A stretch of DNA of 51,371 bases, from NCBI GenBank assembly GCA_013204385.1, contig JABMNY010000014.1:1-51371 (forward strand). Reading direction: 5' to 3'. Shown here piece after piece: positions 1 through 51,371 of this stretch. Every line of letters begins with the position of its first letter. The stretch's first letter is position 1. The position numbers and the translations under genes were made by a program. The notes under the pieces are model-generated. The model was not told the DNA's origin. It saw nothing but the letters and a program-made list of their open reading frames with translations, and searched no databases. Origin of the DNA: Candidatus Uhrbacteria bacterium. Lineage in GTDB: Bacteria; Patescibacteriota; Patescibacteriia; UBA9934; GWF2-40-263.

Positions 1-73
1 AAGCGAGGAAACGTGAGTTACAAATAAAGAAGTCAGGTCTGATTCGAAAGTTGTTAAAGGAAGAAACATATCA

Positions 74-148
74 GGCCCCATCGTCTATCGGTTAGGACGT
101 CAGGTTTTCATCCTGGAAAGGGGGGTTCGACTCCCCCTGGGGTCACCA
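74..148 (+). tRNA. tRNA-Glu (anticodon TTC)
   Basis: Cloverleaf with acceptor stem GGCCCCA/TGGGGTC (one G-T pair), anticodon loop at 105-111 with TTC at 107-109, a GTTCGAC T-loop and an encoded CCA at 146-148. It decodes Glu codons. A strong terminator follows immediately, so the tRNA is the last gene of its transcript. No clear promoter is visible in the 73 bases upstream, so the transcript probably begins outside the window. Confidence 0.95.
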
Positions 149-182
149 AAAAGAACACATCGTTACGATGTGTTCTTTTGTT
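149..182 (+). terminator. Rho-independent terminator after tRNA-Glu
   Basis: Perfect 14-bp stem (149-162 with 166-179) with a TTA loop. The 3' arm ends in TTCTTTTGTTTTG. Confidence 0.9.
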
Positions 183-452
183 TTGTTCTCAATCGGTAAG
201 GTTGATGAGCTATTTTCCATTGCCTTTATTTATACAGAATGTTCATGCATGCTTCCAGAGGAACATGAAGATGCTTTTTAAACGCATGGGCATGGCGGAA
301 TTTTTAATGAGGACTTGGGAGGCCTTTTTGCATGACTGGGTAACATTCTCGTGTCTGTCGGGTAAAAGATAGTGTTGCGTTTGAGAAAAATCATTGCTGA
401 GGATGATTTTTTCAAGCACTATTGAAGTATTACTATTAAGTAGATTCATCAC
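183..452. other. Intergenic stretch, no supported gene
   Basis: Short open frames exist on both strands (about 55-70 codons), but none has a Shine-Dalgarno, a well-spaced promoter or recognisable protein character. The only clear structure is an AT-rich terminator-like hairpin at 386-411 (AAAAATCAT / ATGATTTTT), which could end a short plus-strand transcript. The promoter of the downstream lipoprotein gene must lie in the last 80 bases. A weak candidate is TACTAT about 16 nt before the ATG. Confidence 0.4.
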
Positions 453-1838
453 ATGTCCTATTTCATTAAAAACGCGATAGTTCTTTCGGGGATTTTAGTG
501 ACGCTTACAGGATGCTCAGTTGCTCCTCTCACTGAAACATCAGATACCCCAACGACATTTGATACGGCAAAAAGTGAAATCATGGATGTTATTTCTACGG
601 TTGCAGATTCTGTCAGTGGACAAGATGCTTATGGAATCTATTTTAGTCTTTCTGAAAATGGGGACGAGCCATGTACATTTGGAACAGCCTCAGGATGTCG
701 ACCAGCTTACATAGAATTCACGCAGGAGAATGGAGTGTTTGTCCCCTTGGAAGAGACTCTTGTGTGGCCGGTGTTTGATGCACCAGCTATTCAAATGACT
801 CTTAGTCCAGACCATGAAAAGATTGCGTTTAAAGCAAGTGATTCATATGGAGAATGGGTTTTGGGCGAATTGTATATTTATCATCTTCAAACAAAGGAGG
901 TTGTAACTGTGTCTCATGGAGCTGCTACCAAAAATAGTGGGCAATGGCCTACGTGGCAAGATAATCAAACACTCGTGTATACAGCGTCAAAGGATTGTCG
1001 GAACTCAGCATGTGCAACAGAAGAACGAACTGTTGGGATTCAACTTTCTTACGATCTAAAGACTGGAGAGACAACAACATTATTTCAAGACTTCGACTCC
1101 TGTGATTTTCAAGATCTGTTTATGTTTGATGGGTTTGTGGCGGGGTATGGAGTAACAAACTCAGCAGGATTTGACGATGATTGTCCATTAACATCGTATA
1201 CAAAAGCGAGTGATCAAGGCACAAAGCTTGGTCCGCAACCACTGTTCTTTAATCTTGAGACAAATGAATATGTCTCGTTTGATCTCAACGGGGCTGGTTT
1301 GAATGCCTGCGCTCATTTTTCTACGGATGGCACAACGTGGATTTGTACTGAGCAAAATACGCTCGTTGATGCGCATCATGCCTGTAGTGATCCAAGCCTT
1401 TCAGATACAGCGTGTCGTCAAGGAGGAAGCCTTATCACTTACAACGAAATTTACGGATGGGTCTATGACGAGGACTCTGGGATGATGGAGAGTGTTCGCG
1501 GGAATCAGCCTCTCTTTGATCATGTTCATCCAACAGATCTTCCAGAAGTAGAACGCTATTGGGAACCTAAAGATGGATGTCAGGTTTATAAGACCAAACA
1601 GGCATCAATATCTGGAACGATTCTTTCTGCACATTCTTATTGTCAAAATCAAGGAGATCTTGATGGTCGCACAGGAGCTGAAACGCATGCGACAGAATTT
1701 TCTCGATTGTTTCTTATTGATATTGAAGATCCAGAGAACCCAAACTACTTTGATTTAACCACTTGGATGGAAGATGCATTCGAAGAGTGGGGTGCAGGTG
1801 AGGCGACAAGCTTCACGTCTGTCATGTTTAAACTGTAA
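453..1838 (+). CDS. Lipoprotein with beta-propeller-like repeats, function unknown
   Basis: 461 aa. The N-terminus is a lipoprotein signal: a short positive start, a hydrophobic stretch and a lipobox LTGC with Cys21, so the mature protein should be lipid-anchored on the outer face of the membrane. The body contains segments such as LSPDHEKIAFKASDSYGEW and WPTWQDNQTLVYTAS, which resemble TolB/PD40-type propeller blades, but I cannot name a family. Many Cys residues in the exported part suggest disulfides. The start is chosen because it gives an intact signal peptide, and no Shine-Dalgarno is present. The gene is monocistronic, followed by a strong terminator, and converges with the small minus-strand gene at 1913. 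Confidence 0.75.
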   Translation: MSYFIKNAIVLSGILVTLTGCSVAPLTETSDTPTTFDTAKSEIMDVISTVADSVSGQDAYGIYFSLSENGDEPCTFGTASGCRPAYIEFTQENGVFVPLEETLVWPVFDAPAIQMTLSPDHEKIAFKASDSYGEWVLGELYIYHLQTKEVVTVSHGAATKNSGQWPTWQDNQTLVYTASKDCRNSACATEERTVGIQLSYDLKTGETTTLFQDFDSCDFQDLFMFDGFVAGYGVTNSAGFDDDCPLTSYTKASDQGTKLGPQPLFFNLETNEYVSFDLNGAGLNACAHFSTDGTTWICTEQNTLVDAHHACSDPSLSDTACRQGGSLITYNEIYGWVYDEDSGMMESVRGNQPLFDHVHPTDLPEVERYWEPKDGCQVYKTKQASISGTILSAHSYCQNQGDLDGRTGAETHATEFSRLFLIDIEDPENPNYFDLTTWMEDAFEEWGAGEATSFTSVMFKL

Positions 1839-1842
1839 TCAA

Positions 1843-1876
1843 CAAAAAACCCTTTGGTGTACCAAAGGGTTTTTTA
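1843..1876. terminator. Bidirectional terminator between convergent genes
   Basis: Stem AAAAAACCCTTTGGT / ACCAAAGGGTTTTTT with A and T tracts on both sides, so it can serve the lipoprotein gene (+) and the gene ending at 1913 (-). Confidence 0.88.
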
Positions 1877-1912
1877 AAAGGTCGTAAGAGAGGTGGTCTT
1901 CTTGATCTATTA

Positions 1913-2284
1913 CTATTTATTGAAAACCTTTCCAATCGCTATTTGCGCTGGTGTGTAGTCATTTTTTCCTTGTCTATTTCGTGCCCGTGTTTTAAGCATC
2001 TCGATGTTTAGTGTGTCTTTTTTAAATGAAATCTCACCCTTACTATCTCTTGTTGGTTCGCCATAGCGTACAACGAGAAATTGACCTTCGCGGTTTTCGC
2101 CATCCATTCCATAAATTCCTGGTTGGAAATGATCTGAACAAGAATAGACATCCATTTTTTGAGGTGTTCCATCTTCTTGAAAACTTGTTGATCCTTCAAG
2201 ATGGCAGGAAGTACATGGATGTTCCCAATGTGTCTGAAGGGTCTCTCTTGATTCTTGCCCGAAATGTCCTTCACCTCTTTCCAT
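1913..2284 (-). CDS. Small hypothetical protein with CxxC motif
   Basis: 123 aa, not recognised. A CTSCH motif lies near residues 24-28 and another Cys near residue 50, so metal or redox chemistry is possible but unproven. The start at 2284 is favoured because a TATACT box lies 8 nt upstream (2293-2298 on the complement), the near-leaderless geometry of other genes here, and an in-frame stop closes the frame just upstream. An overlapping frame at 2008-2301 looks like a shadow. If the first 20 residues are wrong, a frameshift between the two frames is the alternative. Confidence 0.5.
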   Translation of the reverse strand: MERGEGHFGQESRETLQTHWEHPCTSCHLEGSTSFQEDGTPQKMDVYSCSDHFQPGIYGMDGENREGQFLVVRYGEPTRDSKGEISFKKDTLNIEMLKTRARNRQGKNDYTPAQIAIGKVFNK

Positions 2285-2330
2285 ACCTTGTTAGTATACA
2301 TGAAAATTTTCTGATTTATATTTGTTCAAA

Positions 2331-4082
2331 TTACTCTTGAAAACGAGCGGGTTTGAGGGACCAGGCGGAGTCTAGGCAATTGGTACACCCTAACGTTTCA
2401 AGGAGATCATAGGTTTCTGGTGCTGACTGCATACTCGGAATGATAATTGTTTGTATAGAAGATCCTTGTTGATCTAGTACATACAGATAACTGAGTGCAT
2501 AGAGAAGTTGTGTGGCGGTGACTGTTTCAGAGTCAACTGTGTAGCGTTCTTGAATTTGATGATCGATGAAGAGGTCTTGTGTGAGAAGGTCTGTGAGATC
2601 CTCTGTTGCAAGCTCAAACTCAGATGTTGCTTTTTGTACGACACTCCACGGACCATACATCATGGAGACGATACCCTCTTTTGGATAATTGTTTTTGAGA
2701 CCTTCAATTAACAAAGCGAAGGCGTCTGAGAGTGAGTAGAAATCTTCCCCATCATAAACCCAGTTTGGAGGAGCTGTGCCCCACTCGTTTAAGATCCATA
2801 ATGCGATTTGTGTCAGTTCTGCTTGGTCGACATTCCAGTAGTCATCAGAAGTGAATAGGTCGACAACTTCTTTTGAGGAGACAAATGTTTTCTGTGAGTC
2901 TCCTGAGATAAGTTTTGCAAGATACTCTAAAGATTCCTCTGTTAAGGCATATCCTCTTTCAATGTCTTTTGTGGATTTTATATACTGAGCAGGGAGTTCT
3001 GGGCTATCCGGATGAGCATATCCCCAAACGGTAGGACTCGATTTTTCTACTGTGTACAAAAATTTGTCTGCGATTCCAAGATTCAATACATGCGCTCTTG
3101 TGGTGTCGAGCGAAGAAAGACTTGCTTCCACCTGACGCGACCCCTTGCTGAGTTGGCTGACATTCAAATCTTCTAGTGGAGCATTGTCATTGATGCGGAT
3201 CGCATTATCCATCCAGAATGTCGAGGAGCTTGTTTCGTGTGTTGGAGTGAGGATGGTCATGAGTGCATTTTTTGTCGTTGCAGCTCCTTGATCATTTGAA
3301 AGGGGACCATGGTCTGAGAAACCAAATCCAAGAAGTCTTGTTGGAAGAAGGTCTCGAATCGCTTGGCTTCCTGCAGAGCGTTCGTAGAGAACTCCTGAGC
3401 CAAAACCAACTCCCGTGACAATTTCTACCTCCCCAAATGTGAGGAGGATCGCTTCAAGCCCTCCTCCTCTTTCTGAAACACATCCTCCATACAGAAGATT
3501 CTTTTCGCAAGTAATCCAAGACCAGAAAGCTTCATAGGCATCATCATAAGTTGGATTTTTGGGAAGGGTATTTTGGGGACGGTTTATGTACGTCGGATCG
3601 TGATGAGCATGATAACCAAACTCAACAAGATTCTCATTTTGTAAGCTGAGAAGATAATCTACGGCACCGGTCTCCGAATTACGATCTGAGATGGTCTTTG
3701 CGTCTGATCCTTGAAATTCAATCATCCAGGAGATGTTTGTTGTTGGGTAGGTTGAGGCAATGGATTCGACCATATCACCTACGCGCCACCAACGTTCTTC
3801 TGAAAGTTCATGATTGAACGGATCTTCTGTATGTGTGAATAAATAAAAGTAGTTTGGCGCGTTCACAAGTGGTGTATCTATGACTGTTGGTCCTTCGGGA
3901 ATGGAAAAGGAATCCGCGTATACAACAGCTCGGTCTTCAAGCGTATTTGTTTCTGTGTCCTGTTCTGATATTGAAAAGAGGGAAATATCAGAACGTGTCA
4001 GATACCACCCTCCAAGCATAGAGACGATCAAAACAAGTAGTCCGATGAGAATAAAGGAAATTTGTTCATTTTTTGGTCTCAT
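2331..4082 (-). CDS. Membrane-anchored exported protein, deacetylase-fold-like
   Basis: About 583 aa from the internal ATG at 4082 (MRPKNEQ), chosen because one transmembrane anchor then follows at once (about residues 9-29). An upstream ATG at 4133 would add 17 residues. The rest should face outward. Segments such as FTHTEDP and EFGYHAHHDP recall the metal-binding His/Asp motifs of the polysaccharide deacetylase (NodB-like) or glycoside hydrolase/deacetylase fold. The C-terminal half is unassigned. A role in surface polysaccharide or cell-wall modification is inference. It is divergent from typA and shares the intergenic region with it. Confidence 0.6.
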   Translation of the reverse strand: MRPKNEQISFILIGLLVLIVSMLGGWYLTRSDISLFSISEQDTETNTLEDRAVVYADSFSIPEGPTVIDTPLVNAPNYFYLFTHTEDPFNHELSEERWWRVGDMVESIASTYPTTNISWMIEFQGSDAKTISDRNSETGAVDYLLSLQNENLVEFGYHAHHDPTYINRPQNTLPKNPTYDDAYEAFWSWITCEKNLLYGGCVSERGGGLEAILLTFGEVEIVTGVGFGSGVLYERSAGSQAIRDLLPTRLLGFGFSDHGPLSNDQGAATTKNALMTILTPTHETSSSTFWMDNAIRINDNAPLEDLNVSQLSKGSRQVEASLSSLDTTRAHVLNLGIADKFLYTVEKSSPTVWGYAHPDSPELPAQYIKSTKDIERGYALTEESLEYLAKLISGDSQKTFVSSKEVVDLFTSDDYWNVDQAELTQIALWILNEWGTAPPNWVYDGEDFYSLSDAFALLIEGLKNNYPKEGIVSMMYGPWSVVQKATSEFELATEDLTDLLTQDLFIDHQIQERYTVDSETVTATQLLYALSYLYVLDQQGSSIQTIIIPSMQSAPETYDLLETLGCTNCLDSAWSLKPARFQE

Positions 4083-4147
4083 ATAGTGGTTCAAATGGGT
4101 TAATAGTCTAAGTATACAGGAATTCTGCTTCATATCGGTTTATCCCA

Positions 4148-4176
4148 TTGACCAAAACCTCATTTTAACGTATTCT
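4148..4176 (+). promoter_or_regulatory. typA promoter, near-leaderless
   Basis: TTGACC (4148-4153), 17-bp spacer, TATTCT (4171-4176), then only 9 nt to the ATG at 4186. The transcript would start within about 3 nt of the start codon. Confidence 0.8.
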
Positions 4177-4185
4177 TTCGCCGTT

Positions 4186-6003
4186 ATGACACAAACTATC
4201 CGAGAAGACATTCGAAACGTTGCGATCATTGCTCACGTTGACCATGGGAAGACAACCTTGGTGGACGCGCTTTTGAAGCAATCCAATACATTTCGTGATG
4301 CAGATGCTCAAGGCACAACCATTATGGACTCCAACGAACTCGAACGAGAACGTGGAATTACCATTTTTTCCAAGAACGCCGCAATCGTCTGGAAAGAAAA
4401 AAAACTGAATATTGTGGACACCCCAGGTCACGCCGACTTTGGTGGAGAAGTTGAACGCATCATGAATCTTGTTGATGGGTGTTTGTTGTTGGTGGATGCA
4501 AAAGAGGGTCCAATGCCACAGACAAAGTTTGTGTTGAAGAAGGCGCTTGAAGCAGGGCATCGTGTGATTGTTGTGATCAACAAAGTTGATAAGAAAGATG
4601 CACGACCAGCATGGGTATTGAACAAAACATTCGATTTGTTTGTAGATCTTGGAGCCACAGATGAACAGGCACAATTTCCTGTCGTCTATGCGTCTGCCAT
4701 TAATGGAATCGCCAGCATGGAAGAAGACATGGCAACCATGAAAGATATCACTCCAATCCTCGATACTATTGTTGATTTCATTTCAGGACCTTCTGGAGAC
4801 AAGAATCTTCCTCTTCAGATTCCTGTGGTGAATATTTTTTACGATAACTACAAAGGACGTATTGCGGTTGGTCGTGTCGTGAACGGAATCGTAAAACAGG
4901 GAGCTCAGATTAAGCACATTGATCGTAATGGAAAGGAAAAGATGGCTCGTATTTCTGCTCTGCAGATTTACGATGGTCTTGGTCGCACAGATGTTGCGCA
5001 AGCTGAAGCTGGAGAGATTGTTGTACTCGCTGGGATTGAAGATGCTCAGATTGGAGAATCTCTTGTGGATCCAATCGAAGGAGTAGCACTTCCAGTTCTT
5101 CACATCGAAGAGCCAACCGTGAAGATGACGTTTGGAGCAAATACATCACCATTCGCTGGAAACGAAGGAGAATATTCAACGGCTCGTCACTTGAAAGAGC
5201 GACTTGAAAAAGAACTATTGAATGACGTTGCGCTCAAAATTGATAAGGGAGAAGGTGACAGTCAGTTTATTGTGTCAGGTCGTGGAGAGCTCCATTTGGC
5301 AATCTTGATTGAAAAGATGCGTCGTGAGGGCTATGAACTTCAAGTGTCTCGACCACAAGTTATTTTCCGAGAAGAAAATGGAAAGACCATGGAACCATTT
5401 GAAGCGGTTTCCATTGAGTGTCCAGAAAACTTCGCTGGAATCGTGATCGAAAAAATGGGAAAGCGTCGTGGAGAAATGAAGGACATGTTGGTAGAAAATG
5501 CAACAGCGTTCCTTGAATTCGAAATTCCAACTCGAGGACTCATTGGATATCGAAATGAATTTCTGACAGATACAAAAGGAAACGGAATCTTGAATACGCT
5601 CTTGCTTGGCTACCGTGAGAAGATGGGGGATATTGCCACAGGAGCGCATGGTGCCATGATTACCATGGAAAACGGAATTACCATGGGATACTCACTTGCA
5701 AACCTTCAAGAACGTGGAAACCTCTTTATTGGGCCTGGTGTAGAAGTCTATGTCGGAATGATTATTGGAGAGAATTCTCGTGCAGAAGACATGGAGGTGA
5801 ATCCTTGTAAGGCAAAGAAACTCTCGAACATGCGTTCAAAAGGAGACGGAGCTTCCGACATCTTGGAACCCCCTCGTGACATGACACTCGAGATCAGTCT
5901 CGAATTCCTGTCAGACGACGAACTCCTCGAGGTTACTCCAAAGAGCCTCCGTATTCGTAAGGCGCAACTCAACTCTGTGATGCGAAAACGTGAATCAAAG
6001 TAA
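4186..6003 (+). CDS. typA: GTP-binding protein TypA/BipA
   Basis: 605 aa, typical family length. It is a ribosome-associated translational GTPase related to EF-G, linked to stress adaptation and 50S assembly. The G-domain motifs are intact: AHVDHGKT at residues 16-23, DTPGHADF at 78-85, NKVD at 132-135. EF-G-like domain 2, domain III/V and the BipA C-terminal domain follow (PTRGLIGYRNEFLTDTKGNG is typical). The start is fixed by the promoter 9 nt upstream; there is no Shine-Dalgarno. It is monocistronic, with its own terminator. The large open frames on the opposite strand are shadows. Confidence 0.97.
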   Translation: MTQTIREDIRNVAIIAHVDHGKTTLVDALLKQSNTFRDADAQGTTIMDSNELERERGITIFSKNAAIVWKEKKLNIVDTPGHADFGGEVERIMNLVDGCLLLVDAKEGPMPQTKFVLKKALEAGHRVIVVINKVDKKDARPAWVLNKTFDLFVDLGATDEQAQFPVVYASAINGIASMEEDMATMKDITPILDTIVDFISGPSGDKNLPLQIPVVNIFYDNYKGRIAVGRVVNGIVKQGAQIKHIDRNGKEKMARISALQIYDGLGRTDVAQAEAGEIVVLAGIEDAQIGESLVDPIEGVALPVLHIEEPTVKMTFGANTSPFAGNEGEYSTARHLKERLEKELLNDVALKIDKGEGDSQFIVSGRGELHLAILIEKMRREGYELQVSRPQVIFREENGKTMEPFEAVSIECPENFAGIVIEKMGKRRGEMKDMLVENATAFLEFEIPTRGLIGYRNEFLTDTKGNGILNTLLLGYREKMGDIATGAHGAMITMENGITMGYSLANLQERGNLFIGPGVEVYVGMIIGENSRAEDMEVNPCKAKKLSNMRSKGDGASDILEPPRDMTLEISLEFLSDDELLEVTPKSLRIRKAQLNSVMRKRESK

Positions 6004-6004
6004 T

Positions 6005-6039
6005 ATAAAACGACTGTCGAAAGACAGTCGTTTTTTTGT
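6005..6039 (+). terminator. typA terminator
   Basis: Stem AAACGACTGTC / GACAGTCGTTT with a GAAA loop, followed by a T tract. Confidence 0.9.
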
Positions 6040-6041
6040 TG

Positions 6042-6557
6042 TTAGGCAGCGATGCCTTTTTCGCTTTTTCCCTTCATCTGGTCTTGTTGAGTACGGAGGG
6101 CAATTGCGTCGGCTATCTCTTGAAGTTTCGACCTGTCCTTTTTATCAAGCTTAGGAAGAAGCATCGTTTCGGCAGTGTTCATTGCAAGCGAGATTTCACG
6201 TTCGTTCCATGGTTGATCAGGCATCAATTTTTGGAGCATCGCTTTAATAATGGCTTTTTTTAATCCCATTTGTATAATAGGATCCTTTTCCGTTTCCGTA
6301 GTCTGCCTAGGTCTTGCCTCATATCTACTGGAATTATGAAAGCGACCCCCGTACAAATTAAGATCATCAGATGAGGGTGAGTTGGGTTTGGGGACAACTT
6401 GATATTGATCTGGGGTGAGTGTAGGGATGTTATCTTCATTATCTGGAATAAGTGTTTCCAATGACGGTTCATCCTCTGGAATAAGTGTAGGAAGCGCTTC
6501 ATCTTCCGTTGATTTTTTAGGTCTATCAGCTTCATTTCTTGAAAATAATCGGTCCAT
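6042..6557 (-). CDS. Hypothetical protein with acidic proline repeats
   Basis: 171 aa from the ATG at 6557 (MDRLFSR), preceded by GAGAGGG. An in-frame ATG at 6569 would add 4 residues. Not recognised. The N-terminal third carries three imperfect repeats (LPTLIPEDE, LETLIPDNE, IPTLTPDQ) in an acidic, probably disordered linker. The C-terminal 80 residues look helical and charged. No signal peptide or membrane segment. It is convergent with typA and uses the same terminator region. Confidence 0.6.
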   Translation of the reverse strand: MDRLFSRNEADRPKKSTEDEALPTLIPEDEPSLETLIPDNEDNIPTLTPDQYQVVPKPNSPSSDDLNLYGGRFHNSSRYEARPRQTTETEKDPIIQMGLKKAIIKAMLQKLMPDQPWNEREISLAMNTAETMLLPKLDKKDRSKLQEIADAIALRTQQDQMKGKSEKGIAA

Positions 6558-6624
6558 GATCCCTCTCATAAAAACACTTTATGTAATTAATTATGTGCAG
6601 TATACCCAGAAGATGAGAAAAAAT

Positions 6625-7830
6625 CTATACCTGTTGTTTTAAAGATTGAGTCATCTGCTGCAAAAGGAAAACTGTCGGAATTTGGATAACGACAACAATG
6701 AGGAGTCCATAACGCACAAGGAGTTCGTGGCTATAGAGATAGAGCATAATGAGAAGTCCAAGTCCGAGAATGCGACCAACGTTTAAAAAGAATTCTCGAT
6801 CGAGGAGATAGAGAACCCTATGGTGTCCACTCTCCTCAATCTCTTCATCGACGACTTCATACATAACGCTCACAAATGAAGACCAACGAAGAGACCCAAC
6901 AAGACCACTGAGGATGAAGAAGGTTAGGGCAGCTTCGGGGGAGTAAAATAAGGCGAACCACAGGCTTCCCATAAAGTTGAAGCTCATCCATAAACCAAAG
7001 AGGAGTGTGTGATGGGTGTGTTTTATTCGTTTTCCAAGGGAGTAGATGACTCCGGCAGACAGTGCGGATGTAAGTGCTTTGACGGTTCCGACAGCCTCTT
7101 CCTGACCAAGGAAAAGAAGAATGATAATGAGAGGTAAAATACTTTCGATTCCACTTGCAATCCCATTTATCATCTCAATAAGTCGTTGCTTTTTCCAACG
7201 GATACTCACCTGTCTTAGAAGGAATTGTTTTGGAGTAAAGGGTTCCATTGTGTAGGACCACGCAAACGATCCTGCGGCGATCAACAAAATGAATCCAACG
7301 ACAGAAGTAATTTGGTAGGCCTGTTCGATTGTGTAGGAAGAATGTGTGTCGCCAAAAACAATAAACCATCCAATAAGGAGTGGAGAGATGATTCCTGCGG
7401 TAATGGAAAGAGCGGTTTCAAGACTCACAAATTGATAACGGTGTGGACCTTGAGTGATTTTAGAAGTGAGCGCATTTCTGTTTGCCCAAAAGAAGCCTTT
7501 TGCGATTCCAAGAGCGAGTCCGAGAGGAAGGACATAGGTATTTGCTTGTGCCCCAAGCGCAATTAATAGGATAGGAACGATTCCTTGGAGAATGCATCCT
7601 AAGGTATAGAGTCTTCCGCTTTGAAACATTCTCAAGAGATAGGCGTTGAGAAAAAACCCAATGAAGATTCCAGCATAGCTCCCAATGTTGAAGATGGCGA
7701 GGATGATTGGGTCTTGAGAGTGACGCCAAAGAAACGTATTGGCGTACAAAACCACCATCGGTGACGCAAGTCCAAAAAGAAAAATAGAGATGAGAAGTCG
7801 GCGCTGAGCCATCGCGAGTTCTTTGAACAT
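6625..7830 (-). CDS. MFS-type multipass transporter
   Basis: 401 aa from the ATG at 7830, with about 12 hydrophobic segments, the layout of major facilitator superfamily carriers. Substrate unknown. The loop between the early helices lacks a clean GxxxDRxGRR motif, so this may be a divergent MFS branch. The start is chosen because TATACT (complement of 7840-7845) sits exactly 9 nt upstream with a TTGAGC -35 at 7865-7870 (19-bp spacer). Alternative starts lie at 7848 and 7812. Monocistronic and divergent from the APH-family kinase gene. Confidence 0.8.
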   Translation of the reverse strand: MFKELAMAQRRLLISIFLFGLASPMVVLYANTFLWRHSQDPIILAIFNIGSYAGIFIGFFLNAYLLRMFQSGRLYTLGCILQGIVPILLIALGAQANTYVLPLGLALGIAKGFFWANRNALTSKITQGPHRYQFVSLETALSITAGIISPLLIGWFIVFGDTHSSYTIEQAYQITSVVGFILLIAAGSFAWSYTMEPFTPKQFLLRQVSIRWKKQRLIEMINGIASGIESILPLIIILLFLGQEEAVGTVKALTSALSAGVIYSLGKRIKHTHHTLLFGLWMSFNFMGSLWFALFYSPEAALTFFILSGLVGSLRWSSFVSVMYEVVDEEIEESGHHRVLYLLDREFFLNVGRILGLGLLIMLYLYSHELLVRYGLLIVVVIQIPTVFLLQQMTQSLKQQV

Positions 7831-7839
7831 ATGGAGGTC

Positions 7840-7870
7840 AGTATACACGATGCAAATAACACTAGCTCAA
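7840..7870 (-). promoter_or_regulatory. Promoter of MFS gene, near-leaderless
   Basis: On the minus strand TTGAGC (7865-7870), 19-bp spacer, TATACT (7840-7845), 9 nt to the ATG at 7830. The spacer is longer than ideal. Confidence 0.55.
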
Positions 7871-7903
7871 ATTCTCAAAACCCGATAAGCTCGATGTAGT
7901 CAT

Positions 7904-8920
7904 ATGATTGATAGCGATTCACAATATTTCATTGATTTAGGAACAATTTTATGTGATTTGTTTGGGTTTACTCAAGTAGAAAACATTGAGCTTGTGTATG
8001 ATCGATATCGATGTTCAAATTACCGCATTTCTGTGGATGATCAATTGTTTTTTTTAAAGCGTTATTCAGGTCGTAGCAGTGAAGAGGTGTTTGAAACAAA
8101 ATTTGCAGAACGGTTTTTTGCAAGCCATGCCATTCCTATTGTAACGTCTCTTCAAGACCGTCTTGGACGTCCAGCGTTTTCATATCAGGGCGAATGGTTC
8201 AGTCTCTTTCCGTTCATTCAGGCTCCCCAGCCAAATCCGCAATGTCTTTCCCATGCGTTTCTTTCTTCTCTTGGAAGTGAACTTGCGAAACTTCATCGGG
8301 TTGGATCATTGGTTCGACTCGAGTCATTTAGACGATTACGATTATGGGACGTGGAACAATTCATGTTTGAATTGGTTGATTTAAAAACCTTACTAGAAAA
8401 TGAGCAAGGACATTCTGGTGTGTTGCCAATCGTTCTTGAAACAATGAAAGGTAAGATCGAGTTCGTTCAAAAGAAGAATAAAGCTCCTCATGAATTTACC
8501 CTCCCCTTCGATTGTCTTCTTCATGGAGATCCTATTTACCAAAACACGTTTATCACGGAAGAAGGGAAGGTACTTGCACTATTCGATCTTGAAGATGCTT
8601 GTGTTGGACCTCGAGCATACGAGGTTGGTCGGGCTGTCATGATTAATTGTTTTGAGGACGGGTGGGGAGATGAACAATTTGAACGTGCGCGTATTTTTAT
8701 GGAAAGCTATCAGCACGTCTTTCCTTTGTCTAAAGGCGAATTTCGGCAAGGAGTGGAAATGTACATGATTAAGAATGCGCATAAACTTTGGTTTGAGGCA
8801 AAACACCTATTTGATGAAAATGATGAAACGAGAAGATGCTATGAGGCACATGCTTTACGCATTCAACATCTCACAGAGGATTGGGATTTGTTCTGTTCTC
8901 GAATCCATACAGTTGATTGA
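7904..8920 (+). CDS. Aminoglycoside phosphotransferase (APH)/choline kinase-family protein
   Basis: 338 aa. The kinase-like active site is clear: HGD at residues 207-209 with Asn214 (catalytic loop HGDxxxxN) and FDLED with Asp228 (Mg-binding). The N-terminal lobe contains FFLKRY, which resembles the ATP-binding Lys strand. The family phosphorylates small molecules (aminoglycosides, homoserine, choline, sugars). The substrate cannot be told, and there is no reason to call it a resistance gene. Typical AT-rich core-style gene without Shine-Dalgarno. Its stop codon overlaps the -35 box of the next gene, so the two are separately transcribed. Confidence 0.85.
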   Translation: MIDSDSQYFIDLGTILCDLFGFTQVENIELVYDRYRCSNYRISVDDQLFFLKRYSGRSSEEVFETKFAERFFASHAIPIVTSLQDRLGRPAFSYQGEWFSLFPFIQAPQPNPQCLSHAFLSSLGSELAKLHRVGSLVRLESFRRLRLWDVEQFMFELVDLKTLLENEQGHSGVLPIVLETMKGKIEFVQKKNKAPHEFTLPFDCLLHGDPIYQNTFITEEGKVLALFDLEDACVGPRAYEVGRAVMINCFEDGWGDEQFERARIFMESYQHVFPLSKGEFRQGVEMYMIKNAHKLWFEAKHLFDENDETRRCYEAHALRIQHLTEDWDLFCSRIHTVD

Positions 8921-8945
8921 CATCGATGACTATTTTCCTTATAAT
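8917..8945 (+). promoter_or_regulatory. Consensus sigma70 promoter of nucleotidyltransferase gene
   Basis: TTGACA (8917-8922), 17-bp spacer, TATAAT (8940-8945): a perfect match to both hexamers. The start near 8952 gives a leader of about 75 nt that opens with a hairpin (AAATGC 8952-8957 / GCATTT 8968-8973). Confidence 0.92.
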
Positions 8946-9027
8946 TTCGACAAATGCGGGAATTACTGCATTTCTTCTTGAATATTGAAACGACGGAAGG
9001 AGACCACTCACATCCCAGGAGGACTCC

Positions 9028-9912
9028 ATGGGTTATCTCTATACTCTCGAGGATATCCGTCTCGGACGGGTTCCAACAAGAGCCGACTTCGTGCACATGC
9101 GCGGCGTCGTTGAGGACGCCCTGCAGAAACCTCATTTCCTGGCAGCATCACTCTTCGGATCTCTTCCCCGAGGAGACTGGACACTGCGCAGTGACATTGA
9201 TGTCATGGCAATTACACGTGCAGCGGATCATGATGCTGCGCGGGCTGAGATTCAGTCGCTTACCAAGCTGGCAAGCGATCGCCGAATCAGACTCTCTGCA
9301 CATCTGCATACAGTGAGTGAAGCGCGTCGGGGGGAGCACCCTTTCGACAGTTCACATCGACTCACTATGCGTGAACTGGTTGCAGAAGGTCGAGCAAAAG
9401 GGCTTCCACACCAGTGGTATCTCTGTCCTGGTCAGAATATTCGTCCAGACATGCTTAATCGTCTGTGTCGCGTTCTTGCTTCAACAAGTGACGCTTCACA
9501 TCGGTTCAAGCTGATTAGGGATGATCGTGAGGTGGATGCTTGGATCAAGAGAAGCTGGGATCAAGGTGTTCGACCGATGCGGCTTTATCTTGGCTTCGTT
9601 CGATGGCTTATGTGGTGGCAACACCAAGCTCCATTCCCCGACGGGAAAGAGGAAGTCATCGAAGCGTTCTTGAGGGACGAGACGTTCAAGGACTTTCACC
9701 AGACGGTCATCGAGCTCAGAACATTTGATGACGAGTACGACACACTCTTCAACGAGGCTCGATCAGGACATGTGAATGAGCACGACTATCAACGTTGTGT
9801 TCGCACCCTCATCTCCCGAGCGCTTGCGACGAGCGTGGGAATATTCTCACATGCAATCGGCAAGCTTGGGGCAGTTCTCGCTCAAAGCAATTCGCCACAG
9901 TTGGCGGCCTAG
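9028..9912 (+). CDS. Nucleotidyltransferase-domain protein
   Basis: 294 aa, visibly GC-richer than its neighbours. The N-terminal domain has the pol-beta-type motif GSLPRGD...SDIDV (Gly44-Ser45, Asp56, Asp58), which binds Mg and nucleotide in MNT/kanamycin-nucleotidyltransferase-like enzymes. The C-terminal half is helical and unassigned. A strong AGGAGG lies 6 nt before the ATG, unlike core genes here. It has its own consensus promoter and terminator, so it forms a self-contained unit. Adjacency to an APH-family kinase is notable, but the substrate is unknown. Base use suggests transfer or a distinct expression class. Confidence 0.82.
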   Translation: MGYLYTLEDIRLGRVPTRADFVHMRGVVEDALQKPHFLAASLFGSLPRGDWTLRSDIDVMAITRAADHDAARAEIQSLTKLASDRRIRLSAHLHTVSEARRGEHPFDSSHRLTMRELVAEGRAKGLPHQWYLCPGQNIRPDMLNRLCRVLASTSDASHRFKLIRDDREVDAWIKRSWDQGVRPMRLYLGFVRWLMWWQHQAPFPDGKEEVIEAFLRDETFKDFHQTVIELRTFDDEYDTLFNEARSGHVNEHDYQRCVRTLISRALATSVGIFSHAIGKLGAVLAQSNSPQLAA

Positions 9913-9917
9913 TACGG

Positions 9918-9940
9918 CGGCTTCCCTGGAAGCCGTTTTT
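9918..9940 (+). terminator. Terminator of nucleotidyltransferase gene
   Basis: Perfect 8-bp stem CGGCTTCC / GGAAGCCG with a CT loop and T5 tract. It overlaps the tsaD promoter. Confidence 0.88.
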
Positions 9941-9950
9941 CATTTAGACT
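9922..9950 (+). promoter_or_regulatory. tsaD promoter, near-leaderless
   Basis: TTCCCT (9922-9927, weak), 17-bp spacer, TAGACT (9945-9950), 9 nt to the ATG at 9960. The -10 to ATG spacing matches several other core genes here. Confidence 0.6.
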
Positions 9951-9959
9951 TGCATTACT

Positions 9960-10967
9960 ATGCGTATTCTCGCGATTGAAACAAGTTGTGACGAAACTGC
10001 CGTTGCTGTCGTATCGATGGTAAATGGGGTGTTTGCGATTGAAAAAAGCATTCTTTCTTCGCAGGCAAAAATTCACGCCCAGTATGGGGGGGTTGTCCCA
10101 GAGGTGGCGGCGCGCGAACATGCTGCTTGGATTTTCCCACTCATGACAGAAGCAGGGATTCCCCACGATGGAGCAGGGATCGATGCGGTTGCGGTGACGG
10201 CAGGACCTGGTCTTGTTCCCGCTCTGCGTATCGGGGTCGAGCTTGGGAAGACCCTTGCCTGGGCTTGGAAGAAACCTCTCGTGGCGGTGAATCATCTTGA
10301 GGGACATATCTATTCCGTCTGGCTGAATACTGATCATCCACCTTCATTTCCTGCACTAAGCCTCCTTGTGTCCGGTGGTCACACGGAGCTGATTCTTATG
10401 AAGGATCATGGGCAATATGAACTACTTGGAATGACACGCGATGACGCGGCAGGGGAGGCGTTTGATAAGGTTGCAAAACTATTAGGACTTCCGTATCCAG
10501 GAGGCCCAGAGATTTCAAGAGCGGCACTTGAAGGAGACGCCACAGCGATCAAATTTCCGCGCCCCATGCTTGACTCTGGAGATTTGGATTTTAGTTTCTC
10601 TGGGTTAAAAACAGCCGTGCGTGTCTATCTTGAAAAAGAAGAATCGGTTTCCGTTTCAGATATCTCAGCAAGCTTTCAACAGGCGGTGGTCGATACGTTT
10701 GTATCCAAAACGCTTCAGGCCATCGAGAAAACAAAACCAGCATCCGTTATTCTTTCAGGAGGTGTTTCTGCAAACCGTGTGTTGCGAGCGTCTTTAGAAT
10801 CATCCATACAACTTCTTGATGGTTCCATAACGTTTCATGCGCCCGACCTTTCACTCACAGGAGATAATGCCGTCATGATTGCCGTAGCAGGTCTGATGAA
10901 GGCCTCTCGCGCAGAATATGTCGATCCACTCACGCTTGTGGCAGATCCAAATATGCGACTCGCTTAA
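9960..10967 (+). CDS. tsaD: tRNA N6-adenosine threonylcarbamoyltransferase TsaD
   Basis: 335 aa, full family length. It transfers the threonylcarbamoyl group to A37 of ANN-decoding tRNAs (t6A). Visible motifs: the N-terminal ETSCDETAVAVV, the metal-binding NHLEGH with its two His, VSGGHTEL, and DDAAGEAFDKVAKLLGLPYPGGP. It sits one base ahead of tsaE, its partner in t6A synthesis. No Shine-Dalgarno; the start is supported by a TAGACT box 9 nt upstream. Confidence 0.97.
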   Translation: MRILAIETSCDETAVAVVSMVNGVFAIEKSILSSQAKIHAQYGGVVPEVAAREHAAWIFPLMTEAGIPHDGAGIDAVAVTAGPGLVPALRIGVELGKTLAWAWKKPLVAVNHLEGHIYSVWLNTDHPPSFPALSLLVSGGHTELILMKDHGQYELLGMTRDDAAGEAFDKVAKLLGLPYPGGPEISRAALEGDATAIKFPRPMLDSGDLDFSFSGLKTAVRVYLEKEESVSVSDISASFQQAVVDTFVSKTLQAIEKTKPASVILSGGVSANRVLRASLESSIQLLDGSITFHAPDLSLTGDNAVMIAVAGLMKASRAEYVDPLTLVADPNMRLA

Positions 10968-10968
10968 T

Positions 10969-11388
10969 ATGATGCATACTACACACAACGAAGAAGAAAC
11001 GAAAAAAGTCGCTGAAGCATTTGCAATGACTTTGAAAGGGGGGGAGGTTATTTTTCTTTTTGGGGATTTGGGAATGGGCAAGACGACATTCGTTCGAGGG
11101 GCTGCAGAGTATTTTGGTTTTCTTGATCCTGTGCGAAGTCCTTCCTTTACAATTGTGAATCGCTATCTAATCAATACTCCCGGTTTGAGGCAGATCCTGC
11201 ATGTCGATTTTTACCGCATTGAGGACCCGTCCGAAATTTGGCCATTGGCTCTAGAGGAAGAGGTGGGGCAGCCTGACACAATGACGTTTATCGAGTGGCC
11301 AGAAAAGGCAGAGGGGAATACACACCCGGCAACGCACAAGATCTATTTTACTTCCACAGATGGTGTTCATCATATCTCGATTCAATAA
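10969..11388 (+). CDS. tsaE: tRNA threonylcarbamoyladenosine biosynthesis ATPase TsaE
   Basis: 139 aa from the ATG at 10969, one base after the tsaD stop. P-loop GDLGMGKTTF near residues 33-42, then RSPSFTIVNRY and HVDFYRI motifs typical of TsaE, ending with FIEWPEKAE. It powers the TsaD-TsaB-TsaE complex. tsaB is not in the window. A second ATG follows at once (MMHTTHNEEE), so the exact first Met is uncertain by one residue. Convergent with the candidate ncRNA on the minus strand. Confidence 0.95.
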   Translation: MMHTTHNEEETKKVAEAFAMTLKGGEVIFLFGDLGMGKTTFVRGAAEYFGFLDPVRSPSFTIVNRYLINTPGLRQILHVDFYRIEDPSEIWPLALEEEVGQPDTMTFIEWPEKAEGNTHPATHKIYFTSTDGVHHISIQ

Positions 11389-11691
11389 AAAGACCACCCC
11401 GATCGTGTGGGGTGGTTGGGTGATGTTTCCATCAAGGCGTTGTCCGCCTTCCGTTTCATTCACTCATGTTTGAGTCCTTTGCCCGTTTTGGGTGGGTGAA
11501 GGTGGTGGTCTGCCAGAATGGCCCCCGGTTGGGGCTAGCTATTCTGGAGGACGGTGGAGACGATGTTGTTGCTCGGCGCGTGAGCAGTGGCATCGTTGGT
11601 GGTCGCGGTGCGACCTGCGGGAGAGGTGTGGTTGTGCTGTTTTCGCATCCGGGTTCCTTGTTGGTGGATGTCGGCTCAGATGAGTCAACGC
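11388..11691 (-). ncRNA. Candidate structured ncRNA of about 300 nt
   Basis: The GC-rich gap between tsaE and pilB has a minus-strand promoter (TTGCCT, 17, TAGAGT) and a minus-strand terminator (ACCACCCC/GGGGTGGT then TTTTTATT). Between them are several hairpins read on the minus strand: GGTCGC/GCGACC with 3-nt loop; an ACGATG...CATCGT stem enclosing TGCTC/GAGCA; CAGAAT...ATTCTG enclosing GCCCC/GGGGC; GGCG/CGCC; GATG-GAAA-CATC. Linkers are rich in C and A. I see no RNase P, tmRNA, SRP or 6S signature. No open frame with a Shine-Dalgarno or leaderless start fits. An 81-codon plus-strand frame (11466-11711) is the coding alternative. Confidence 0.55.
11390..11420 (-). terminator. Terminator of candidate ncRNA (also between convergent genes)
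   Basis: Stem ACCACCCC / GGGGTGGT around 11398-11421. The T-rich tract is on the minus-strand 3' side (AAAAA at 11389-11394 on plus), so it works best for the minus strand. Confidence 0.75.
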
Positions 11692-11696
11692 AAAAT

Positions 11697-11725
11697 ACTC
11701 TAGCAAAATAATACATGTGAGGCAA
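11697..11725 (-). promoter_or_regulatory. Promoter of candidate ncRNA
   Basis: On the minus strand TTGCCT (11720-11725), 17-bp spacer, TAGAGT (11697-11702). Predicted start near 11690. Confidence 0.6.
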
Positions 11726-11744
11726 TCGATCGTTCTTCTATTTC

Positions 11745-11776
11745 AAAAAGAACGAGCTAAAAAGCTCGTTCTTTTG
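11745..11776. terminator. pilB terminator
   Basis: Perfect 13-bp stem AAAAGAACGAGCT / AGCTCGTTCTTTT with a 4-nt A loop. It lies just past the pilB stop (minus strand) and is nearly symmetric. Confidence 0.88.
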
Positions 11777-11787
11777 TATTTATTGTA

Positions 11788-13521
11788 CTATCCCGCGACT
11801 CGCTGGATTTCTTCAACGGTCGTCATTCCGTCGAGAACCTTGAGAACACCATCTTGTTGCATCGTGGTCATTCCTTGTTGTTTTGCGAGTTCACGGACTT
11901 GATATTCGGAAATAGATTCAGAAAGGGCGGCTTTGATTTCTTCACTCATGACAAGAATCTCGTAGATTCCGACTCGTCCTTTATATCCGGTAGCGTTACA
12001 AACGGTACATCCTTTTCCTTTAAAGAATTTCCATTCTGATTCAGGGGCAACGACTTCACCCGAAGCTTCTGGAATTTCTGCAGAAACTTTTTTTACAAAG
12101 GCGAGTTGATCAGCTTCTAGAACAATTTCTTCTTTACATGCTTCACAAATTTTTCGAGTCAAACGCTGTCCGATAATCGCATTGAGAGAAGGGGCGAGGA
12201 GGAACGGCTTAACCCCCATAGAGAGGAATCGCGGAATGGCCCCCGCTGCGTCATTTGTATGGAGCGTAGAGAGCATGAGGTGGCCTGTGAGGGCTGCATT
12301 GATCGCAACCTCAGCTGTTTCCAGGTCACGGATTTCTCCAACCATGACAATGTCTGGATCTTGTCGCAAAATGGAACGAAGTCCGCCTGCAAACGTGTAG
12401 TTTTTAGAATGATCAATCTGAGACTGGTTTATCCCTTCGAGTTTATATTCGATTGGATCTTCTAAGGTAATGATCTTTACGTCGGATGTATTGAGTTTTT
12501 TCAAAATAGCGTAGAGGGTGGTGGTTTTACCAGATCCTGTTGGACCGGTTGTAATAATCATGCCGTGGGGCTTTGCGATCTCCTTTGCGAGCTTCGCTTC
12601 AGCAAGAGGTCGATATCCAAGCTGTCCAAATTCTACATTGATTGAACTTGGTTTCAGGAGTCGCATGACGATTGATTCTCCCCAGGTCGTTGGAATAGTT
12701 GAGACACGCACATCGGTGTCACCCGCTTTGAGGAAGATGGTAAAACGTCCATCTTGTGGTCTATCGGTTACATTGATTTTAAGTCCTGAAATGAGCTTGA
12801 TACGCGCGACAATTTTCTTCCAAAAATCATGTGGGATTATTGCCACTTCTTGGAGGACGCCATCAATTCTGAATCGGACCACAATTTTGTCTTCCTCAGC
12901 TTCTACGTGAACATCACTTGTATTAAATTGGAGGGCAGCTGCCATGACGATTGTAATGATGTCTGTGATGCTGGCATGGTCCATGACTTTTTGGACATCT
13001 GTATAGATCTTGAGCTGGCTTTTAAATTTTTCAAGTTCTTCATCGGTTACCTGAACACCCTTTACGATCACTTGAATCTTTGGAAGGGTCTCGTACGCCT
13101 TGATACTTACTCGCAGGCTCTCTTCTGAGATTTGATAGATTCCGCCATTGGCTTTATGACGCTCCTGGAGTTCGAAGAGAAGATCTTTTACGTTTTGATC
13201 TGCTGGGTGTAAAGAAGCAAGCCGAATCTCTGATCCTGAAAACAAGAAGCATACCGTTTTTAGTGACTCCGCACGTTCTTTTGGAATAAGTCTAAGCGCT
13301 TCAGGAGAGATAGGGAACCCTTTGAGATTTACGTAAGGAACTCCAAGAGTGTTCGCGGCGGATTCCGCCTCTGTTTCATTTTCTTTCAAGCGAACTTGCA
13401 CCATCTTCTCATCGAACTTTTCAATCGTGGTCCGTTCACCTGCATGTGGAGCAGTGTTTGAGGTGGATCCTGCTCCTGTATATTTCAGGAGGTCTTCAAT
13501 GCTTTGAATATCATTACTCAT
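11788..13521 (-). CDS. pilB: Type IV pilus / type II secretion assembly ATPase (PilB/GspE family)
   Basis: 577 aa. An N-terminal GspE domain is followed by the AAA-like secretion ATPase: Walker A GPTGSGKT at residues 326-333, then LEDPIEY, the Walker B-region IVMVGEIRDLETAE and LSTLHTNDAA. A CxxC...CxxC zinc cluster near the C-terminus (ICEAC, CTVC) is typical. It energises pilus extension, and with the split comEC genes at 48.5-50.8 kb it suggests a DNA-uptake pilus. No other pil genes are nearby. Own terminator downstream. No clear Shine-Dalgarno. Confidence 0.93.
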   Translation of the reverse strand: MSNDIQSIEDLLKYTGAGSTSNTAPHAGERTTIEKFDEKMVQVRLKENETEAESAANTLGVPYVNLKGFPISPEALRLIPKERAESLKTVCFLFSGSEIRLASLHPADQNVKDLLFELQERHKANGGIYQISEESLRVSIKAYETLPKIQVIVKGVQVTDEELEKFKSQLKIYTDVQKVMDHASITDIITIVMAAALQFNTSDVHVEAEEDKIVVRFRIDGVLQEVAIIPHDFWKKIVARIKLISGLKINVTDRPQDGRFTIFLKAGDTDVRVSTIPTTWGESIVMRLLKPSSINVEFGQLGYRPLAEAKLAKEIAKPHGMIITTGPTGSGKTTTLYAILKKLNTSDVKIITLEDPIEYKLEGINQSQIDHSKNYTFAGGLRSILRQDPDIVMVGEIRDLETAEVAINAALTGHLMLSTLHTNDAAGAIPRFLSMGVKPFLLAPSLNAIIGQRLTRKICEACKEEIVLEADQLAFVKKVSAEIPEASGEVVAPESEWKFFKGKGCTVCNATGYKGRVGIYEILVMSEEIKAALSESISEYQVRELAKQQGMTTMQQDGVLKVLDGMTTVEEIQRVAG

Positions 13522-13525
13522 ATCA

Positions 13526-13557
13526 ACAAAAAAACTAGAGAATTGCTTCTCTAGTTT
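13526..13557 (-). terminator. Terminator after the ftsH-membrane protein unit
   Basis: Perfect 11-bp stem AAACTAGAGAA / TTCTCTAGTTT with TTGC loop. The minus-strand 3' side carries T7. Confidence 0.9.
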
Positions 13558-13584
13558 ACCAGGGATGAGGCCTTTCTTGCTAGC

Positions 13585-14571
13585 TTATCCATGAATCAGT
13601 CTTATAAGTTTTGAGAATACTTTTTTCCCGTGGGTTTTATGAAGGCCGTGCGTGTAAAAATTATACCAGGCGCTATATTGGAATGTGACGCAAGCACCTC
13701 CAAACATAAGAACGAACGCAATTAAGACGAATATTGAAAGAATGTTGAATGTAAGAAAAAGCGCGGAAGATCCGGAAAGAATGATCACGGAGAATAAAAT
13801 GGAATAAGGAACAAGTAAGAGAGCAAGGAAGAGAACAAATAGACAAGTGCCACCAATAACAAGAAGGAATAAGAGCGCTCCGTATTCAAATGCGGCGATC
13901 CACTGTTTTAAAAAGAGACGAATACTCGTGTGAATGGCTTGAAGCACAGGCACATCTGATTCCATGATATCGATCAATGTAAATATATAGATGATATTCA
14001 GGATGATGGAGGCTGCTATGAAGATGACAAGAAGCACGAAAAAGAGGGCGCCGTATGCGGGAGCAGAAGAAACGGAAATGAGCAAAAGGGGAAGGGTCAT
14101 GAGAAGCATGAAAATCCCTGTCAGGATTTTATTGAGTGTTCCCACAAGAAACAATGGCCAGAATCGTGAAGCTGCGTTGTTTCTTAATATGTAAGGGTCT
14201 TCAGGTTTTTTTGATCTGATTCCTAAGATAAGAGCGCCTTGTGAGAGAATCGAAATAACAAGGAGAGCAACTCCTGCGAGGGTTGCAGCAATGACGATCA
14301 GACTTGTGCGTTGGCTCCCAAGTGTATTGAGCTGAGCCATGTAGCTTGCGGCGATATCATACCCGATGAATGAATGATTCATGAGGCTGTGAAGCAAGGA
14401 CTCTGCTCGCTGCACTTTTTGGAGTGACTGCCATACCATGTCTACAACACCCCCCGTCGAAATAAGGGCTGCGAAGATACCAAAAATCCACAAGCTTTTC
14501 CTTTGCCAAGTAAGGCGACATGCGTCGCGCAAAAATGGACGGTAAAGCGTTGTGGATTTTTTTCGTGACAT
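13585..14571 (-). CDS. Multipass membrane protein, unknown function
   Basis: 328 aa with about six hydrophobic segments (the first at roughly residues 25-45, a cluster at 95-120, 150-215, 225-305) and a basic C-terminus. No family recognised. AGGAG lies just 3 nt before the ATG. The gene begins about 20 bases after the ftsH stop, so the two are likely co-transcribed, and a terminator follows at 13526-13557. A link to membrane-protein quality control is only suggested by position. Confidence 0.75.
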   Translation of the reverse strand: MSRKKSTTLYRPFLRDACRLTWQRKSLWIFGIFAALISTGGVVDMVWQSLQKVQRAESLLHSLMNHSFIGYDIAASYMAQLNTLGSQRTSLIVIAATLAGVALLVISILSQGALILGIRSKKPEDPYILRNNAASRFWPLFLVGTLNKILTGIFMLLMTLPLLLISVSSAPAYGALFFVLLVIFIAASIILNIIYIFTLIDIMESDVPVLQAIHTSIRLFLKQWIAAFEYGALLFLLVIGGTCLFVLFLALLLVPYSILFSVIILSGSSALFLTFNILSIFVLIAFVLMFGGACVTFQYSAWYNFYTHGLHKTHGKKVFSKLIRLIHG

Positions 14572-14590
14572 ATCTCCTAGGTAGTCAACC

Positions 14591-16411
14591 TTATGACTGT
14601 GCGGCTGTCATAAGTGCTTCGAATGCTTCTTTCTCAATGACTTCTTTTTCGAGAAGCTCCTTTGCAATTTTATCAAGTGATGATTTTTCTTTTCGAATTA
14701 TATCACGAGCAGTCTGCATGGCGCCATTCACAAGCTTCTCAACTTCTAGATCGATGGCTTCCGCAGTCTTTTCAGAATAGTCACGTGCTTCATGAATACC
14801 CTTTCCAAGGAAGATCATTTCTTGAGAACCACCGAATACACGAGGTCCGAGCGTTTCACTCATTCCGTATCGTGTCACAATTTCACGTGCGAGTGTTGAG
14901 CACTTTTGAAGATCGTCCGAGGCTCCGGTTGTGACATCTCCGAAGGTTTCTTTTTCTGCGAGGAATCCACCAAGCATCATTGCCATGTCATCAATGAATT
15001 CTGCACGTCTATGAAGACGGCGATCTTGGGAAGGAAGTTTCATTGTGTATCCTCCAGCCGTTCCTCGAGGAATGATGGAGACTTTATGAATTGGATCACA
15101 GTTTGGAAGCATGTGTGCAACAAGGGCATGTCCTGCTTCATGATACGCTGTCACTTTCTTTTCTTCCTTACTCATGACGTAGCTCTTTCTCTCTGGTCCC
15201 AAGAGAACTTTCTCAATGGAATCGAGAACATCTTCTTGAAGGACCTTTGTGTCATTACGTCGTGCGGCGCGGATTGCAGACTCATTCAAGAGGTTCATGA
15301 GATCGGCTCCAGAGAATCCAGGAGTACGCTGAGCCACTCGACGCAGATCAATATCAGGAGCAAGAGGCTTGTTTTTTGCGTGTATTGTAAGGATTGCTTC
15401 GCGGTCGTTAATGTCGGGAAGGTCTAGGACGACACGTCGATCAAATCGACCTGGGCGCAAGAGCGCTGGATCAAGTACATCTGGACGGTTTGTTGCCGCA
15501 ATCAAGATGACACCAATGTTTGGAGCAAACCCATCCATTTCAACCAAGATTTGATTGAGTGTTTGCTCGCGTTCGTCATGGGATCCTCCAAGTCCGGCTC
15601 CACGTTGTCGGCCGACTGCGTCAATTTCATCGATAAAGATGATACATGGCGCTGATTTTTTTGCTTTGGCAAAAAGATCTCGGACGCGACTTGCGCCAAC
15701 ACCCACAAACATTTCAACGAATTCAGATCCACTTAAATGATAGAACGGCACGCCGGCCTCGCCTGCGACTGCTCTGGCAAGAAGGGTCTTTCCTGTTCCT
15801 GGTCGACCCATGAGTAGAACTCCCTTTGGAATCTTTGCTCCGAGGTCTGAGAACTTTTTTGGGTTCTTTAAAAATTCAACGACTTCTTCGAGTTCTTCTT
15901 TTGCTTCTTTATCACCTGCGACGTCTGCAAACGTAATTTTTTGTTTGGTGTCTTTGATTTCTCTTGCATTACTTTGTCCAAAAGACATGGCTTTGTTATT
16001 TGCTCCCTGCATTTGTCGGAGCATGAACCAGAAAATAAGGATCAAGAGAAATAGAGGGAGGAGGGAAGGAAGAATGACTCCGAGAATGTATGAGCGCGTA
16101 GATCGATCCTTTACGATGATATCTGCCGCGACGAGTTCCTCTGAGGTGATTCCATAGTCAATCAACACTTCAGAAAGTGAGACAGAAGCTTCTTTACGCG
16201 TTTTTTGTTCTATACCGTCTCGCAGTGTGATGCGTACTTCTGCCCCTTCGATTTCAATCTTTTCGACGCTTTGAGATTGAATCTCTTCAACCAAGGTGGC
16301 CATACTTACTTCTGCTGGCTTTTCAGAGCTCAGCGTAATGCCAGAAAAAATTGCAGAGACAAGAAGAACTGCTAATAAGGCAAAGATGATATTTTTTGAG
16401 AGTGGTTTCAT
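14591..16411 (-). CDS. ftsH: ATP-dependent zinc metalloprotease FtsH
   Basis: 606 aa, full length. Two transmembrane segments flank an extracytoplasmic domain (residues about 5-27 and 110-130). Then the AAA module: Walker A GRPGTGKT at 202-209, Walker B IIFIDE at 257-262, second region of homology ending in [20 protein letters not shown]. The M41 protease follows with HEAGH at 424-428. It degrades misassembled membrane proteins and regulatory substrates. The spacer to the S1-protein gene carries two hairpins. No Shine-Dalgarno seen. Confidence 0.97.
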
Positions 16412-16432
16412 AAGAGCGAAGTTGAGAAATGA

Positions 16433-16491
16433 TCAACGCCGACCTTAAGGGATCGGCGTTGGATGCCTGCCTACTTCAGACAGGCGGGGGG
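16433..16491. other. Two hairpins between the S1-protein gene and ftsH
   Basis: Stem AACGCCGA / TCGGCGTT (about 16435-16460) and GCCTGCC / GACAGGC (about 16464-16485). They lie downstream of the S1-protein stop on the minus strand but lack a long T tract, so they may be weak terminators or processing sites rather than full stops. Confidence 0.5.
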
Positions 16492-17697
16492 TTACTCAGT
16501 AGCAGTGTCTGCGACAGCTTCCTTAGGAGCTTCTACAGATTCATCTTCAGAAGTAGATCCCTCAGGGGTAATTTCTGCAGGAACTTCTGTTGCGACCTTT
16601 GCTGATTTTTTCTTTGAAGGAGAGAGGGACTTCAAAGAGAGTCCTAGGCGATGTTCGTTTGGTTCAATTGAAACAATTTTGAACTTCATTCGCTCTCCCT
16701 CTTTTCCAAGAGTGGTTACGTCAACTTCTGGGTCATCTGAAAGTTCTGAAACATGAGCAAGACCATGAATTTCTTCATCAAGTTCTACAAAGAAACCAAA
16801 TGGATTTACCTTTAGGACAGTTCCTTCGACGATGTCACCAACATTGTAGCGCTCACTGACATTCTGCCATGGATCACGAATAAGCTTCTTCATAGAGAGG
16901 AAGATCTTACTTCCTTCAATTCCGATGATTTCTGCTTTTACCATGTCGCCTATCTTAAGTAGATCGCGAGGATGATCAATTCGTTGCCATGCGATTTCTG
17001 AAATATGTACAAGACCTTCTAATGCACCAAATTTGATGAAGGCTCCAAAATCTGCAAGAGCGGTTACTTCTCCTTCAACTGCGTCACCTACATTAAATTT
17101 TGAGAGGACATTCTTCTGCTGATCTTCCCAGACAGCTTTTTCTGAAACGATAAGCTTTTCATCGGTTTCATTCACGTCGATGACGCGAACCTTCATTTTG
17201 ATTCCGACATAACTCTTGAGTTTTTCAAGAATTTTGTTTTTATCTCCACCACTTACGCGTGGGTAGTGTTCTGGAGAGAGCTGTGAGACAGGAAGGAATC
17301 CATTGACCGTATTGACGCGCACAATGAGACCTCCTTTATTTGCTTCGAGAATTTTTGTTTCAATAATTTCACCTGAAGTAAAGAAGGCACGAATTTCTTC
17401 CCATGCCTTTTGCTGACCAGCAAAACGGAATGAGAGTTCGACTTCTCCACCCTCGTTTTCCATTTCCATGACGGTCGCTTCGACCTCTGTCCCTGGTTCA
17501 AGGTTGGCGTATTCGCTTGATTCTGCAAAAAGTTCTTTTCCACGCACGACACCTGTGGCAATACCTCCAAGGTCGATACGCACTTCTCGTCGTCCTGTTC
17601 CAATAACGGTTCCAGTCACGACGTCTCCCACCTGCGGGATGTTGAGATAAGGCCCCTCAAGGAGGAGTTGTTCAAACTCTGACACTTGTTCTGTCAT
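16492..17697 (-). CDS. rpsA: Ribosomal protein S1-like, four S1 domains
   Basis: 401 aa from the ATG at 17697 (MTEQVSEFEQ). The longer open frame upstream is low-complexity and unlikely to be translated. Four S1 RNA-binding repeats start near VGDVVTGTV, SGEIIETKI, VGDAVEGEV and VGDIVEGTV; the third carries the classic FGAFIKFGALEGLVHISE. The C-terminal tail is acidic and Ala/Glu-rich. It binds mRNA and the 30S subunit. E. coli S1 has six domains; four is common in many phyla. Since core genes here lack Shine-Dalgarno sequences, mRNA recruitment by S1 would matter, but leaderless mRNAs usually do not need S1. Confidence 0.9.
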   Translation of the reverse strand: MTEQVSEFEQLLLEGPYLNIPQVGDVVTGTVIGTGRREVRIDLGGIATGVVRGKELFAESSEYANLEPGTEVEATVMEMENEGGEVELSFRFAGQQKAWEEIRAFFTSGEIIETKILEANKGGLIVRVNTVNGFLPVSQLSPEHYPRVSGGDKNKILEKLKSYVGIKMKVRVIDVNETDEKLIVSEKAVWEDQQKNVLSKFNVGDAVEGEVTALADFGAFIKFGALEGLVHISEIAWQRIDHPRDLLKIGDMVKAEIIGIEGSKIFLSMKKLIRDPWQNVSERYNVGDIVEGTVLKVNPFGFFVELDEEIHGLAHVSELSDDPEVDVTTLGKEGERMKFKIVSIEPNEHRLGLSLKSLSPSKKKSAKVATEVPAEITPEGSTSEDESVEAPKEAVADTATE

Positions 17698-17805
17698 ATA
17701 AAAATATGCCGGTAGACGGCCGAGCTCTGCTCGAGGGTCCAACACGGAGTTATGGTTAATTAATGACTGGGGGATTATAGCGTTTAGGGGGTTTATTGTC
17801 AATAA

Positions 17806-17838
17806 ATGAAAACCCACCGATTGAATCATCGGTGGGGC
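17806..17838 (-). terminator. Terminator of GC-rich orphan gene
   Basis: Perfect 9-bp stem CCCACCGAT / ATCGGTGGG (17813-17821 with 17828-17836), TTTT on the minus-strand 3' side. Confidence 0.88.
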
Positions 17839-17843
17839 GTAGA

Positions 17844-18569
17844 TCAGCTGGTCTTGTGGACCGGCGAGTCCTTGAGGATCTTTTCGCGCTGCCAAGCGGG
17901 CAGGGTCGCGAAGAAGGTGATTTCGGTCTGGGTGAGGCGCTGATCCTGGCGGTGGGAGAAGATGTCCCTCTCCCAGTGAGAGATGACCAAGTTCTTGTCC
18001 TTAGTCCATGCGAGAACCGGCTGGTCGACGTACTTGGGAACAAACCAGAACAAGGTTTCGCCCACCTGCCCAATGAGGCGGTCGTTCATCCACGTGTCGA
18101 CGTGCATGCCCTGGCGGTTCTGGCGGTTGCGCCGAGGTGTCCTCGGCATCTGCTGGAGCGCGCCAACCTCGTCGATGTAGAGGTGGAGGTGACCGTGCCA
18201 GTTGAGGTTCTTGGAGTCACGGTTCACTTGGCGCAACAGGAGTTCCTTGAGTCGGTGAGAGCGTCCTCCGGTTTTGGTCATGTGGCACAAGTCCGAGAAG
18301 ATCTCGTCCCACTGGCGTCCGACCTGGGAGACCAACCAGCGCTCGATAGGCGAGGCGCGAGAGTCGTGACGTTCGTCCCAGTGTCCCGACCCAGCCTTGA
18401 TGACCGCGTCAGGAGTGTGCTCGATCCACTGGTCAGGGTTGTTCTTGAGTTCCTCCATGTACTGCTTCCAGATCCGGCGGTTGCGCCGGGTTTCCGTGTA
18501 GCAGAGGTGGTTCCAGCTCGAGTCGTGTCCAGACTCGCTGAAAGCTCTGGTGATGCGCTTCGTGGACAT
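17844..18569 (-). CDS. GC-rich orphan protein, function unknown
   Basis: 241 aa from the ATG at 18569 (MSTKRITRAF), preceded by GGGAG 7 nt upstream. The protein is basic and Trp-rich. The stretch SPIERWLVSQVGRQWDEIFSDL recalls an uncharacterised family with a GRPWDKVxSEI-type motif that I remember from other bacteria, but I cannot confirm it. No signal peptide or catalytic motif. It is GC-richer than its neighbours, with its own TTGACA promoter and terminator, so it is a free-standing unit. Its leader holds a perfect Shine-Dalgarno in front of a three-codon minigene (18590-18601), suggesting translational control. Confidence 0.65.
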   Translation of the reverse strand: MSTKRITRAFSESGHDSSWNHLCYTETRRNRRIWKQYMEELKNNPDQWIEHTPDAVIKAGSGHWDERHDSRASPIERWLVSQVGRQWDEIFSDLCHMTKTGGRSHRLKELLLRQVNRDSKNLNWHGHLHLYIDEVGALQQMPRTPRRNRQNRQGMHVDTWMNDRLIGQVGETLFWFVPKYVDQPVLAWTKDKNLVISHWERDIFSHRQDQRLTQTEITFFATLPAWQREKILKDSPVHKTS

Positions 18570-18589
18570 GCATGTCTCCCAGGTGAGGG

Positions 18590-18601
18590 TTATAAATGCA
18601 T
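18590..18601 (-). other. Three-codon leader minigene (Met-His-Leu-stop)
   Basis: Read on the minus strand, AGGAGG (18608-18613) lies 6 nt before ATG CAT TTA TAA. The stop is 20 nt ahead of the main ATG at 18569. This is the best Shine-Dalgarno in the leader, so ribosomes should load here first and reinitiate downstream. Confidence 0.5.
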
Positions 18602-18663
18602 GAGTCACCTCCTGTTTTGTGTGTGGACCTGTTCTCTTTCTTAAACAAGTGAACAAGAAGAGT

Positions 18664-18692
18664 AGTACACACTATTTTAGTTGATTTGTCAA
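18664..18692 (-). promoter_or_regulatory. Promoter of GC-rich orphan gene
   Basis: On the minus strand TTGACA (18687-18692), 17-bp spacer, TGTACT (18664-18669). Leader of about 90 nt. Confidence 0.75.
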
Positions 18693-18741
18693 CCGTTTCT
18701 TGGTAAGATTCTGATGTTACAAAGCTGATAATCTATAGAAT

Positions 18742-19422
18742 ATGCCCCATCCACATCAATCCATGTTAGAGGAGTTTCAGTTCGCGATAAAACATTTTGC
18801 CCCAACAATTCCAGAATCCATAAAGGCAGAAGCACAGCAAATTCATGATGATATCGCTCAAAATGAATCGATTGATGAGACAGCCATTAAGAAGGCGTTT
18901 TATACCATTGGAATTAAAGAATATCCGTATCGTCGAGCATATGAAGAACTGACGCATACAAGCGCACAAGCACAGATGAACAAAATGGTGATAGAGCATG
19001 TTGATGAAACGGTTCGAGCCGTGATTAAACCTCATCTCGACGCAGGAGTTTCACTCGAAGAGCTTGTCTCGAGTGCTATTTTTACGGATCAGTTAGACGC
19101 GAAACAACGGTATCAGGTTGAGGACGGTATTCTTGTGTCCCAGGATAAGCTTGCTGAAAGTCTCAAGTCTCAGGTTGGAACTCAAGCAGATCAATATCAA
19201 GCACTTGTTGATAAATGGACATTTGAAGCAGGTAAGATTCAAGAAGCAATTGTGAATCTTGAAAAACTTGCCCAAGGAGGAGATGAAAATCAACAAGCAG
19301 AGATAAAAGGGAAAGTATCACGTTTGAGAGAGGGGTTTCTTGTGACAGAACCAGACCCACAACTTGAAGAAGTTCAGAAGGAAATTGAATATTGGACAGA
19401 GATGTTTGCAGATGAAGAATAG
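18742..19422 (+). CDS. Hypothetical helical cytoplasmic protein
   Basis: 226 aa, acidic and Gln/Glu/Ala-rich, with likely coiled coil around residues 130-215 (NLEKLAQGGDENQQAEIKGKVSRLREG, in part). No signal peptide, membrane segment or catalytic motif. Not recognised. GATAAT lies 9 nt before the ATG, the near-leaderless spacing of other core genes, but no good -35 is seen. Terminator immediately downstream. Confidence 0.7.
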   Translation: MPHPHQSMLEEFQFAIKHFAPTIPESIKAEAQQIHDDIAQNESIDETAIKKAFYTIGIKEYPYRRAYEELTHTSAQAQMNKMVIEHVDETVRAVIKPHLDAGVSLEELVSSAIFTDQLDAKQRYQVEDGILVSQDKLAESLKSQVGTQADQYQALVDKWTFEAGKIQEAIVNLEKLAQGGDENQQAEIKGKVSRLREGFLVTEPDPQLEEVQKEIEYWTEMFADEE

Positions 19423-19423
19423 A

Positions 19424-19452
19424 GTGACGGGGTCGTAAGGCCCCGTTTATTG
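19424..19452 (+). terminator. Terminator
   Basis: ACGGGG (19427-19432) / CCCCGT (19441-19446), followed by TTATT. Short stem. Confidence 0.65.
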
Positions 19453-19456
19453 GTTG

Positions 19457-19485
19457 TTGAGATAGGGTCGGTGTGCTACTATTTT
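19457..19485 (+). promoter_or_regulatory. Promoter of MBL-fold gene, leaderless
   Basis: TTGAGA (19457-19462), 17-bp spacer, TATTTT (19480-19485), then 6 nt to the ATG at 19492, so transcription would start at the ATG itself. Confidence 0.75.
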
Positions 19486-19491
19486 GTGCGT

Positions 19492-20142
19492 ATGCAAATT
19501 ACTTGGAATGGATTTTCATCCTTTGAAATCATTACGAAGACAGCAAGCTCGGATGTGAGTCTCGTTACGGATCCGTATCAAAATTCAACAGGATTACGAT
19601 TTCCTCGAACTCTCACTGCGCAATTACTTCTTTCTTCTCATAATGAGGAAGATGCGAATAATTTTGAGGCGGTGATGGGGGAGCCGTATCTCATTAATCT
19701 TCCTGGCGAGTTTGAAGTGAAGAGTGTCTTTGTGTTTGGAATTAGTGCTCCTTTGAAACGAGAGGAAGCAGGTTTGCCTGTCAGAAACCTAATCTTTCGT
19801 ATAGAGACAGAAGGAATGAAGTTGGCACATTTAGGAGCCCTTGATCGAGTTTTGACAGATCAAGAGCTACAGAAACTTGAAAATATCGATATTTTGATGG
19901 TTCCTGTTGGAGGCGGTCGAGTCATGGACCCAAAAATTGCAGCAGAAGTTATCTCTCAGATTGAACCACGGGTGGTTATTCCAATGACACACGCACTTGC
20001 TTCTGTGAAAGAATCACTTGGAAGTGTAGACGACTTTTGTAAAACACTTGGAGCTTGTCGACGTGAGGATATGAGTAAGTATAAAATTACAAGAAAAGAT
20101 CTTCCAGAGGATGATATGGTGATCGTGGCACTGACAAAATAA
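19492..20142 (+). CDS. Metallo-beta-lactamase-fold protein with degenerate metal site
   Basis: 216 aa from the ATG at 19492 (MQITWNGFSSFEI), fixed by the promoter directly upstream; the longer frame to 19450 would run into the -35 box. The N-terminus and the later HLGAL and PVGGG segments match small MBL-fold hydrolases of the UlaG/YtnP-like type. The expected HxHxDH zinc motif reads SHNEEDAN here, so catalysis by the usual mechanism is doubtful. It is followed 2 nt later by a small membrane protein and then gyrA, probably one operon. Confidence 0.75.
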   Translation: MQITWNGFSSFEIITKTASSDVSLVTDPYQNSTGLRFPRTLTAQLLLSSHNEEDANNFEAVMGEPYLINLPGEFEVKSVFVFGISAPLKREEAGLPVRNLIFRIETEGMKLAHLGALDRVLTDQELQKLENIDILMVPVGGGRVMDPKIAAEVISQIEPRVVIPMTHALASVKESLGSVDDFCKTLGACRREDMSKYKITRKDLPEDDMVIVALTK

Positions 20143-20144
20143 GT

Positions 20145-20474
20145 ATGTCCGAACATCGGCCTCGACCACAATCCTTGAGACCTTTTACACCAAAACAACG
20201 ATATATGCTTTGGGGGCTTATAGCTTTTGGGGGTATTCTCGGTGTGATGGGTTGGATGAATACGATTTCTCAAATTCGGTTTTCTGGAGAAGGTATTATT
20301 CCTGAGCCTGTTGAGGAGCAGGTGGTAAAAACCATTCAAGGGGCGGGAGCGATGAATGAGGCAGTCCAAGAGAAAACCTCTCTGTTCACAGAAGCGATCG
20401 AGCTTTTAAGAAATAGCTATCTCGAAGAAAAAGCACACATTGAGCAAGAATTAGAGACACCTGTGACTGAATAA
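20145..20474 (+). CDS. Small single-pass membrane protein
   Basis: 109 aa. Basic N-terminus, one transmembrane helix at about residues 20-38 ([18 protein letters not shown]), then an outward or periplasm-like Glu-rich helical tail. Not recognised. It begins 2 nt after the MBL-fold gene and ends 10 nt before gyrA. No Shine-Dalgarno, so translation is probably coupled. Confidence 0.75.
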
Positions 20475-20484
20475 TCTGATATCT

Positions 20485-22971
20485 ATGGCAAAGAAAACCA
20501 CAAAAAATGAAATTGAGCCTGTGCAACCAATAAAGCGAGATTCTATTATCTCGCAAAGTTTGGTCGAGGAAATGCAGACATCGTATTTGGACTATGCCAT
20601 GTCCGTGATTATCGGGCGTGCACTTCCTGATATTCGTGATGGACTCAAACCTGTACATAGACGCATTCTCTATTCCATGTGGCAGACAGGGTTGCGATCA
20701 AGTGCCAAATTTAAGAAGTGTGCCGCAGTTGTTGGAGATGTACTTGGTAAATACCATCCTCATGGTGATACAGCTGTGTATGATTCTTTGGTGCGTATGG
20801 CGCAAGATTTTTCCATGCGCAATCCGCTCATTCGTGGGCAAGGAAACTTTGGGTCGCTTGATGGAGATAGAGCAGCTGCCTATCGATATACAGAGGCAAA
20901 ACTTGAGCAAATTTCTGAGGAACTTCTTTTGGATATTGATAAAGGAACGGTGGATTTCATGCCGAACTTTGATGGAACACATAAGGAACCAAAAGTTCTT
21001 CCAGCAAAACTTCCAAACTTGCTCATTAATGGAACGGTTGGAATTGCTGTGGGAATGGCCTCAAATATCCCTCCGCATAACCTTATAGAAATTTCGAATG
21101 CCATTTTGCATTTGATTAAAAACAAAGACGCTTCTATAGATGAGTTGTCTGATATCGTGCTCGGTCCAGATTTTCCTACGGGAGCCATTGCGTACAACAG
21201 CAAAGACATGAAGCAGGCTTTTGCGACTGGTCGTGGGGGAGTTGTTGTTCGTGCAAAGACTGATATTGTTGAAGATAAGAAGGGGAACTGGACGATCATC
21301 GTGAGCGAAATCCCGTACCAAGTGAATAAGGCAAACCTTCTGATGAAGATTGCTCAAAATGTTCGTGATAAGAAAATTGAAGGGATTCGTGATTTGCGAG
21401 ATGAATCTGCAAAGGGGGAGGTGCGTATTGTGGTTGAATTGAAAAAGGATGCCTATCCAAAAAAAGTGCTCAATCGACTGTATCAAACGTCACAGCTTCA
21501 AGAGTCTATTCACTACAACATGCTCGCACTTGTTGATAATGGAACACAGCCTCGCATTTTGAATTTAAAGATGATCTTGGAGGAGTATATTAAGCATCGT
21601 CGTGAGGTTGTTCGACGTCGAACAGAATTTGATTTGGAGAAAGCGCGTGATCGGGCTCATATCCTTGAAGGATTGAGTATTGCGATTTTGAAGATCGATG
21701 AGATTATTAAAACGATCAAGAAATCAAATGATAAAGATGAGGCACGACTTAATCTTATTGCGAAGTTTAAGCTTTCAGAACGTCAGGCGGTAGCGATTTT
21801 GGACATGCGTCTTCAACAGCTCGCAAACCTTGAAACATTGAAAGTTGAGACAGAATACAATGAGAAGTTGCAGATCATCAAAGAATTAGAAGCCATTTTG
21901 AATTCTGAGAAACGGATGTTGGCTGTGATTGCGCAAGAGGTTGAGGAATTGCGTGATAAGTACGGTACTCCACGCCGCACACAAATCATCAAACATGGCG
22001 TAAAGGAGTTTTCGATTGAAGATGTGGTTCCAGACACGCAGACAGTTGTGATGATCACAAAAGCGGGATACATCAAGCGTATTCCACCAGACACATTTAA
22101 GGTGCAACATCGCGGAGGAAAAGGAGTTTCTGGACTTACAACAAAGGAAGACGACGTTGTGGAGCAGGTCTTTTCAACGACCACACATAAAGATTTACTC
22201 TTCTTCACTACACGTGGTCGAGTGTTTCGTTTGAAAGCATATGATGTCCCAGAAGCCTCTCGAACGGCAAAGGGGCAGGCAATTGTAAACTTCCTTCAGT
22301 TGGCACCAGGGGAGACAGTGTCAGCAAGTTTTTCCATGGGAGACATGGAGACCATGAAATATCTTTTGATGGTTACAAGCAAAGGAACCGCCAAGAAGGT
22401 GGAGCTTGCAGAGTTTGATAATATTCGACGATCAGGACTTATTGCGATTAAGCTTAATGATGGAGATAGTCTTGAATGGGTGAGACCAACATCTGGAAAG
22501 GATGAGGTCATTCTTGTGAGTCGGCTTGGTCAAGCAATTAGATTCCAAGAATCAGATATTCGTCCAATGGGCCGAACAGCAACGGGAGTTCGAGGAATGA
22601 AGTTTAAGCTAGACGATCAGATTGTTGGGATGGCTGTTGTCTCAAGTGCAAGTGCTAAGAATGGAGAACAACTTCTCGTTGTGATGCATAATGGATATGG
22701 AAAGCGAAGTCCGTTAAAAGAATATAAAGTACAAAAGCGTGGAGGAAGCGGAATCAAGACAGCAAACATTACAAAGAAGACTGGGGAGATTGTCTCTGCG
22801 TATATCGTTCCATCGGACGATGCACGTGATCTTTTTGTGATGACTGAAGGGGGTCAGGTTCTGCGCTCGACGCTGAAATCTGTTTCTGTGCTAGGTCGAG
22901 CGACTCAAGGAGTGCGTATTATGCGATTTAAGAAGGAAGGAGATACCGTTGCTAGCGTCGCGCTAATTTAA
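20485..22971 (+). CDS. gyrA: DNA gyrase subunit A
   Basis: 828 aa, full length. It cuts and rejoins DNA in the gyrase A2B2 complex. The catalytic Tyr is Tyr135 in AAYRYTE. The quinolone-pocket region reads [12 protein letters not shown], with Thr96 where E. coli has Ser83. The C-terminal domain carries a GyrA-box-like QHRGGKG near residue 540 and repeated beta-pinwheel blades, favouring gyrase over topoisomerase IV. gyrB is not in the window. Last gene of a probable three-gene operon; no strong terminator is visible before the next promoter at 22982. Confidence 0.96.
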
Positions 22972-22981
22972 GAGGGAATGA

Positions 22982-23010
22982 TTGACAGAAATAGCCCGTA
23001 TTGCTATTAT
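22982..23010 (+). promoter_or_regulatory. rpmF promoter
   Basis: TTGACA (22982-22987), 17-bp spacer, TATTAT (23005-23010). The start near 23017 leaves a leader of about 20 nt. Confidence 0.88.
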
Positions 23011-23036
23011 CCCCGCGTTATTTATCACTTACCGAT

Positions 23037-23369
23037 ATGTCCGTACCAGCGAGTAAAAAATCCCGATCAGCCGTTCGACGTCGACGCTCTCATCATGCGA
23101 TGAAGGCTCAGAATGTTGGTATTTGTGCAGGGTGTCAGGCACCGCTTGTTTCTCATCAAGCATGCACAACTTGTGGCTTTTATAAGGGAAAACAAGTTGT
23201 TGATGTGAGCAGAAATACAGCTCGTCTTGTGAAACGCGCACAACCGGCCGCTCCACAGGCACATGACCATGCAGACCATGACCATGGAGACCATGACCAA
23301 TCAAAAAAACAGAAGAACACAAAGTCAAAGACAAAACTCTTACCTGCAACTGAAGAAAAGGCATCGTAG
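23037..23369 (+). CDS. rpmF: Ribosomal protein L32 with His/Asp-rich tail
   Basis: 110 aa from the ATG at 23037 (MSVPASKKS). The first 60 residues match L32: basic start, RRRRSHHAM, and a zinc ribbon CxxC...CxxC (CAGC, CTTC) followed by GFYKGKQVVDV. L32 is usually about 55-65 aa. Here about 45 extra residues follow, beginning with an alternating His/Asp run (HDHADHDHGDHD) and a Lys-rich stretch. The tail could bind Zn or Ni. The DNA of the His/Asp run is a CATGACCATG-type repeat, so it may have grown by slippage. Own promoter and terminator. Confidence 0.92.
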   Translation: MSVPASKKSRSAVRRRRSHHAMKAQNVGICAGCQAPLVSHQACTTCGFYKGKQVVDVSRNTARLVKRAQPAAPQAHDHADHDHGDHDQSKKQKNTKSKTKLLPATEEKAS

Positions 23370-23386
23370 AATTTACGATGCCTTTT
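23361..23386 (+). terminator. rpmF terminator
   Basis: Perfect stem GCATCGTA (23361-23368) / TACGATGC (23374-23381), then CTTTTAT. It overlaps the end of rpmF and the nusB promoter. Confidence 0.7.
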
Positions 23387-23399
23387 ATGCTATTATAAT
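23372..23399 (+). promoter_or_regulatory. nusB-rnc promoter
   Basis: TTTACG (23372-23377), 16-bp spacer, consensus TATAAT (23394-23399). The -35 lies in the rpmF terminator stem. Leader of about 27 nt without Shine-Dalgarno. Confidence 0.65.
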
Positions 23400-23432
23400 C
23401 GTGTTCCTTATTGCGCTTTTGTTCCTTTCCCT

Positions 23433-23921
23433 ATGTCTAATCGTCATCTTTCTCGTACTATTGCTCTTCAATCACTCTATCAGTGGGATTTTTTGGGGAT
23501 GCCGGAAGGAAAACTTCCAGAGATCATCGCGTTTAACCGCGAGGAGTTTGCTCCAAAATTTGATGATGAAGGGTTCGTCAATGAATTGGTTGATGGAGTA
23601 AAAGATCACTATCTGGAATTAGATGAGGTTATTATTCGCTTTGCTCCAAATTGGCCGATTGACTCGATTACTGTCATTGACCGAAATGTCTTGCGCATGG
23701 GAATTTATGAATTGAAGCTTGCAGAACGCATTCCTGCAAAAGTAGCAATCAATGAAGCGATTGAACTTGCAAAGGGATTTGGAGGGCAAGCATCAGGGCG
23801 ATTTGTAAATGGGGTATTGGGAGCAATTTATAAAGATATGGTTATCCGTGGTGAAGTAAAGGAAGTGGATAAGCCAAAGAAAGAGGAGAAGGAACAGACA
23901 GAAGAATTATCTAATCCCTAA
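23433..23921 (+). CDS. nusB: Transcription antitermination factor NusB
   Basis: 162 aa. Start SNRHLSRTIALQSLYQWDF and the conserved core NVLRMGIYELKLAERIPAKVAINEAIELAKGFGG (in part) followed by FVNGVLGAI are diagnostic. It binds boxA RNA with S10 during rRNA transcription. The C-terminal 20 residues are a Lys/Glu-rich extension. It forms a unit with rnc, 8 nt downstream. No Shine-Dalgarno. Confidence 0.95.
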   Translation: MSNRHLSRTIALQSLYQWDFLGMPEGKLPEIIAFNREEFAPKFDDEGFVNELVDGVKDHYLELDEVIIRFAPNWPIDSITVIDRNVLRMGIYELKLAERIPAKVAINEAIELAKGFGGQASGRFVNGVLGAIYKDMVIRGEVKEVDKPKKEEKEQTEELSNP

Positions 23922-23929
23922 CGAGTTAT

Positions 23930-24625
23930 ATGCCAAAAGAAGAGTACGCAGATTTGGAACAGACCCTCGGCGTGACGTTTCAGAACAAAGATACGCTACG
24001 CCAAGCGCTTGTTCATCGTTCTTACTTAAATGAGCATCCAGATTTTCCTCTCGGTCACAATGAACGTCTCGAATTTCTTGGAGATGCTGTGCTGGAGCTT
24101 GTTGTGACAGAAAATCTTTATCAGAATTACGAGAATCCAGAAGGGGAGCTCACGAACTGGCGAGCCGCATTGGTAAACTCAGAGATGCTCTCCAAATTGT
24201 GTGGAATCCTCGAGGTTGAACCTTATCTCTATCTTTCAAAAGGAGAATCCAAAGATAAAGATTCTAAAGCGCGAAAATATATTCTTGCAAATGCATTCGA
24301 ATCTATTATCGGAGCAATTTATCTCGATCAAGGATGGGATGGAGCAAAAGGATTTATCGAGCGTCGCGTTCTGACTGAGCTTCCAAATATTTTGGAGCAT
24401 CGATTGTATGTCGATCCAAAGAGTCGATTCCAAGAAGCGTCCCAAGAACACCTTGGGATTACTCCATCCTATAAAGTTTTATCTGAAACAGGACCTGATC
24501 ACGAAAAACAATTTGAAGTAGGGGTTTTCTTAGGAAAAGAACAAGTAGCTGTTGGAACAGGAACCTCAAAACAAGAAGCACAAGTTGCTGCTGCAGAGGC
24601 AGGAATTGAAGTAAAGTCTTGGTAA
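23930..24625 (+). CDS. rnc: Ribonuclease III
   Basis: 231 aa, full length. The endonuclease signature HNERLEFLGDAVLEL is intact, with the second acidic cluster near AFESIIGAIYLDQG. A double-stranded RNA-binding domain occupies about residues 160-230. It processes rRNA precursors and structured mRNAs. Co-transcribed with nusB, so rRNA antitermination and processing factors are produced together. Terminator directly after. Confidence 0.96.
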   Translation: MPKEEYADLEQTLGVTFQNKDTLRQALVHRSYLNEHPDFPLGHNERLEFLGDAVLELVVTENLYQNYENPEGELTNWRAALVNSEMLSKLCGILEVEPYLYLSKGESKDKDSKARKYILANAFESIIGAIYLDQGWDGAKGFIERRVLTELPNILEHRLYVDPKSRFQEASQEHLGITPSYKVLSETGPDHEKQFEVGVFLGKEQVAVGTGTSKQEAQVAAAEAGIEVKSW

Positions 24626-24628
24626 AGA

Positions 24629-24658
24629 AAATCCGACCCCGTTGTGGGTCGGTTTTAG
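24629..24658 (+). terminator. rnc terminator
   Basis: CCGACCC (24633-24639) / GGGTCGG (24646-24652) then TTTT. Confidence 0.85.
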
Positions 24659-25059
24659 ATTTCGATACGGGCGAAGAATCGAAATCTCCAGTCGGGGATG
24701 CGGTCAATAATACCGCGTGTGACACCGTTTGGGCGGTGGGTGGCATGAATGAATGTGCGCAGGTTTTCTTCGATGATCCCAACGTGTCCGACATGGTCTG
24801 GGGGAAGTCCTTGCACATTCCGGTAACAAAATCCTTCCATGAAGATGAGATCACCAGGACGGATGTCAAGACGTGGAACGCGTGTAGCCATGCGGGCTTG
24901 ATCTGCCGCTAGGCGTGGAATATCAGTCCCGCACTCTTTAAACAGCCATTGCGTGAAACTAGAGCAGTCTACGATCTTTGGAGCCAAACAGGAGTCAGCA
25001 CCGAGTTGATAGCGTGAGAGCTCCATACGGCTTCTGGCGAGCCCAAGGAGGGGGTTCAT
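24655..25059 (-). CDS. NlpC/P60-family peptidase domain protein
   Basis: 134 aa from the ATG at 25059 (MNPLLGLARS), with AAGGA 7 nt upstream; a longer frame from 25116 would cross the promoter. The NlpC/P60 site is visible: Cys32 in VDCSSFTQWLF, His92 in HVGHVGI and a further His104 in FIHATH. Family members cut peptidoglycan stem peptides. No signal peptide is present, which is odd for a cell-wall enzyme, so it may act inside the cell, on other amide bonds, or be released another way. It belongs to the Shine-Dalgarno-bearing accessory class. Confidence 0.82.
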   Translation of the reverse strand: MNPLLGLARSRMELSRYQLGADSCLAPKIVDCSSFTQWLFKECGTDIPRLAADQARMATRVPRLDIRPGDLIFMEGFCYRNVQGLPPDHVGHVGIIEENLRTFIHATHRPNGVTRGIIDRIPDWRFRFFARIEI

Positions 25060-25086
25060 AGGTGATCCTTTTGTGAGGTCGATGGG

Positions 25087-25130
25087 AGTGTAACGGAAAA
25101 GAAAACACTCCGTCAAAGACGAAGTGCTTT
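25087..25130 (-). promoter_or_regulatory. Promoter of NlpC/P60 gene overlapping a terminator hairpin
   Basis: On the minus strand TTGACG (25111-25116), 18-bp spacer, TACACT (25087-25092). The -35 sits inside a hairpin (25106-25114 with 25118-25126) followed by TTTTC, which looks like a terminator for upstream minus-strand transcription. Confidence 0.65.
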
Positions 25131-25131
25131 C

Positions 25132-25152
25132 TGGTGCATCGGGTGGGGTTCG
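25132..25152 (-). repeat. Copy of the tRNA-Lys 3' end (21 bp, direct repeat)
   Basis: Exact copy of 25311-25331, which is the CCA end, acceptor 3' strand and half of the T arm of tRNA-Lys. The 5' part of a tRNA is absent, so this is not a functional gene. It resembles an attachment-site repeat. Confidence 0.75.
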
Positions 25153-25272
25153 CCTTCACCTCTCACCGCTGCAGCGGTTCGGGTGAAGGTCCGGGTCTCG
25201 CCATGCTGTCTGCTGACAGCATAAGGCTCCGACCGTTCTCATCCCACGCAAGCCAACCGCTTGGCTTGCTAC
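25153..25272. other. Three consecutive perfect hairpins between tRNA-Lys repeats
   Basis: Stem 1: CCTTCACC (25153-25160) / GGTGAAGG (25182-25189) enclosing the palindrome ACCGCTGCAGCGGT. Stem 2: ATGCTGTC (25203-25210) / GACAGCAT (25215-25222). Stem 3: CAAGCCAA (25249-25256) / TTGGCTTG (25261-25268). No gene is supported; an open frame on the minus strand runs through the tRNA and is spurious. Confidence 0.7.
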
Positions 25273-25277
25273 CCGAC

Positions 25278-25310
25278 ACAAAAAAACCCCAGCAGAGCTG
25301 AGATTTTTTT
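25278..25310 (-). terminator. tRNA-Lys terminator
   Basis: On the minus strand CTCAGC / GCTGGG with a TCT loop, then T7. Confidence 0.75.
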
Positions 25311-25385
25311 TGGTGCATCGGGTGGGGTTCGAACCCACGGCCAAGAGATTAAGAGTCTCCTGCTCTACCACTGAGCTACCGATGC
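25311..25385 (-). tRNA. tRNA-Lys (anticodon CTT)
   Basis: Cloverleaf on the minus strand: acceptor GCATCGG / CCGATGC, D arm GCTCAGTGGTAGAGC, anticodon loop CTCTTAA with CTT, T arm GTGGGTTCGAACCCCAC, discriminator A and encoded CCA (25311-25313). It reads AAG codons. It is followed by its own terminator, and a 21-bp copy of its 3' end lies about 160 bp further on. Confidence 0.94.
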
Positions 25386-25407
25386 ATTTCTTTTGTGTGT
25401 AACGGCA

Positions 25408-25453
25408 GTAATATGCCAGATTGATTGACGTCCGTCAAGATTTGAGATAGAAT
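25408..25453. promoter_or_regulatory. Crossing divergent promoters of tRNA-Lys and tRNA-Arg
   Basis: Plus: TTGACG (25425-25430), 17-bp spacer, TAGAAT (25448-25453). Minus: TTGACG (25433-25438) with CATATT (25410-25415, 17-bp spacer) or TATTAC (25408-25413, 19-bp spacer). The two -35 boxes form the palindrome TTGACGTCCGTCAA and cross over, so polymerase cannot use both at once. Confidence 0.72.
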
Positions 25454-25590
25454 CTCGACGTACTTAAAGCGTTCACAATTGAATGAGGTTCCGCCGCCCG
25501 AGCGAGCACTGAAGGAAATGTAGGTAAATCCTACATTGACTGAAGAGCGCAGCGAGAAGGTGGAAGATCGTCAATTTTGGACGCTTTACC
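25454..25590 (+). ncRNA. Candidate structured leader RNA ahead of tRNA-Arg
   Basis: Between the promoter and tRNA-Arg lie about 130 nt that fold: outer stem TAAAGCGT (25465-25472) / ACGCTTTA (25581-25588), then AATTGA (25477-25482) / TCAATT (25571-25576), TTCCGCC (25489-25495) / GGTGGAA (25559-25565), and a terminal hairpin AATGTAGG / CCTACATT (25517-25537). The large internal loops contain ACTGAAG twice and GCGAG twice. No open frame with start signals. It could be a processed small RNA or a long tRNA 5' leader. I do not recognise a known family. Confidence 0.5.
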
Positions 25591-25591
25591 T

Positions 25592-25668
25592 GCAGGCGTA
25601 GCTCAGTTGGATAGAGCATCTGTCTTCGGAACAGAGGGCCGGGGGTTCGAGTCCCTCCGCCTGCACCA
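25592..25668 (+). tRNA. tRNA-Arg (anticodon TCG)
   Basis: Acceptor GCAGGCG / CGCCTGC, D arm GCTCAGTTGGATAGAGC, anticodon stem TCTGT/ACAGA with loop CTTCGGA and anticodon TCG, encoded CCA at 25666-25668. It reads CGA and perhaps other CGN codons. It follows directly on a structured leader. Confidence 0.93.
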
Positions 25669-25674
25669 TAAAAG

Positions 25675-25700
25675 CGATCAGTCTATACTGGTCGTTTTTT
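25675..25700 (+). terminator. tRNA-Arg terminator
   Basis: CGATCAG (25675-25681) / CTGGTCG (25688-25694) then TTTTTT. Confidence 0.85.
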
Positions 25701-25709
25701 GTTTGAAAG

Positions 25710-25735
25710 AAAAAAGCGAGCATGGCGTTGCTCGC
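25710..25735 (-). terminator. Terminator of GNAT-like gene
   Basis: GCGAGCA (25716-25722) / TGCTCGC (25729-25735) with T6 on the minus-strand 3' side. It overlaps the stop codon. Confidence 0.87.
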
Positions 25736-26451
25736 TAGGAAGGAAAGGAGAGTCGAGTGGGTTGTCCCATACGAACCCAGGTGGGGTAAGAGACACGCAC
25801 GCGACACTTCAGATTTTTGATGGTGCAATGTGCGTTGTCCTCCGCCCCAGTCTTGCTGAACGGACAAATGCACGTGGCGGTGTGGATATCAGGAGGGAGA
25901 TCATGATAGCTCACCATCTGCATTCCATGACGAAGCCCTGTATGGATCGCATGAATGTTGGTGGTGGTTCCGATGATGTTTTTGTTCCGGTGCTGGTGGA
26001 GCAAGAGTCGATAGAGCGCGTCGCCGATGGGCATCGCTTTGGGACCGCGGGCTTTGTAGCGATGGTCAGGTGCGACGACGAAGGTACCGAGCTCGTACCA
26101 CAGGACTCCCTGACGGTCTCGTTCAAGTTCCCACAAGACGATACATCCGACGACTCGATTCTGCTGAGTCGTGTCGATCGCAATGGTGACTTGGTTGTTT
26201 TTCGCTGCGGGTTCGAGGTCTGCGCGGGTCTTTGTGAGCAGATGCTCTTCCGCACGGGTGATCGCTTCGATTTCGTTGTACCAACGTGGATCGAAGTTCA
26301 GGAGCGCTCTACCAGAGAGATAGACGATTCCAGGTGTCTGGAGTTGTCCAAGCTTGGAGAGCGCTTGTCCTCCAAAATGACTGCTCATGACTGCATACCT
26401 CAGATCAGCTGGCATGGTCCCAGTCACAGCTTCTAGCGCTTGCAACAGCAT
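25735..26451 (-). CDS. GNAT-like acetyltransferase-fold protein
   Basis: 238 aa from the ATG at 26451 (MLLQALEAVTG), with AAGGAG 5 nt upstream. The middle reads RVVGCIVLWELER...YELGTFVVAPDHRYKARG, which resembles strands 4-5 and the acetyl-CoA loop of GNAT enzymes (V-x-P-x-x-R-x-x-G). The C-terminus has several Cys (CICPF, CTIKNLKC) that could bind metal. Substrate unknown. GC-rich, with its own promoter, terminator and a leader that opens with a strong hairpin at 26497-26533. The upstream extension of the frame runs through that hairpin and is probably untranslated. Confidence 0.68.
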   Translation of the reverse strand: MLLQALEAVTGTMPADLRYAVMSSHFGGQALSKLGQLQTPGIVYLSGRALLNFDPRWYNEIEAITRAEEHLLTKTRADLEPAAKNNQVTIAIDTTQQNRVVGCIVLWELERDRQGVLWYELGTFVVAPDHRYKARGPKAMPIGDALYRLLLHQHRNKNIIGTTTNIHAIHTGLRHGMQMVSYHDLPPDIHTATCICPFSKTGAEDNAHCTIKNLKCRVRVSYPTWVRMGQPTRLSFPS

Positions 26452-26496
26452 GGACACTCCTTCTATGTGAGTTGTGAACGTTACGTGAGTTTTTGT

Positions 26497-26533
26497 AATA
26501 AAGAACACCTCCTGTGGGGAGGTGTTCTTTATT
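26497..26533 (-). promoter_or_regulatory. 5' leader hairpin with paired CACCTCC / GGAGGTG arms
   Basis: Near-perfect stem of about 16 bp (26497-26512 with 26518-26533). In the minus-strand transcript it lies about 45 nt before the ATG at 26451. No T tract follows on either strand, so it is not an ordinary terminator. A possible promoter TTGATG-17-TAATAA just upstream would place it at the very 5' end of the mRNA. Confidence 0.6.
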
Positions 26534-26641
26534 AGCACGAATCTTCAAGCGCATCAAGCAAACACTCCCATGGATAGGGGCTTCTTGAGGCTTTTCTTAT
26601 TGAATACATGAATATTCATACCAAAAATAGTCTCCCATACC

Positions 26642-26670
26642 TTGGCAACTATCGCAAGTCGTCGTATCCT
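26642..26670 (+). promoter_or_regulatory. Promoter of aspartoacylase-like gene, near-leaderless
   Basis: TTGGCA (26642-26647), 17-bp spacer, TATCCT (26665-26670), 8 nt to the ATG at 26679. Confidence 0.75.
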
Positions 26671-26678
26671 CAGTAAGT

Positions 26679-27554
26679 ATGATGCAAGAACTTCAAACAG
26701 ACATTTATCAAATTCAAGCGCCTTTGCCAGGGAAATCGATCACTCTCATTGGGGGGACGCATGGAAATGAGCGGACGGGGGTTGAGGTTGTGACTCGCAT
26801 GAAAGCGATGATTGAGTCTGGTGAGCTTGTGATTATTCAAGGGAGTCTCACGCTCATCTATGGGAACCCTCGTGCGATAGAACTCAACGAGCGTGGAAGT
26901 GAACCGCACGCTGATTTGAATCGTGCGTTTGTGACAGATCTTTTGGAGTGTGATCCAACGGGCACGTATGAAGATGCGCGAGCTCGAGAGATTGCCCCGT
27001 TTCTTCAATCGAGCGATGTTGTCATTGACTTGCATGCGACAAACAAACCTTCAGAACCCTTTCTTGCAAGTAAAGATTCAGAACGTCATCAGCAGGTGTA
27101 TCGTTGGTTTCCATCCAAAAAAGTTTTATCTGATCCACAGTATGTCTTAGCTGGATTCCCTGCGACTGTTGATGATTATACAGATGTGTATGGAGGAGTT
27201 GGGGTGTGTTATGAGACAGGACAAGCGTCGGATTTGGGAAGAGTTGAAGAAGTTCTGCAAAATGTTATCAATTGTTTGAAGGATCAGGGGCTGGTAGAAG
27301 GTCATGTTGAAGCGCCTGATGCTACTCGAGATATTTTTGAACTCACAGAAGCGATTATCCTCACCGATGAAGGGTTTACCTTTGCAGAAGGATTCGGAGA
27401 AGGATCATGGGAGGCATTCGCCCAAGGCGAGGTTCTAGGAGCGCATGGGGACACTGCATTTGTGGCTGAGTATGATGGAGTAATCGTGTTCCCAAAAATG
27501 CCAGAGCATCGGAAAGTTGGAAAGCCTGTTGGATATCTTGCTAAGAGGAACTAA
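26679..27554 (+). CDS. Succinylglutamate desuccinylase/aspartoacylase-family hydrolase
   Basis: 291 aa. Zinc carboxypeptidase-like (M14-related) site: GGTHGNERTGVE near residues 23-34 supplies the His and Glu ligands, then NPRA, DLNRAF and VIDLHAT with the third His ligand. Family members remove acyl groups from amino acids. The substrate here is unknown, and no arginine-catabolism genes are nearby. Two ATGs are adjacent; the first matches the 8-nt spacing from the -10 box. Core-type gene without Shine-Dalgarno. Confidence 0.87.
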   Translation: MMQELQTDIYQIQAPLPGKSITLIGGTHGNERTGVEVVTRMKAMIESGELVIIQGSLTLIYGNPRAIELNERGSEPHADLNRAFVTDLLECDPTGTYEDARAREIAPFLQSSDVVIDLHATNKPSEPFLASKDSERHQQVYRWFPSKKVLSDPQYVLAGFPATVDDYTDVYGGVGVCYETGQASDLGRVEEVLQNVINCLKDQGLVEGHVEAPDATRDIFELTEAIILTDEGFTFAEGFGEGSWEAFAQGEVLGAHGDTAFVAEYDGVIVFPKMPEHRKVGKPVGYLAKRN

Positions 27555-27556
27555 AA

Positions 27557-27590
27557 AAGTGCTGATCTGTTTAAGATGAGCACTTATCGT
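27557..27590 (-). terminator. Terminator of C39-like gene
   Basis: AAGTGCT (27557-27563) / AGCACTT (27579-27585) with inner ATCT/AGAT pairing. T6 lies on the minus-strand 3' side. It also lies after the plus-strand aspartoacylase-like gene. Confidence 0.8.
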
Positions 27591-28039
27591 GGATGGGCTG
27601 TGAGATACCAGCGTGTGAATTGTGTTTTGTGCCGACCGTACCAACGACGCACAAACTCCGCGTGGGGATACCTTAAGTCCTGGCCATGAAGTGGATCATG
27701 AAGGGTGATATGAGTCTTTGTGATTTTTACAACAACGGAAAAATGACCAAAATCTTCGTGCTCATCTCGATGGTTCACGATGGGAGGTGACTGTGCAGCG
27801 AGACTTTCTCGGAGGTCCTCTATCGTTCCGTTACACTTGAATTTAGGAAACATGTTCAGAACACGAAATGCCCGTATCATGCCTTGACGACTGGTACCCA
27901 GCTGTTCGGTCGTGCCAGCAAGAGCAATAAGGGTCTCAAGAGGAATAGTCTGGTTAAAATACGAAAGAACCATGCTCAGTGAACGTGGTCCACATGTGTA
28001 GTCCAGTTGCTGTTTTTCGTAGGGAACGTTCAGGTTCAT
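27584..28039 (-). CDS. C39-like cysteine peptidase domain protein
   Basis: 151 aa. Papain-like triad in the bacteriocin-processing peptidase order: Cys16 in DYTCGPRSLSMVL, His99 in FGHFSVVV, Asp115 in LHDPLHG. Free-standing C39-like proteins cleave leader peptides or unknown targets. No signal peptide or transporter domain is attached. GC-richer, with TAGGAG 7 nt before the ATG. That Shine-Dalgarno lies in a 6-bp hairpin (28046-28060). Own promoter and terminator. Confidence 0.82.
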   Translation of the reverse strand: MNLNVPYEKQQLDYTCGPRSLSMVLSYFNQTIPLETLIALAGTTEQLGTSRQGMIRAFRVLNMFPKFKCNGTIEDLRESLAAQSPPIVNHRDEHEDFGHFSVVVKITKTHITLHDPLHGQDLRYPHAEFVRRWYGRHKTQFTRWYLTAHPR

Positions 28040-28045
28040 AGGGAT

Positions 28046-28060
28046 CTCCTAATGTAGGAG
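28046..28060 (-). promoter_or_regulatory. Hairpin hiding the Shine-Dalgarno of the C39-like gene
   Basis: In the minus-strand mRNA CTCCTA pairs with TAGGAG around a 3-nt loop. The TAGGAG arm is the Shine-Dalgarno, so ribosome access depends on melting the stem. Confidence 0.65.
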
Positions 28061-28069
28061 GCTGTTGGC

Positions 28070-28098
28070 AGTTTAGAGATATATAGGGGGGAAGTCAA
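28070..28098 (-). promoter_or_regulatory. Promoter of C39-like gene
   Basis: On the minus strand TTGACT (28093-28098), 17-bp spacer, TAAACT (28070-28075). Predicted start near 28063, so the leader is about 24 nt and almost wholly hairpin. Confidence 0.8.
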
Positions 28099-28127
28099 TC
28101 CAAGCACATGGTCGAGAGTCATCTCTT

Positions 28128-28157
28128 TTGGCGGTAATTCTTTCAATCTGGTAGGAT
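28128..28157 (+). promoter_or_regulatory. proS promoter, near-leaderless
   Basis: TTGGCG (28128-28133), 18-bp spacer, TAGGAT (28152-28157), 9 nt to the ATG at 28167. Confidence 0.75.
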
Positions 28158-28166
28158 TTGTGAACT

Positions 28167-29450
28167 ATGAGATATTCAATGCTTTTCGGAAAAACAACCA
28201 AAGATGCTCCACATGATGCGGATTCCGCAAATGCACGACTGCTGACACAGGCAGGATTCATCAGTCAGCTCACCGCTGGAGTCTATACATATCTCCCGCT
28301 TGGTCTTCGTGTTCTGACAAAGATTCAGGCAATCGTTCGCGAGGAGATGAATACATTAGGCGCGCAAGAAGTGCTCATGCCAGCGCTACATCCAAAGCAA
28401 CTCTACGAGGCGACAGGCCGTTGGGAGGAGATTGATGTGATGTTTAAGGTTGATGGGGCTGGTGGGAAAGAATATGGATTAAGCTCAACCGCAGAAGAGG
28501 TGATTACCCCTCTTGTCAAAGAGCATGTTCGGTCGTATCGAGATTTTCCTGTAGCGCTTTATCAGATCCAGGACAAGTTTCGAAATGAACCACGTGCAAA
28601 GTCTGGGCTTTTGCGCGGTCGAGAGTTTTCCATGAAAGATCTTTACAGTTTTCATCTTACCGAAGAAGACTTCCTTGAATTTTATGAGAAAGCCAAAGTT
28701 GCGTATTTAACGGTCTATTTGCGATGCGGTCTCAAGGCGATGATTGCGGCGGCATCAGGAGGAGTATTCACAAAAAAGCACAGTCATGAATTCCAAGTTC
28801 CAACAGAGGCCGGAGAGGATAAGATTTATATCAACAAGGAAACTAAGGAAGCGTTGAATAAGGAAGTCGTTCCAGAATCTGATTGGGAGAACACGGATAC
28901 ATATGACATCGTGAAATCGATTGAGGTGGGAAATATTTTTCCATTGGAGTGTAAATTTTCGAATGCCTTTGAACTGAAGACTCAGGGGTCTGATGGTGAG
29001 ATGATTGACATCATCATGGGATGTTACGGCATTGGACCATCGCGTGTGATGGGTTCGATTGTCGAGGTGCATCACGATGAGAAGGGAATGATTTGGCCAA
29101 AAGCAGTTGCTCCATATCATGTCCATCTGATCACATTACCTGCAAAAGAAGAGGAGATGACGGAACGCATTGAAACCACGGCGACATCCCTTATTGAAGA
29201 ATTTGAACAGGCAGGAATAGAAGTACTCTGGGATGATCGAGAAGAGGTGAGAGCAGGGGAGAAGTTTGCGGACGCAGACCTCATCGGAATTCCATTACGT
29301 CTCGTGATCTCACAAAAAACGCTGACAGAAGATTCAGTCGAGTGGAAAGAACGACATGAGTCAGAGGCACGTTTGGTGAAATTGGAAGATGTGGGAGGAC
29401 AAGCACAAGAATGGCTTTCCGTCCCAGAGAGACTCACCTCACACGAATAA
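28167..29450 (+). CDS. proS: Prolyl-tRNA synthetase
   Basis: 427 aa. It charges tRNA-Pro. Class II motifs are visible: motif 2 QIQDKFRNEPRAKSGLLRGREFSMKD (in part) and motif 3 GCYGIGPSRVMG, then the anticodon-binding domain. The segment between motifs 2 and 3 is short, so the INS editing domain of E. coli ProS is missing and mischarged Ala-tRNA-Pro would need another editor. Near-leaderless promoter directly upstream. Divergent from the C39-like gene. Confidence 0.95.
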   Translation: MRYSMLFGKTTKDAPHDADSANARLLTQAGFISQLTAGVYTYLPLGLRVLTKIQAIVREEMNTLGAQEVLMPALHPKQLYEATGRWEEIDVMFKVDGAGGKEYGLSSTAEEVITPLVKEHVRSYRDFPVALYQIQDKFRNEPRAKSGLLRGREFSMKDLYSFHLTEEDFLEFYEKAKVAYLTVYLRCGLKAMIAAASGGVFTKKHSHEFQVPTEAGEDKIYINKETKEALNKEVVPESDWENTDTYDIVKSIEVGNIFPLECKFSNAFELKTQGSDGEMIDIIMGCYGIGPSRVMGSIVEVHHDEKGMIWPKAVAPYHVHLITLPAKEEEMTERIETTATSLIEEFEQAGIEVLWDDREEVRAGEKFADADLIGIPLRLVISQKTLTEDSVEWKERHESEARLVKLEDVGGQAQEWLSVPERLTSHE

Positions 29451-29455
29451 ACAAA

Positions 29456-29481
29456 GCGACCTCGCAAGGGGTCGTTTTTGA
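29456..29481 (+). terminator. proS terminator
   Basis: GCGACC / GGTCG(T) pairing (29456-29461 with 29470-29474), then T5. Confidence 0.75.
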
Positions 29482-29485
29482 AATA

Positions 29486-29512
29486 GAAAACCCGCCGAAA
29501 GATTCAGGCGGG
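29486..29512 (-). terminator. Terminator of NUDIX gene
   Basis: CCCGCC (29491-29496) / GGCGGG (29507-29512), TTTTC on the minus-strand 3' side. Confidence 0.8.
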
Positions 29513-30025
29513 CAGGGTGGCGAAGAACGCAGTGATCGCGGTGGTGTGGATGGGGAAGCAGGACTTCTCCATGCTCCAGATCACACGACGGTCCAAGGCT
29601 TCTTTGTTGGGGGTGAAGGGTAACAGAGCCTCTTCGTGCATCGCCGGCGCGAGGCAGAAGAAGAGGATTCGACGACCATCGGGGGTCGACTCGTAGGGGT
29701 AGGGAGCGAAGGGTTTGAGTTTGGTTGGGTTGATCCCATCCAGACATTCTTCTCGCATTTCACGAACGGCCGCATCGCGCCAGTTCTCGATTTCGACGAA
29801 GCCACCGGGAAGTGCTTGTCCGCCGATGAACGGTTCAATAGCACGTTCGATCAAGATGACGCCCGTGCGACCATTCTGACTGATGATCGGCTGGAGAACG
29901 ACGATGACAGGGATCGGGTTGTCGTAGAATGGATTGCTGCACTTGGGACAAATTCGTGGATACTGACCCTTGGGGAAGAGTCTGCCACAGCAGCTTGAGA
30001 GACGGTTGATGCGACGTGGTTTCAT
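29504..30025 (-). CDS. NUDIX hydrolase with N-terminal zinc ribbon
   Basis: 173 aa. An N-terminal Cys cluster (CCGRLFP...CPKC, residues about 12-29) resembles the zinc ribbon of NudC-type enzymes. A NUDIX box follows, GGFVEIENWRDAAVREMREE, with the catalytic REMREE intact; the usual Gly after EE is displaced (CLDG). Such enzymes hydrolyse NADH, ADP-ribose or similar nucleoside diphosphates. Strong AGGAGG 6 nt before the ATG; GC-rich accessory class. Divergent from the GNAT-like gene at 30181. Confidence 0.85.
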   Translation of the reverse strand: MKPRRINRLSSCCGRLFPKGQYPRICPKCSNPFYDNPIPVIVVLQPIISQNGRTGVILIERAIEPFIGGQALPGGFVEIENWRDAAVREMREECLDGINPTKLKPFAPYPYESTPDGRRILFFCLAPAMHEEALLPFTPNKEALDRRVIWSMEKSCFPIHTTAITAFFATLPA

Positions 30026-30180
30026 CTATACCTCCTGGCCACAGAACCTAGCAGTTTAAACTCCATGAGTCAATGAAATGACTTGACCAAATCTGTCATT
30101 TACATCAAGATCATGCCTTGGTGAATTGTAAAAAAAGAGTTCATCAAGCGACCTTCACTTACTGTATTAGGAGGAAAAGA

Positions 30181-31227
30181 ATGTCGGTCATGGAAGATCC
30201 GTTCAGTCCTACGCATCGATTTGTTGAGACGGCGCGTTTGCGCGCGGCTTATCTCAGCTACGAAGAGAGTCGGAGTCCAAATGCTCCAACCTTCGTGACT
30301 CTGCCAGACGACCTGGAACTCGGCATTGTCTCCAGTGCTGATCCCCTAATCGCTCTGGCGATCTCATCGCTACTGACTCGGTCTCTGGAGGCCGCGCGCT
30401 GTGACAAAGGCGGGCACCTTCCGCCTGAGGTCGTGCGTCGTGTGCAGAAGGAGATCATCTCGCCTGCAGGAGTGACGACACTGTGGGGGGTCGCTGGACA
30501 TCGTTTCGTTCTTTCTCGTCGAGTCGATGCACGCAAGCACGAGATCATCGCGACCATCCTTGTAGGGAGAAGCAAAGACACGATCTTCTTCTTCACGGGC
30601 CGGTACAACAATCTGCGTTACTCAACGATCGTCGAGGACGTAGACTGGAACCAACCTGATCAGGACGATCCGAGGCACAAGTGGTTCGATCGCTTTGCGT
30701 TTCCTCCGCTCGCCCGTTTCAAGCCGGATCGGTACCATCACATCGCCAACTTCGTGGTGGGCCCAGATCATCGAGGAGCACATATCGCTAGGCCATTCCT
30801 CCAGAACATTGTCCGCTATTACAGTCGAGACGTTTTGGATGGCAACAACGAGCCTATCATCCATTCGCAACACCTTCTGTGCGGACGGGGGTTCTGGCAG
30901 ATTGGGGACCCTCCCTGGATGGCACGTATGTCCAAGCTCGGCTTTTACCGTCGCTGGGGTGCGGAGAGTTTCTTCATTGAACACGATTGGGCTCCGCTTC
31001 CGCCCGTGACCATGGAAGGACAACGGGTCGACAATGTCATGTACAACCGCATGTATGACATGCCCGAGTGCTATGGAGACGATCGGTTCTTGCACCCATC
31101 TGATGAACATTTGCTCGAGCGCGTTCCTGAGGTCATCAGACTCGCACACGATCCCACCGCGAAGCTTCAATACTTCCAAGCCATGTTCGATTTTGTTCCA
31201 TCCATGCAAACAGGAAAACGTCCATGA
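30181..31227 (+). CDS. GNAT-like protein of unknown function
   Basis: 348 aa from the ATG at 30181 (MSVMEDPF), with AGGAGG 7 nt upstream; the longer frame from 30118 lacks any start signal. Segment HHIANFVVGPDHRGAHIARPFLQNIV resembles the acetyl-CoA-binding region of GNAT acetyltransferases. The rest is unassigned, and the protein is much longer than a single GNAT domain. It overlaps the next gene by 4 nt (ATGA), so the two form a coupled pair. GC-rich accessory class. Confidence 0.62.
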   Translation: MSVMEDPFSPTHRFVETARLRAAYLSYEESRSPNAPTFVTLPDDLELGIVSSADPLIALAISSLLTRSLEAARCDKGGHLPPEVVRRVQKEIISPAGVTTLWGVAGHRFVLSRRVDARKHEIIATILVGRSKDTIFFFTGRYNNLRYSTIVEDVDWNQPDQDDPRHKWFDRFAFPPLARFKPDRYHHIANFVVGPDHRGAHIARPFLQNIVRYYSRDVLDGNNEPIIHSQHLLCGRGFWQIGDPPWMARMSKLGFYRRWGAESFFIEHDWAPLPPVTMEGQRVDNVMYNRMYDMPECYGDDRFLHPSDEHLLERVPEVIRLAHDPTAKLQYFQAMFDFVPSMQTGKRP

Positions 31228-32096
31228 GTACCTGGATCGCAAGAGAGTTCTCTGTTGAAAGCCAAAGGGTGGAGCAATTTACCGGTGAGGGAGCCTATCA
31301 CGGGTCAACGAAGCAGAAGTCTCGAGATGTGCCACGACCTAGGGTCGAGACTGTGTCGGAGGTAAGGCCCACTACACTCGAACGCTATCACGCACTTGGT
31401 AGCACGACGATTAAGGAGTTTGACGCGGTATTCCCCCGTAGACTTCGTGTCGTGGAGCAATTGGATGTTCCTACACAGGAGCAGGTCCGAAACGATGGAG
31501 TAACGTTCTGTTGGGCTCCATTTGAGGAGGCACTGCGCCTTGCCGGTCCATTGACTCGGCGAGTGCTTGAGGGCATGAAGCATGGTCTCTCAGGTACGAA
31601 GCGCTATGTCTACATCGACTCCAAGATCCAGTACTTTGAGCCAGGTGATCTACCCGTCGATAGTTGTCTTCGACACATCGATGGAAGCATCGCGGTGCGA
31701 GATCAGCGAGTACTGCCCTTCGGAGTCTCCATTTTGCATGACATGCGCGCTCGGCTTGAACACAGGAATCCACCCCGCTATATGGCCTATCAGTCCTCGA
31801 GTCATTGCGCGACAGGATTCCTCGGTGAGTCATTTCGGCTACGGATACCAGAGCTGATCCCCAACTTCAACACGTTCGACGCCGCTGTGCAGAACGCCGG
31901 AGTTTCGGAAATCGTCCACCCTGCGGGCGCCATTCTGGGGTACGATGGACTCACCGTGCACTGGGCGACTCCTGCGACCACCAGTGGATGGAGGCTCTGG
32001 GTACGTTGCACCGAAACAGATGTCGAAATCCATCCCAATGCATCGGTCATTGAATGCTATGGGACAGTCTTCCGTCCTCGCCGGCATGCGCGTTGA
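31224..32096 (+). CDS. 2OG-Fe(II) oxygenase-like protein
   Basis: 290 aa. Its ATG overlaps the upstream stop by 4 nt, indicating translational coupling. The second half shows an HxD...H...R layout: His151 and Asp153 in LRHIDGS, His246 in GLTVHWATP and Arg257 or Arg261 in SGWRLWVR. This matches the iron- and 2-oxoglutarate-binding pattern of the jelly-roll dioxygenases, including the spacing between the second His and Arg. Substrate unknown. The family call is inference from motif order. Confidence 0.55.
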   Translation: MSTWIAREFSVESQRVEQFTGEGAYHGSTKQKSRDVPRPRVETVSEVRPTTLERYHALGSTTIKEFDAVFPRRLRVVEQLDVPTQEQVRNDGVTFCWAPFEEALRLAGPLTRRVLEGMKHGLSGTKRYVYIDSKIQYFEPGDLPVDSCLRHIDGSIAVRDQRVLPFGVSILHDMRARLEHRNPPRYMAYQSSSHCATGFLGESFRLRIPELIPNFNTFDAAVQNAGVSEIVHPAGAILGYDGLTVHWATPATTSGWRLWVRCTETDVEIHPNASVIECYGTVFRPRRHAR

Positions 32097-32108
32097 CCCG
32101 ATTACGCG

Positions 32109-32142
32109 GACCTGAAATAAACACGTTTCAGGTCTTTTTCTT
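32109..32142 (+). terminator. Terminator of the 30181-32096 pair
   Basis: Perfect 9-bp stem GACCTGAAA (32109-32117) / TTTCAGGTC (32126-32134), then TTTTTCTTTTT. Confidence 0.92.
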
Positions 32143-32176
32143 TTTAAATCATTTTTATTTTCAACCAACTGTAGGG

Positions 32177-32205
32177 TTGACAAAAAGGCTAAAATTTGGT
32201 TAAAT
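32177..32205 (+). promoter_or_regulatory. Promoter of FAD oxidoreductase gene
   Basis: TTGACA (32177-32182), 17-bp spacer, TTAAAT (32200-32205). A leader of about 36 nt holds a small hairpin GCCTT (32215-32219) / AAGGC (32229-32233) and AAGGAGG (32237-32243). Confidence 0.85.
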
Positions 32206-32247
32206 CCCGCCTCGGCCTTATCAACCAGAAGGCGAGAAGGAGGTGCC

Positions 32248-33576
32248 ATGAGCGCCAGAGATCTAATCATTGTGGGAGCTGGTGTAACCGGTTCGGCCTT
32301 GGCCTGGCTTGTGACACACTACATGCCGGGAATCCGGCGCATCCTGCTCATCGAGCGACGCAGTGCACCTGGCTTGGTCAACTCCAACGTGACCAATAAC
32401 AGTCAGACTCTGCATCGTGGAGACATCGAGACCAACTATCCTCTCGAGAAGGCTCTCCAGGTCAAGTGGGGTGCGGAGCTTCTCGGAGCCTTCGTTGACC
32501 AGCATTTGCCCGATGGCCGTTTGGTCATTCCAAAGCAGGTGATCGCGGTCGACGATGAAGTCGAGACGCTGGAGGCTCGCTTTCGTGAGTTCCGACAGCA
32601 TTACCCCGACATTGAACTGCTCGACGTCGACGGGATCAATCGCGTTGAGCCGATGGTGATGCAGGGTCGCGACCCTGACCAGCCCATCGTCTCACTTTGG
32701 AGTCCCCGCGGTCACGCGGTGGATTACCACGCACTCGCCGAGAAGTTCATCGAACTCGCCCGCGGGAACGGCGTGGAGATCGAGATTCTCTACAACACCG
32801 CGATCGACCGTGTCGAGCCCGCTCGCGACGGATTCGTCGTGCGTGCCAATCGTGTCGCCTACCAGACACGTTTCGTGTACTTGGCAGCAGGCAACTCGAG
32901 CCTCAACTTCGCACATGATCTTGGCTACGAGCGCAACATAGCGCTCTTGCCTGTCGCAGGCAGTTTCTACAAGCACACCCGGCCCGGCGGTGTCCTGCGC
33001 GGCAAGGTGTACACCATGCAGAACCCCAAGCTGCCGTTTGCCGCCATTCACGGCGATCCGGCAGTCTACAACGAGGACGAGACCCGCTTCGGTCCCACGG
33101 CGCGTCCGATGCCCATCTTCGAGCGTGATTCCTGGCGGACCTTCGCCGAGTTCCTTGACGTGGGAACGATGACGCCACGTGGTGGCGTCGCTCTCGCGAG
33201 GATCCTCTCGGATCCCACTATGCTGGGCTTCGGTCTCTGGAACATGGTCTACGACGTCCCGATCGTGGGCAAGTACGCCTTCCTGCGTGACGTGCGCAAG
33301 GTCGTCCCGAGCCTCGGTATCGATGACATCATCCTGGACAAGGGCGCCGGTGGCATCCGCGGACAACCTATTGATCTGGTCAACGGCGTCATCGCCAAGG
33401 GACACGATCGGTTCGTGGCCCCGGATGCGCCCTACGCTCACACCATCGCCCCCAGTCCTGGCGCGAGCTTCTGTCTTGGGAATGCGGTGGAGCTCGCTCG
33501 CATCATCAGCGAGCGCCTCGGGCATCCCTTTGATGAGGCTCGCCTGCTCGCGGACCTAGGCCTTCCTGCCATTTGA
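32248..33576 (+). CDS. FAD-dependent oxidoreductase (malate:quinone oxidoreductase / hydroxyglutarate oxidase-like)
   Basis: 442 aa. N-terminal FAD-binding GAGVTGSALAWLV (GxGxxG) with LLIERR ending the second strand. NNSQTLHRGDIETNY and the late KGAGGIRGQ resemble the D-amino-acid-oxidase-fold enzymes Mqo and LhgO. These oxidise 2-hydroxy acids and pass electrons to quinone or oxygen. I favour Mqo-like but cannot separate the two by eye. It is strikingly GC-rich (GTC, CTC, CGC codons) against its surroundings, with a strong Shine-Dalgarno, own promoter and own terminator, suggesting transfer. Confidence 0.75.
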   Translation: MSARDLIIVGAGVTGSALAWLVTHYMPGIRRILLIERRSAPGLVNSNVTNNSQTLHRGDIETNYPLEKALQVKWGAELLGAFVDQHLPDGRLVIPKQVIAVDDEVETLEARFREFRQHYPDIELLDVDGINRVEPMVMQGRDPDQPIVSLWSPRGHAVDYHALAEKFIELARGNGVEIEILYNTAIDRVEPARDGFVVRANRVAYQTRFVYLAAGNSSLNFAHDLGYERNIALLPVAGSFYKHTRPGGVLRGKVYTMQNPKLPFAAIHGDPAVYNEDETRFGPTARPMPIFERDSWRTFAEFLDVGTMTPRGGVALARILSDPTMLGFGLWNMVYDVPIVGKYAFLRDVRKVVPSLGIDDIILDKGAGGIRGQPIDLVNGVIAKGHDRFVAPDAPYAHTIAPSPGASFCLGNAVELARIISERLGHPFDEARLLADLGLPAI

Positions 33577-33592
33577 ACCTCTCTACTCACGT

Positions 33593-33626
33593 CCCGCTTT
33601 CGCTTTGCGATAGCGGGTTTTCTTTT
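33593..33626 (+). terminator. Terminator of FAD oxidoreductase gene
   Basis: CCCGCT (33593-33598) / AGCGGG (33612-33617) with inner CGC/GCG pairing, then TTTTCTTTT. Confidence 0.85.
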
Positions 33627-33636
33627 ACTCACACTA

Positions 33637-33664
33637 TTGACAAACGGCTAAAAACAGGTATGCT
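33637..33664 (+). promoter_or_regulatory. Promoter of a short transcription unit
   Basis: TTGACA (33637-33642), 16-bp spacer, TATGCT (33659-33664), 8 nt to an ATG at 33673. Confidence 0.75.
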
Positions 33665-33672
33665 GATTTTGT

Positions 33673-33774
33673 ATGAATGCAAATTGCTTCCACAAAGAAA
33701 TGATTCTCCTCGCCGGAGTAGATTACACTCCAGCCGCTTTTTGTTTCTCGGGTCGCAATGTCTTGATTTGGTAA
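33673..33774 (+). CDS. Possible 33-codon leaderless small protein
   Basis: The frame begins MNANCFHKEM and ends RNVLIW. It has no Shine-Dalgarno, but a TATGCT box lies 8 nt before the ATG, the same geometry as the leaderless core genes, and a terminator follows at 33800. The unit is therefore promoter, 33 codons, terminator. Not recognised: two Cys and a hydrophobic C-terminal half. It could equally be a small RNA of about 150 nt with a chance open frame. Confidence 0.4.
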   Translation: MNANCFHKEMILLAGVDYTPAAFCFSGRNVLIW

Positions 33775-33799
33775 TTTCACCAAAAAAATAAGGACAAAG

Positions 33800-33826
33800 A
33801 CAACCCGGGAAACCGGGTTGTTTTAA
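33800..33826 (+). terminator. Terminator of the short unit
   Basis: Perfect 9-bp stem ACAACCCGG / CCGGGTTGT with GAAA loop, then TTTAATT. Confidence 0.88.
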
Positions 33827-33894
33827 TTCAATCGACTTGAAATGGATGTGATCTTACATCCAGTTGTTTCGAGTCATCTCACAACGGAGAGTTT

Positions 33895-34561
33895 ATGTCC
33901 GCTACGCGTACGTACTATGTGTTCACAGCGTTCATTTATATTGGGCTTGGAGCAACCGTCACAGCCTACACGCCGTTCTTGCAATCGATCGGTCTAAGCC
34001 TTTCACAGATTGCTCTCGTGAATGCGATCTTCTGGAGCGTCATCATTCTCTCAGAGCTTCCAACCGGTATGCTTGCTGACGGCCGATCGCGTGCGTACTC
34101 ACTGAAACTTGGAGGCACTTTTGGCCGCTGAACGATTGAGTGAAGATCATGGAATTGAGGCACGGGTCATCAACTGTCACACCATCAAACCCCTCGACGA
34201 AAAGATGATCGTACTTTCGATCGCCCTTGCTGGGGCGGGGCTTGTCGGAGTTGCGGTGGCACCTCAACTTCTCTTTGCCATGCCTGCGCTCGTGGTGCAT
34301 GAGATTGGACGTGGATTTTTCCAACCGCTCACAGATGCATTCGTTCAGCATCGCATTCACTCAAGCTACCGCGCGACGTTCGGCTCCCTTCAATCCTTTT
34401 TGGGACGCATCGGCTTTGCGATTGTCCCGTTTGTTGTATGGATGTTCATTCAAGGTAAGCCGAACACACCCGCAACGATCTCACAGGTCTGGATCGTTTG
34501 TGGAAGCGCCCTCCTCTTGGGTGCCATGCTTCTGTGGGTTACTCGACCACGCTCAGACTAA
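33895..34561 (+). pseudogene. Broken MFS transporter with transketolase-like insert
   Basis: From the ATG at 33895 (GGAGAG upstream) the first 75 residues are an MFS N-terminus (two helices, then LPTGMLADGRSRAYSLKLGG), ending at a TGA at 34129-34131. A +1 frame open from 34109 first encodes EALLAAERLSEDHGIEARV and then INCHTIKPLDEKMI, which resembles the C-terminal domain of transketolase, and from about 34213 continues as the last helices of an MFS carrier. About 200 residues of transporter are missing. It is a chimera by deletion and insertion, or an assembly error. A leader hairpin TGGATGT/ACATCCA lies at 33843-33862. Confidence 0.7.
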
Positions 34562-34562
34562 A

Positions 34563-34601
34563 AACGAACAACCTTTCCTTGCTGGACGGGTTGTTTTTTC
34601 A
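34563..34601 (+). terminator. Terminator after the MFS remnant
   Basis: AACAACC (34568-34574) / GGTTGTT (34590-34596), then TTTT. Confidence 0.75.
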
Positions 34602-34607
34602 TACATA

Positions 34608-34645
34608 AAAAATCCCTCATCGCGTAGTGCGTTAAGGGAGTAGGC
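34608..34645 (-). terminator. Terminator of GC-rich orphan gene
   Basis: TCCCT (34614-34618) / AGGGA (34636-34640) with inner CGC/GCG pairing; T6 on the minus-strand 3' side. Confidence 0.7.
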
Positions 34646-35335
34646 TCAGTCGTCGTGACGAGGTTCGTAGGTGTGATCGCGACGTGTGCAGGCTTTGTCA
34701 TCGCATTTCTTTGCGTGGTTACGATCGTGTTCCGTCCGTAGTGCGTTGGAACGCGCTTGTGTCCATCCCTGAGCTTCTTCCTCCGTGGGGAATCCTGCGA
34801 CGATCCTTGTGGTGACTCGAGATGTCTCGCTCTCACTGCCGTCTGGCTTGAGCAAAAAGACATTGAAGGGAATGGGGTACGTTCCGTCGTTGAAGAGCGG
34901 ACCAGCCTGTGTAGACCAGGTGACGAGTATACGGTCTTCTGGGAAGGTTGTCTGTCGTGTGTATTGTTCACCCGTAACAGGGGAGATGGTAAGGTCATCG
35001 AAAAGTTCTTGAACGTTTAAGATGTGATCTTCGCTGAATCGAAATGGTGATCCAGACGGAAGATATCTGATCGAGAATCCCAGCTCTCCTGAGAGACTGA
35101 TCTCGGCGGACGCGGGAACAACACCTGTTTGTGGAGGCTTGTAGGGAGAGGAGTAGGTACGTGCATAGTTCTCACTTGACCCCATGATCTCCAATTGAAT
35201 GATGCCGACCCAGGCGCGAGCTGTTTCGCGTGCGCGCTGGGGGTCGCCGTACTTCATTTGCCACTCTGCCTTGGCGAAATGTTCTGCATAGCGCAGACGA
35301 GCTTTGACGTACTCTTCTTGAGTAGGAATTGGCAT
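34646..35335 (-). CDS. GC-rich orphan protein
   Basis: 229 aa from the ATG at 35335 (MPIPTQEEY), with GGAGG 5 nt upstream; a GTG two codons earlier lies in the Shine-Dalgarno region and is unlikely. Residues 10-50 look helical, the middle is beta-rich and hydrophilic, and the tail is rich in His, Asp, Arg and Cys (KKCDDKACTRRDH), possibly metal-binding. Not recognised; no signal peptide or membrane segment. Its Shine-Dalgarno is locked in a strong hairpin (35339-35365), and a perfect palindrome lies further upstream. Confidence 0.62.
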   Translation of the reverse strand: MPIPTQEEYVKARLRYAEHFAKAEWQMKYGDPQRARETARAWVGIIQLEIMGSSENYARTYSSPYKPPQTGVVPASAEISLSGELGFSIRYLPSGSPFRFSEDHILNVQELFDDLTISPVTGEQYTRQTTFPEDRILVTWSTQAGPLFNDGTYPIPFNVFLLKPDGSESETSRVTTRIVAGFPTEEEAQGWTQARSNALRTEHDRNHAKKCDDKACTRRDHTYEPRHDD

Positions 35336-35338
35336 GCC

Positions 35339-35365
35339 CACCTCCTTACTTTAGAGTAGGAGGTG
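35339..35365 (-). promoter_or_regulatory. Strong hairpin hiding the Shine-Dalgarno
   Basis: In the minus-strand mRNA CACCTCCT (35358-35365) pairs with AGGAGGTG (35339-35346), extended by ACT/AGT with one bulged A. The AGGAGG arm is the Shine-Dalgarno of the gene starting at 35335. Confidence 0.75.
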
Positions 35366-35385
35366 TAAGAAGAAACGAACATGGC

Positions 35386-35399
35386 ATCTGACGTCAGAT
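35386..35399. promoter_or_regulatory. Perfect 14-bp palindrome, possible operator
   Basis: ATCTGACGTCAGAT, upstream of the gene starting at 35335 and between a possible -35 (TTGTCG) and a weak -10 on the minus strand. It has the form of a dimeric repressor site; there is no regulator gene next to it. Confidence 0.4.
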
Positions 35400-35413
35400 T
35401 CGACAACAAATCA

Positions 35414-35437
35414 AAAAACAGGCCGGAGCCTGTTTTT
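35414..35437. terminator. HU gene terminator
   Basis: AAAAACAGGC / GCCTGTTTTT with CGGA loop, T tract on the minus-strand side. Confidence 0.88.
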
Positions 35438-35439
35438 AA

Positions 35440-35730
35440 CTAGATAGAACGTTTTCCTTTCAAGGTATCTTTCAATGCTTTTCCTGCTTTAAACTTTGGA
35501 ACGAGCACTGATGGAATTTCAATTTTTTCTGTTGGATTTTGAGGGTTTACGCCTATGCGCCCTTTGCGCATACGAGAACTAAAGGTTCCAAACCCCGCAA
35601 TCGTCACTTCTTCTCCGTTTACAAGAGACTTTGTGACAATTTCTTCAAATGCCGCAATGAAATCTTCTCCAAGCTTTTTTGACGTTTCAAGTTGTTCCGC
35701 CAACCGCGTGGCTAATTCAGCTTTGTTCAT
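35440..35730 (-). CDS. hup: DNA-binding protein HU
   Basis: 96 aa, typical length. MNKAELATRLAEQLETSKK at the start, GFGTFSSRMRKGRIGVNPQ and the C-terminal KFKAGKALKD are diagnostic of the HU/IHF family. The arm reads RIGVNPQNPTEK with the intercalating Pro. It compacts and bends DNA. No Shine-Dalgarno; a TTGCAC-17-TAGACT promoter places the -10 box 9 nt before the ATG. Located just after rny on the same strand but with its own promoter. Confidence 0.95.
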   Translation of the reverse strand: MNKAELATRLAEQLETSKKLGEDFIAAFEEIVTKSLVNGEEVTIAGFGTFSSRMRKGRIGVNPQNPTEKIEIPSVLVPKFKAGKALKDTLKGKRSI

Positions 35731-35739
35731 ATTGCTGAG

Positions 35740-35768
35740 AGTCTAGCAAAGAAATCGACCATGTGCAA
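35740..35768 (-). promoter_or_regulatory. HU gene promoter, near-leaderless
   Basis: On the minus strand TTGCAC (35763-35768), 17-bp spacer, TAGACT (35740-35745), 9 nt to the ATG at 35730. Confidence 0.78.
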
Positions 35769-35771
35769 GTA

Positions 35772-37340
35772 TTACTTTGCGTATTCGATCACGCGGGTTT
35801 CTCGGATGATGGTGACCTTTACCTCTCCAGGATAGGAGAGTTCTGCCTCGATCTTGTTCGCCACGTCCTTGGCAAGTTTGTAGGCAGTGAGGTCGTCGAT
35901 CTTTTCTGGTTGGACAAACACACGCACTTCTCGTCCAGCCTGAATCGCATAGACTTTCTCGACCCCATCAAATGAACCAGCGGTTCTCTCAAGGTCCTCC
36001 ATGCGTTGGATAAACTGTTCAAGGCTTTGTTTTCGAGCTCCTGGGCGTGCTCCTGAGATGGCGTCCGCTGCTTTCACAATCGCTCCCTCAATGGTTCGAG
36101 GTCGATCCTCGTGGTGGGCAATCGACTGGTAGCAGATCTCCTCAGGGAACCCAAACTTTTTCATGATGTTGTAGCCGATCTCAGGATGAGCTCCCTGCAT
36201 ATCGTGGTCGACTGCTTTTCCGATATCATGGAAGAGTCCTCCTTTTTTACAAATGAAGACATCAGCTCCAAGCTCTTCGGCAATCATTCCAGAAATAGTT
36301 CCAACCTCAATGGAGTGCTGAAGGGCATTTTGTCCGTAACTTGTACGGTACTTCATGCGACCAAGAATAGATGTGAGTTTTGGATCAATGGATGAGACAG
36401 GGATTCCAAGTTGATAGAGTGCATCTTCTCCCGCTTTTCGAAGATCTTTTGCGATCGTTTTCTTGGCGGTTAAAATTGCGTCTTCAATGCGGGCTGGATG
36501 AATGCGACCATCTTTGATGAGTTCATCCAATGCGCGTTTGGCGACTTGTCGTCGAATAGGGGAGAATCCGCTAATCGTGATCATGTTTGGGGTGTCGTCA
36601 ACGATAATTTCTGTCCCGGTCAGCACCTCAATCGCTTTAATGTTTCGTCCTTCCTTTCCGATGATGCGTCCTTTCATTTCATCGTTTGGAAGTTCAACTG
36701 AGGTTGTAGTTGTGTCTGCACACACGGAAGAGGCGTAGCGTGTGAGCGCAAGGGAAAGAATTTTTCGAGACTTAATCTCAAGTTCTTCCTCGCTCTCTTG
36801 CTCTAGTTTACGCAAACGACTCATGAGGGCCTCTTGAGAGTCGCGCTCTACCGCAAGAAGAAGTTTTTCTTCTGCTTGTTCGTGTGTGAGTCCTGCAATT
36901 TCTTGAAGTTTTGTGATCTGCTCTTCTTTAATAGCACGAACACGTTCTTTCATTTGTTCAATTTCTTTTGATTTCTCTTCAAGTTTCAATCGTTTGTCCT
37001 CGACTTCAAGGATTTTTTGATCGAACATGGATTCACGCTTTTCTAAGCGTCGTTGTTGGTCCTGAAGATCTCGTCGACGGGACTGCTCGTCCTGTTTTGC
37101 TTCGTCGATAATTTTGATCGCTTTTTCTTTTGCTTGAAGGAGTGTTTCTTGTTCTTGTGTTTTGGTCTCTTGGAGGATCTCGATCTGTTTTGTTTTTGCT
37201 TCCGCGAGGATGCGTTCTGCTTTTGCTTCTGCATGGTCAGCGGATTTTGCTGATTGGGATTTTCGAAAGACATATCCAGCCCCTCCTCCTGCTGCGAGGG
37301 ATAGGATTGCAACGATACCCACGACGAATATAGTTAACAT
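35772..37340 (-). CDS. rny: Ribonuclease Y
   Basis: 522 aa, full length. One N-terminal membrane anchor (residues 1-25), then a long Glu/Lys/Gln coiled coil to about residue 200, a KH domain (GRIIGKEGRNIKAIEVLTG), and an HD phosphohydrolase domain (GLFHDIGKAVDHD). It starts mRNA decay at the membrane. A consensus TATAAT on the minus strand near 37394-37399 suggests a promoter with a leader of about 50 nt. No strong terminator before hup. Confidence 0.96.
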   Translation of the reverse strand: MLTIFVVGIVAILSLAAGGGAGYVFRKSQSAKSADHAEAKAERILAEAKTKQIEILQETKTQEQETLLQAKEKAIKIIDEAKQDEQSRRRDLQDQQRRLEKRESMFDQKILEVEDKRLKLEEKSKEIEQMKERVRAIKEEQITKLQEIAGLTHEQAEEKLLLAVERDSQEALMSRLRKLEQESEEELEIKSRKILSLALTRYASSVCADTTTTSVELPNDEMKGRIIGKEGRNIKAIEVLTGTEIIVDDTPNMITISGFSPIRRQVAKRALDELIKDGRIHPARIEDAILTAKKTIAKDLRKAGEDALYQLGIPVSSIDPKLTSILGRMKYRTSYGQNALQHSIEVGTISGMIAEELGADVFICKKGGLFHDIGKAVDHDMQGAHPEIGYNIMKKFGFPEEICYQSIAHHEDRPRTIEGAIVKAADAISGARPGARKQSLEQFIQRMEDLERTAGSFDGVEKVYAIQAGREVRVFVQPEKIDDLTAYKLAKDVANKIEAELSYPGEVKVTIIRETRVIEYAK

Positions 37341-37559
37341 AAAACTTCTCTATCTTGGAAGAAGCTCAATAAAGGACAGAATATCTAGAAAACGAATTAT
37401 AACAACTTTCCTTCTTCTACGAAGGAAACAGAGTTTGAAACAAAGAGATTCAAAGTAAAATGTTGCATAATAGGGAGTTTCCGAGAAATCTGCGAGCTTC
37501 TACCAGTGACTAATCATTAAGTTACGCGACTCAAGATTATCACTCAAAACCGGTTATTG

Positions 37560-38267
37560 TCAAAGAGAACCAAGGAATTCAGGGACAGAAATTATTGCTG
37601 TAGAAACGTCCGATTGAAGTGCTTCAAGTGTGTGAGATTGATCAATGGAAAAGGGGCCGATTGAGGTTCTTCGCAGAACATCGACATAACCTCCACCTCC
37701 AAGAGCAATTCCCAGGTCACGGGCGATCGCTCGGATATAGGTTCCTGTTGAGCAACTGATTGTGAGGGTGATGAATGTTTGAGCATCTTCGTGCGTTGCT
37801 TTTTTTGTAAGCTCTGCCGAGTAAATGGTGACAGATCTCGGCTTTGCTTCAAGGGGTTTTCCTTCTCGTGCCGCTTCATACATTTTTTTCCCACCAATTT
37901 TAATGGCTGAGTAGCTAGGGGGAATTTGTTCAATCTCACCTACAAATGTGCCCAGTACTGCTTCAATCTCAGATTGATCTGGTTGAGGGGGGTGCAGGGG
38001 GGCGTCTAGGATGACTCCTTCTCGGTCGTCGGTATCTGAACGCAACCCAAGCACAAAAACCGCTTCATAGGTTTTATCAAGCCCAACAAGCTTCTGCATT
38101 TCTCGCGTAGCCGTACGCCCAACCCCAACAATGAGAAGTCCTGTTGCAAATGGATCAAGTGTTCCAGCATGCCCCACACGACGTTCGTTTGTAAAACGGC
38201 GTACACGATTTACAACATCGTGACTCGTCATCCCTGCGGGTTTATCAATAAGGAGGAAACCTTCCAT
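37560..38267 (-). CDS. truB: tRNA pseudouridine-55 synthase TruB
   Basis: 235 aa. GFLLIDKPAGMTSHDVV, then the catalytic motif VGHAGTLDPFATGLL with the active Asp, YEAVFVLG and a late SCSTGTYIRAIARDLG. It makes pseudouridine 55 in the T arm of tRNAs. It lacks a long C-terminal PUA domain, common in short versions. The promoter TTGCCA-17-TAGAAT with the -10 box 9 nt before the ATG sets the start. Divergent from infB with adjacent -35 boxes. Confidence 0.95.
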   Translation of the reverse strand: MEGFLLIDKPAGMTSHDVVNRVRRFTNERRVGHAGTLDPFATGLLIVGVGRTATREMQKLVGLDKTYEAVFVLGLRSDTDDREGVILDAPLHPPQPDQSEIEAVLGTFVGEIEQIPPSYSAIKIGGKKMYEAAREGKPLEAKPRSVTIYSAELTKKATHEDAQTFITLTISCSTGTYIRAIARDLGIALGGGGYVDVLRRTSIGPFSIDQSHTLEALQSDVSTAIISVPEFLGSL

Positions 38268-38276
38268 AGTGCGTTC

Positions 38277-38337
38277 ATTCTAATGACTAGGTCGTAATCT
38301 GGCAATCGTTGACGTTTTTCCGTTTTTTCGCTAAACT
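38277..38337. promoter_or_regulatory. Back-to-back promoters of truB (-) and infB (+)
   Basis: Minus: TTGCCA (38300-38305), 17-bp spacer, TAGAAT (38277-38282), 9 nt to the truB ATG. Plus: TTGACG (38309-38314), 17-bp spacer, TAAACT (38332-38337), leader of about 32 nt to infB. The two -35 boxes are only 3 bp apart. Confidence 0.8.
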
Positions 38338-38375
38338 TTGGGACGACTTCCTATTTTTGGCCTAAAACGACTTAC

Positions 38376-40415
38376 ATGAATATTACAGAACTCGCTAGAC
38401 GTCTTCGCGTTCGTCCTGAAGAACTTCGCAATAAGTTGCCGGAACTTGGTTTTAGTGTTGGAAAAAAGGCCATTAAGATTGATAATCGGCAAGCGCAAAA
38501 GATTCAGGAAGCGTGGAGCGAGATGAAGCGAAAAGAACGCCTGGCGGAAAAAATGTTACAGCAGAAGACCCGCGCGGCTCAACGGGATCTCCCAGATTCT
38601 GAAAAAATCCCTATTACACTTCCAGGAGTGATGACTGTACGTGATTTTGCCTCAACACTCGATATGCCCGTTCCGCGTGTCATGCAGGAACTGATGCGTA
38701 ATGGGATTCTTGCTTCGATTAATGAACGTATCGATTTTGATACCGCCTCTATTTTGGCAGAGGATCTTGGATTCAAAGCGGTCCGTGAAGAAGGTGTCGT
38801 GGAAGAAGACGTGGAAGGTCTGGAGAAAATTCGAGAACGTGTTGAATCTGAGGATGGAGAAAATCTTCTCCCTCGTCCACCGGTGATTGTGGTGATGGGG
38901 CATGTTGATCATGGAAAAACGAGATTACTGGACGCAATTCGTAAGACAAACGTGATGGATTCCGAGGCAGGGGGAATTACACAGCATATTGGTGCCTACC
39001 AGGTAGAGCGTAAAGGAAAGTCGCTCACGTTTATCGATACTCCAGGGCATGAAGCGTTTACCGTGATGCGATCTCGTGGAGCAAAAGTTGCCGACATTGC
39101 TATTTTGGTTGTCGCGGCTGACGACGGTGTTCAACCTCAAACAAAAGAAGCGATCGATATTGCAAAATCGGCTGGGTTGCCGTTCATTGTTGCTCTCAAC
39201 AAAATTGATCGAGCAGAAGCAGATTTACAAAAAGTAAAAACACAACTTTCAGAATACGGAGTGATTCCAGAAGATTGGGGCGGAACAACCGTGATGGTTC
39301 CAATCAGTGCAAAAGCAGGAACAAACATTGAAGAGCTCCTCGACATGTTGCTCATCGTGGAAGAAATGGAGAAGGAGAATATTGTCGCGAATCCTGAAGG
39401 ACGTGGAATTGGAACGGTGATTGAATCCAATGTGAACGCAGGAGCAGGAGCAGTTGCGACGGTGCTTGTCCAAAGTGGAACATTGCGAGTCGGAGATAAT
39501 CTTGGTGTACGTGGTACACAATTCGGACGTGTACGTGCGATGCAAAACTGGAAAGGGGAAGACCTCAAAGAAGCAACTCCTTCTACGCCAGCCATGATTA
39601 TCGGATGGAAGCTTGCGCCATCTGTCGGAGATGTGATGGAAGTTCCAGAAAATATCAAAGATCTCAAAAAGATGAAATCTACAGATTCATCCATGAAGGC
39701 AACAGAAGAAGTGGCCTCGATCCGACATATTGGAAACCAAGAAACAGAAGAAACAGAGGAGGGGGGTGAGAATAAGAAACAGATTGTAAATCTCATTATT
39801 CGTGCCGATGTTCTTGGTTCACTTGAAGCCATTTTGGGAATGCTCGACAAAATTAAGCATGATCAAGTAGGAGTGAAAGTTGTTCAAAAGGGTTTGGGTA
39901 ACATTACGGATACGGATATCAATACCGCAGAGGCAACTGGATCAATTGTGATTGGGTTTAACGTACGTCCAGGAGGAGGAGCATTGGAACTTTCACGTGA
40001 CAAGAAGGTGGAGATGCGTGAATACAAAATCATTTATAAGTTGTTTGAAGATGTTCTTGAAGAATTAAAGAAACGACTTCCAGCAGAAACCATTTTAGTA
40101 GAACAAGGACGATTTGGTGTTCTGAAAAACTTTAAGAAGATTGATGGAGGATGGATTATTGGAGGGACCGTAAAGGTTTCAAAGATTACTCGAAATGCAA
40201 AACTCCGATTATTGCGAGATGGAGAATATATTGGGGAAGGTTCAGTGCTGAGTCTCCAGTTGGGACGAGCTGAACTAAAAGAAGTTCAGGCGGGACAGGA
40301 AGTGGGACTGAGCTATAAAGGAAAAGTGAAGCCAGAAGAAGGAGACGTCCTTGAGGCGTATACAGAAAAACGGATTCATAACGAACTCAACATTGAAGGA
40401 ATCAGTCTTCGGTAA
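38376..40415 (+). CDS. infB: Translation initiation factor IF-2
   Basis: 679 aa, on the short side because the N-terminal region is reduced. It starts with an IF-2 N-terminal helix-turn-helix-like motif ([16 protein letters not shown]), repeats such a domain near residues 85-130 ([14 protein letters not shown]), then the G domain with GHVDHGKT at 175-182, DTPGHEAF and NKID, and the C1/C2 beta barrels. An acidic Glu-rich insert (about residues 445-470, [14 protein letters not shown]) is unusual. It delivers initiator tRNA. Own promoter and terminator. Confidence 0.96.
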
Positions 40416-40419
40416 AATA

Positions 40420-40446
40420 AACGCTCGGGAAACCGAGCGTTTTACT
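40420..40446 (+). terminator. infB terminator
   Basis: AACGCTCGG / CCGAGCGTT with GAAA loop, then TTTAC. Confidence 0.87.
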
Positions 40447-40499
40447 TTATCGGCCAGGGGATCTAAAATAGCCTCGAAATTCATAAACATCTATTGCGT

Positions 40500-40817
40500 A
40501 TGTCTGAACATATTTTTACTTCTGAAAATTTTGATGCGTCTGTGTTGCAAGCAGAAAAGCCGGTTCTTGTTGATTTTTGGGCACCTTGGTGTGGACCTTG
40601 TAAAGTGATGTCCCCGATTGTGGAAGAACTTGCAGGTGAATTAGAGGAGATGATTGTTGGAAAAGTAAATGTCGATGAACATAGCGATATCGCCCAAAAG
40701 TTTAATATCCTATCTATTCCAACATTTATTGTTTTTAAAGGAGGACAAGTCGCAGAGCAATTTTCTGGTTCAATGAACAAGGAACAATTACGCGAGAAAC
40801 TTACCCGTCATCTTTAG
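40500..40817 (+). CDS. trxA: Thioredoxin
   Basis: 105 aa from the ATG at 40500 (MSEHIFTSEN). Active site WCGPC at residues 30-34 within DFWAPWCGPC, the cis-Pro loop SIPTF follows. It reduces protein disulfides and is recharged by the thioredoxin reductase 4 nt downstream. No Shine-Dalgarno; the ATG is favoured over an in-frame TTG two codons earlier. Confidence 0.95.
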   Translation: MSEHIFTSENFDASVLQAEKPVLVDFWAPWCGPCKVMSPIVEELAGELEEMIVGKVNVDEHSDIAQKFNILSIPTFIVFKGGQVAEQFSGSMNKEQLREKLTRHL

Positions 40818-40821
40818 ACTT

Positions 40822-41760
40822 ATGGAAATTGAGAATGTTGTCATTATTGGTTCAGGTCCTGCTGGATATACAGCGGCTATTTATGCTGCTCGCGCCGACA
40901 TGAAACCACTGTTATTTGAAGGGCAACAGCTTGGGGGTCAGCCTGGTGGACAGTTGATGCTGACAACAGAAGTAGAAAATTTTCCAGGATTTCCCGAGGG
41001 GCTCATGGGGCCAGAAATGATGGAAAAATTCAAAAAACAAGCAGAACGTTTTGGTACAAGAATTCTTTCTGAGGATGTCACTGAGGTCGATTTTTCGTCT
41101 CGTCCGTTTAAGTTAAACGCAGGGGGAAAAGAGATTCTCGCAAACAGCGTGATTGTATGTACAGGAGCACAGGTGATCTGGCTTGCTGTCCCAGGAGAAG
41201 AGCAGTATCAAGGTCATGGAGTTTCATCATGTGCCACATGCGACGGATTCTTCTTTCGAGATAAGGAAATTTTGGTTGTAGGTGGAGGAGATTCTGCGCT
41301 TGAAGAAGCAAGCTTTCTGACGCGCTTTGCCAAAAAAGTAACCGTCGTACATCGACGTGAGGCATTGCGCGCCTCAAAGATTATGCAAGATCGTGCGATG
41401 AAGAATCCAAAGATCGAATTTGTGTGGAACACAGAGGTTCGCGAGGTGCTGGGTGATGGAACGAAGATGACAGGTGTCCGCATCTTCAATAATCAAACAA
41501 ATACAGAGAGTGAGCTTTCTGCAGAAGGGTTATTCGTTGCCATTGGACATAAACCAAATACAGGCATTTTTGTGGGTAAACTTGATCTAGATGAGAAGGG
41601 CTACCTCCTTGTAAAACCAGGGTCAACACAAACAAGTGTGGAGGGGGTATTCGCTGGAGGAGATGTTGCAGATCACAAATACCGCCAAGCTATTACCGCT
41701 GCCGGAACAGGATGCATGGCCGCGCTCGATGCCGAGCGTTGGACGGCAAATCAAGATTAA
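40822..41760 (+). CDS. trxB: Thioredoxin reductase
   Basis: 312 aa. FAD-binding GSGPAGYTAA at residues 10-19, redox pair CATC at 137-140, NADPH-binding GGGDSALEEA near 154-163 with the HRR motif (VVHRREALRAS) for NADPH, and the final GGDVAD. It starts 4 nt after trxA, so the pair is one operon. Terminator directly downstream. Confidence 0.96.
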   Translation: MEIENVVIIGSGPAGYTAAIYAARADMKPLLFEGQQLGGQPGGQLMLTTEVENFPGFPEGLMGPEMMEKFKKQAERFGTRILSEDVTEVDFSSRPFKLNAGGKEILANSVIVCTGAQVIWLAVPGEEQYQGHGVSSCATCDGFFFRDKEILVVGGGDSALEEASFLTRFAKKVTVVHRREALRASKIMQDRAMKNPKIEFVWNTEVREVLGDGTKMTGVRIFNNQTNTESELSAEGLFVAIGHKPNTGIFVGKLDLDEKGYLLVKPGSTQTSVEGVFAGGDVADHKYRQAITAAGTGCMAALDAERWTANQD

Positions 41761-41762
41761 TA

Positions 41763-41796
41763 AAAAAACAACCGAATTCTATCGGTTGTTTTTTAT
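41763..41796 (+). terminator. trxA-trxB terminator
   Basis: AAAAAACAACCGA / TCGGTTGTTTTTT, nearly symmetric. Confidence 0.9.
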
Positions 41797-41800
41797 TCAC

Positions 41801-41828
41801 TTCTCATTTTAAGTGTGAGGTGTATCGT
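41801..41828 (+). promoter_or_regulatory. gdhA promoter, near-leaderless
   Basis: TTCTCA (41801-41806), 16-bp spacer, TATCGT (41823-41828), 8 nt to the ATG at 41837. Moderate hexamer matches. Confidence 0.5.
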
Positions 41829-41836
41829 AGAAGTCT

Positions 41837-43057
41837 ATGAACAATCCATTTCAAAATGCCCTTGAACAGCTCAAGCGTGCAACGTTCCTCGTTTCGTTCT
41901 CCTCAGATTTTCTGGAACAGATAAAGCATCCAAATCGTCAGATGAACGTTTCCATTCCGGTAAAAATGGATGATGGGACTCTCAAGGTGTTTGAGGGGTA
42001 TCGTGTGCAATTCAATAATGCGCGCGGACCGTACAAGGGGGGAATTCGGTTTCATCAAGATACAGACATTGAAGAAGTAAAAGCGCTCGCATTTTGGATG
42101 GCGCTTAAATGTGCCGTCGTAAATATTCCGATGGGAGGTGGAAAGGGAGGGGTTACAGTGAATCCGAAAGAACTTTCTGAGTCAGAACTCGAACACCTTT
42201 CGCGTGGATGGATGCGGAGAATGGTTGATGTGGTAGGGCCTCAGAAAGATGTTCCCGCCCCTGACGTAAACACAACTCCACAGATCATGGCTTGGATGGC
42301 AGATGAATTTGGAAAGATCACAGGGGATGTGAGTGGAGCGGTAATCACAGGGAAACCGCTTGAATCAGGAGGATCAGAAGGTCGTGGAACCGCGACGGCT
42401 CAGGGGGGCTTTTATGTGTTTGAGGCATTGAGAGAGCAACTTCTGCTCCCAGAAGTTTGTTCTGTAGTCATTCAGGGGTTTGGAAACGCGGGGGAGCATG
42501 CCGCACATATTTGGACACGTGCGGGACATAAAGTGATTGCGACGTCAGATTCGCGTGGGGCCATTCGCAATCTAGATGGATTGGATATTAGTGCTCTTTC
42601 TGAGCATAAGAAAGCTACAGGAACGGTCGCGGGGTTTGCGGGGGGCGAGACATTCGAGGCGAGCGAACTGTTGTTTCAAGCGTGTGATCTTCTTATTCCT
42701 GCCGCCCTTGAGAATCAGATTCGAGAAGATAATGCGAGTTATCTTCAAACAAAGGTTGTACTTGAACTTGCAAATGGTCCAACGACTCCTGAGGCGGATG
42801 ATCAGCTTATTGCACGAGGGGTTCGTGTCATTCCAGACATTCTTGCCAATGCTGGTGGTGTGACCGTTTCCACATTTGAATGGGAACAGAATTTAAAAGA
42901 AGAACATTGGAGTGAAGAGGAAGTATTTGTGAAATTGAAAACAATCATGGAGAGGGAGGCACTCGCCATTTTTGAGAAAGCAACTACGCTCTCGACAGAT
43001 CTACGTCGTGCGGCATTTATTATTGCCCTCGAGCGAATTGAGGAAGCGATGAAATAA
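41837..43057 (+). CDS. gdhA: Glutamate dehydrogenase (Glu/Leu/Phe/Val dehydrogenase family)
   Basis: 406 aa, typical length. It interconverts glutamate with 2-oxoglutarate and ammonia. Catalytic region MGGGKGGVTVNPKELSESE with the active Lys, then PAPDVNTTPQIMAWM, and the nucleotide-binding GFGNAGEHAA. The motif set fits GDH better than Leu/Phe dehydrogenase, though the co-substrate (NAD or NADP) cannot be told. Monocistronic, near-leaderless promoter, convergent with the gene at 43082. Confidence 0.92.
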   Translation: MNNPFQNALEQLKRATFLVSFSSDFLEQIKHPNRQMNVSIPVKMDDGTLKVFEGYRVQFNNARGPYKGGIRFHQDTDIEEVKALAFWMALKCAVVNIPMGGGKGGVTVNPKELSESELEHLSRGWMRRMVDVVGPQKDVPAPDVNTTPQIMAWMADEFGKITGDVSGAVITGKPLESGGSEGRGTATAQGGFYVFEALREQLLLPEVCSVVIQGFGNAGEHAAHIWTRAGHKVIATSDSRGAIRNLDGLDISALSEHKKATGTVAGFAGGETFEASELLFQACDLLIPAALENQIREDNASYLQTKVVLELANGPTTPEADDQLIARGVRVIPDILANAGGVTVSTFEWEQNLKEEHWSEEEVFVKLKTIMEREALAIFEKATTLSTDLRRAAFIIALERIEEAMK

Positions 43058-43082
43058 AAAACACTCCCGTATGGAGTGTGGT
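43055..43082. terminator. Terminator between convergent genes
   Basis: ACACTCC (43061-43067) / GGAGTGT (43073-43079); A6 on the left gives a T tract for the minus-strand gene. Confidence 0.82.
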
Positions 43083-43945
43083 TAGGCTGTGCGAAGTAGT
43101 CGTTGGTTGTCTGCGTGTAAAATCTCTTGCAGATCAAATGCCCAACTGTCGGCGCGAGAAGGGATTGTGAGGACAATATCTTGACCTTGAGGTTTACCGA
43201 CCGTGATGAGGATGGGGAGCCAATGACGTCTTGCGATACGAGTGAATTCGCGGGCTCCGTCATGAATGCTCTGCCACCACTCTTCGTATCCTGGGAGAGA
43301 TTCCGTCATGAATCTGGTTTGTCCGTTTACCTGCGTCTTCACACTGACACAAGCTCCCGTTGAGGATCCTGCCAGTTCCAGAAAGAAATCAATCCTCATC
43401 GAGGTGTCTTCATAGAGTGTGGCAGGGTAGACACGAAGGTCATGAACCTGCGTGAGTTGTTGCATGGCATGCACTTCAGCAGCGGCTCCTGCTAAACGTG
43501 ATTCCCAGGCATTTCGATCAATGCCGAAAGTGTTTGCAAGAGCATGTATTTCATCGAGAGATCTTGATCCTGATTGAAGGAGGATGTGAGCCAGTCTGTC
43601 TTGGATCATCCAGCCAATAACGCTCAGTGGACGGTTATTGGATTTATCCTGTTCAGCTTTTGGTGTCAGGATCTTGAGAAGATGATGAAGGAGCACAATC
43701 TCTACAAGCATTCGGTCGCAGGCTTTGTTGAGTCGGTACTCATACAATTTCTCTTCGAGAAAAAGTTCATAGTGTAGCTTGTGCACTTCTGAAGGTCGTC
43801 TTGGATCCACAGACGGAATGCTGGGAGGATCAAGTCCTGCTCTTGCTACACGTATGGCCACAGAGAAGGCATCGTCGGTGATCCTAATCTGATTTCGGTC
43901 GGAGAATACGAGTGGATGGTGGAGCTGGTGGAATCTATCGATCAA
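43082..43945 (-). CDS. Hypothetical protein, possible PD-(D/E)xK-like fold
   Basis: 287 aa if translation starts at the TTG at 43945, which has GGAGG 4 nt upstream and no ATG nearby. The C-terminal third reads SMRIDFFLEL...GACVSVKTQVNGQ, an Asp followed by a strand ending in Val-Lys, which recalls PD-(D/E)xK nuclease folds, but the central acidic residue of the motif is not clear. No signal peptide. Own promoter TTGACT-17-TAGAGT, leader hairpin, Shine-Dalgarno and terminator: accessory class. Confidence 0.55.
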   Translation of the reverse strand: MIDRFHQLHHPLVFSDRNQIRITDDAFSVAIRVARAGLDPPSIPSVDPRRPSEVHKLHYELFLEEKLYEYRLNKACDRMLVEIVLLHHLLKILTPKAEQDKSNNRPLSVIGWMIQDRLAHILLQSGSRSLDEIHALANTFGIDRNAWESRLAGAAAEVHAMQQLTQVHDLRVYPATLYEDTSMRIDFFLELAGSSTGACVSVKTQVNGQTRFMTESLPGYEEWWQSIHDGAREFTRIARRHWLPILITVGKPQGQDIVLTIPSRADSWAFDLQEILHADNQRLLRTA

Positions 43946-43959
43946 AGGACCTCCAAAGA

Positions 43960-43975
43960 GTGGAAAATAATCCAC
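43960..43975 (-). promoter_or_regulatory. 5' leader hairpin
   Basis: GTGGA (43960-43964) / TCCAC (43971-43975), close to the predicted 5' end of the transcript of the gene at 43082-43945. Confidence 0.45.
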
Positions 43976-43983
43976 GGAACAGA

Positions 43984-44046
43984 ACTCTAAGCAGAATACC
44001 ACAAAAAGTCAATCCTTTGGCGCAAAAATCAGCTTTTTGTTATGCT
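43984..44046. promoter_or_regulatory. Back-to-back promoters of the 43082 gene (-) and leuS (+)
   Basis: Minus: TTGACT (44007-44012), 17-bp spacer, TAGAGT (43984-43989). Plus: TTGGCG (44017-44022), 18-bp spacer, TATGCT (44041-44046), 9 nt to the leuS ATG. The -35 boxes are 4 bp apart. Confidence 0.78.
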
Positions 44047-44055
44047 GAGTGGACT

Positions 44056-46557
44056 ATGGCATATAACCACCAAGCAATTGAACAGAAGTGGCAGAAGCGT
44101 TGGGATAAGGACGGGACGTTTGAAGCAAAAGACGAGGGAGATAAGCCCAAGTTTTATTGTCTTATCGAGTTTCCTTATCCTTCAGGAGAAGGGCTTCATA
44201 TTGGGCATCCGCGTTCCTATACAGCCCTTGATATTGTCGCTCGTAAAAAGCGCCACCAGGGACATAATGTCTTGTACCCAATCGGCTGGGATGCGTTTGG
44301 ACTTCCTACGGAAAATTATGCAATCAAGACTGGTCGAAAGCCAGCAGACATCACAAAAGAGAATACAGACACGTTTCGACGCCAATTGAAGAGTCTTGGA
44401 CTTTCGTTTGATTGGTCACGCGAAGTGAATACAACAGATCCTGCGTACTACAAATGGACGCAGTGGATGTTCCTTGAATTTTTTAAAGCCGGCCTTGCGT
44501 ACAAAACGACACTTGCGATTAACTGGTGTACTTCTTGTAAGATTGGACTCGCAAATGAAGAAGTCGTGAGTGGAGTCTGTGAACGTTGTGGAGGTCGCGT
44601 GGAAAAACGCGACAAGGAACAATGGATGATCGCGATTACGAAGTATGCTGAGCGGTTGCTTCAGGATTTGGATACTGTGGACTATCTCGAAAAGATTAAA
44701 ACACAACAACGGAATTGGATTGGAAAAAGTGAGGGGGCGGAGATCGATTTTGAAGTGGTTGATCCGCAAGGGTCGGTTACTCCAATCATAAAGGTATTTA
44801 CGACTCGCCCGGACACACTTTTCGGAGCAACGTATCTTGTGCTTGCTCCAGAACATGAATTAGTCGAGCAGATCACGACGAATGCACAGATGTCTGAGGT
44901 TCAGATGTATATCAAAACAACCTCGCTGAAGACGGACATGGATCGCGGAAATGACTCCAATGAAAAGACTGGAGTGTTTACTGGAGCGTACGCGATCAAT
45001 CCAGCAACACAGAAACAGATTCCTATCTGGGTTGCAGATTATGTTCTGACAGGCTACGGAACTGGAGCGATTATGGCGGTGCCTGCTCATGATGAACGAG
45101 ATTTTTCGTTTGCAAAGAAATTCGAATTGCCCATCATAAAAGTGATAGAGCCACCAGCGCTTCAAGAGGTGATGCCAGCTGATGTTGGGGTTTCTCATGC
45201 GGCCCAAACAGCAATAAAAATAATTTCTGATTGTTTTACGGGAGAAGGACAGTCAATCCATTCAGGAGAATTTTCAGGACGTTCAACTGCGGAAGCAAAA
45301 AAACAGATTTTGGGATGGCTTGAAGAGAAGGGGTTAGGGAAGAAGACAATCAACTATAAACTTCGCGATTGGGTGTTCTCACGACAACGTTATTGGGGAG
45401 AACCAATTCCGCTTGTCTATTGTGAGGCGTGCGCAAATCTTCCTCTGAAAGAAGGAGAGACCGTGCAGACACACGGATGGATTCCTGTTCGTGAAGAGCA
45501 ATTGCCAGTTGTGCTCCCCGACGTTGATCACTATGAACCAACGGATACAGGAGAATCTCCCTTGGCCAGCATTGAGGACTGGGTGAATACGACGTGTCCG
45601 AACTGTTTTGGACCCGCGCGTAGAGAAACCGATACGATGCCAAACTGGGCAGGATCAAGCTGGTATTTTTTGCGCTATATCGATCCGCACAATGATTCCG
45701 CATTTGCAAGTACGGAAAAACTCAACTATTGGATGCCGGTGGATCTGTATAACGGAGGAATGGAACACACGACGCTTCATCTTTTGTATTCTCGTTTTTG
45801 GAACAAGTTTTTGTTCGATCAGGGGCATGTGCCTTTGAGCGAACCGTACACACGTCGTCATAGTCATGGACTGGTGCTTGCCGACGACGGAACAAAGATG
45901 AGTAAGTCCAAGGGGAATGTCGTGAACCCAGATGAAATTGTGCGAGACTATGGAGCAGATGCTCTGCGCATGTATATTTTGTTTATGGGGCCTTTTGAGG
46001 AACCTGTACCTTGGAGTTTAAATGGACTCATTGGTGTGCGTCGATTCTTGGATAAAGTAGATCGATACGTGCGTTCTTGGAAGGAGGTAGAGGCTGAAGA
46101 TTTTGGAAAGATTGTTGAGCCACGCATCAAGAAAGTGTCTGATGATATTGATGCGTTTAAATTCAATACAGCCGTTTCCGAGTTCATGTCCTTGTTTAAT
46201 GATCTTGGAGACCAGTCAGTGACGCGTGAACAATTGAAAAAGATTTTGGTTGTGCTCGGTCCATTTGCTCCACACCTCATGAATGAGTGTTGGGAATTGA
46301 TTGGAGAGACAAGACTCGTTGAGGAGCAATCTTGGCCAGAGTTTGATGCGTCGTTACTTGTGCAGGATGAAATTGAGATGGGCGTTCAGATCAATGGAAA
46401 AGTGCGTGGAACGATTGTGCTTTCACCAAACGCAGAAGAGCAAGTCGCAAAAGAATTAGCGCTTGCAGACGAGAATGTGCAAAAACATCTTGAAGGAAAG
46501 GAAGTTGTGAAAGTGGTCTATGTCCCAGGACGTATTCTTAATATTGTTGTGAAATAG
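44056..46557 (+). CDS. leuS: Leucyl-tRNA synthetase
   Basis: 833 aa from the ATG at 44056 (MAYNHQAIEQKW), set by the -10 box 9 nt upstream; the longer frame starting at 43912 runs through both promoters. Class I motifs: HIGH at residues 48-51 and KMSKS in DGTKMSKSKGNVVNPDE. The CP1 editing domain is present (TTRPDTLFGATYLVLAPEH). A zinc-ligand-like CTSC...CERC lies near residues 155-180. Followed 2 nt later by a NUDIX gene, probably one operon. Confidence 0.96.
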   Translation: MAYNHQAIEQKWQKRWDKDGTFEAKDEGDKPKFYCLIEFPYPSGEGLHIGHPRSYTALDIVARKKRHQGHNVLYPIGWDAFGLPTENYAIKTGRKPADITKENTDTFRRQLKSLGLSFDWSREVNTTDPAYYKWTQWMFLEFFKAGLAYKTTLAINWCTSCKIGLANEEVVSGVCERCGGRVEKRDKEQWMIAITKYAERLLQDLDTVDYLEKIKTQQRNWIGKSEGAEIDFEVVDPQGSVTPIIKVFTTRPDTLFGATYLVLAPEHELVEQITTNAQMSEVQMYIKTTSLKTDMDRGNDSNEKTGVFTGAYAINPATQKQIPIWVADYVLTGYGTGAIMAVPAHDERDFSFAKKFELPIIKVIEPPALQEVMPADVGVSHAAQTAIKIISDCFTGEGQSIHSGEFSGRSTAEAKKQILGWLEEKGLGKKTINYKLRDWVFSRQRYWGEPIPLVYCEACANLPLKEGETVQTHGWIPVREEQLPVVLPDVDHYEPTDTGESPLASIEDWVNTTCPNCFGPARRETDTMPNWAGSSWYFLRYIDPHNDSAFASTEKLNYWMPVDLYNGGMEHTTLHLLYSRFWNKFLFDQGHVPLSEPYTRRHSHGLVLADDGTKMSKSKGNVVNPDEIVRDYGADALRMYILFMGPFEEPVPWSLNGLIGVRRFLDKVDRYVRSWKEVEAEDFGKIVEPRIKKVSDDIDAFKFNTAVSEFMSLFNDLGDQSVTREQLKKILVVLGPFAPHLMNECWELIGETRLVEEQSWPEFDASLLVQDEIEMGVQINGKVRGTIVLSPNAEEQVAKELALADENVQKHLEGKEVVKVVYVPGRILNIVVK

Positions 46558-46559
46558 AT

Positions 46560-47132
46560 ATGGGGAAACTACCATCACATGCAAAGAAGGTGTTTGAGGG
46601 AGTGATTTTTGATGTGTATCAATGGGAGCAGAAGATGTATGACGGGTCGACGGCGGTGTTTGAACGTCTTGATCGGGCAGACACCGTTGAGATCATTGCT
46701 GTGACGCTAGAAGGGAAGATTCTTATTCAACGACAACAACAACCGGACAGTGAAGAATGGTTTTTGGATACGATTGCTGGACGTGTTGAGGCGGATGAAG
46801 AACCTTTTGACGGAGCCAAGCGTGAGATGTTAGAAGAGACGGGGTATGCCTCCGAAGCGTGGTTTCCACTTGAGGTGTTTCGTCCAAATGGAAAAATAGA
46901 TTGGAACATTCATCTCTTTGTAGCTCGTGACAGTCAGAAGGTCTCGGAACAAAATCTTGATCCAGGTGAACGGATTGAAGTGAGGGAAGTGACATTCGAT
47001 GAGTTTATTGAGCTTGTCGATACACATAAAATGAAACGTGTGAGTTATCCTCTCCGAGAGAGGTGTATTCGTGCCAAGTACGACTCAGCAAAGAAAGAGG
47101 AATTTAGAGCGGAAATTTTCGGGGGGTTGTAA
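46560..47132 (+). CDS. NUDIX hydrolase, ADP-ribose pyrophosphatase-like
   Basis: 190 aa. NUDIX box GRVEADEEPFDG then AKREMLEETGY at residues 74-96 is complete. Order of strands and length fit ADP-sugar pyrophosphatases (NudF-like), which split ADP-ribose into AMP and ribose phosphate. Start codon 2 nt after the leuS stop; no Shine-Dalgarno. The ugd promoter begins right at its stop codon. Confidence 0.88.
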   Translation: MGKLPSHAKKVFEGVIFDVYQWEQKMYDGSTAVFERLDRADTVEIIAVTLEGKILIQRQQQPDSEEWFLDTIAGRVEADEEPFDGAKREMLEETGYASEAWFPLEVFRPNGKIDWNIHLFVARDSQKVSEQNLDPGERIEVREVTFDEFIELVDTHKMKRVSYPLRERCIRAKYDSAKKEEFRAEIFGGL

Positions 47133-47155
47133 ACCCTCGATTTTTTTACTATGCT
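47127..47155 (+). promoter_or_regulatory. ugd promoter, near-leaderless
   Basis: TTGTAA (47127-47132), 17-bp spacer, TATGCT (47150-47155), 9 nt to the ATG at 47165. The -35 overlaps the stop of the NUDIX gene. Confidence 0.78.
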
Positions 47156-47164
47156 TGCCCTACT

Positions 47165-48490
47165 ATGAATCTTGTCATGATTGGAACCGGCTATGTCGGA
47201 CTTACAACAGGAGTCGGTTTTGCAACTTTAGGGCATAAAGTGGCTTGTGTTGATATTGATGCGGGGAAAATCGCACGCCTTGATATGGGTGAGGTGCCAT
47301 TTTATGAGCCTGGCGTACAAGAGGCTCTGAAAGAGGTTCAGGCACAGGGAAATATTTTATTTACAACGGATCTGAAGAGTGTGATCGGTGGAGCAGAGGT
47401 GATCATGCTTGCTGTGGGAACACCTCCGAAAAGTACAGGAGAAGCGGATCTCACCGTGTTGTTTGCGGTCGCAGATCAAGTTGGAAAACTTCTTGAGCAT
47501 GAAGTGGTTCTTGTGGTGAAGAGCACTGTTCCGGTAGGGACAAATCGTGCGGTCCTTGCACGTGTACGAGAGGCCATGACACAGGCAGGTCGTGAAGAGC
47601 TTACAAGTCTCGTGCAGATTGTTTCCGTTCCTGAATTTTTGCGCGAGGGAACTGCGCTTGCAGATTTCTTACACTCAGACAGAATTGTGATCGGTGCAGA
47701 CGATGGAATTGCCGCTCAGACGATTGACCTCCTGCATGAAGGGATTCACGCACCGCGTGTGGTTACCTCTATTGAGTCGGCAGAGCTCATTAAGTATGCG
47801 GCAAATGCATTCCTCGCCACGAAGATTTCATTCATCAATGAGATGGCAAACTTAGCGGACCGTGTGGGAGCCGATGTGCGAGATATCGCTCAAGGGATCG
47901 GGCTTGATCCTCGCATCGGACCTCATTTTTTGAAAGCAGGAATTGGGTACGGTGGATCTTGTTTTCCAAAGGATGTGTCCGCGCTCGAGCAATTGTCTGG
48001 AGAGCATGGATATTCATTCCGGCTATTGCCAGCGGTCATCGAAGTGAATAATCGCCAACGTGATTTATTTTATAAGCATCTTGTCCGAGAACTTGGGGGA
48101 GTAAAAGGAAGACGAATCGCTATTTGGGGGCTGGCATTTAAGCCCGATACAGATGATGTACGTGAGTCTGCTGCCATTGATATTACTCAGCGCTTGTGTG
48201 CACAAGGTGCGGATATTGTGGCGTATGACCCAAAAGCGACAGAGAATGCGAAGTTGTTATTAGCAGATACGGTCCAGTTTGCTCCAACGGCTATTGATGC
48301 GTGTGCAGGAGCAGAGGCACTTATTGTTTTGACAGAATGGCCTGAGTTTCGAGAAGTTTCTTTTTCTGCACTGAAAGATCGAATGATTGAACCTCGTATT
48401 TTTGATGGACGAAATCATCTTGCAGACCTTCATCTTTCTGAATATGGATTCTGGTACCGTGGAGTCGGTCTTGGTTCCTATGAGGATTAA
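47165..48490 (+). CDS. ugd: UDP-glucose 6-dehydrogenase
   Basis: 441 aa. NAD-binding GTGYVGLTTGVGFATLGHKV at the N-terminus, KSTVPVGTN, and the catalytic Cys in GYGGSCFPKDVSAL. It oxidises UDP-glucose to UDP-glucuronate for surface polysaccharides. UDP-N-acetyl-mannosamine dehydrogenase is the close alternative. It overlaps the comEC start by 11 nt, so the competence genes may be read from the same promoter. Confidence 0.93.
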   Translation: MNLVMIGTGYVGLTTGVGFATLGHKVACVDIDAGKIARLDMGEVPFYEPGVQEALKEVQAQGNILFTTDLKSVIGGAEVIMLAVGTPPKSTGEADLTVLFAVADQVGKLLEHEVVLVVKSTVPVGTNRAVLARVREAMTQAGREELTSLVQIVSVPEFLREGTALADFLHSDRIVIGADDGIAAQTIDLLHEGIHAPRVVTSIESAELIKYAANAFLATKISFINEMANLADRVGADVRDIAQGIGLDPRIGPHFLKAGIGYGGSCFPKDVSALEQLSGEHGYSFRLLPAVIEVNNRQRDLFYKHLVRELGGVKGRRIAIWGLAFKPDTDDVRESAAIDITQRLCAQGADIVAYDPKATENAKLLLADTVQFAPTAIDACAGAEALIVLTEWPEFREVSFSALKDRMIEPRIFDGRNHLADLHLSEYGFWYRGVGLGSYED

Positions 48491-49958
48491 TACGATTTTA
48501 ACGAGTCCTTCAAAAACACTCGCCGTTATCCTGGCGGTGTTTTGTTTTGGTGTGGTTATTGGTCCAATTGTTTCGGTTGGGTGGTGGGAACAACTTCTCT
48601 TTGTGTCTCTTGTGTGTGCAGGAATCGCACTTTTTCTTCCTCACAAATCAGTCCGATTCCTGTTTTTTCTGGTGAGTATTTTTGTGTTTGCGCTCTTTCG
48701 TTTCACGCAAACAAGTATCCCGCATCATGTTCCAACCGTCGCAGATGTTTCTTCATCGGCAATTCGTGTGACGGGAGTCGTCAGTGCCGAGGTAGAACGT
48801 CGAATTGATGGTCAACGAGTGGTTTTGGATCAGGTGTTTTATGCAGATGAGGTCCGCGAAGGAAAAATACTTGCGTGGATTCCGCTTTACCCACAGGTAG
48901 AGTATGGGAATGAACTTGTCTTTAATTGTTCCGTGCAAAAACCTGAAGCATTCAATGGGTTTGCGTATGATCGATATTTGGCCACAAAAGGAATTTTAGC
49001 TGTCTGTTTTCAACCGCAATATATCGATGTCCTTATCCAAAAGGAATGGTCGATTGTGGGTGGATTATTGCACGTGAAGGAGTGGGCGACGAAATCACTT
49101 CAACGGATTCTCCCTGAGCCTCATAGCTCTTTTCTTTCCGGACTCTTGTTTGGAGGATCTTCTGCATTGTCGCCTGAATTAAAACAACAGTTTGTGGCAA
49201 CGGGCACATCTCACATATTGGCAGCGTCTGGATTTAATGTGTCCTTATTTTCTGTTGCGTTTCTCTCGTTTATTCTCTCAACAAGGATTGGTCGTCGACG
49301 AGGACTTATGCTGACAACCATTCTTCTCATCGTCTATGTCCTATTAGCGGGGGCATCGCCCGCAGTGGTGCGAGCAGGAATCATGGGAGGGCTCGTGGTC
49401 TTGGAGCATTGGATTTCAAGAAAAGCCTACATGGTCAATGCGTTTTTACTGACAGGGAGCCTCATGCTTCTTGTAAACCCGCTGTTGTTACAAGATGTCG
49501 GATTTCAACTTTCATTTGTCGCAACCATTGCGGTAATAACCTTCACGAAGCCCATAAGCGAAAGACTTACATTCATTCCTGAAGTCATTGGACTTCGAGA
49601 ATCGTTTGCTGGGTCTCTTGCCGCCATCGGCCTTACTCTTCCCATTGTGCTTTGGCATTTTGGGTCGGTTTCTTTGGTGGCTCCGTTTGTGAACCTCCTT
49701 GTGCTTCCACTTGTTCCGTATGCGATGGTTGCTACAATGATTGCGATTATGGCGGGGGGCTTGGGGGCAACTGTGGGAGCGTACCTTAGTCTCCCGGCAT
49801 GGGGTCTTTCGTATCTCATGCTTCGCTTGATCTCCGTGTTTGGAACGATTCCATTCGCGCTTTCTCAACCAGAACAAAGTCATCTCCTCGCCCTACTTGT
49901 GTTTGGGTTGATGGGAGCGGTCTGGATGTATTATCGCTATGCCCCGAGCAAACGCTAA
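48480..49958 (+). CDS. comEC: ComEC/Rec2-type DNA uptake channel, membrane part
   Basis: 492 aa from the ATG at 48480 (MRINTILTS), which overlaps the ugd stop. The N-terminal region has two or three helices and an OB-like soluble domain (about residues 75-190). The competence domain follows with SGLLFGGSSALSPELKQQF, ATGTSHILAASGFNVSLF and many helices, typical of the ComEC pore. The metallo-beta-lactamase domain that normally ends the protein is a separate gene here, overlapping by 20 nt. With pilB it points to natural DNA uptake. Confidence 0.9.
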   Translation: MRINTILTSPSKTLAVILAVFCFGVVIGPIVSVGWWEQLLFVSLVCAGIALFLPHKSVRFLFFLVSIFVFALFRFTQTSIPHHVPTVADVSSSAIRVTGVVSAEVERRIDGQRVVLDQVFYADEVREGKILAWIPLYPQVEYGNELVFNCSVQKPEAFNGFAYDRYLATKGILAVCFQPQYIDVLIQKEWSIVGGLLHVKEWATKSLQRILPEPHSSFLSGLLFGGSSALSPELKQQFVATGTSHILAASGFNVSLFSVAFLSFILSTRIGRRRGLMLTTILLIVYVLLAGASPAVVRAGIMGGLVVLEHWISRKAYMVNAFLLTGSLMLLVNPLLLQDVGFQLSFVATIAVITFTKPISERLTFIPEVIGLRESFAGSLAAIGLTLPIVLWHFGSVSLVAPFVNLLVLPLVPYAMVATMIAIMAGGLGATVGAYLSLPAWGLSYLMLRLISVFGTIPFALSQPEQSHLLALLVFGLMGAVWMYYRYAPSKR

Positions 49959-50841
49959 ACGCCCTTCACGCGTCAAGGCACAAACAATTCTCTTGTGTGT
50001 GAGTGTTCTATTTCTTTCACTCTTGTTATGGGCCATCTCCATCTCATTTTCCGTGGAGCGAAACATTCTCCCACTGCGGGTCTGGATGTTTGATGTTGGT
50101 CAAGGAGACAGTTTCTTGATTGAGTTTCCGACAGGGGAACAGATGCTTGTGGATGGAGGGAGAAATGATGCCATTCTTACGAAAATCGGAGAGGTTCTTC
50201 CTCCTTGGGATAGAACTCTCGATGCCATTCTTGTTTCTCATCCTGACGCAGATCACATCACCGGACTTGTGTCTGTGCTTGATCGCTATCGGGTTGAGAC
50301 ATTGTATGAAACGGGAATGATTGCTGATACACAGGTTGATCGTGCGTTGAGGGATGCGATTGAAGATGAAGGGGCACAGATTCAGTTCGTTTCTAAAGGA
50401 GATCGAATCCAAGTGGGTGATGTGTTGCTCCGATTCTTATGGCCAGCAGAGAGCTATGACCAGGAGCGCGTCAGTGATCGCAATAATAGTTCGATGGTGT
50501 TTGTGCTTGAGTATGGAGAAACAACCGTTCTGTTCACAGGAGACGCAGAGTTGGAAGCAGAGGAGGGATTTATGGATGCAGTAGGGGATGTAGATGTTCT
50601 TAAGGTGGGGCATCACGGATCCCTGTCATCAACCTCTTGGGAATTTTTGCGTCAGATCCGTCCCGAGATTGCACTCATTTCAGCGGGGGTAAATAATACC
50701 TATGGGCATCCACATCCTGTTGTTCTTTCCCGTTTAGTTGACTGGGGAGTCGAACTATTTCGGACAGATCTTGAAGGAGATATCTTGCTCACTTCCTTTG
50801 GGGGCGAGCCTGAGGTCACTGTGCATCCGTTGCCTTTTTGA
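49939..50841 (+). CDS. ComEC-type metallo-beta-lactamase domain protein
   Basis: 300 aa. One membrane anchor (residues 15-38), then the MBL fold: DVGQGDS at 52-58, SHPDADH at 100-106 with the metal ligands, LFTGDAE, VGHHGS and SAGVNNTYGHPHP. This equals the C-terminal domain of ComEC proteins, thought to degrade the non-transported DNA strand. It overlaps the membrane part by 20 nt in another frame. The split could be natural (separate anchor present) or a fusion lost by frameshift; the anchor favours natural. Confidence 0.88.
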   Translation: MPRANAKRPSRVKAQTILLCVSVLFLSLLLWAISISFSVERNILPLRVWMFDVGQGDSFLIEFPTGEQMLVDGGRNDAILTKIGEVLPPWDRTLDAILVSHPDADHITGLVSVLDRYRVETLYETGMIADTQVDRALRDAIEDEGAQIQFVSKGDRIQVGDVLLRFLWPAESYDQERVSDRNNSSMVFVLEYGETTVLFTGDAELEAEEGFMDAVGDVDVLKVGHHGSLSSTSWEFLRQIRPEIALISAGVNNTYGHPHPVVLSRLVDWGVELFRTDLEGDILLTSFGGEPEVTVHPLPF

Positions 50842-50884
50842 GCTAGATGTGTTAACTTTTGGGCAAATTTTTAATCAAACAAAT

Positions 50885-51352
50885 ATGGCAGACAAACAAA
50901 AAACACTCGTCCTTTTGAAACCAGATGCCCTGCAAAGAGATCTTTTAGGAGAGGTCGTCGGACGCTTCGAGCGCAAGGGGTTGAAGCTTGTAGGAATGAA
51001 GTTTATTCGACTTACGGATGCAATGCTCGAAGAGCACTATGCCCATCTTTCAGATAAGCCTTTCTTTGCCAGCCTTAAACAATTCATGATGCAGACTCCT
51101 GTTGTCGGAATGGTGCTTGATGGCTATGACGCAATTTCAGAGGTGCGAAAGATTGTTGGATCAACAAACCCACGAGAGGCAGACGCGGGAACAATCCGCG
51201 CAGACCTTTCTATGAATGTTCCATCAAACCTCATTCACGCATCAGATTCAGTTGAAGCCGCAGAAGCAGAAATCAAACGATTTTTTTCAGAGGAAGAAAT
51301 TTTTGAGTACGAAAAGATCACAGATCGTTTCGTATTTGGAGAGGGGATTTAA
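50885..51352 (+). CDS. ndk: Nucleoside diphosphate kinase
   Basis: 155 aa from the ATG at 50885 (MADKQKTLVLLKPDA). Catalytic His118 in NLIHASDS, preceded by GSTNPREADAGTIRADL. It equalises NTP pools by phosphotransfer. A TTTAAT box lies 9 nt before the ATG, the near-leaderless spacing. The last bases of the window (51352-51371) hold a TTGACA inside a small palindrome, probably the next promoter. Confidence 0.95.
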   Translation: MADKQKTLVLLKPDALQRDLLGEVVGRFERKGLKLVGMKFIRLTDAMLEEHYAHLSDKPFFASLKQFMMQTPVVGMVLDGYDAISEVRKIVGSTNPREADAGTIRADLSMNVPSNLIHASDSVEAAEAEIKRFFSEEEIFEYEKITDRFVFGEGI

Positions 51353-51371
51353 TTTCCTTGACAGGAAATGG

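Follow-up and report, generated by a model that had tools for sequence, protein, structure and literature searches.

Here we report that the gap between tsaE and a pilB-like gene in a Candidatus Uhrbacteria genome plausibly holds an orphan small RNA gene, species-specific and carried on the minus strand, a reading to which we assign roughly even chances. The window, the whole stretch of 51,371 nt that was analysed, is contig C4 of this genome (G000), whose assembly comprises 1.05 Mb in 48 contigs and is 97% complete. The two flanking genes are convergent: tsaE (10972-11388, plus strand) scores over the family cut-off of NCBIfam TIGR00150, and the type IV pilus assembly ATPase gene (11788-13521, minus strand) has TIGR02538 as its best match, under the curated cut-off. 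A bidirectional pilB/tsaE terminator, AAAAGAACGAGCT-AAAA-AGCTCGTTCTTTT (11746-11775, both strands), has its counterpart in the nearest species, G024, and forms the boundary of the element while lying outside it. The stretch is distinctive in composition: its GC richness, remarked on in an earlier note on this DNA, amounts to 0.55 against 0.46 window-wide, and its 250-nt GC peak is the fourth highest among 114 gaps; furthermore, the tsaE-pilB gap has the top A+C skew among 177 intergenic gaps of at least 150 nt, taken from 1.03 Mb of the genome with a crude ORF caller.

The main evidence lies in the computed fold. On the minus strand, the predicted RNA of about 302 nt (11389-11690) has a folding energy of -105.9 kcal/mol against -75.1 ± 5.1 for dinucleotide shuffles, and an ensemble diversity of 0.057 per nt against 0.201 ± 0.052; in 300 shuffles, neither value was reached. 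These numbers describe a fold that is both stable and well defined on the strand presumed to be transcribed, as looked for in a stand-alone sRNA gene; its z-score is about -5 to -6.7. For the core alone, z is -5.85 on the minus strand and -3.16 on the plus strand. The plus-strand fold is also poorly defined (diversity 0.165 per nt, equally low in 17/120 shuffles). The difference between the strands favours the minus strand as the one that would give the RNA, with the caveat that the A/C linkers, which are G/U-rich when read on the opposite strand, add to the asymmetry by themselves.

In its predicted anatomy, the minus-strand element consists of about eight short hairpins set on A/C-rich linkers, with a terminator at the 3' end, which bears out the earlier count of at least five hairpins separated by CA-rich linkers. 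A core domain of 234 nt (11457-11690, minus strand) is closed by a split 14-bp helix (11690-11675 with 11474-11457; pair probabilities 0.94-0.98) that begins about seven bases 3' of the promoter-like -10; a 5'-end closing helix of at least 14 pairs arose in 3/300 shuffles. Within this core, which contains several short hairpins, three of them with most of their pairs near a probability of 1, lie GGUCGC-ACC-GCGACC (11601-11615; 0.98-1.00), a hairpin with a CCAC/ACAA internal loop and an ACGCGCC apical loop (11560-11596; 0.89-1.00), and the longest hairpin, CCAGAAU...AUUCUGG, which has a C4/G4 apical stem and corresponds to inverted repeat I2 (11508-11552; 0.59-1.00), all on the minus strand. 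Two hairpins follow on the 3' side (11422-11450, minus strand; 0.64-0.99), AAGGCG-GACAA-CGCCUU and GAUG-GAAA-CAUC, the latter with a GNRA tetraloop. Unpaired positions are A or C in 86% of cases, the longest unpaired linker being AAAACAGCACAACCACACCUCUCC, and only one of the 82 pairs is G-U, a count equally low in 5/300 shuffles.

Putative signals for transcription bracket this fold. Upstream, a promoter-like TTGCCT (11725-11720), a 17-nt spacer and an extended -10, TGC-TAGAGT (-10 at 11702-11697), span 11697-11725 on the minus strand and match 8/12 consensus positions plus the TGn. The site is thus present where the earlier note had placed a promoter, but it is weaker than was stated there, falling below the 9/12 threshold of a stricter scan, and its score including the extended -10 is equalled in 11% of 110-nt intergenic stretches. 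At the other end, the T-tailed terminator that had been described is indeed found on the same strand, as looked for in a stand-alone sRNA gene: ACCACCCC-(8)-GGGGTGGT-CTTTTT (11416 to 11393), with the tail CTTTTTATTG, occupies 11388-11416 with an 8-bp stem holding 6 GC pairs, and its T tract overlaps the tsaE stop. Since this terminator is the second on the minus strand, some 330 nt beyond that of pilB itself, it suggests that transcription initiates somewhere between the two. We infer a minus-strand RNA that would start near 11690, downstream of the pilB terminator, from the modest extended -10 promoter and would end at its own intrinsic terminator, next to where tsaE stops, for a length of about 302 nt. 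Such an RNA would form a single domain shut by the 14-bp helix, with short hairpins on unpaired A/C linkers, followed by two small hairpins and the terminator. Because of this anatomy, a trans-acting RNA seems most likely, in which the unpaired A/C linkers may act as a contact surface that pairs with or holds a partner RNA or protein. Tested for pairing with gene starts and ribosome-binding sites, the linkers showed no excess over shuffled linkers (best 2/40); a role as an anti-Shine-Dalgarno sponge or regulator is accordingly unsupported, no linker standing clearly beyond shuffles, and a trans-acting role would call for specific targets or a partner protein.

Searches for relatives covered genomes, mobile DNA and RNA families. 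No blastn relative of the element was found in 43 family genomes, 73 order genomes or 381 genomes sampled across the class, nor in 50,697 phage and 72,556 plasmid records; the other five genomes of its genus gave no match anywhere, and exact-pattern scans of viral contigs found none. Apart from the element itself, blastn gave only short matches at chance level, among them 22 nt within a sugar-nucleotidyltransferase-like gene of G002 and 39 nt in a plasmid (E 0.3). A covariance model built from the single element sequence entered twice (R1) returned nothing convincing in the order, its matches having E 0.2-0.6 per genome and the better one being full of broken pairs. The literature retrieved consisted of general papers on ncRNA discovery, none about this lineage. 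No search yielded a relative; the lack of covariation reflects missing homologs, not stems that failed such a test, and nothing indicates that selection acts on the fold. With neither a DNA relative nor a convincing R1 match, the element appears private to the species. It is also single copy in its genome (blastn and R1, 1.03 Mb), which does not fit a repeated or mobile element. The earlier proposal that the minus strand encodes an unannotated structured RNA of about 300 nt is reasonable, given the strand-asymmetric, unusually well-defined fold, the closing helix at its predicted start and its own terminator; the further suggestion of a new RNA family of this lineage fails, because neither the genus nor the family, order or class sample yielded a second member, and the element alone does not define a family.

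The most serious competitor is that the stretch yields no product and is spacer DNA rich in hairpins, either neutral or recently acquired, at a variable tsaE-pilB site where relatives carry different inserts; we consider this possible, though distinctly less probable than an RNA gene. The lack of a homolog agrees with it, as does the variability of the gap, for which alignment of syntenic regions had been advised: in G024, whose PilB is 88% identical, the entire gap measures 71 nt and holds only the shared terminator, leaving no room for the element, and elsewhere the gap is 14-54 nt in several genomes and 0.5-1.4 kb of unrelated content in others. Intergenic DNA of the host genome is, moreover, strongly structured in general (mean z -2.5 in 230-nt windows), with many windows at z -8 to -20, and the element ranks only 53rd of 496 intergenic windows by fold z. 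The strongest windows include long palindromes, stretches around tRNA genes and long but imperfect hairpins; many of the top hairpins are long palindromes, whereas the element, terminator excluded, contains no uninterrupted helix longer than 7 bp. Its strand asymmetry and the well-definedness of its ensemble are likewise atypical of such spacer DNA, the core being among the best-defined 2.2% of the same 496 windows.

Several of these other structured regions may be recorded in their own right. Long imperfect hairpins occupy one 230-nt window each at L072:5853-6082, L110:16989-17218, L061:553-782, L100:15767-15996 and L085:6994-7223 (z -8 to -20). Palindromes of the form AACCAGGTCGG...CCGACCTGGTT recur in L108, L111, L120 and others of the same genome, with 17 motif matches genome-wide, and a block with CCTAAAAGAATATGAGA occurs twice in L108. 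On contig C18, a 616-nt convergent gap between two terminator-like hairpins (L086:7999-8614) is predicted on either strand to form several hairpins in a fairly well-defined fold, and no Rfam family matches it at gathering. In the window itself, the gaps at 25117-25313, directly beside a tRNA gene, and 33727-33956 also fold strongly.

Two readings on the plus strand are each improbable. In one, the element would be a structured 3' UTR of tsaE, or insulation in which the left hairpin keeps antisense transcription out of tsaE and the remainder is filler. The mRNA of tsaE might extend across the element, since the terminator on the plus strand, which has a clear T tract, lies at 11746-11775, yet the fold on that strand is the poorly defined one described above, and relatives manage without the element. 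The other, to which we give a similarly small chance, is an orphan protein gene of 81 codons (11466-11711), beginning 77 nt after tsaE. Its hexamer score of 0.17 is borderline, close to the 5th percentile for genuine genes of the genome while exceeding 95% of wrong frames, so that the earlier verdict that no coding frame fits was too strong. Still, no ribosome-binding site is visible before the ATG at 11466, and the product has no tblastn relative in 73 order genomes, genome contigs, viral contigs or plasmids and no match in Pfam or PDB. Minus-strand frames of the element score as non-coding.

Gaps at the same position in other genomes hold varied content. The 498-nt gap of G030 combines the terminator of pilB with a promoter-like TTGAAA/16/TATACT, an A/C-rich stretch of about 310 nt and, close to where tsaE stops, a further terminator, and by eye it resembles the element in layout, similar length, hairpins and an ACGCG loop. 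As a homolog it is rejected: structure-aware alignment gives z 0.3, equalled by 54/160 shuffles, its own fold is ordinary and poorly defined, and R1 does not find it, making it an analogous position at most. That the two represent a class of fast-evolving RNA genes in the slot downstream of pilB across genera, with the fold kept, the sequence lost and a common plan of pilB terminator, promoter, A/C-rich RNA of about 300 nt and terminator at the tsaE stop, is the least probable of the readings considered here. In G026, the 1386-nt gap (L005) contains a GC-rich unit of about 1.1 kb on the plus strand, which carries a promoter-like site (TTGACA...TATCTT), a strong terminator and three or four 'AAAGGAGG...ATG'-like repeats; it has no Rfam match and may represent one large RNA or several short ORFs in a row. 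In other genera (L016, L018, L019, L025), the gap holds two genes with similar products of about 187 and 105 residues, the shorter with cysteine pairs like those of a zinc ribbon, a content not seen in the tsaE-pilB gaps of the genus studied here.

Taken together, an orphan sRNA gene is favoured by the fold beyond shuffles and its well-definedness, the strand asymmetry, the closing helix at the predicted start, the second terminator, the GC peak and the single G-U pair; against it stand the lack of relatives, the moderate promoter, the rank of its fold z and the absence of excess linker pairing. If transcribed, it would add a further species-specific sRNA to a reduced genome of about 1 Mb with room for few regulators, suggesting that reduced genomes still gain private RNA genes.

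Among known RNAs, RNase P RNA and tmRNA are multi-hairpin molecules closed by a long helix, and the element has both the multi-hairpin form and the long closing helix in common with them. It is not either of them in disguise, as both are located elsewhere in the genome and were found in 6/6 genomes of the genus; consistent with the earlier observation of no known-RNA signature, the element matches no Rfam family at gathering or permissive thresholds, these two included (listed matches E 2.5-8.6, far below gathering). For SRP RNA, the small bacterial model (RF00169), the only one applied, had no match in any of the six genus genomes. The element is a long, GC-rich, structured gap in a genome of lower GC, a single sequence without comparative support. 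From the general class of bacterial trans-acting sRNAs that are encoded between genes and end in an intrinsic terminator it differs in that no target or homolog was found; it is like them in its promoter-like site, its predicted discrete unit of about 300 nt, its paired 5' end and its terminator hairpin.
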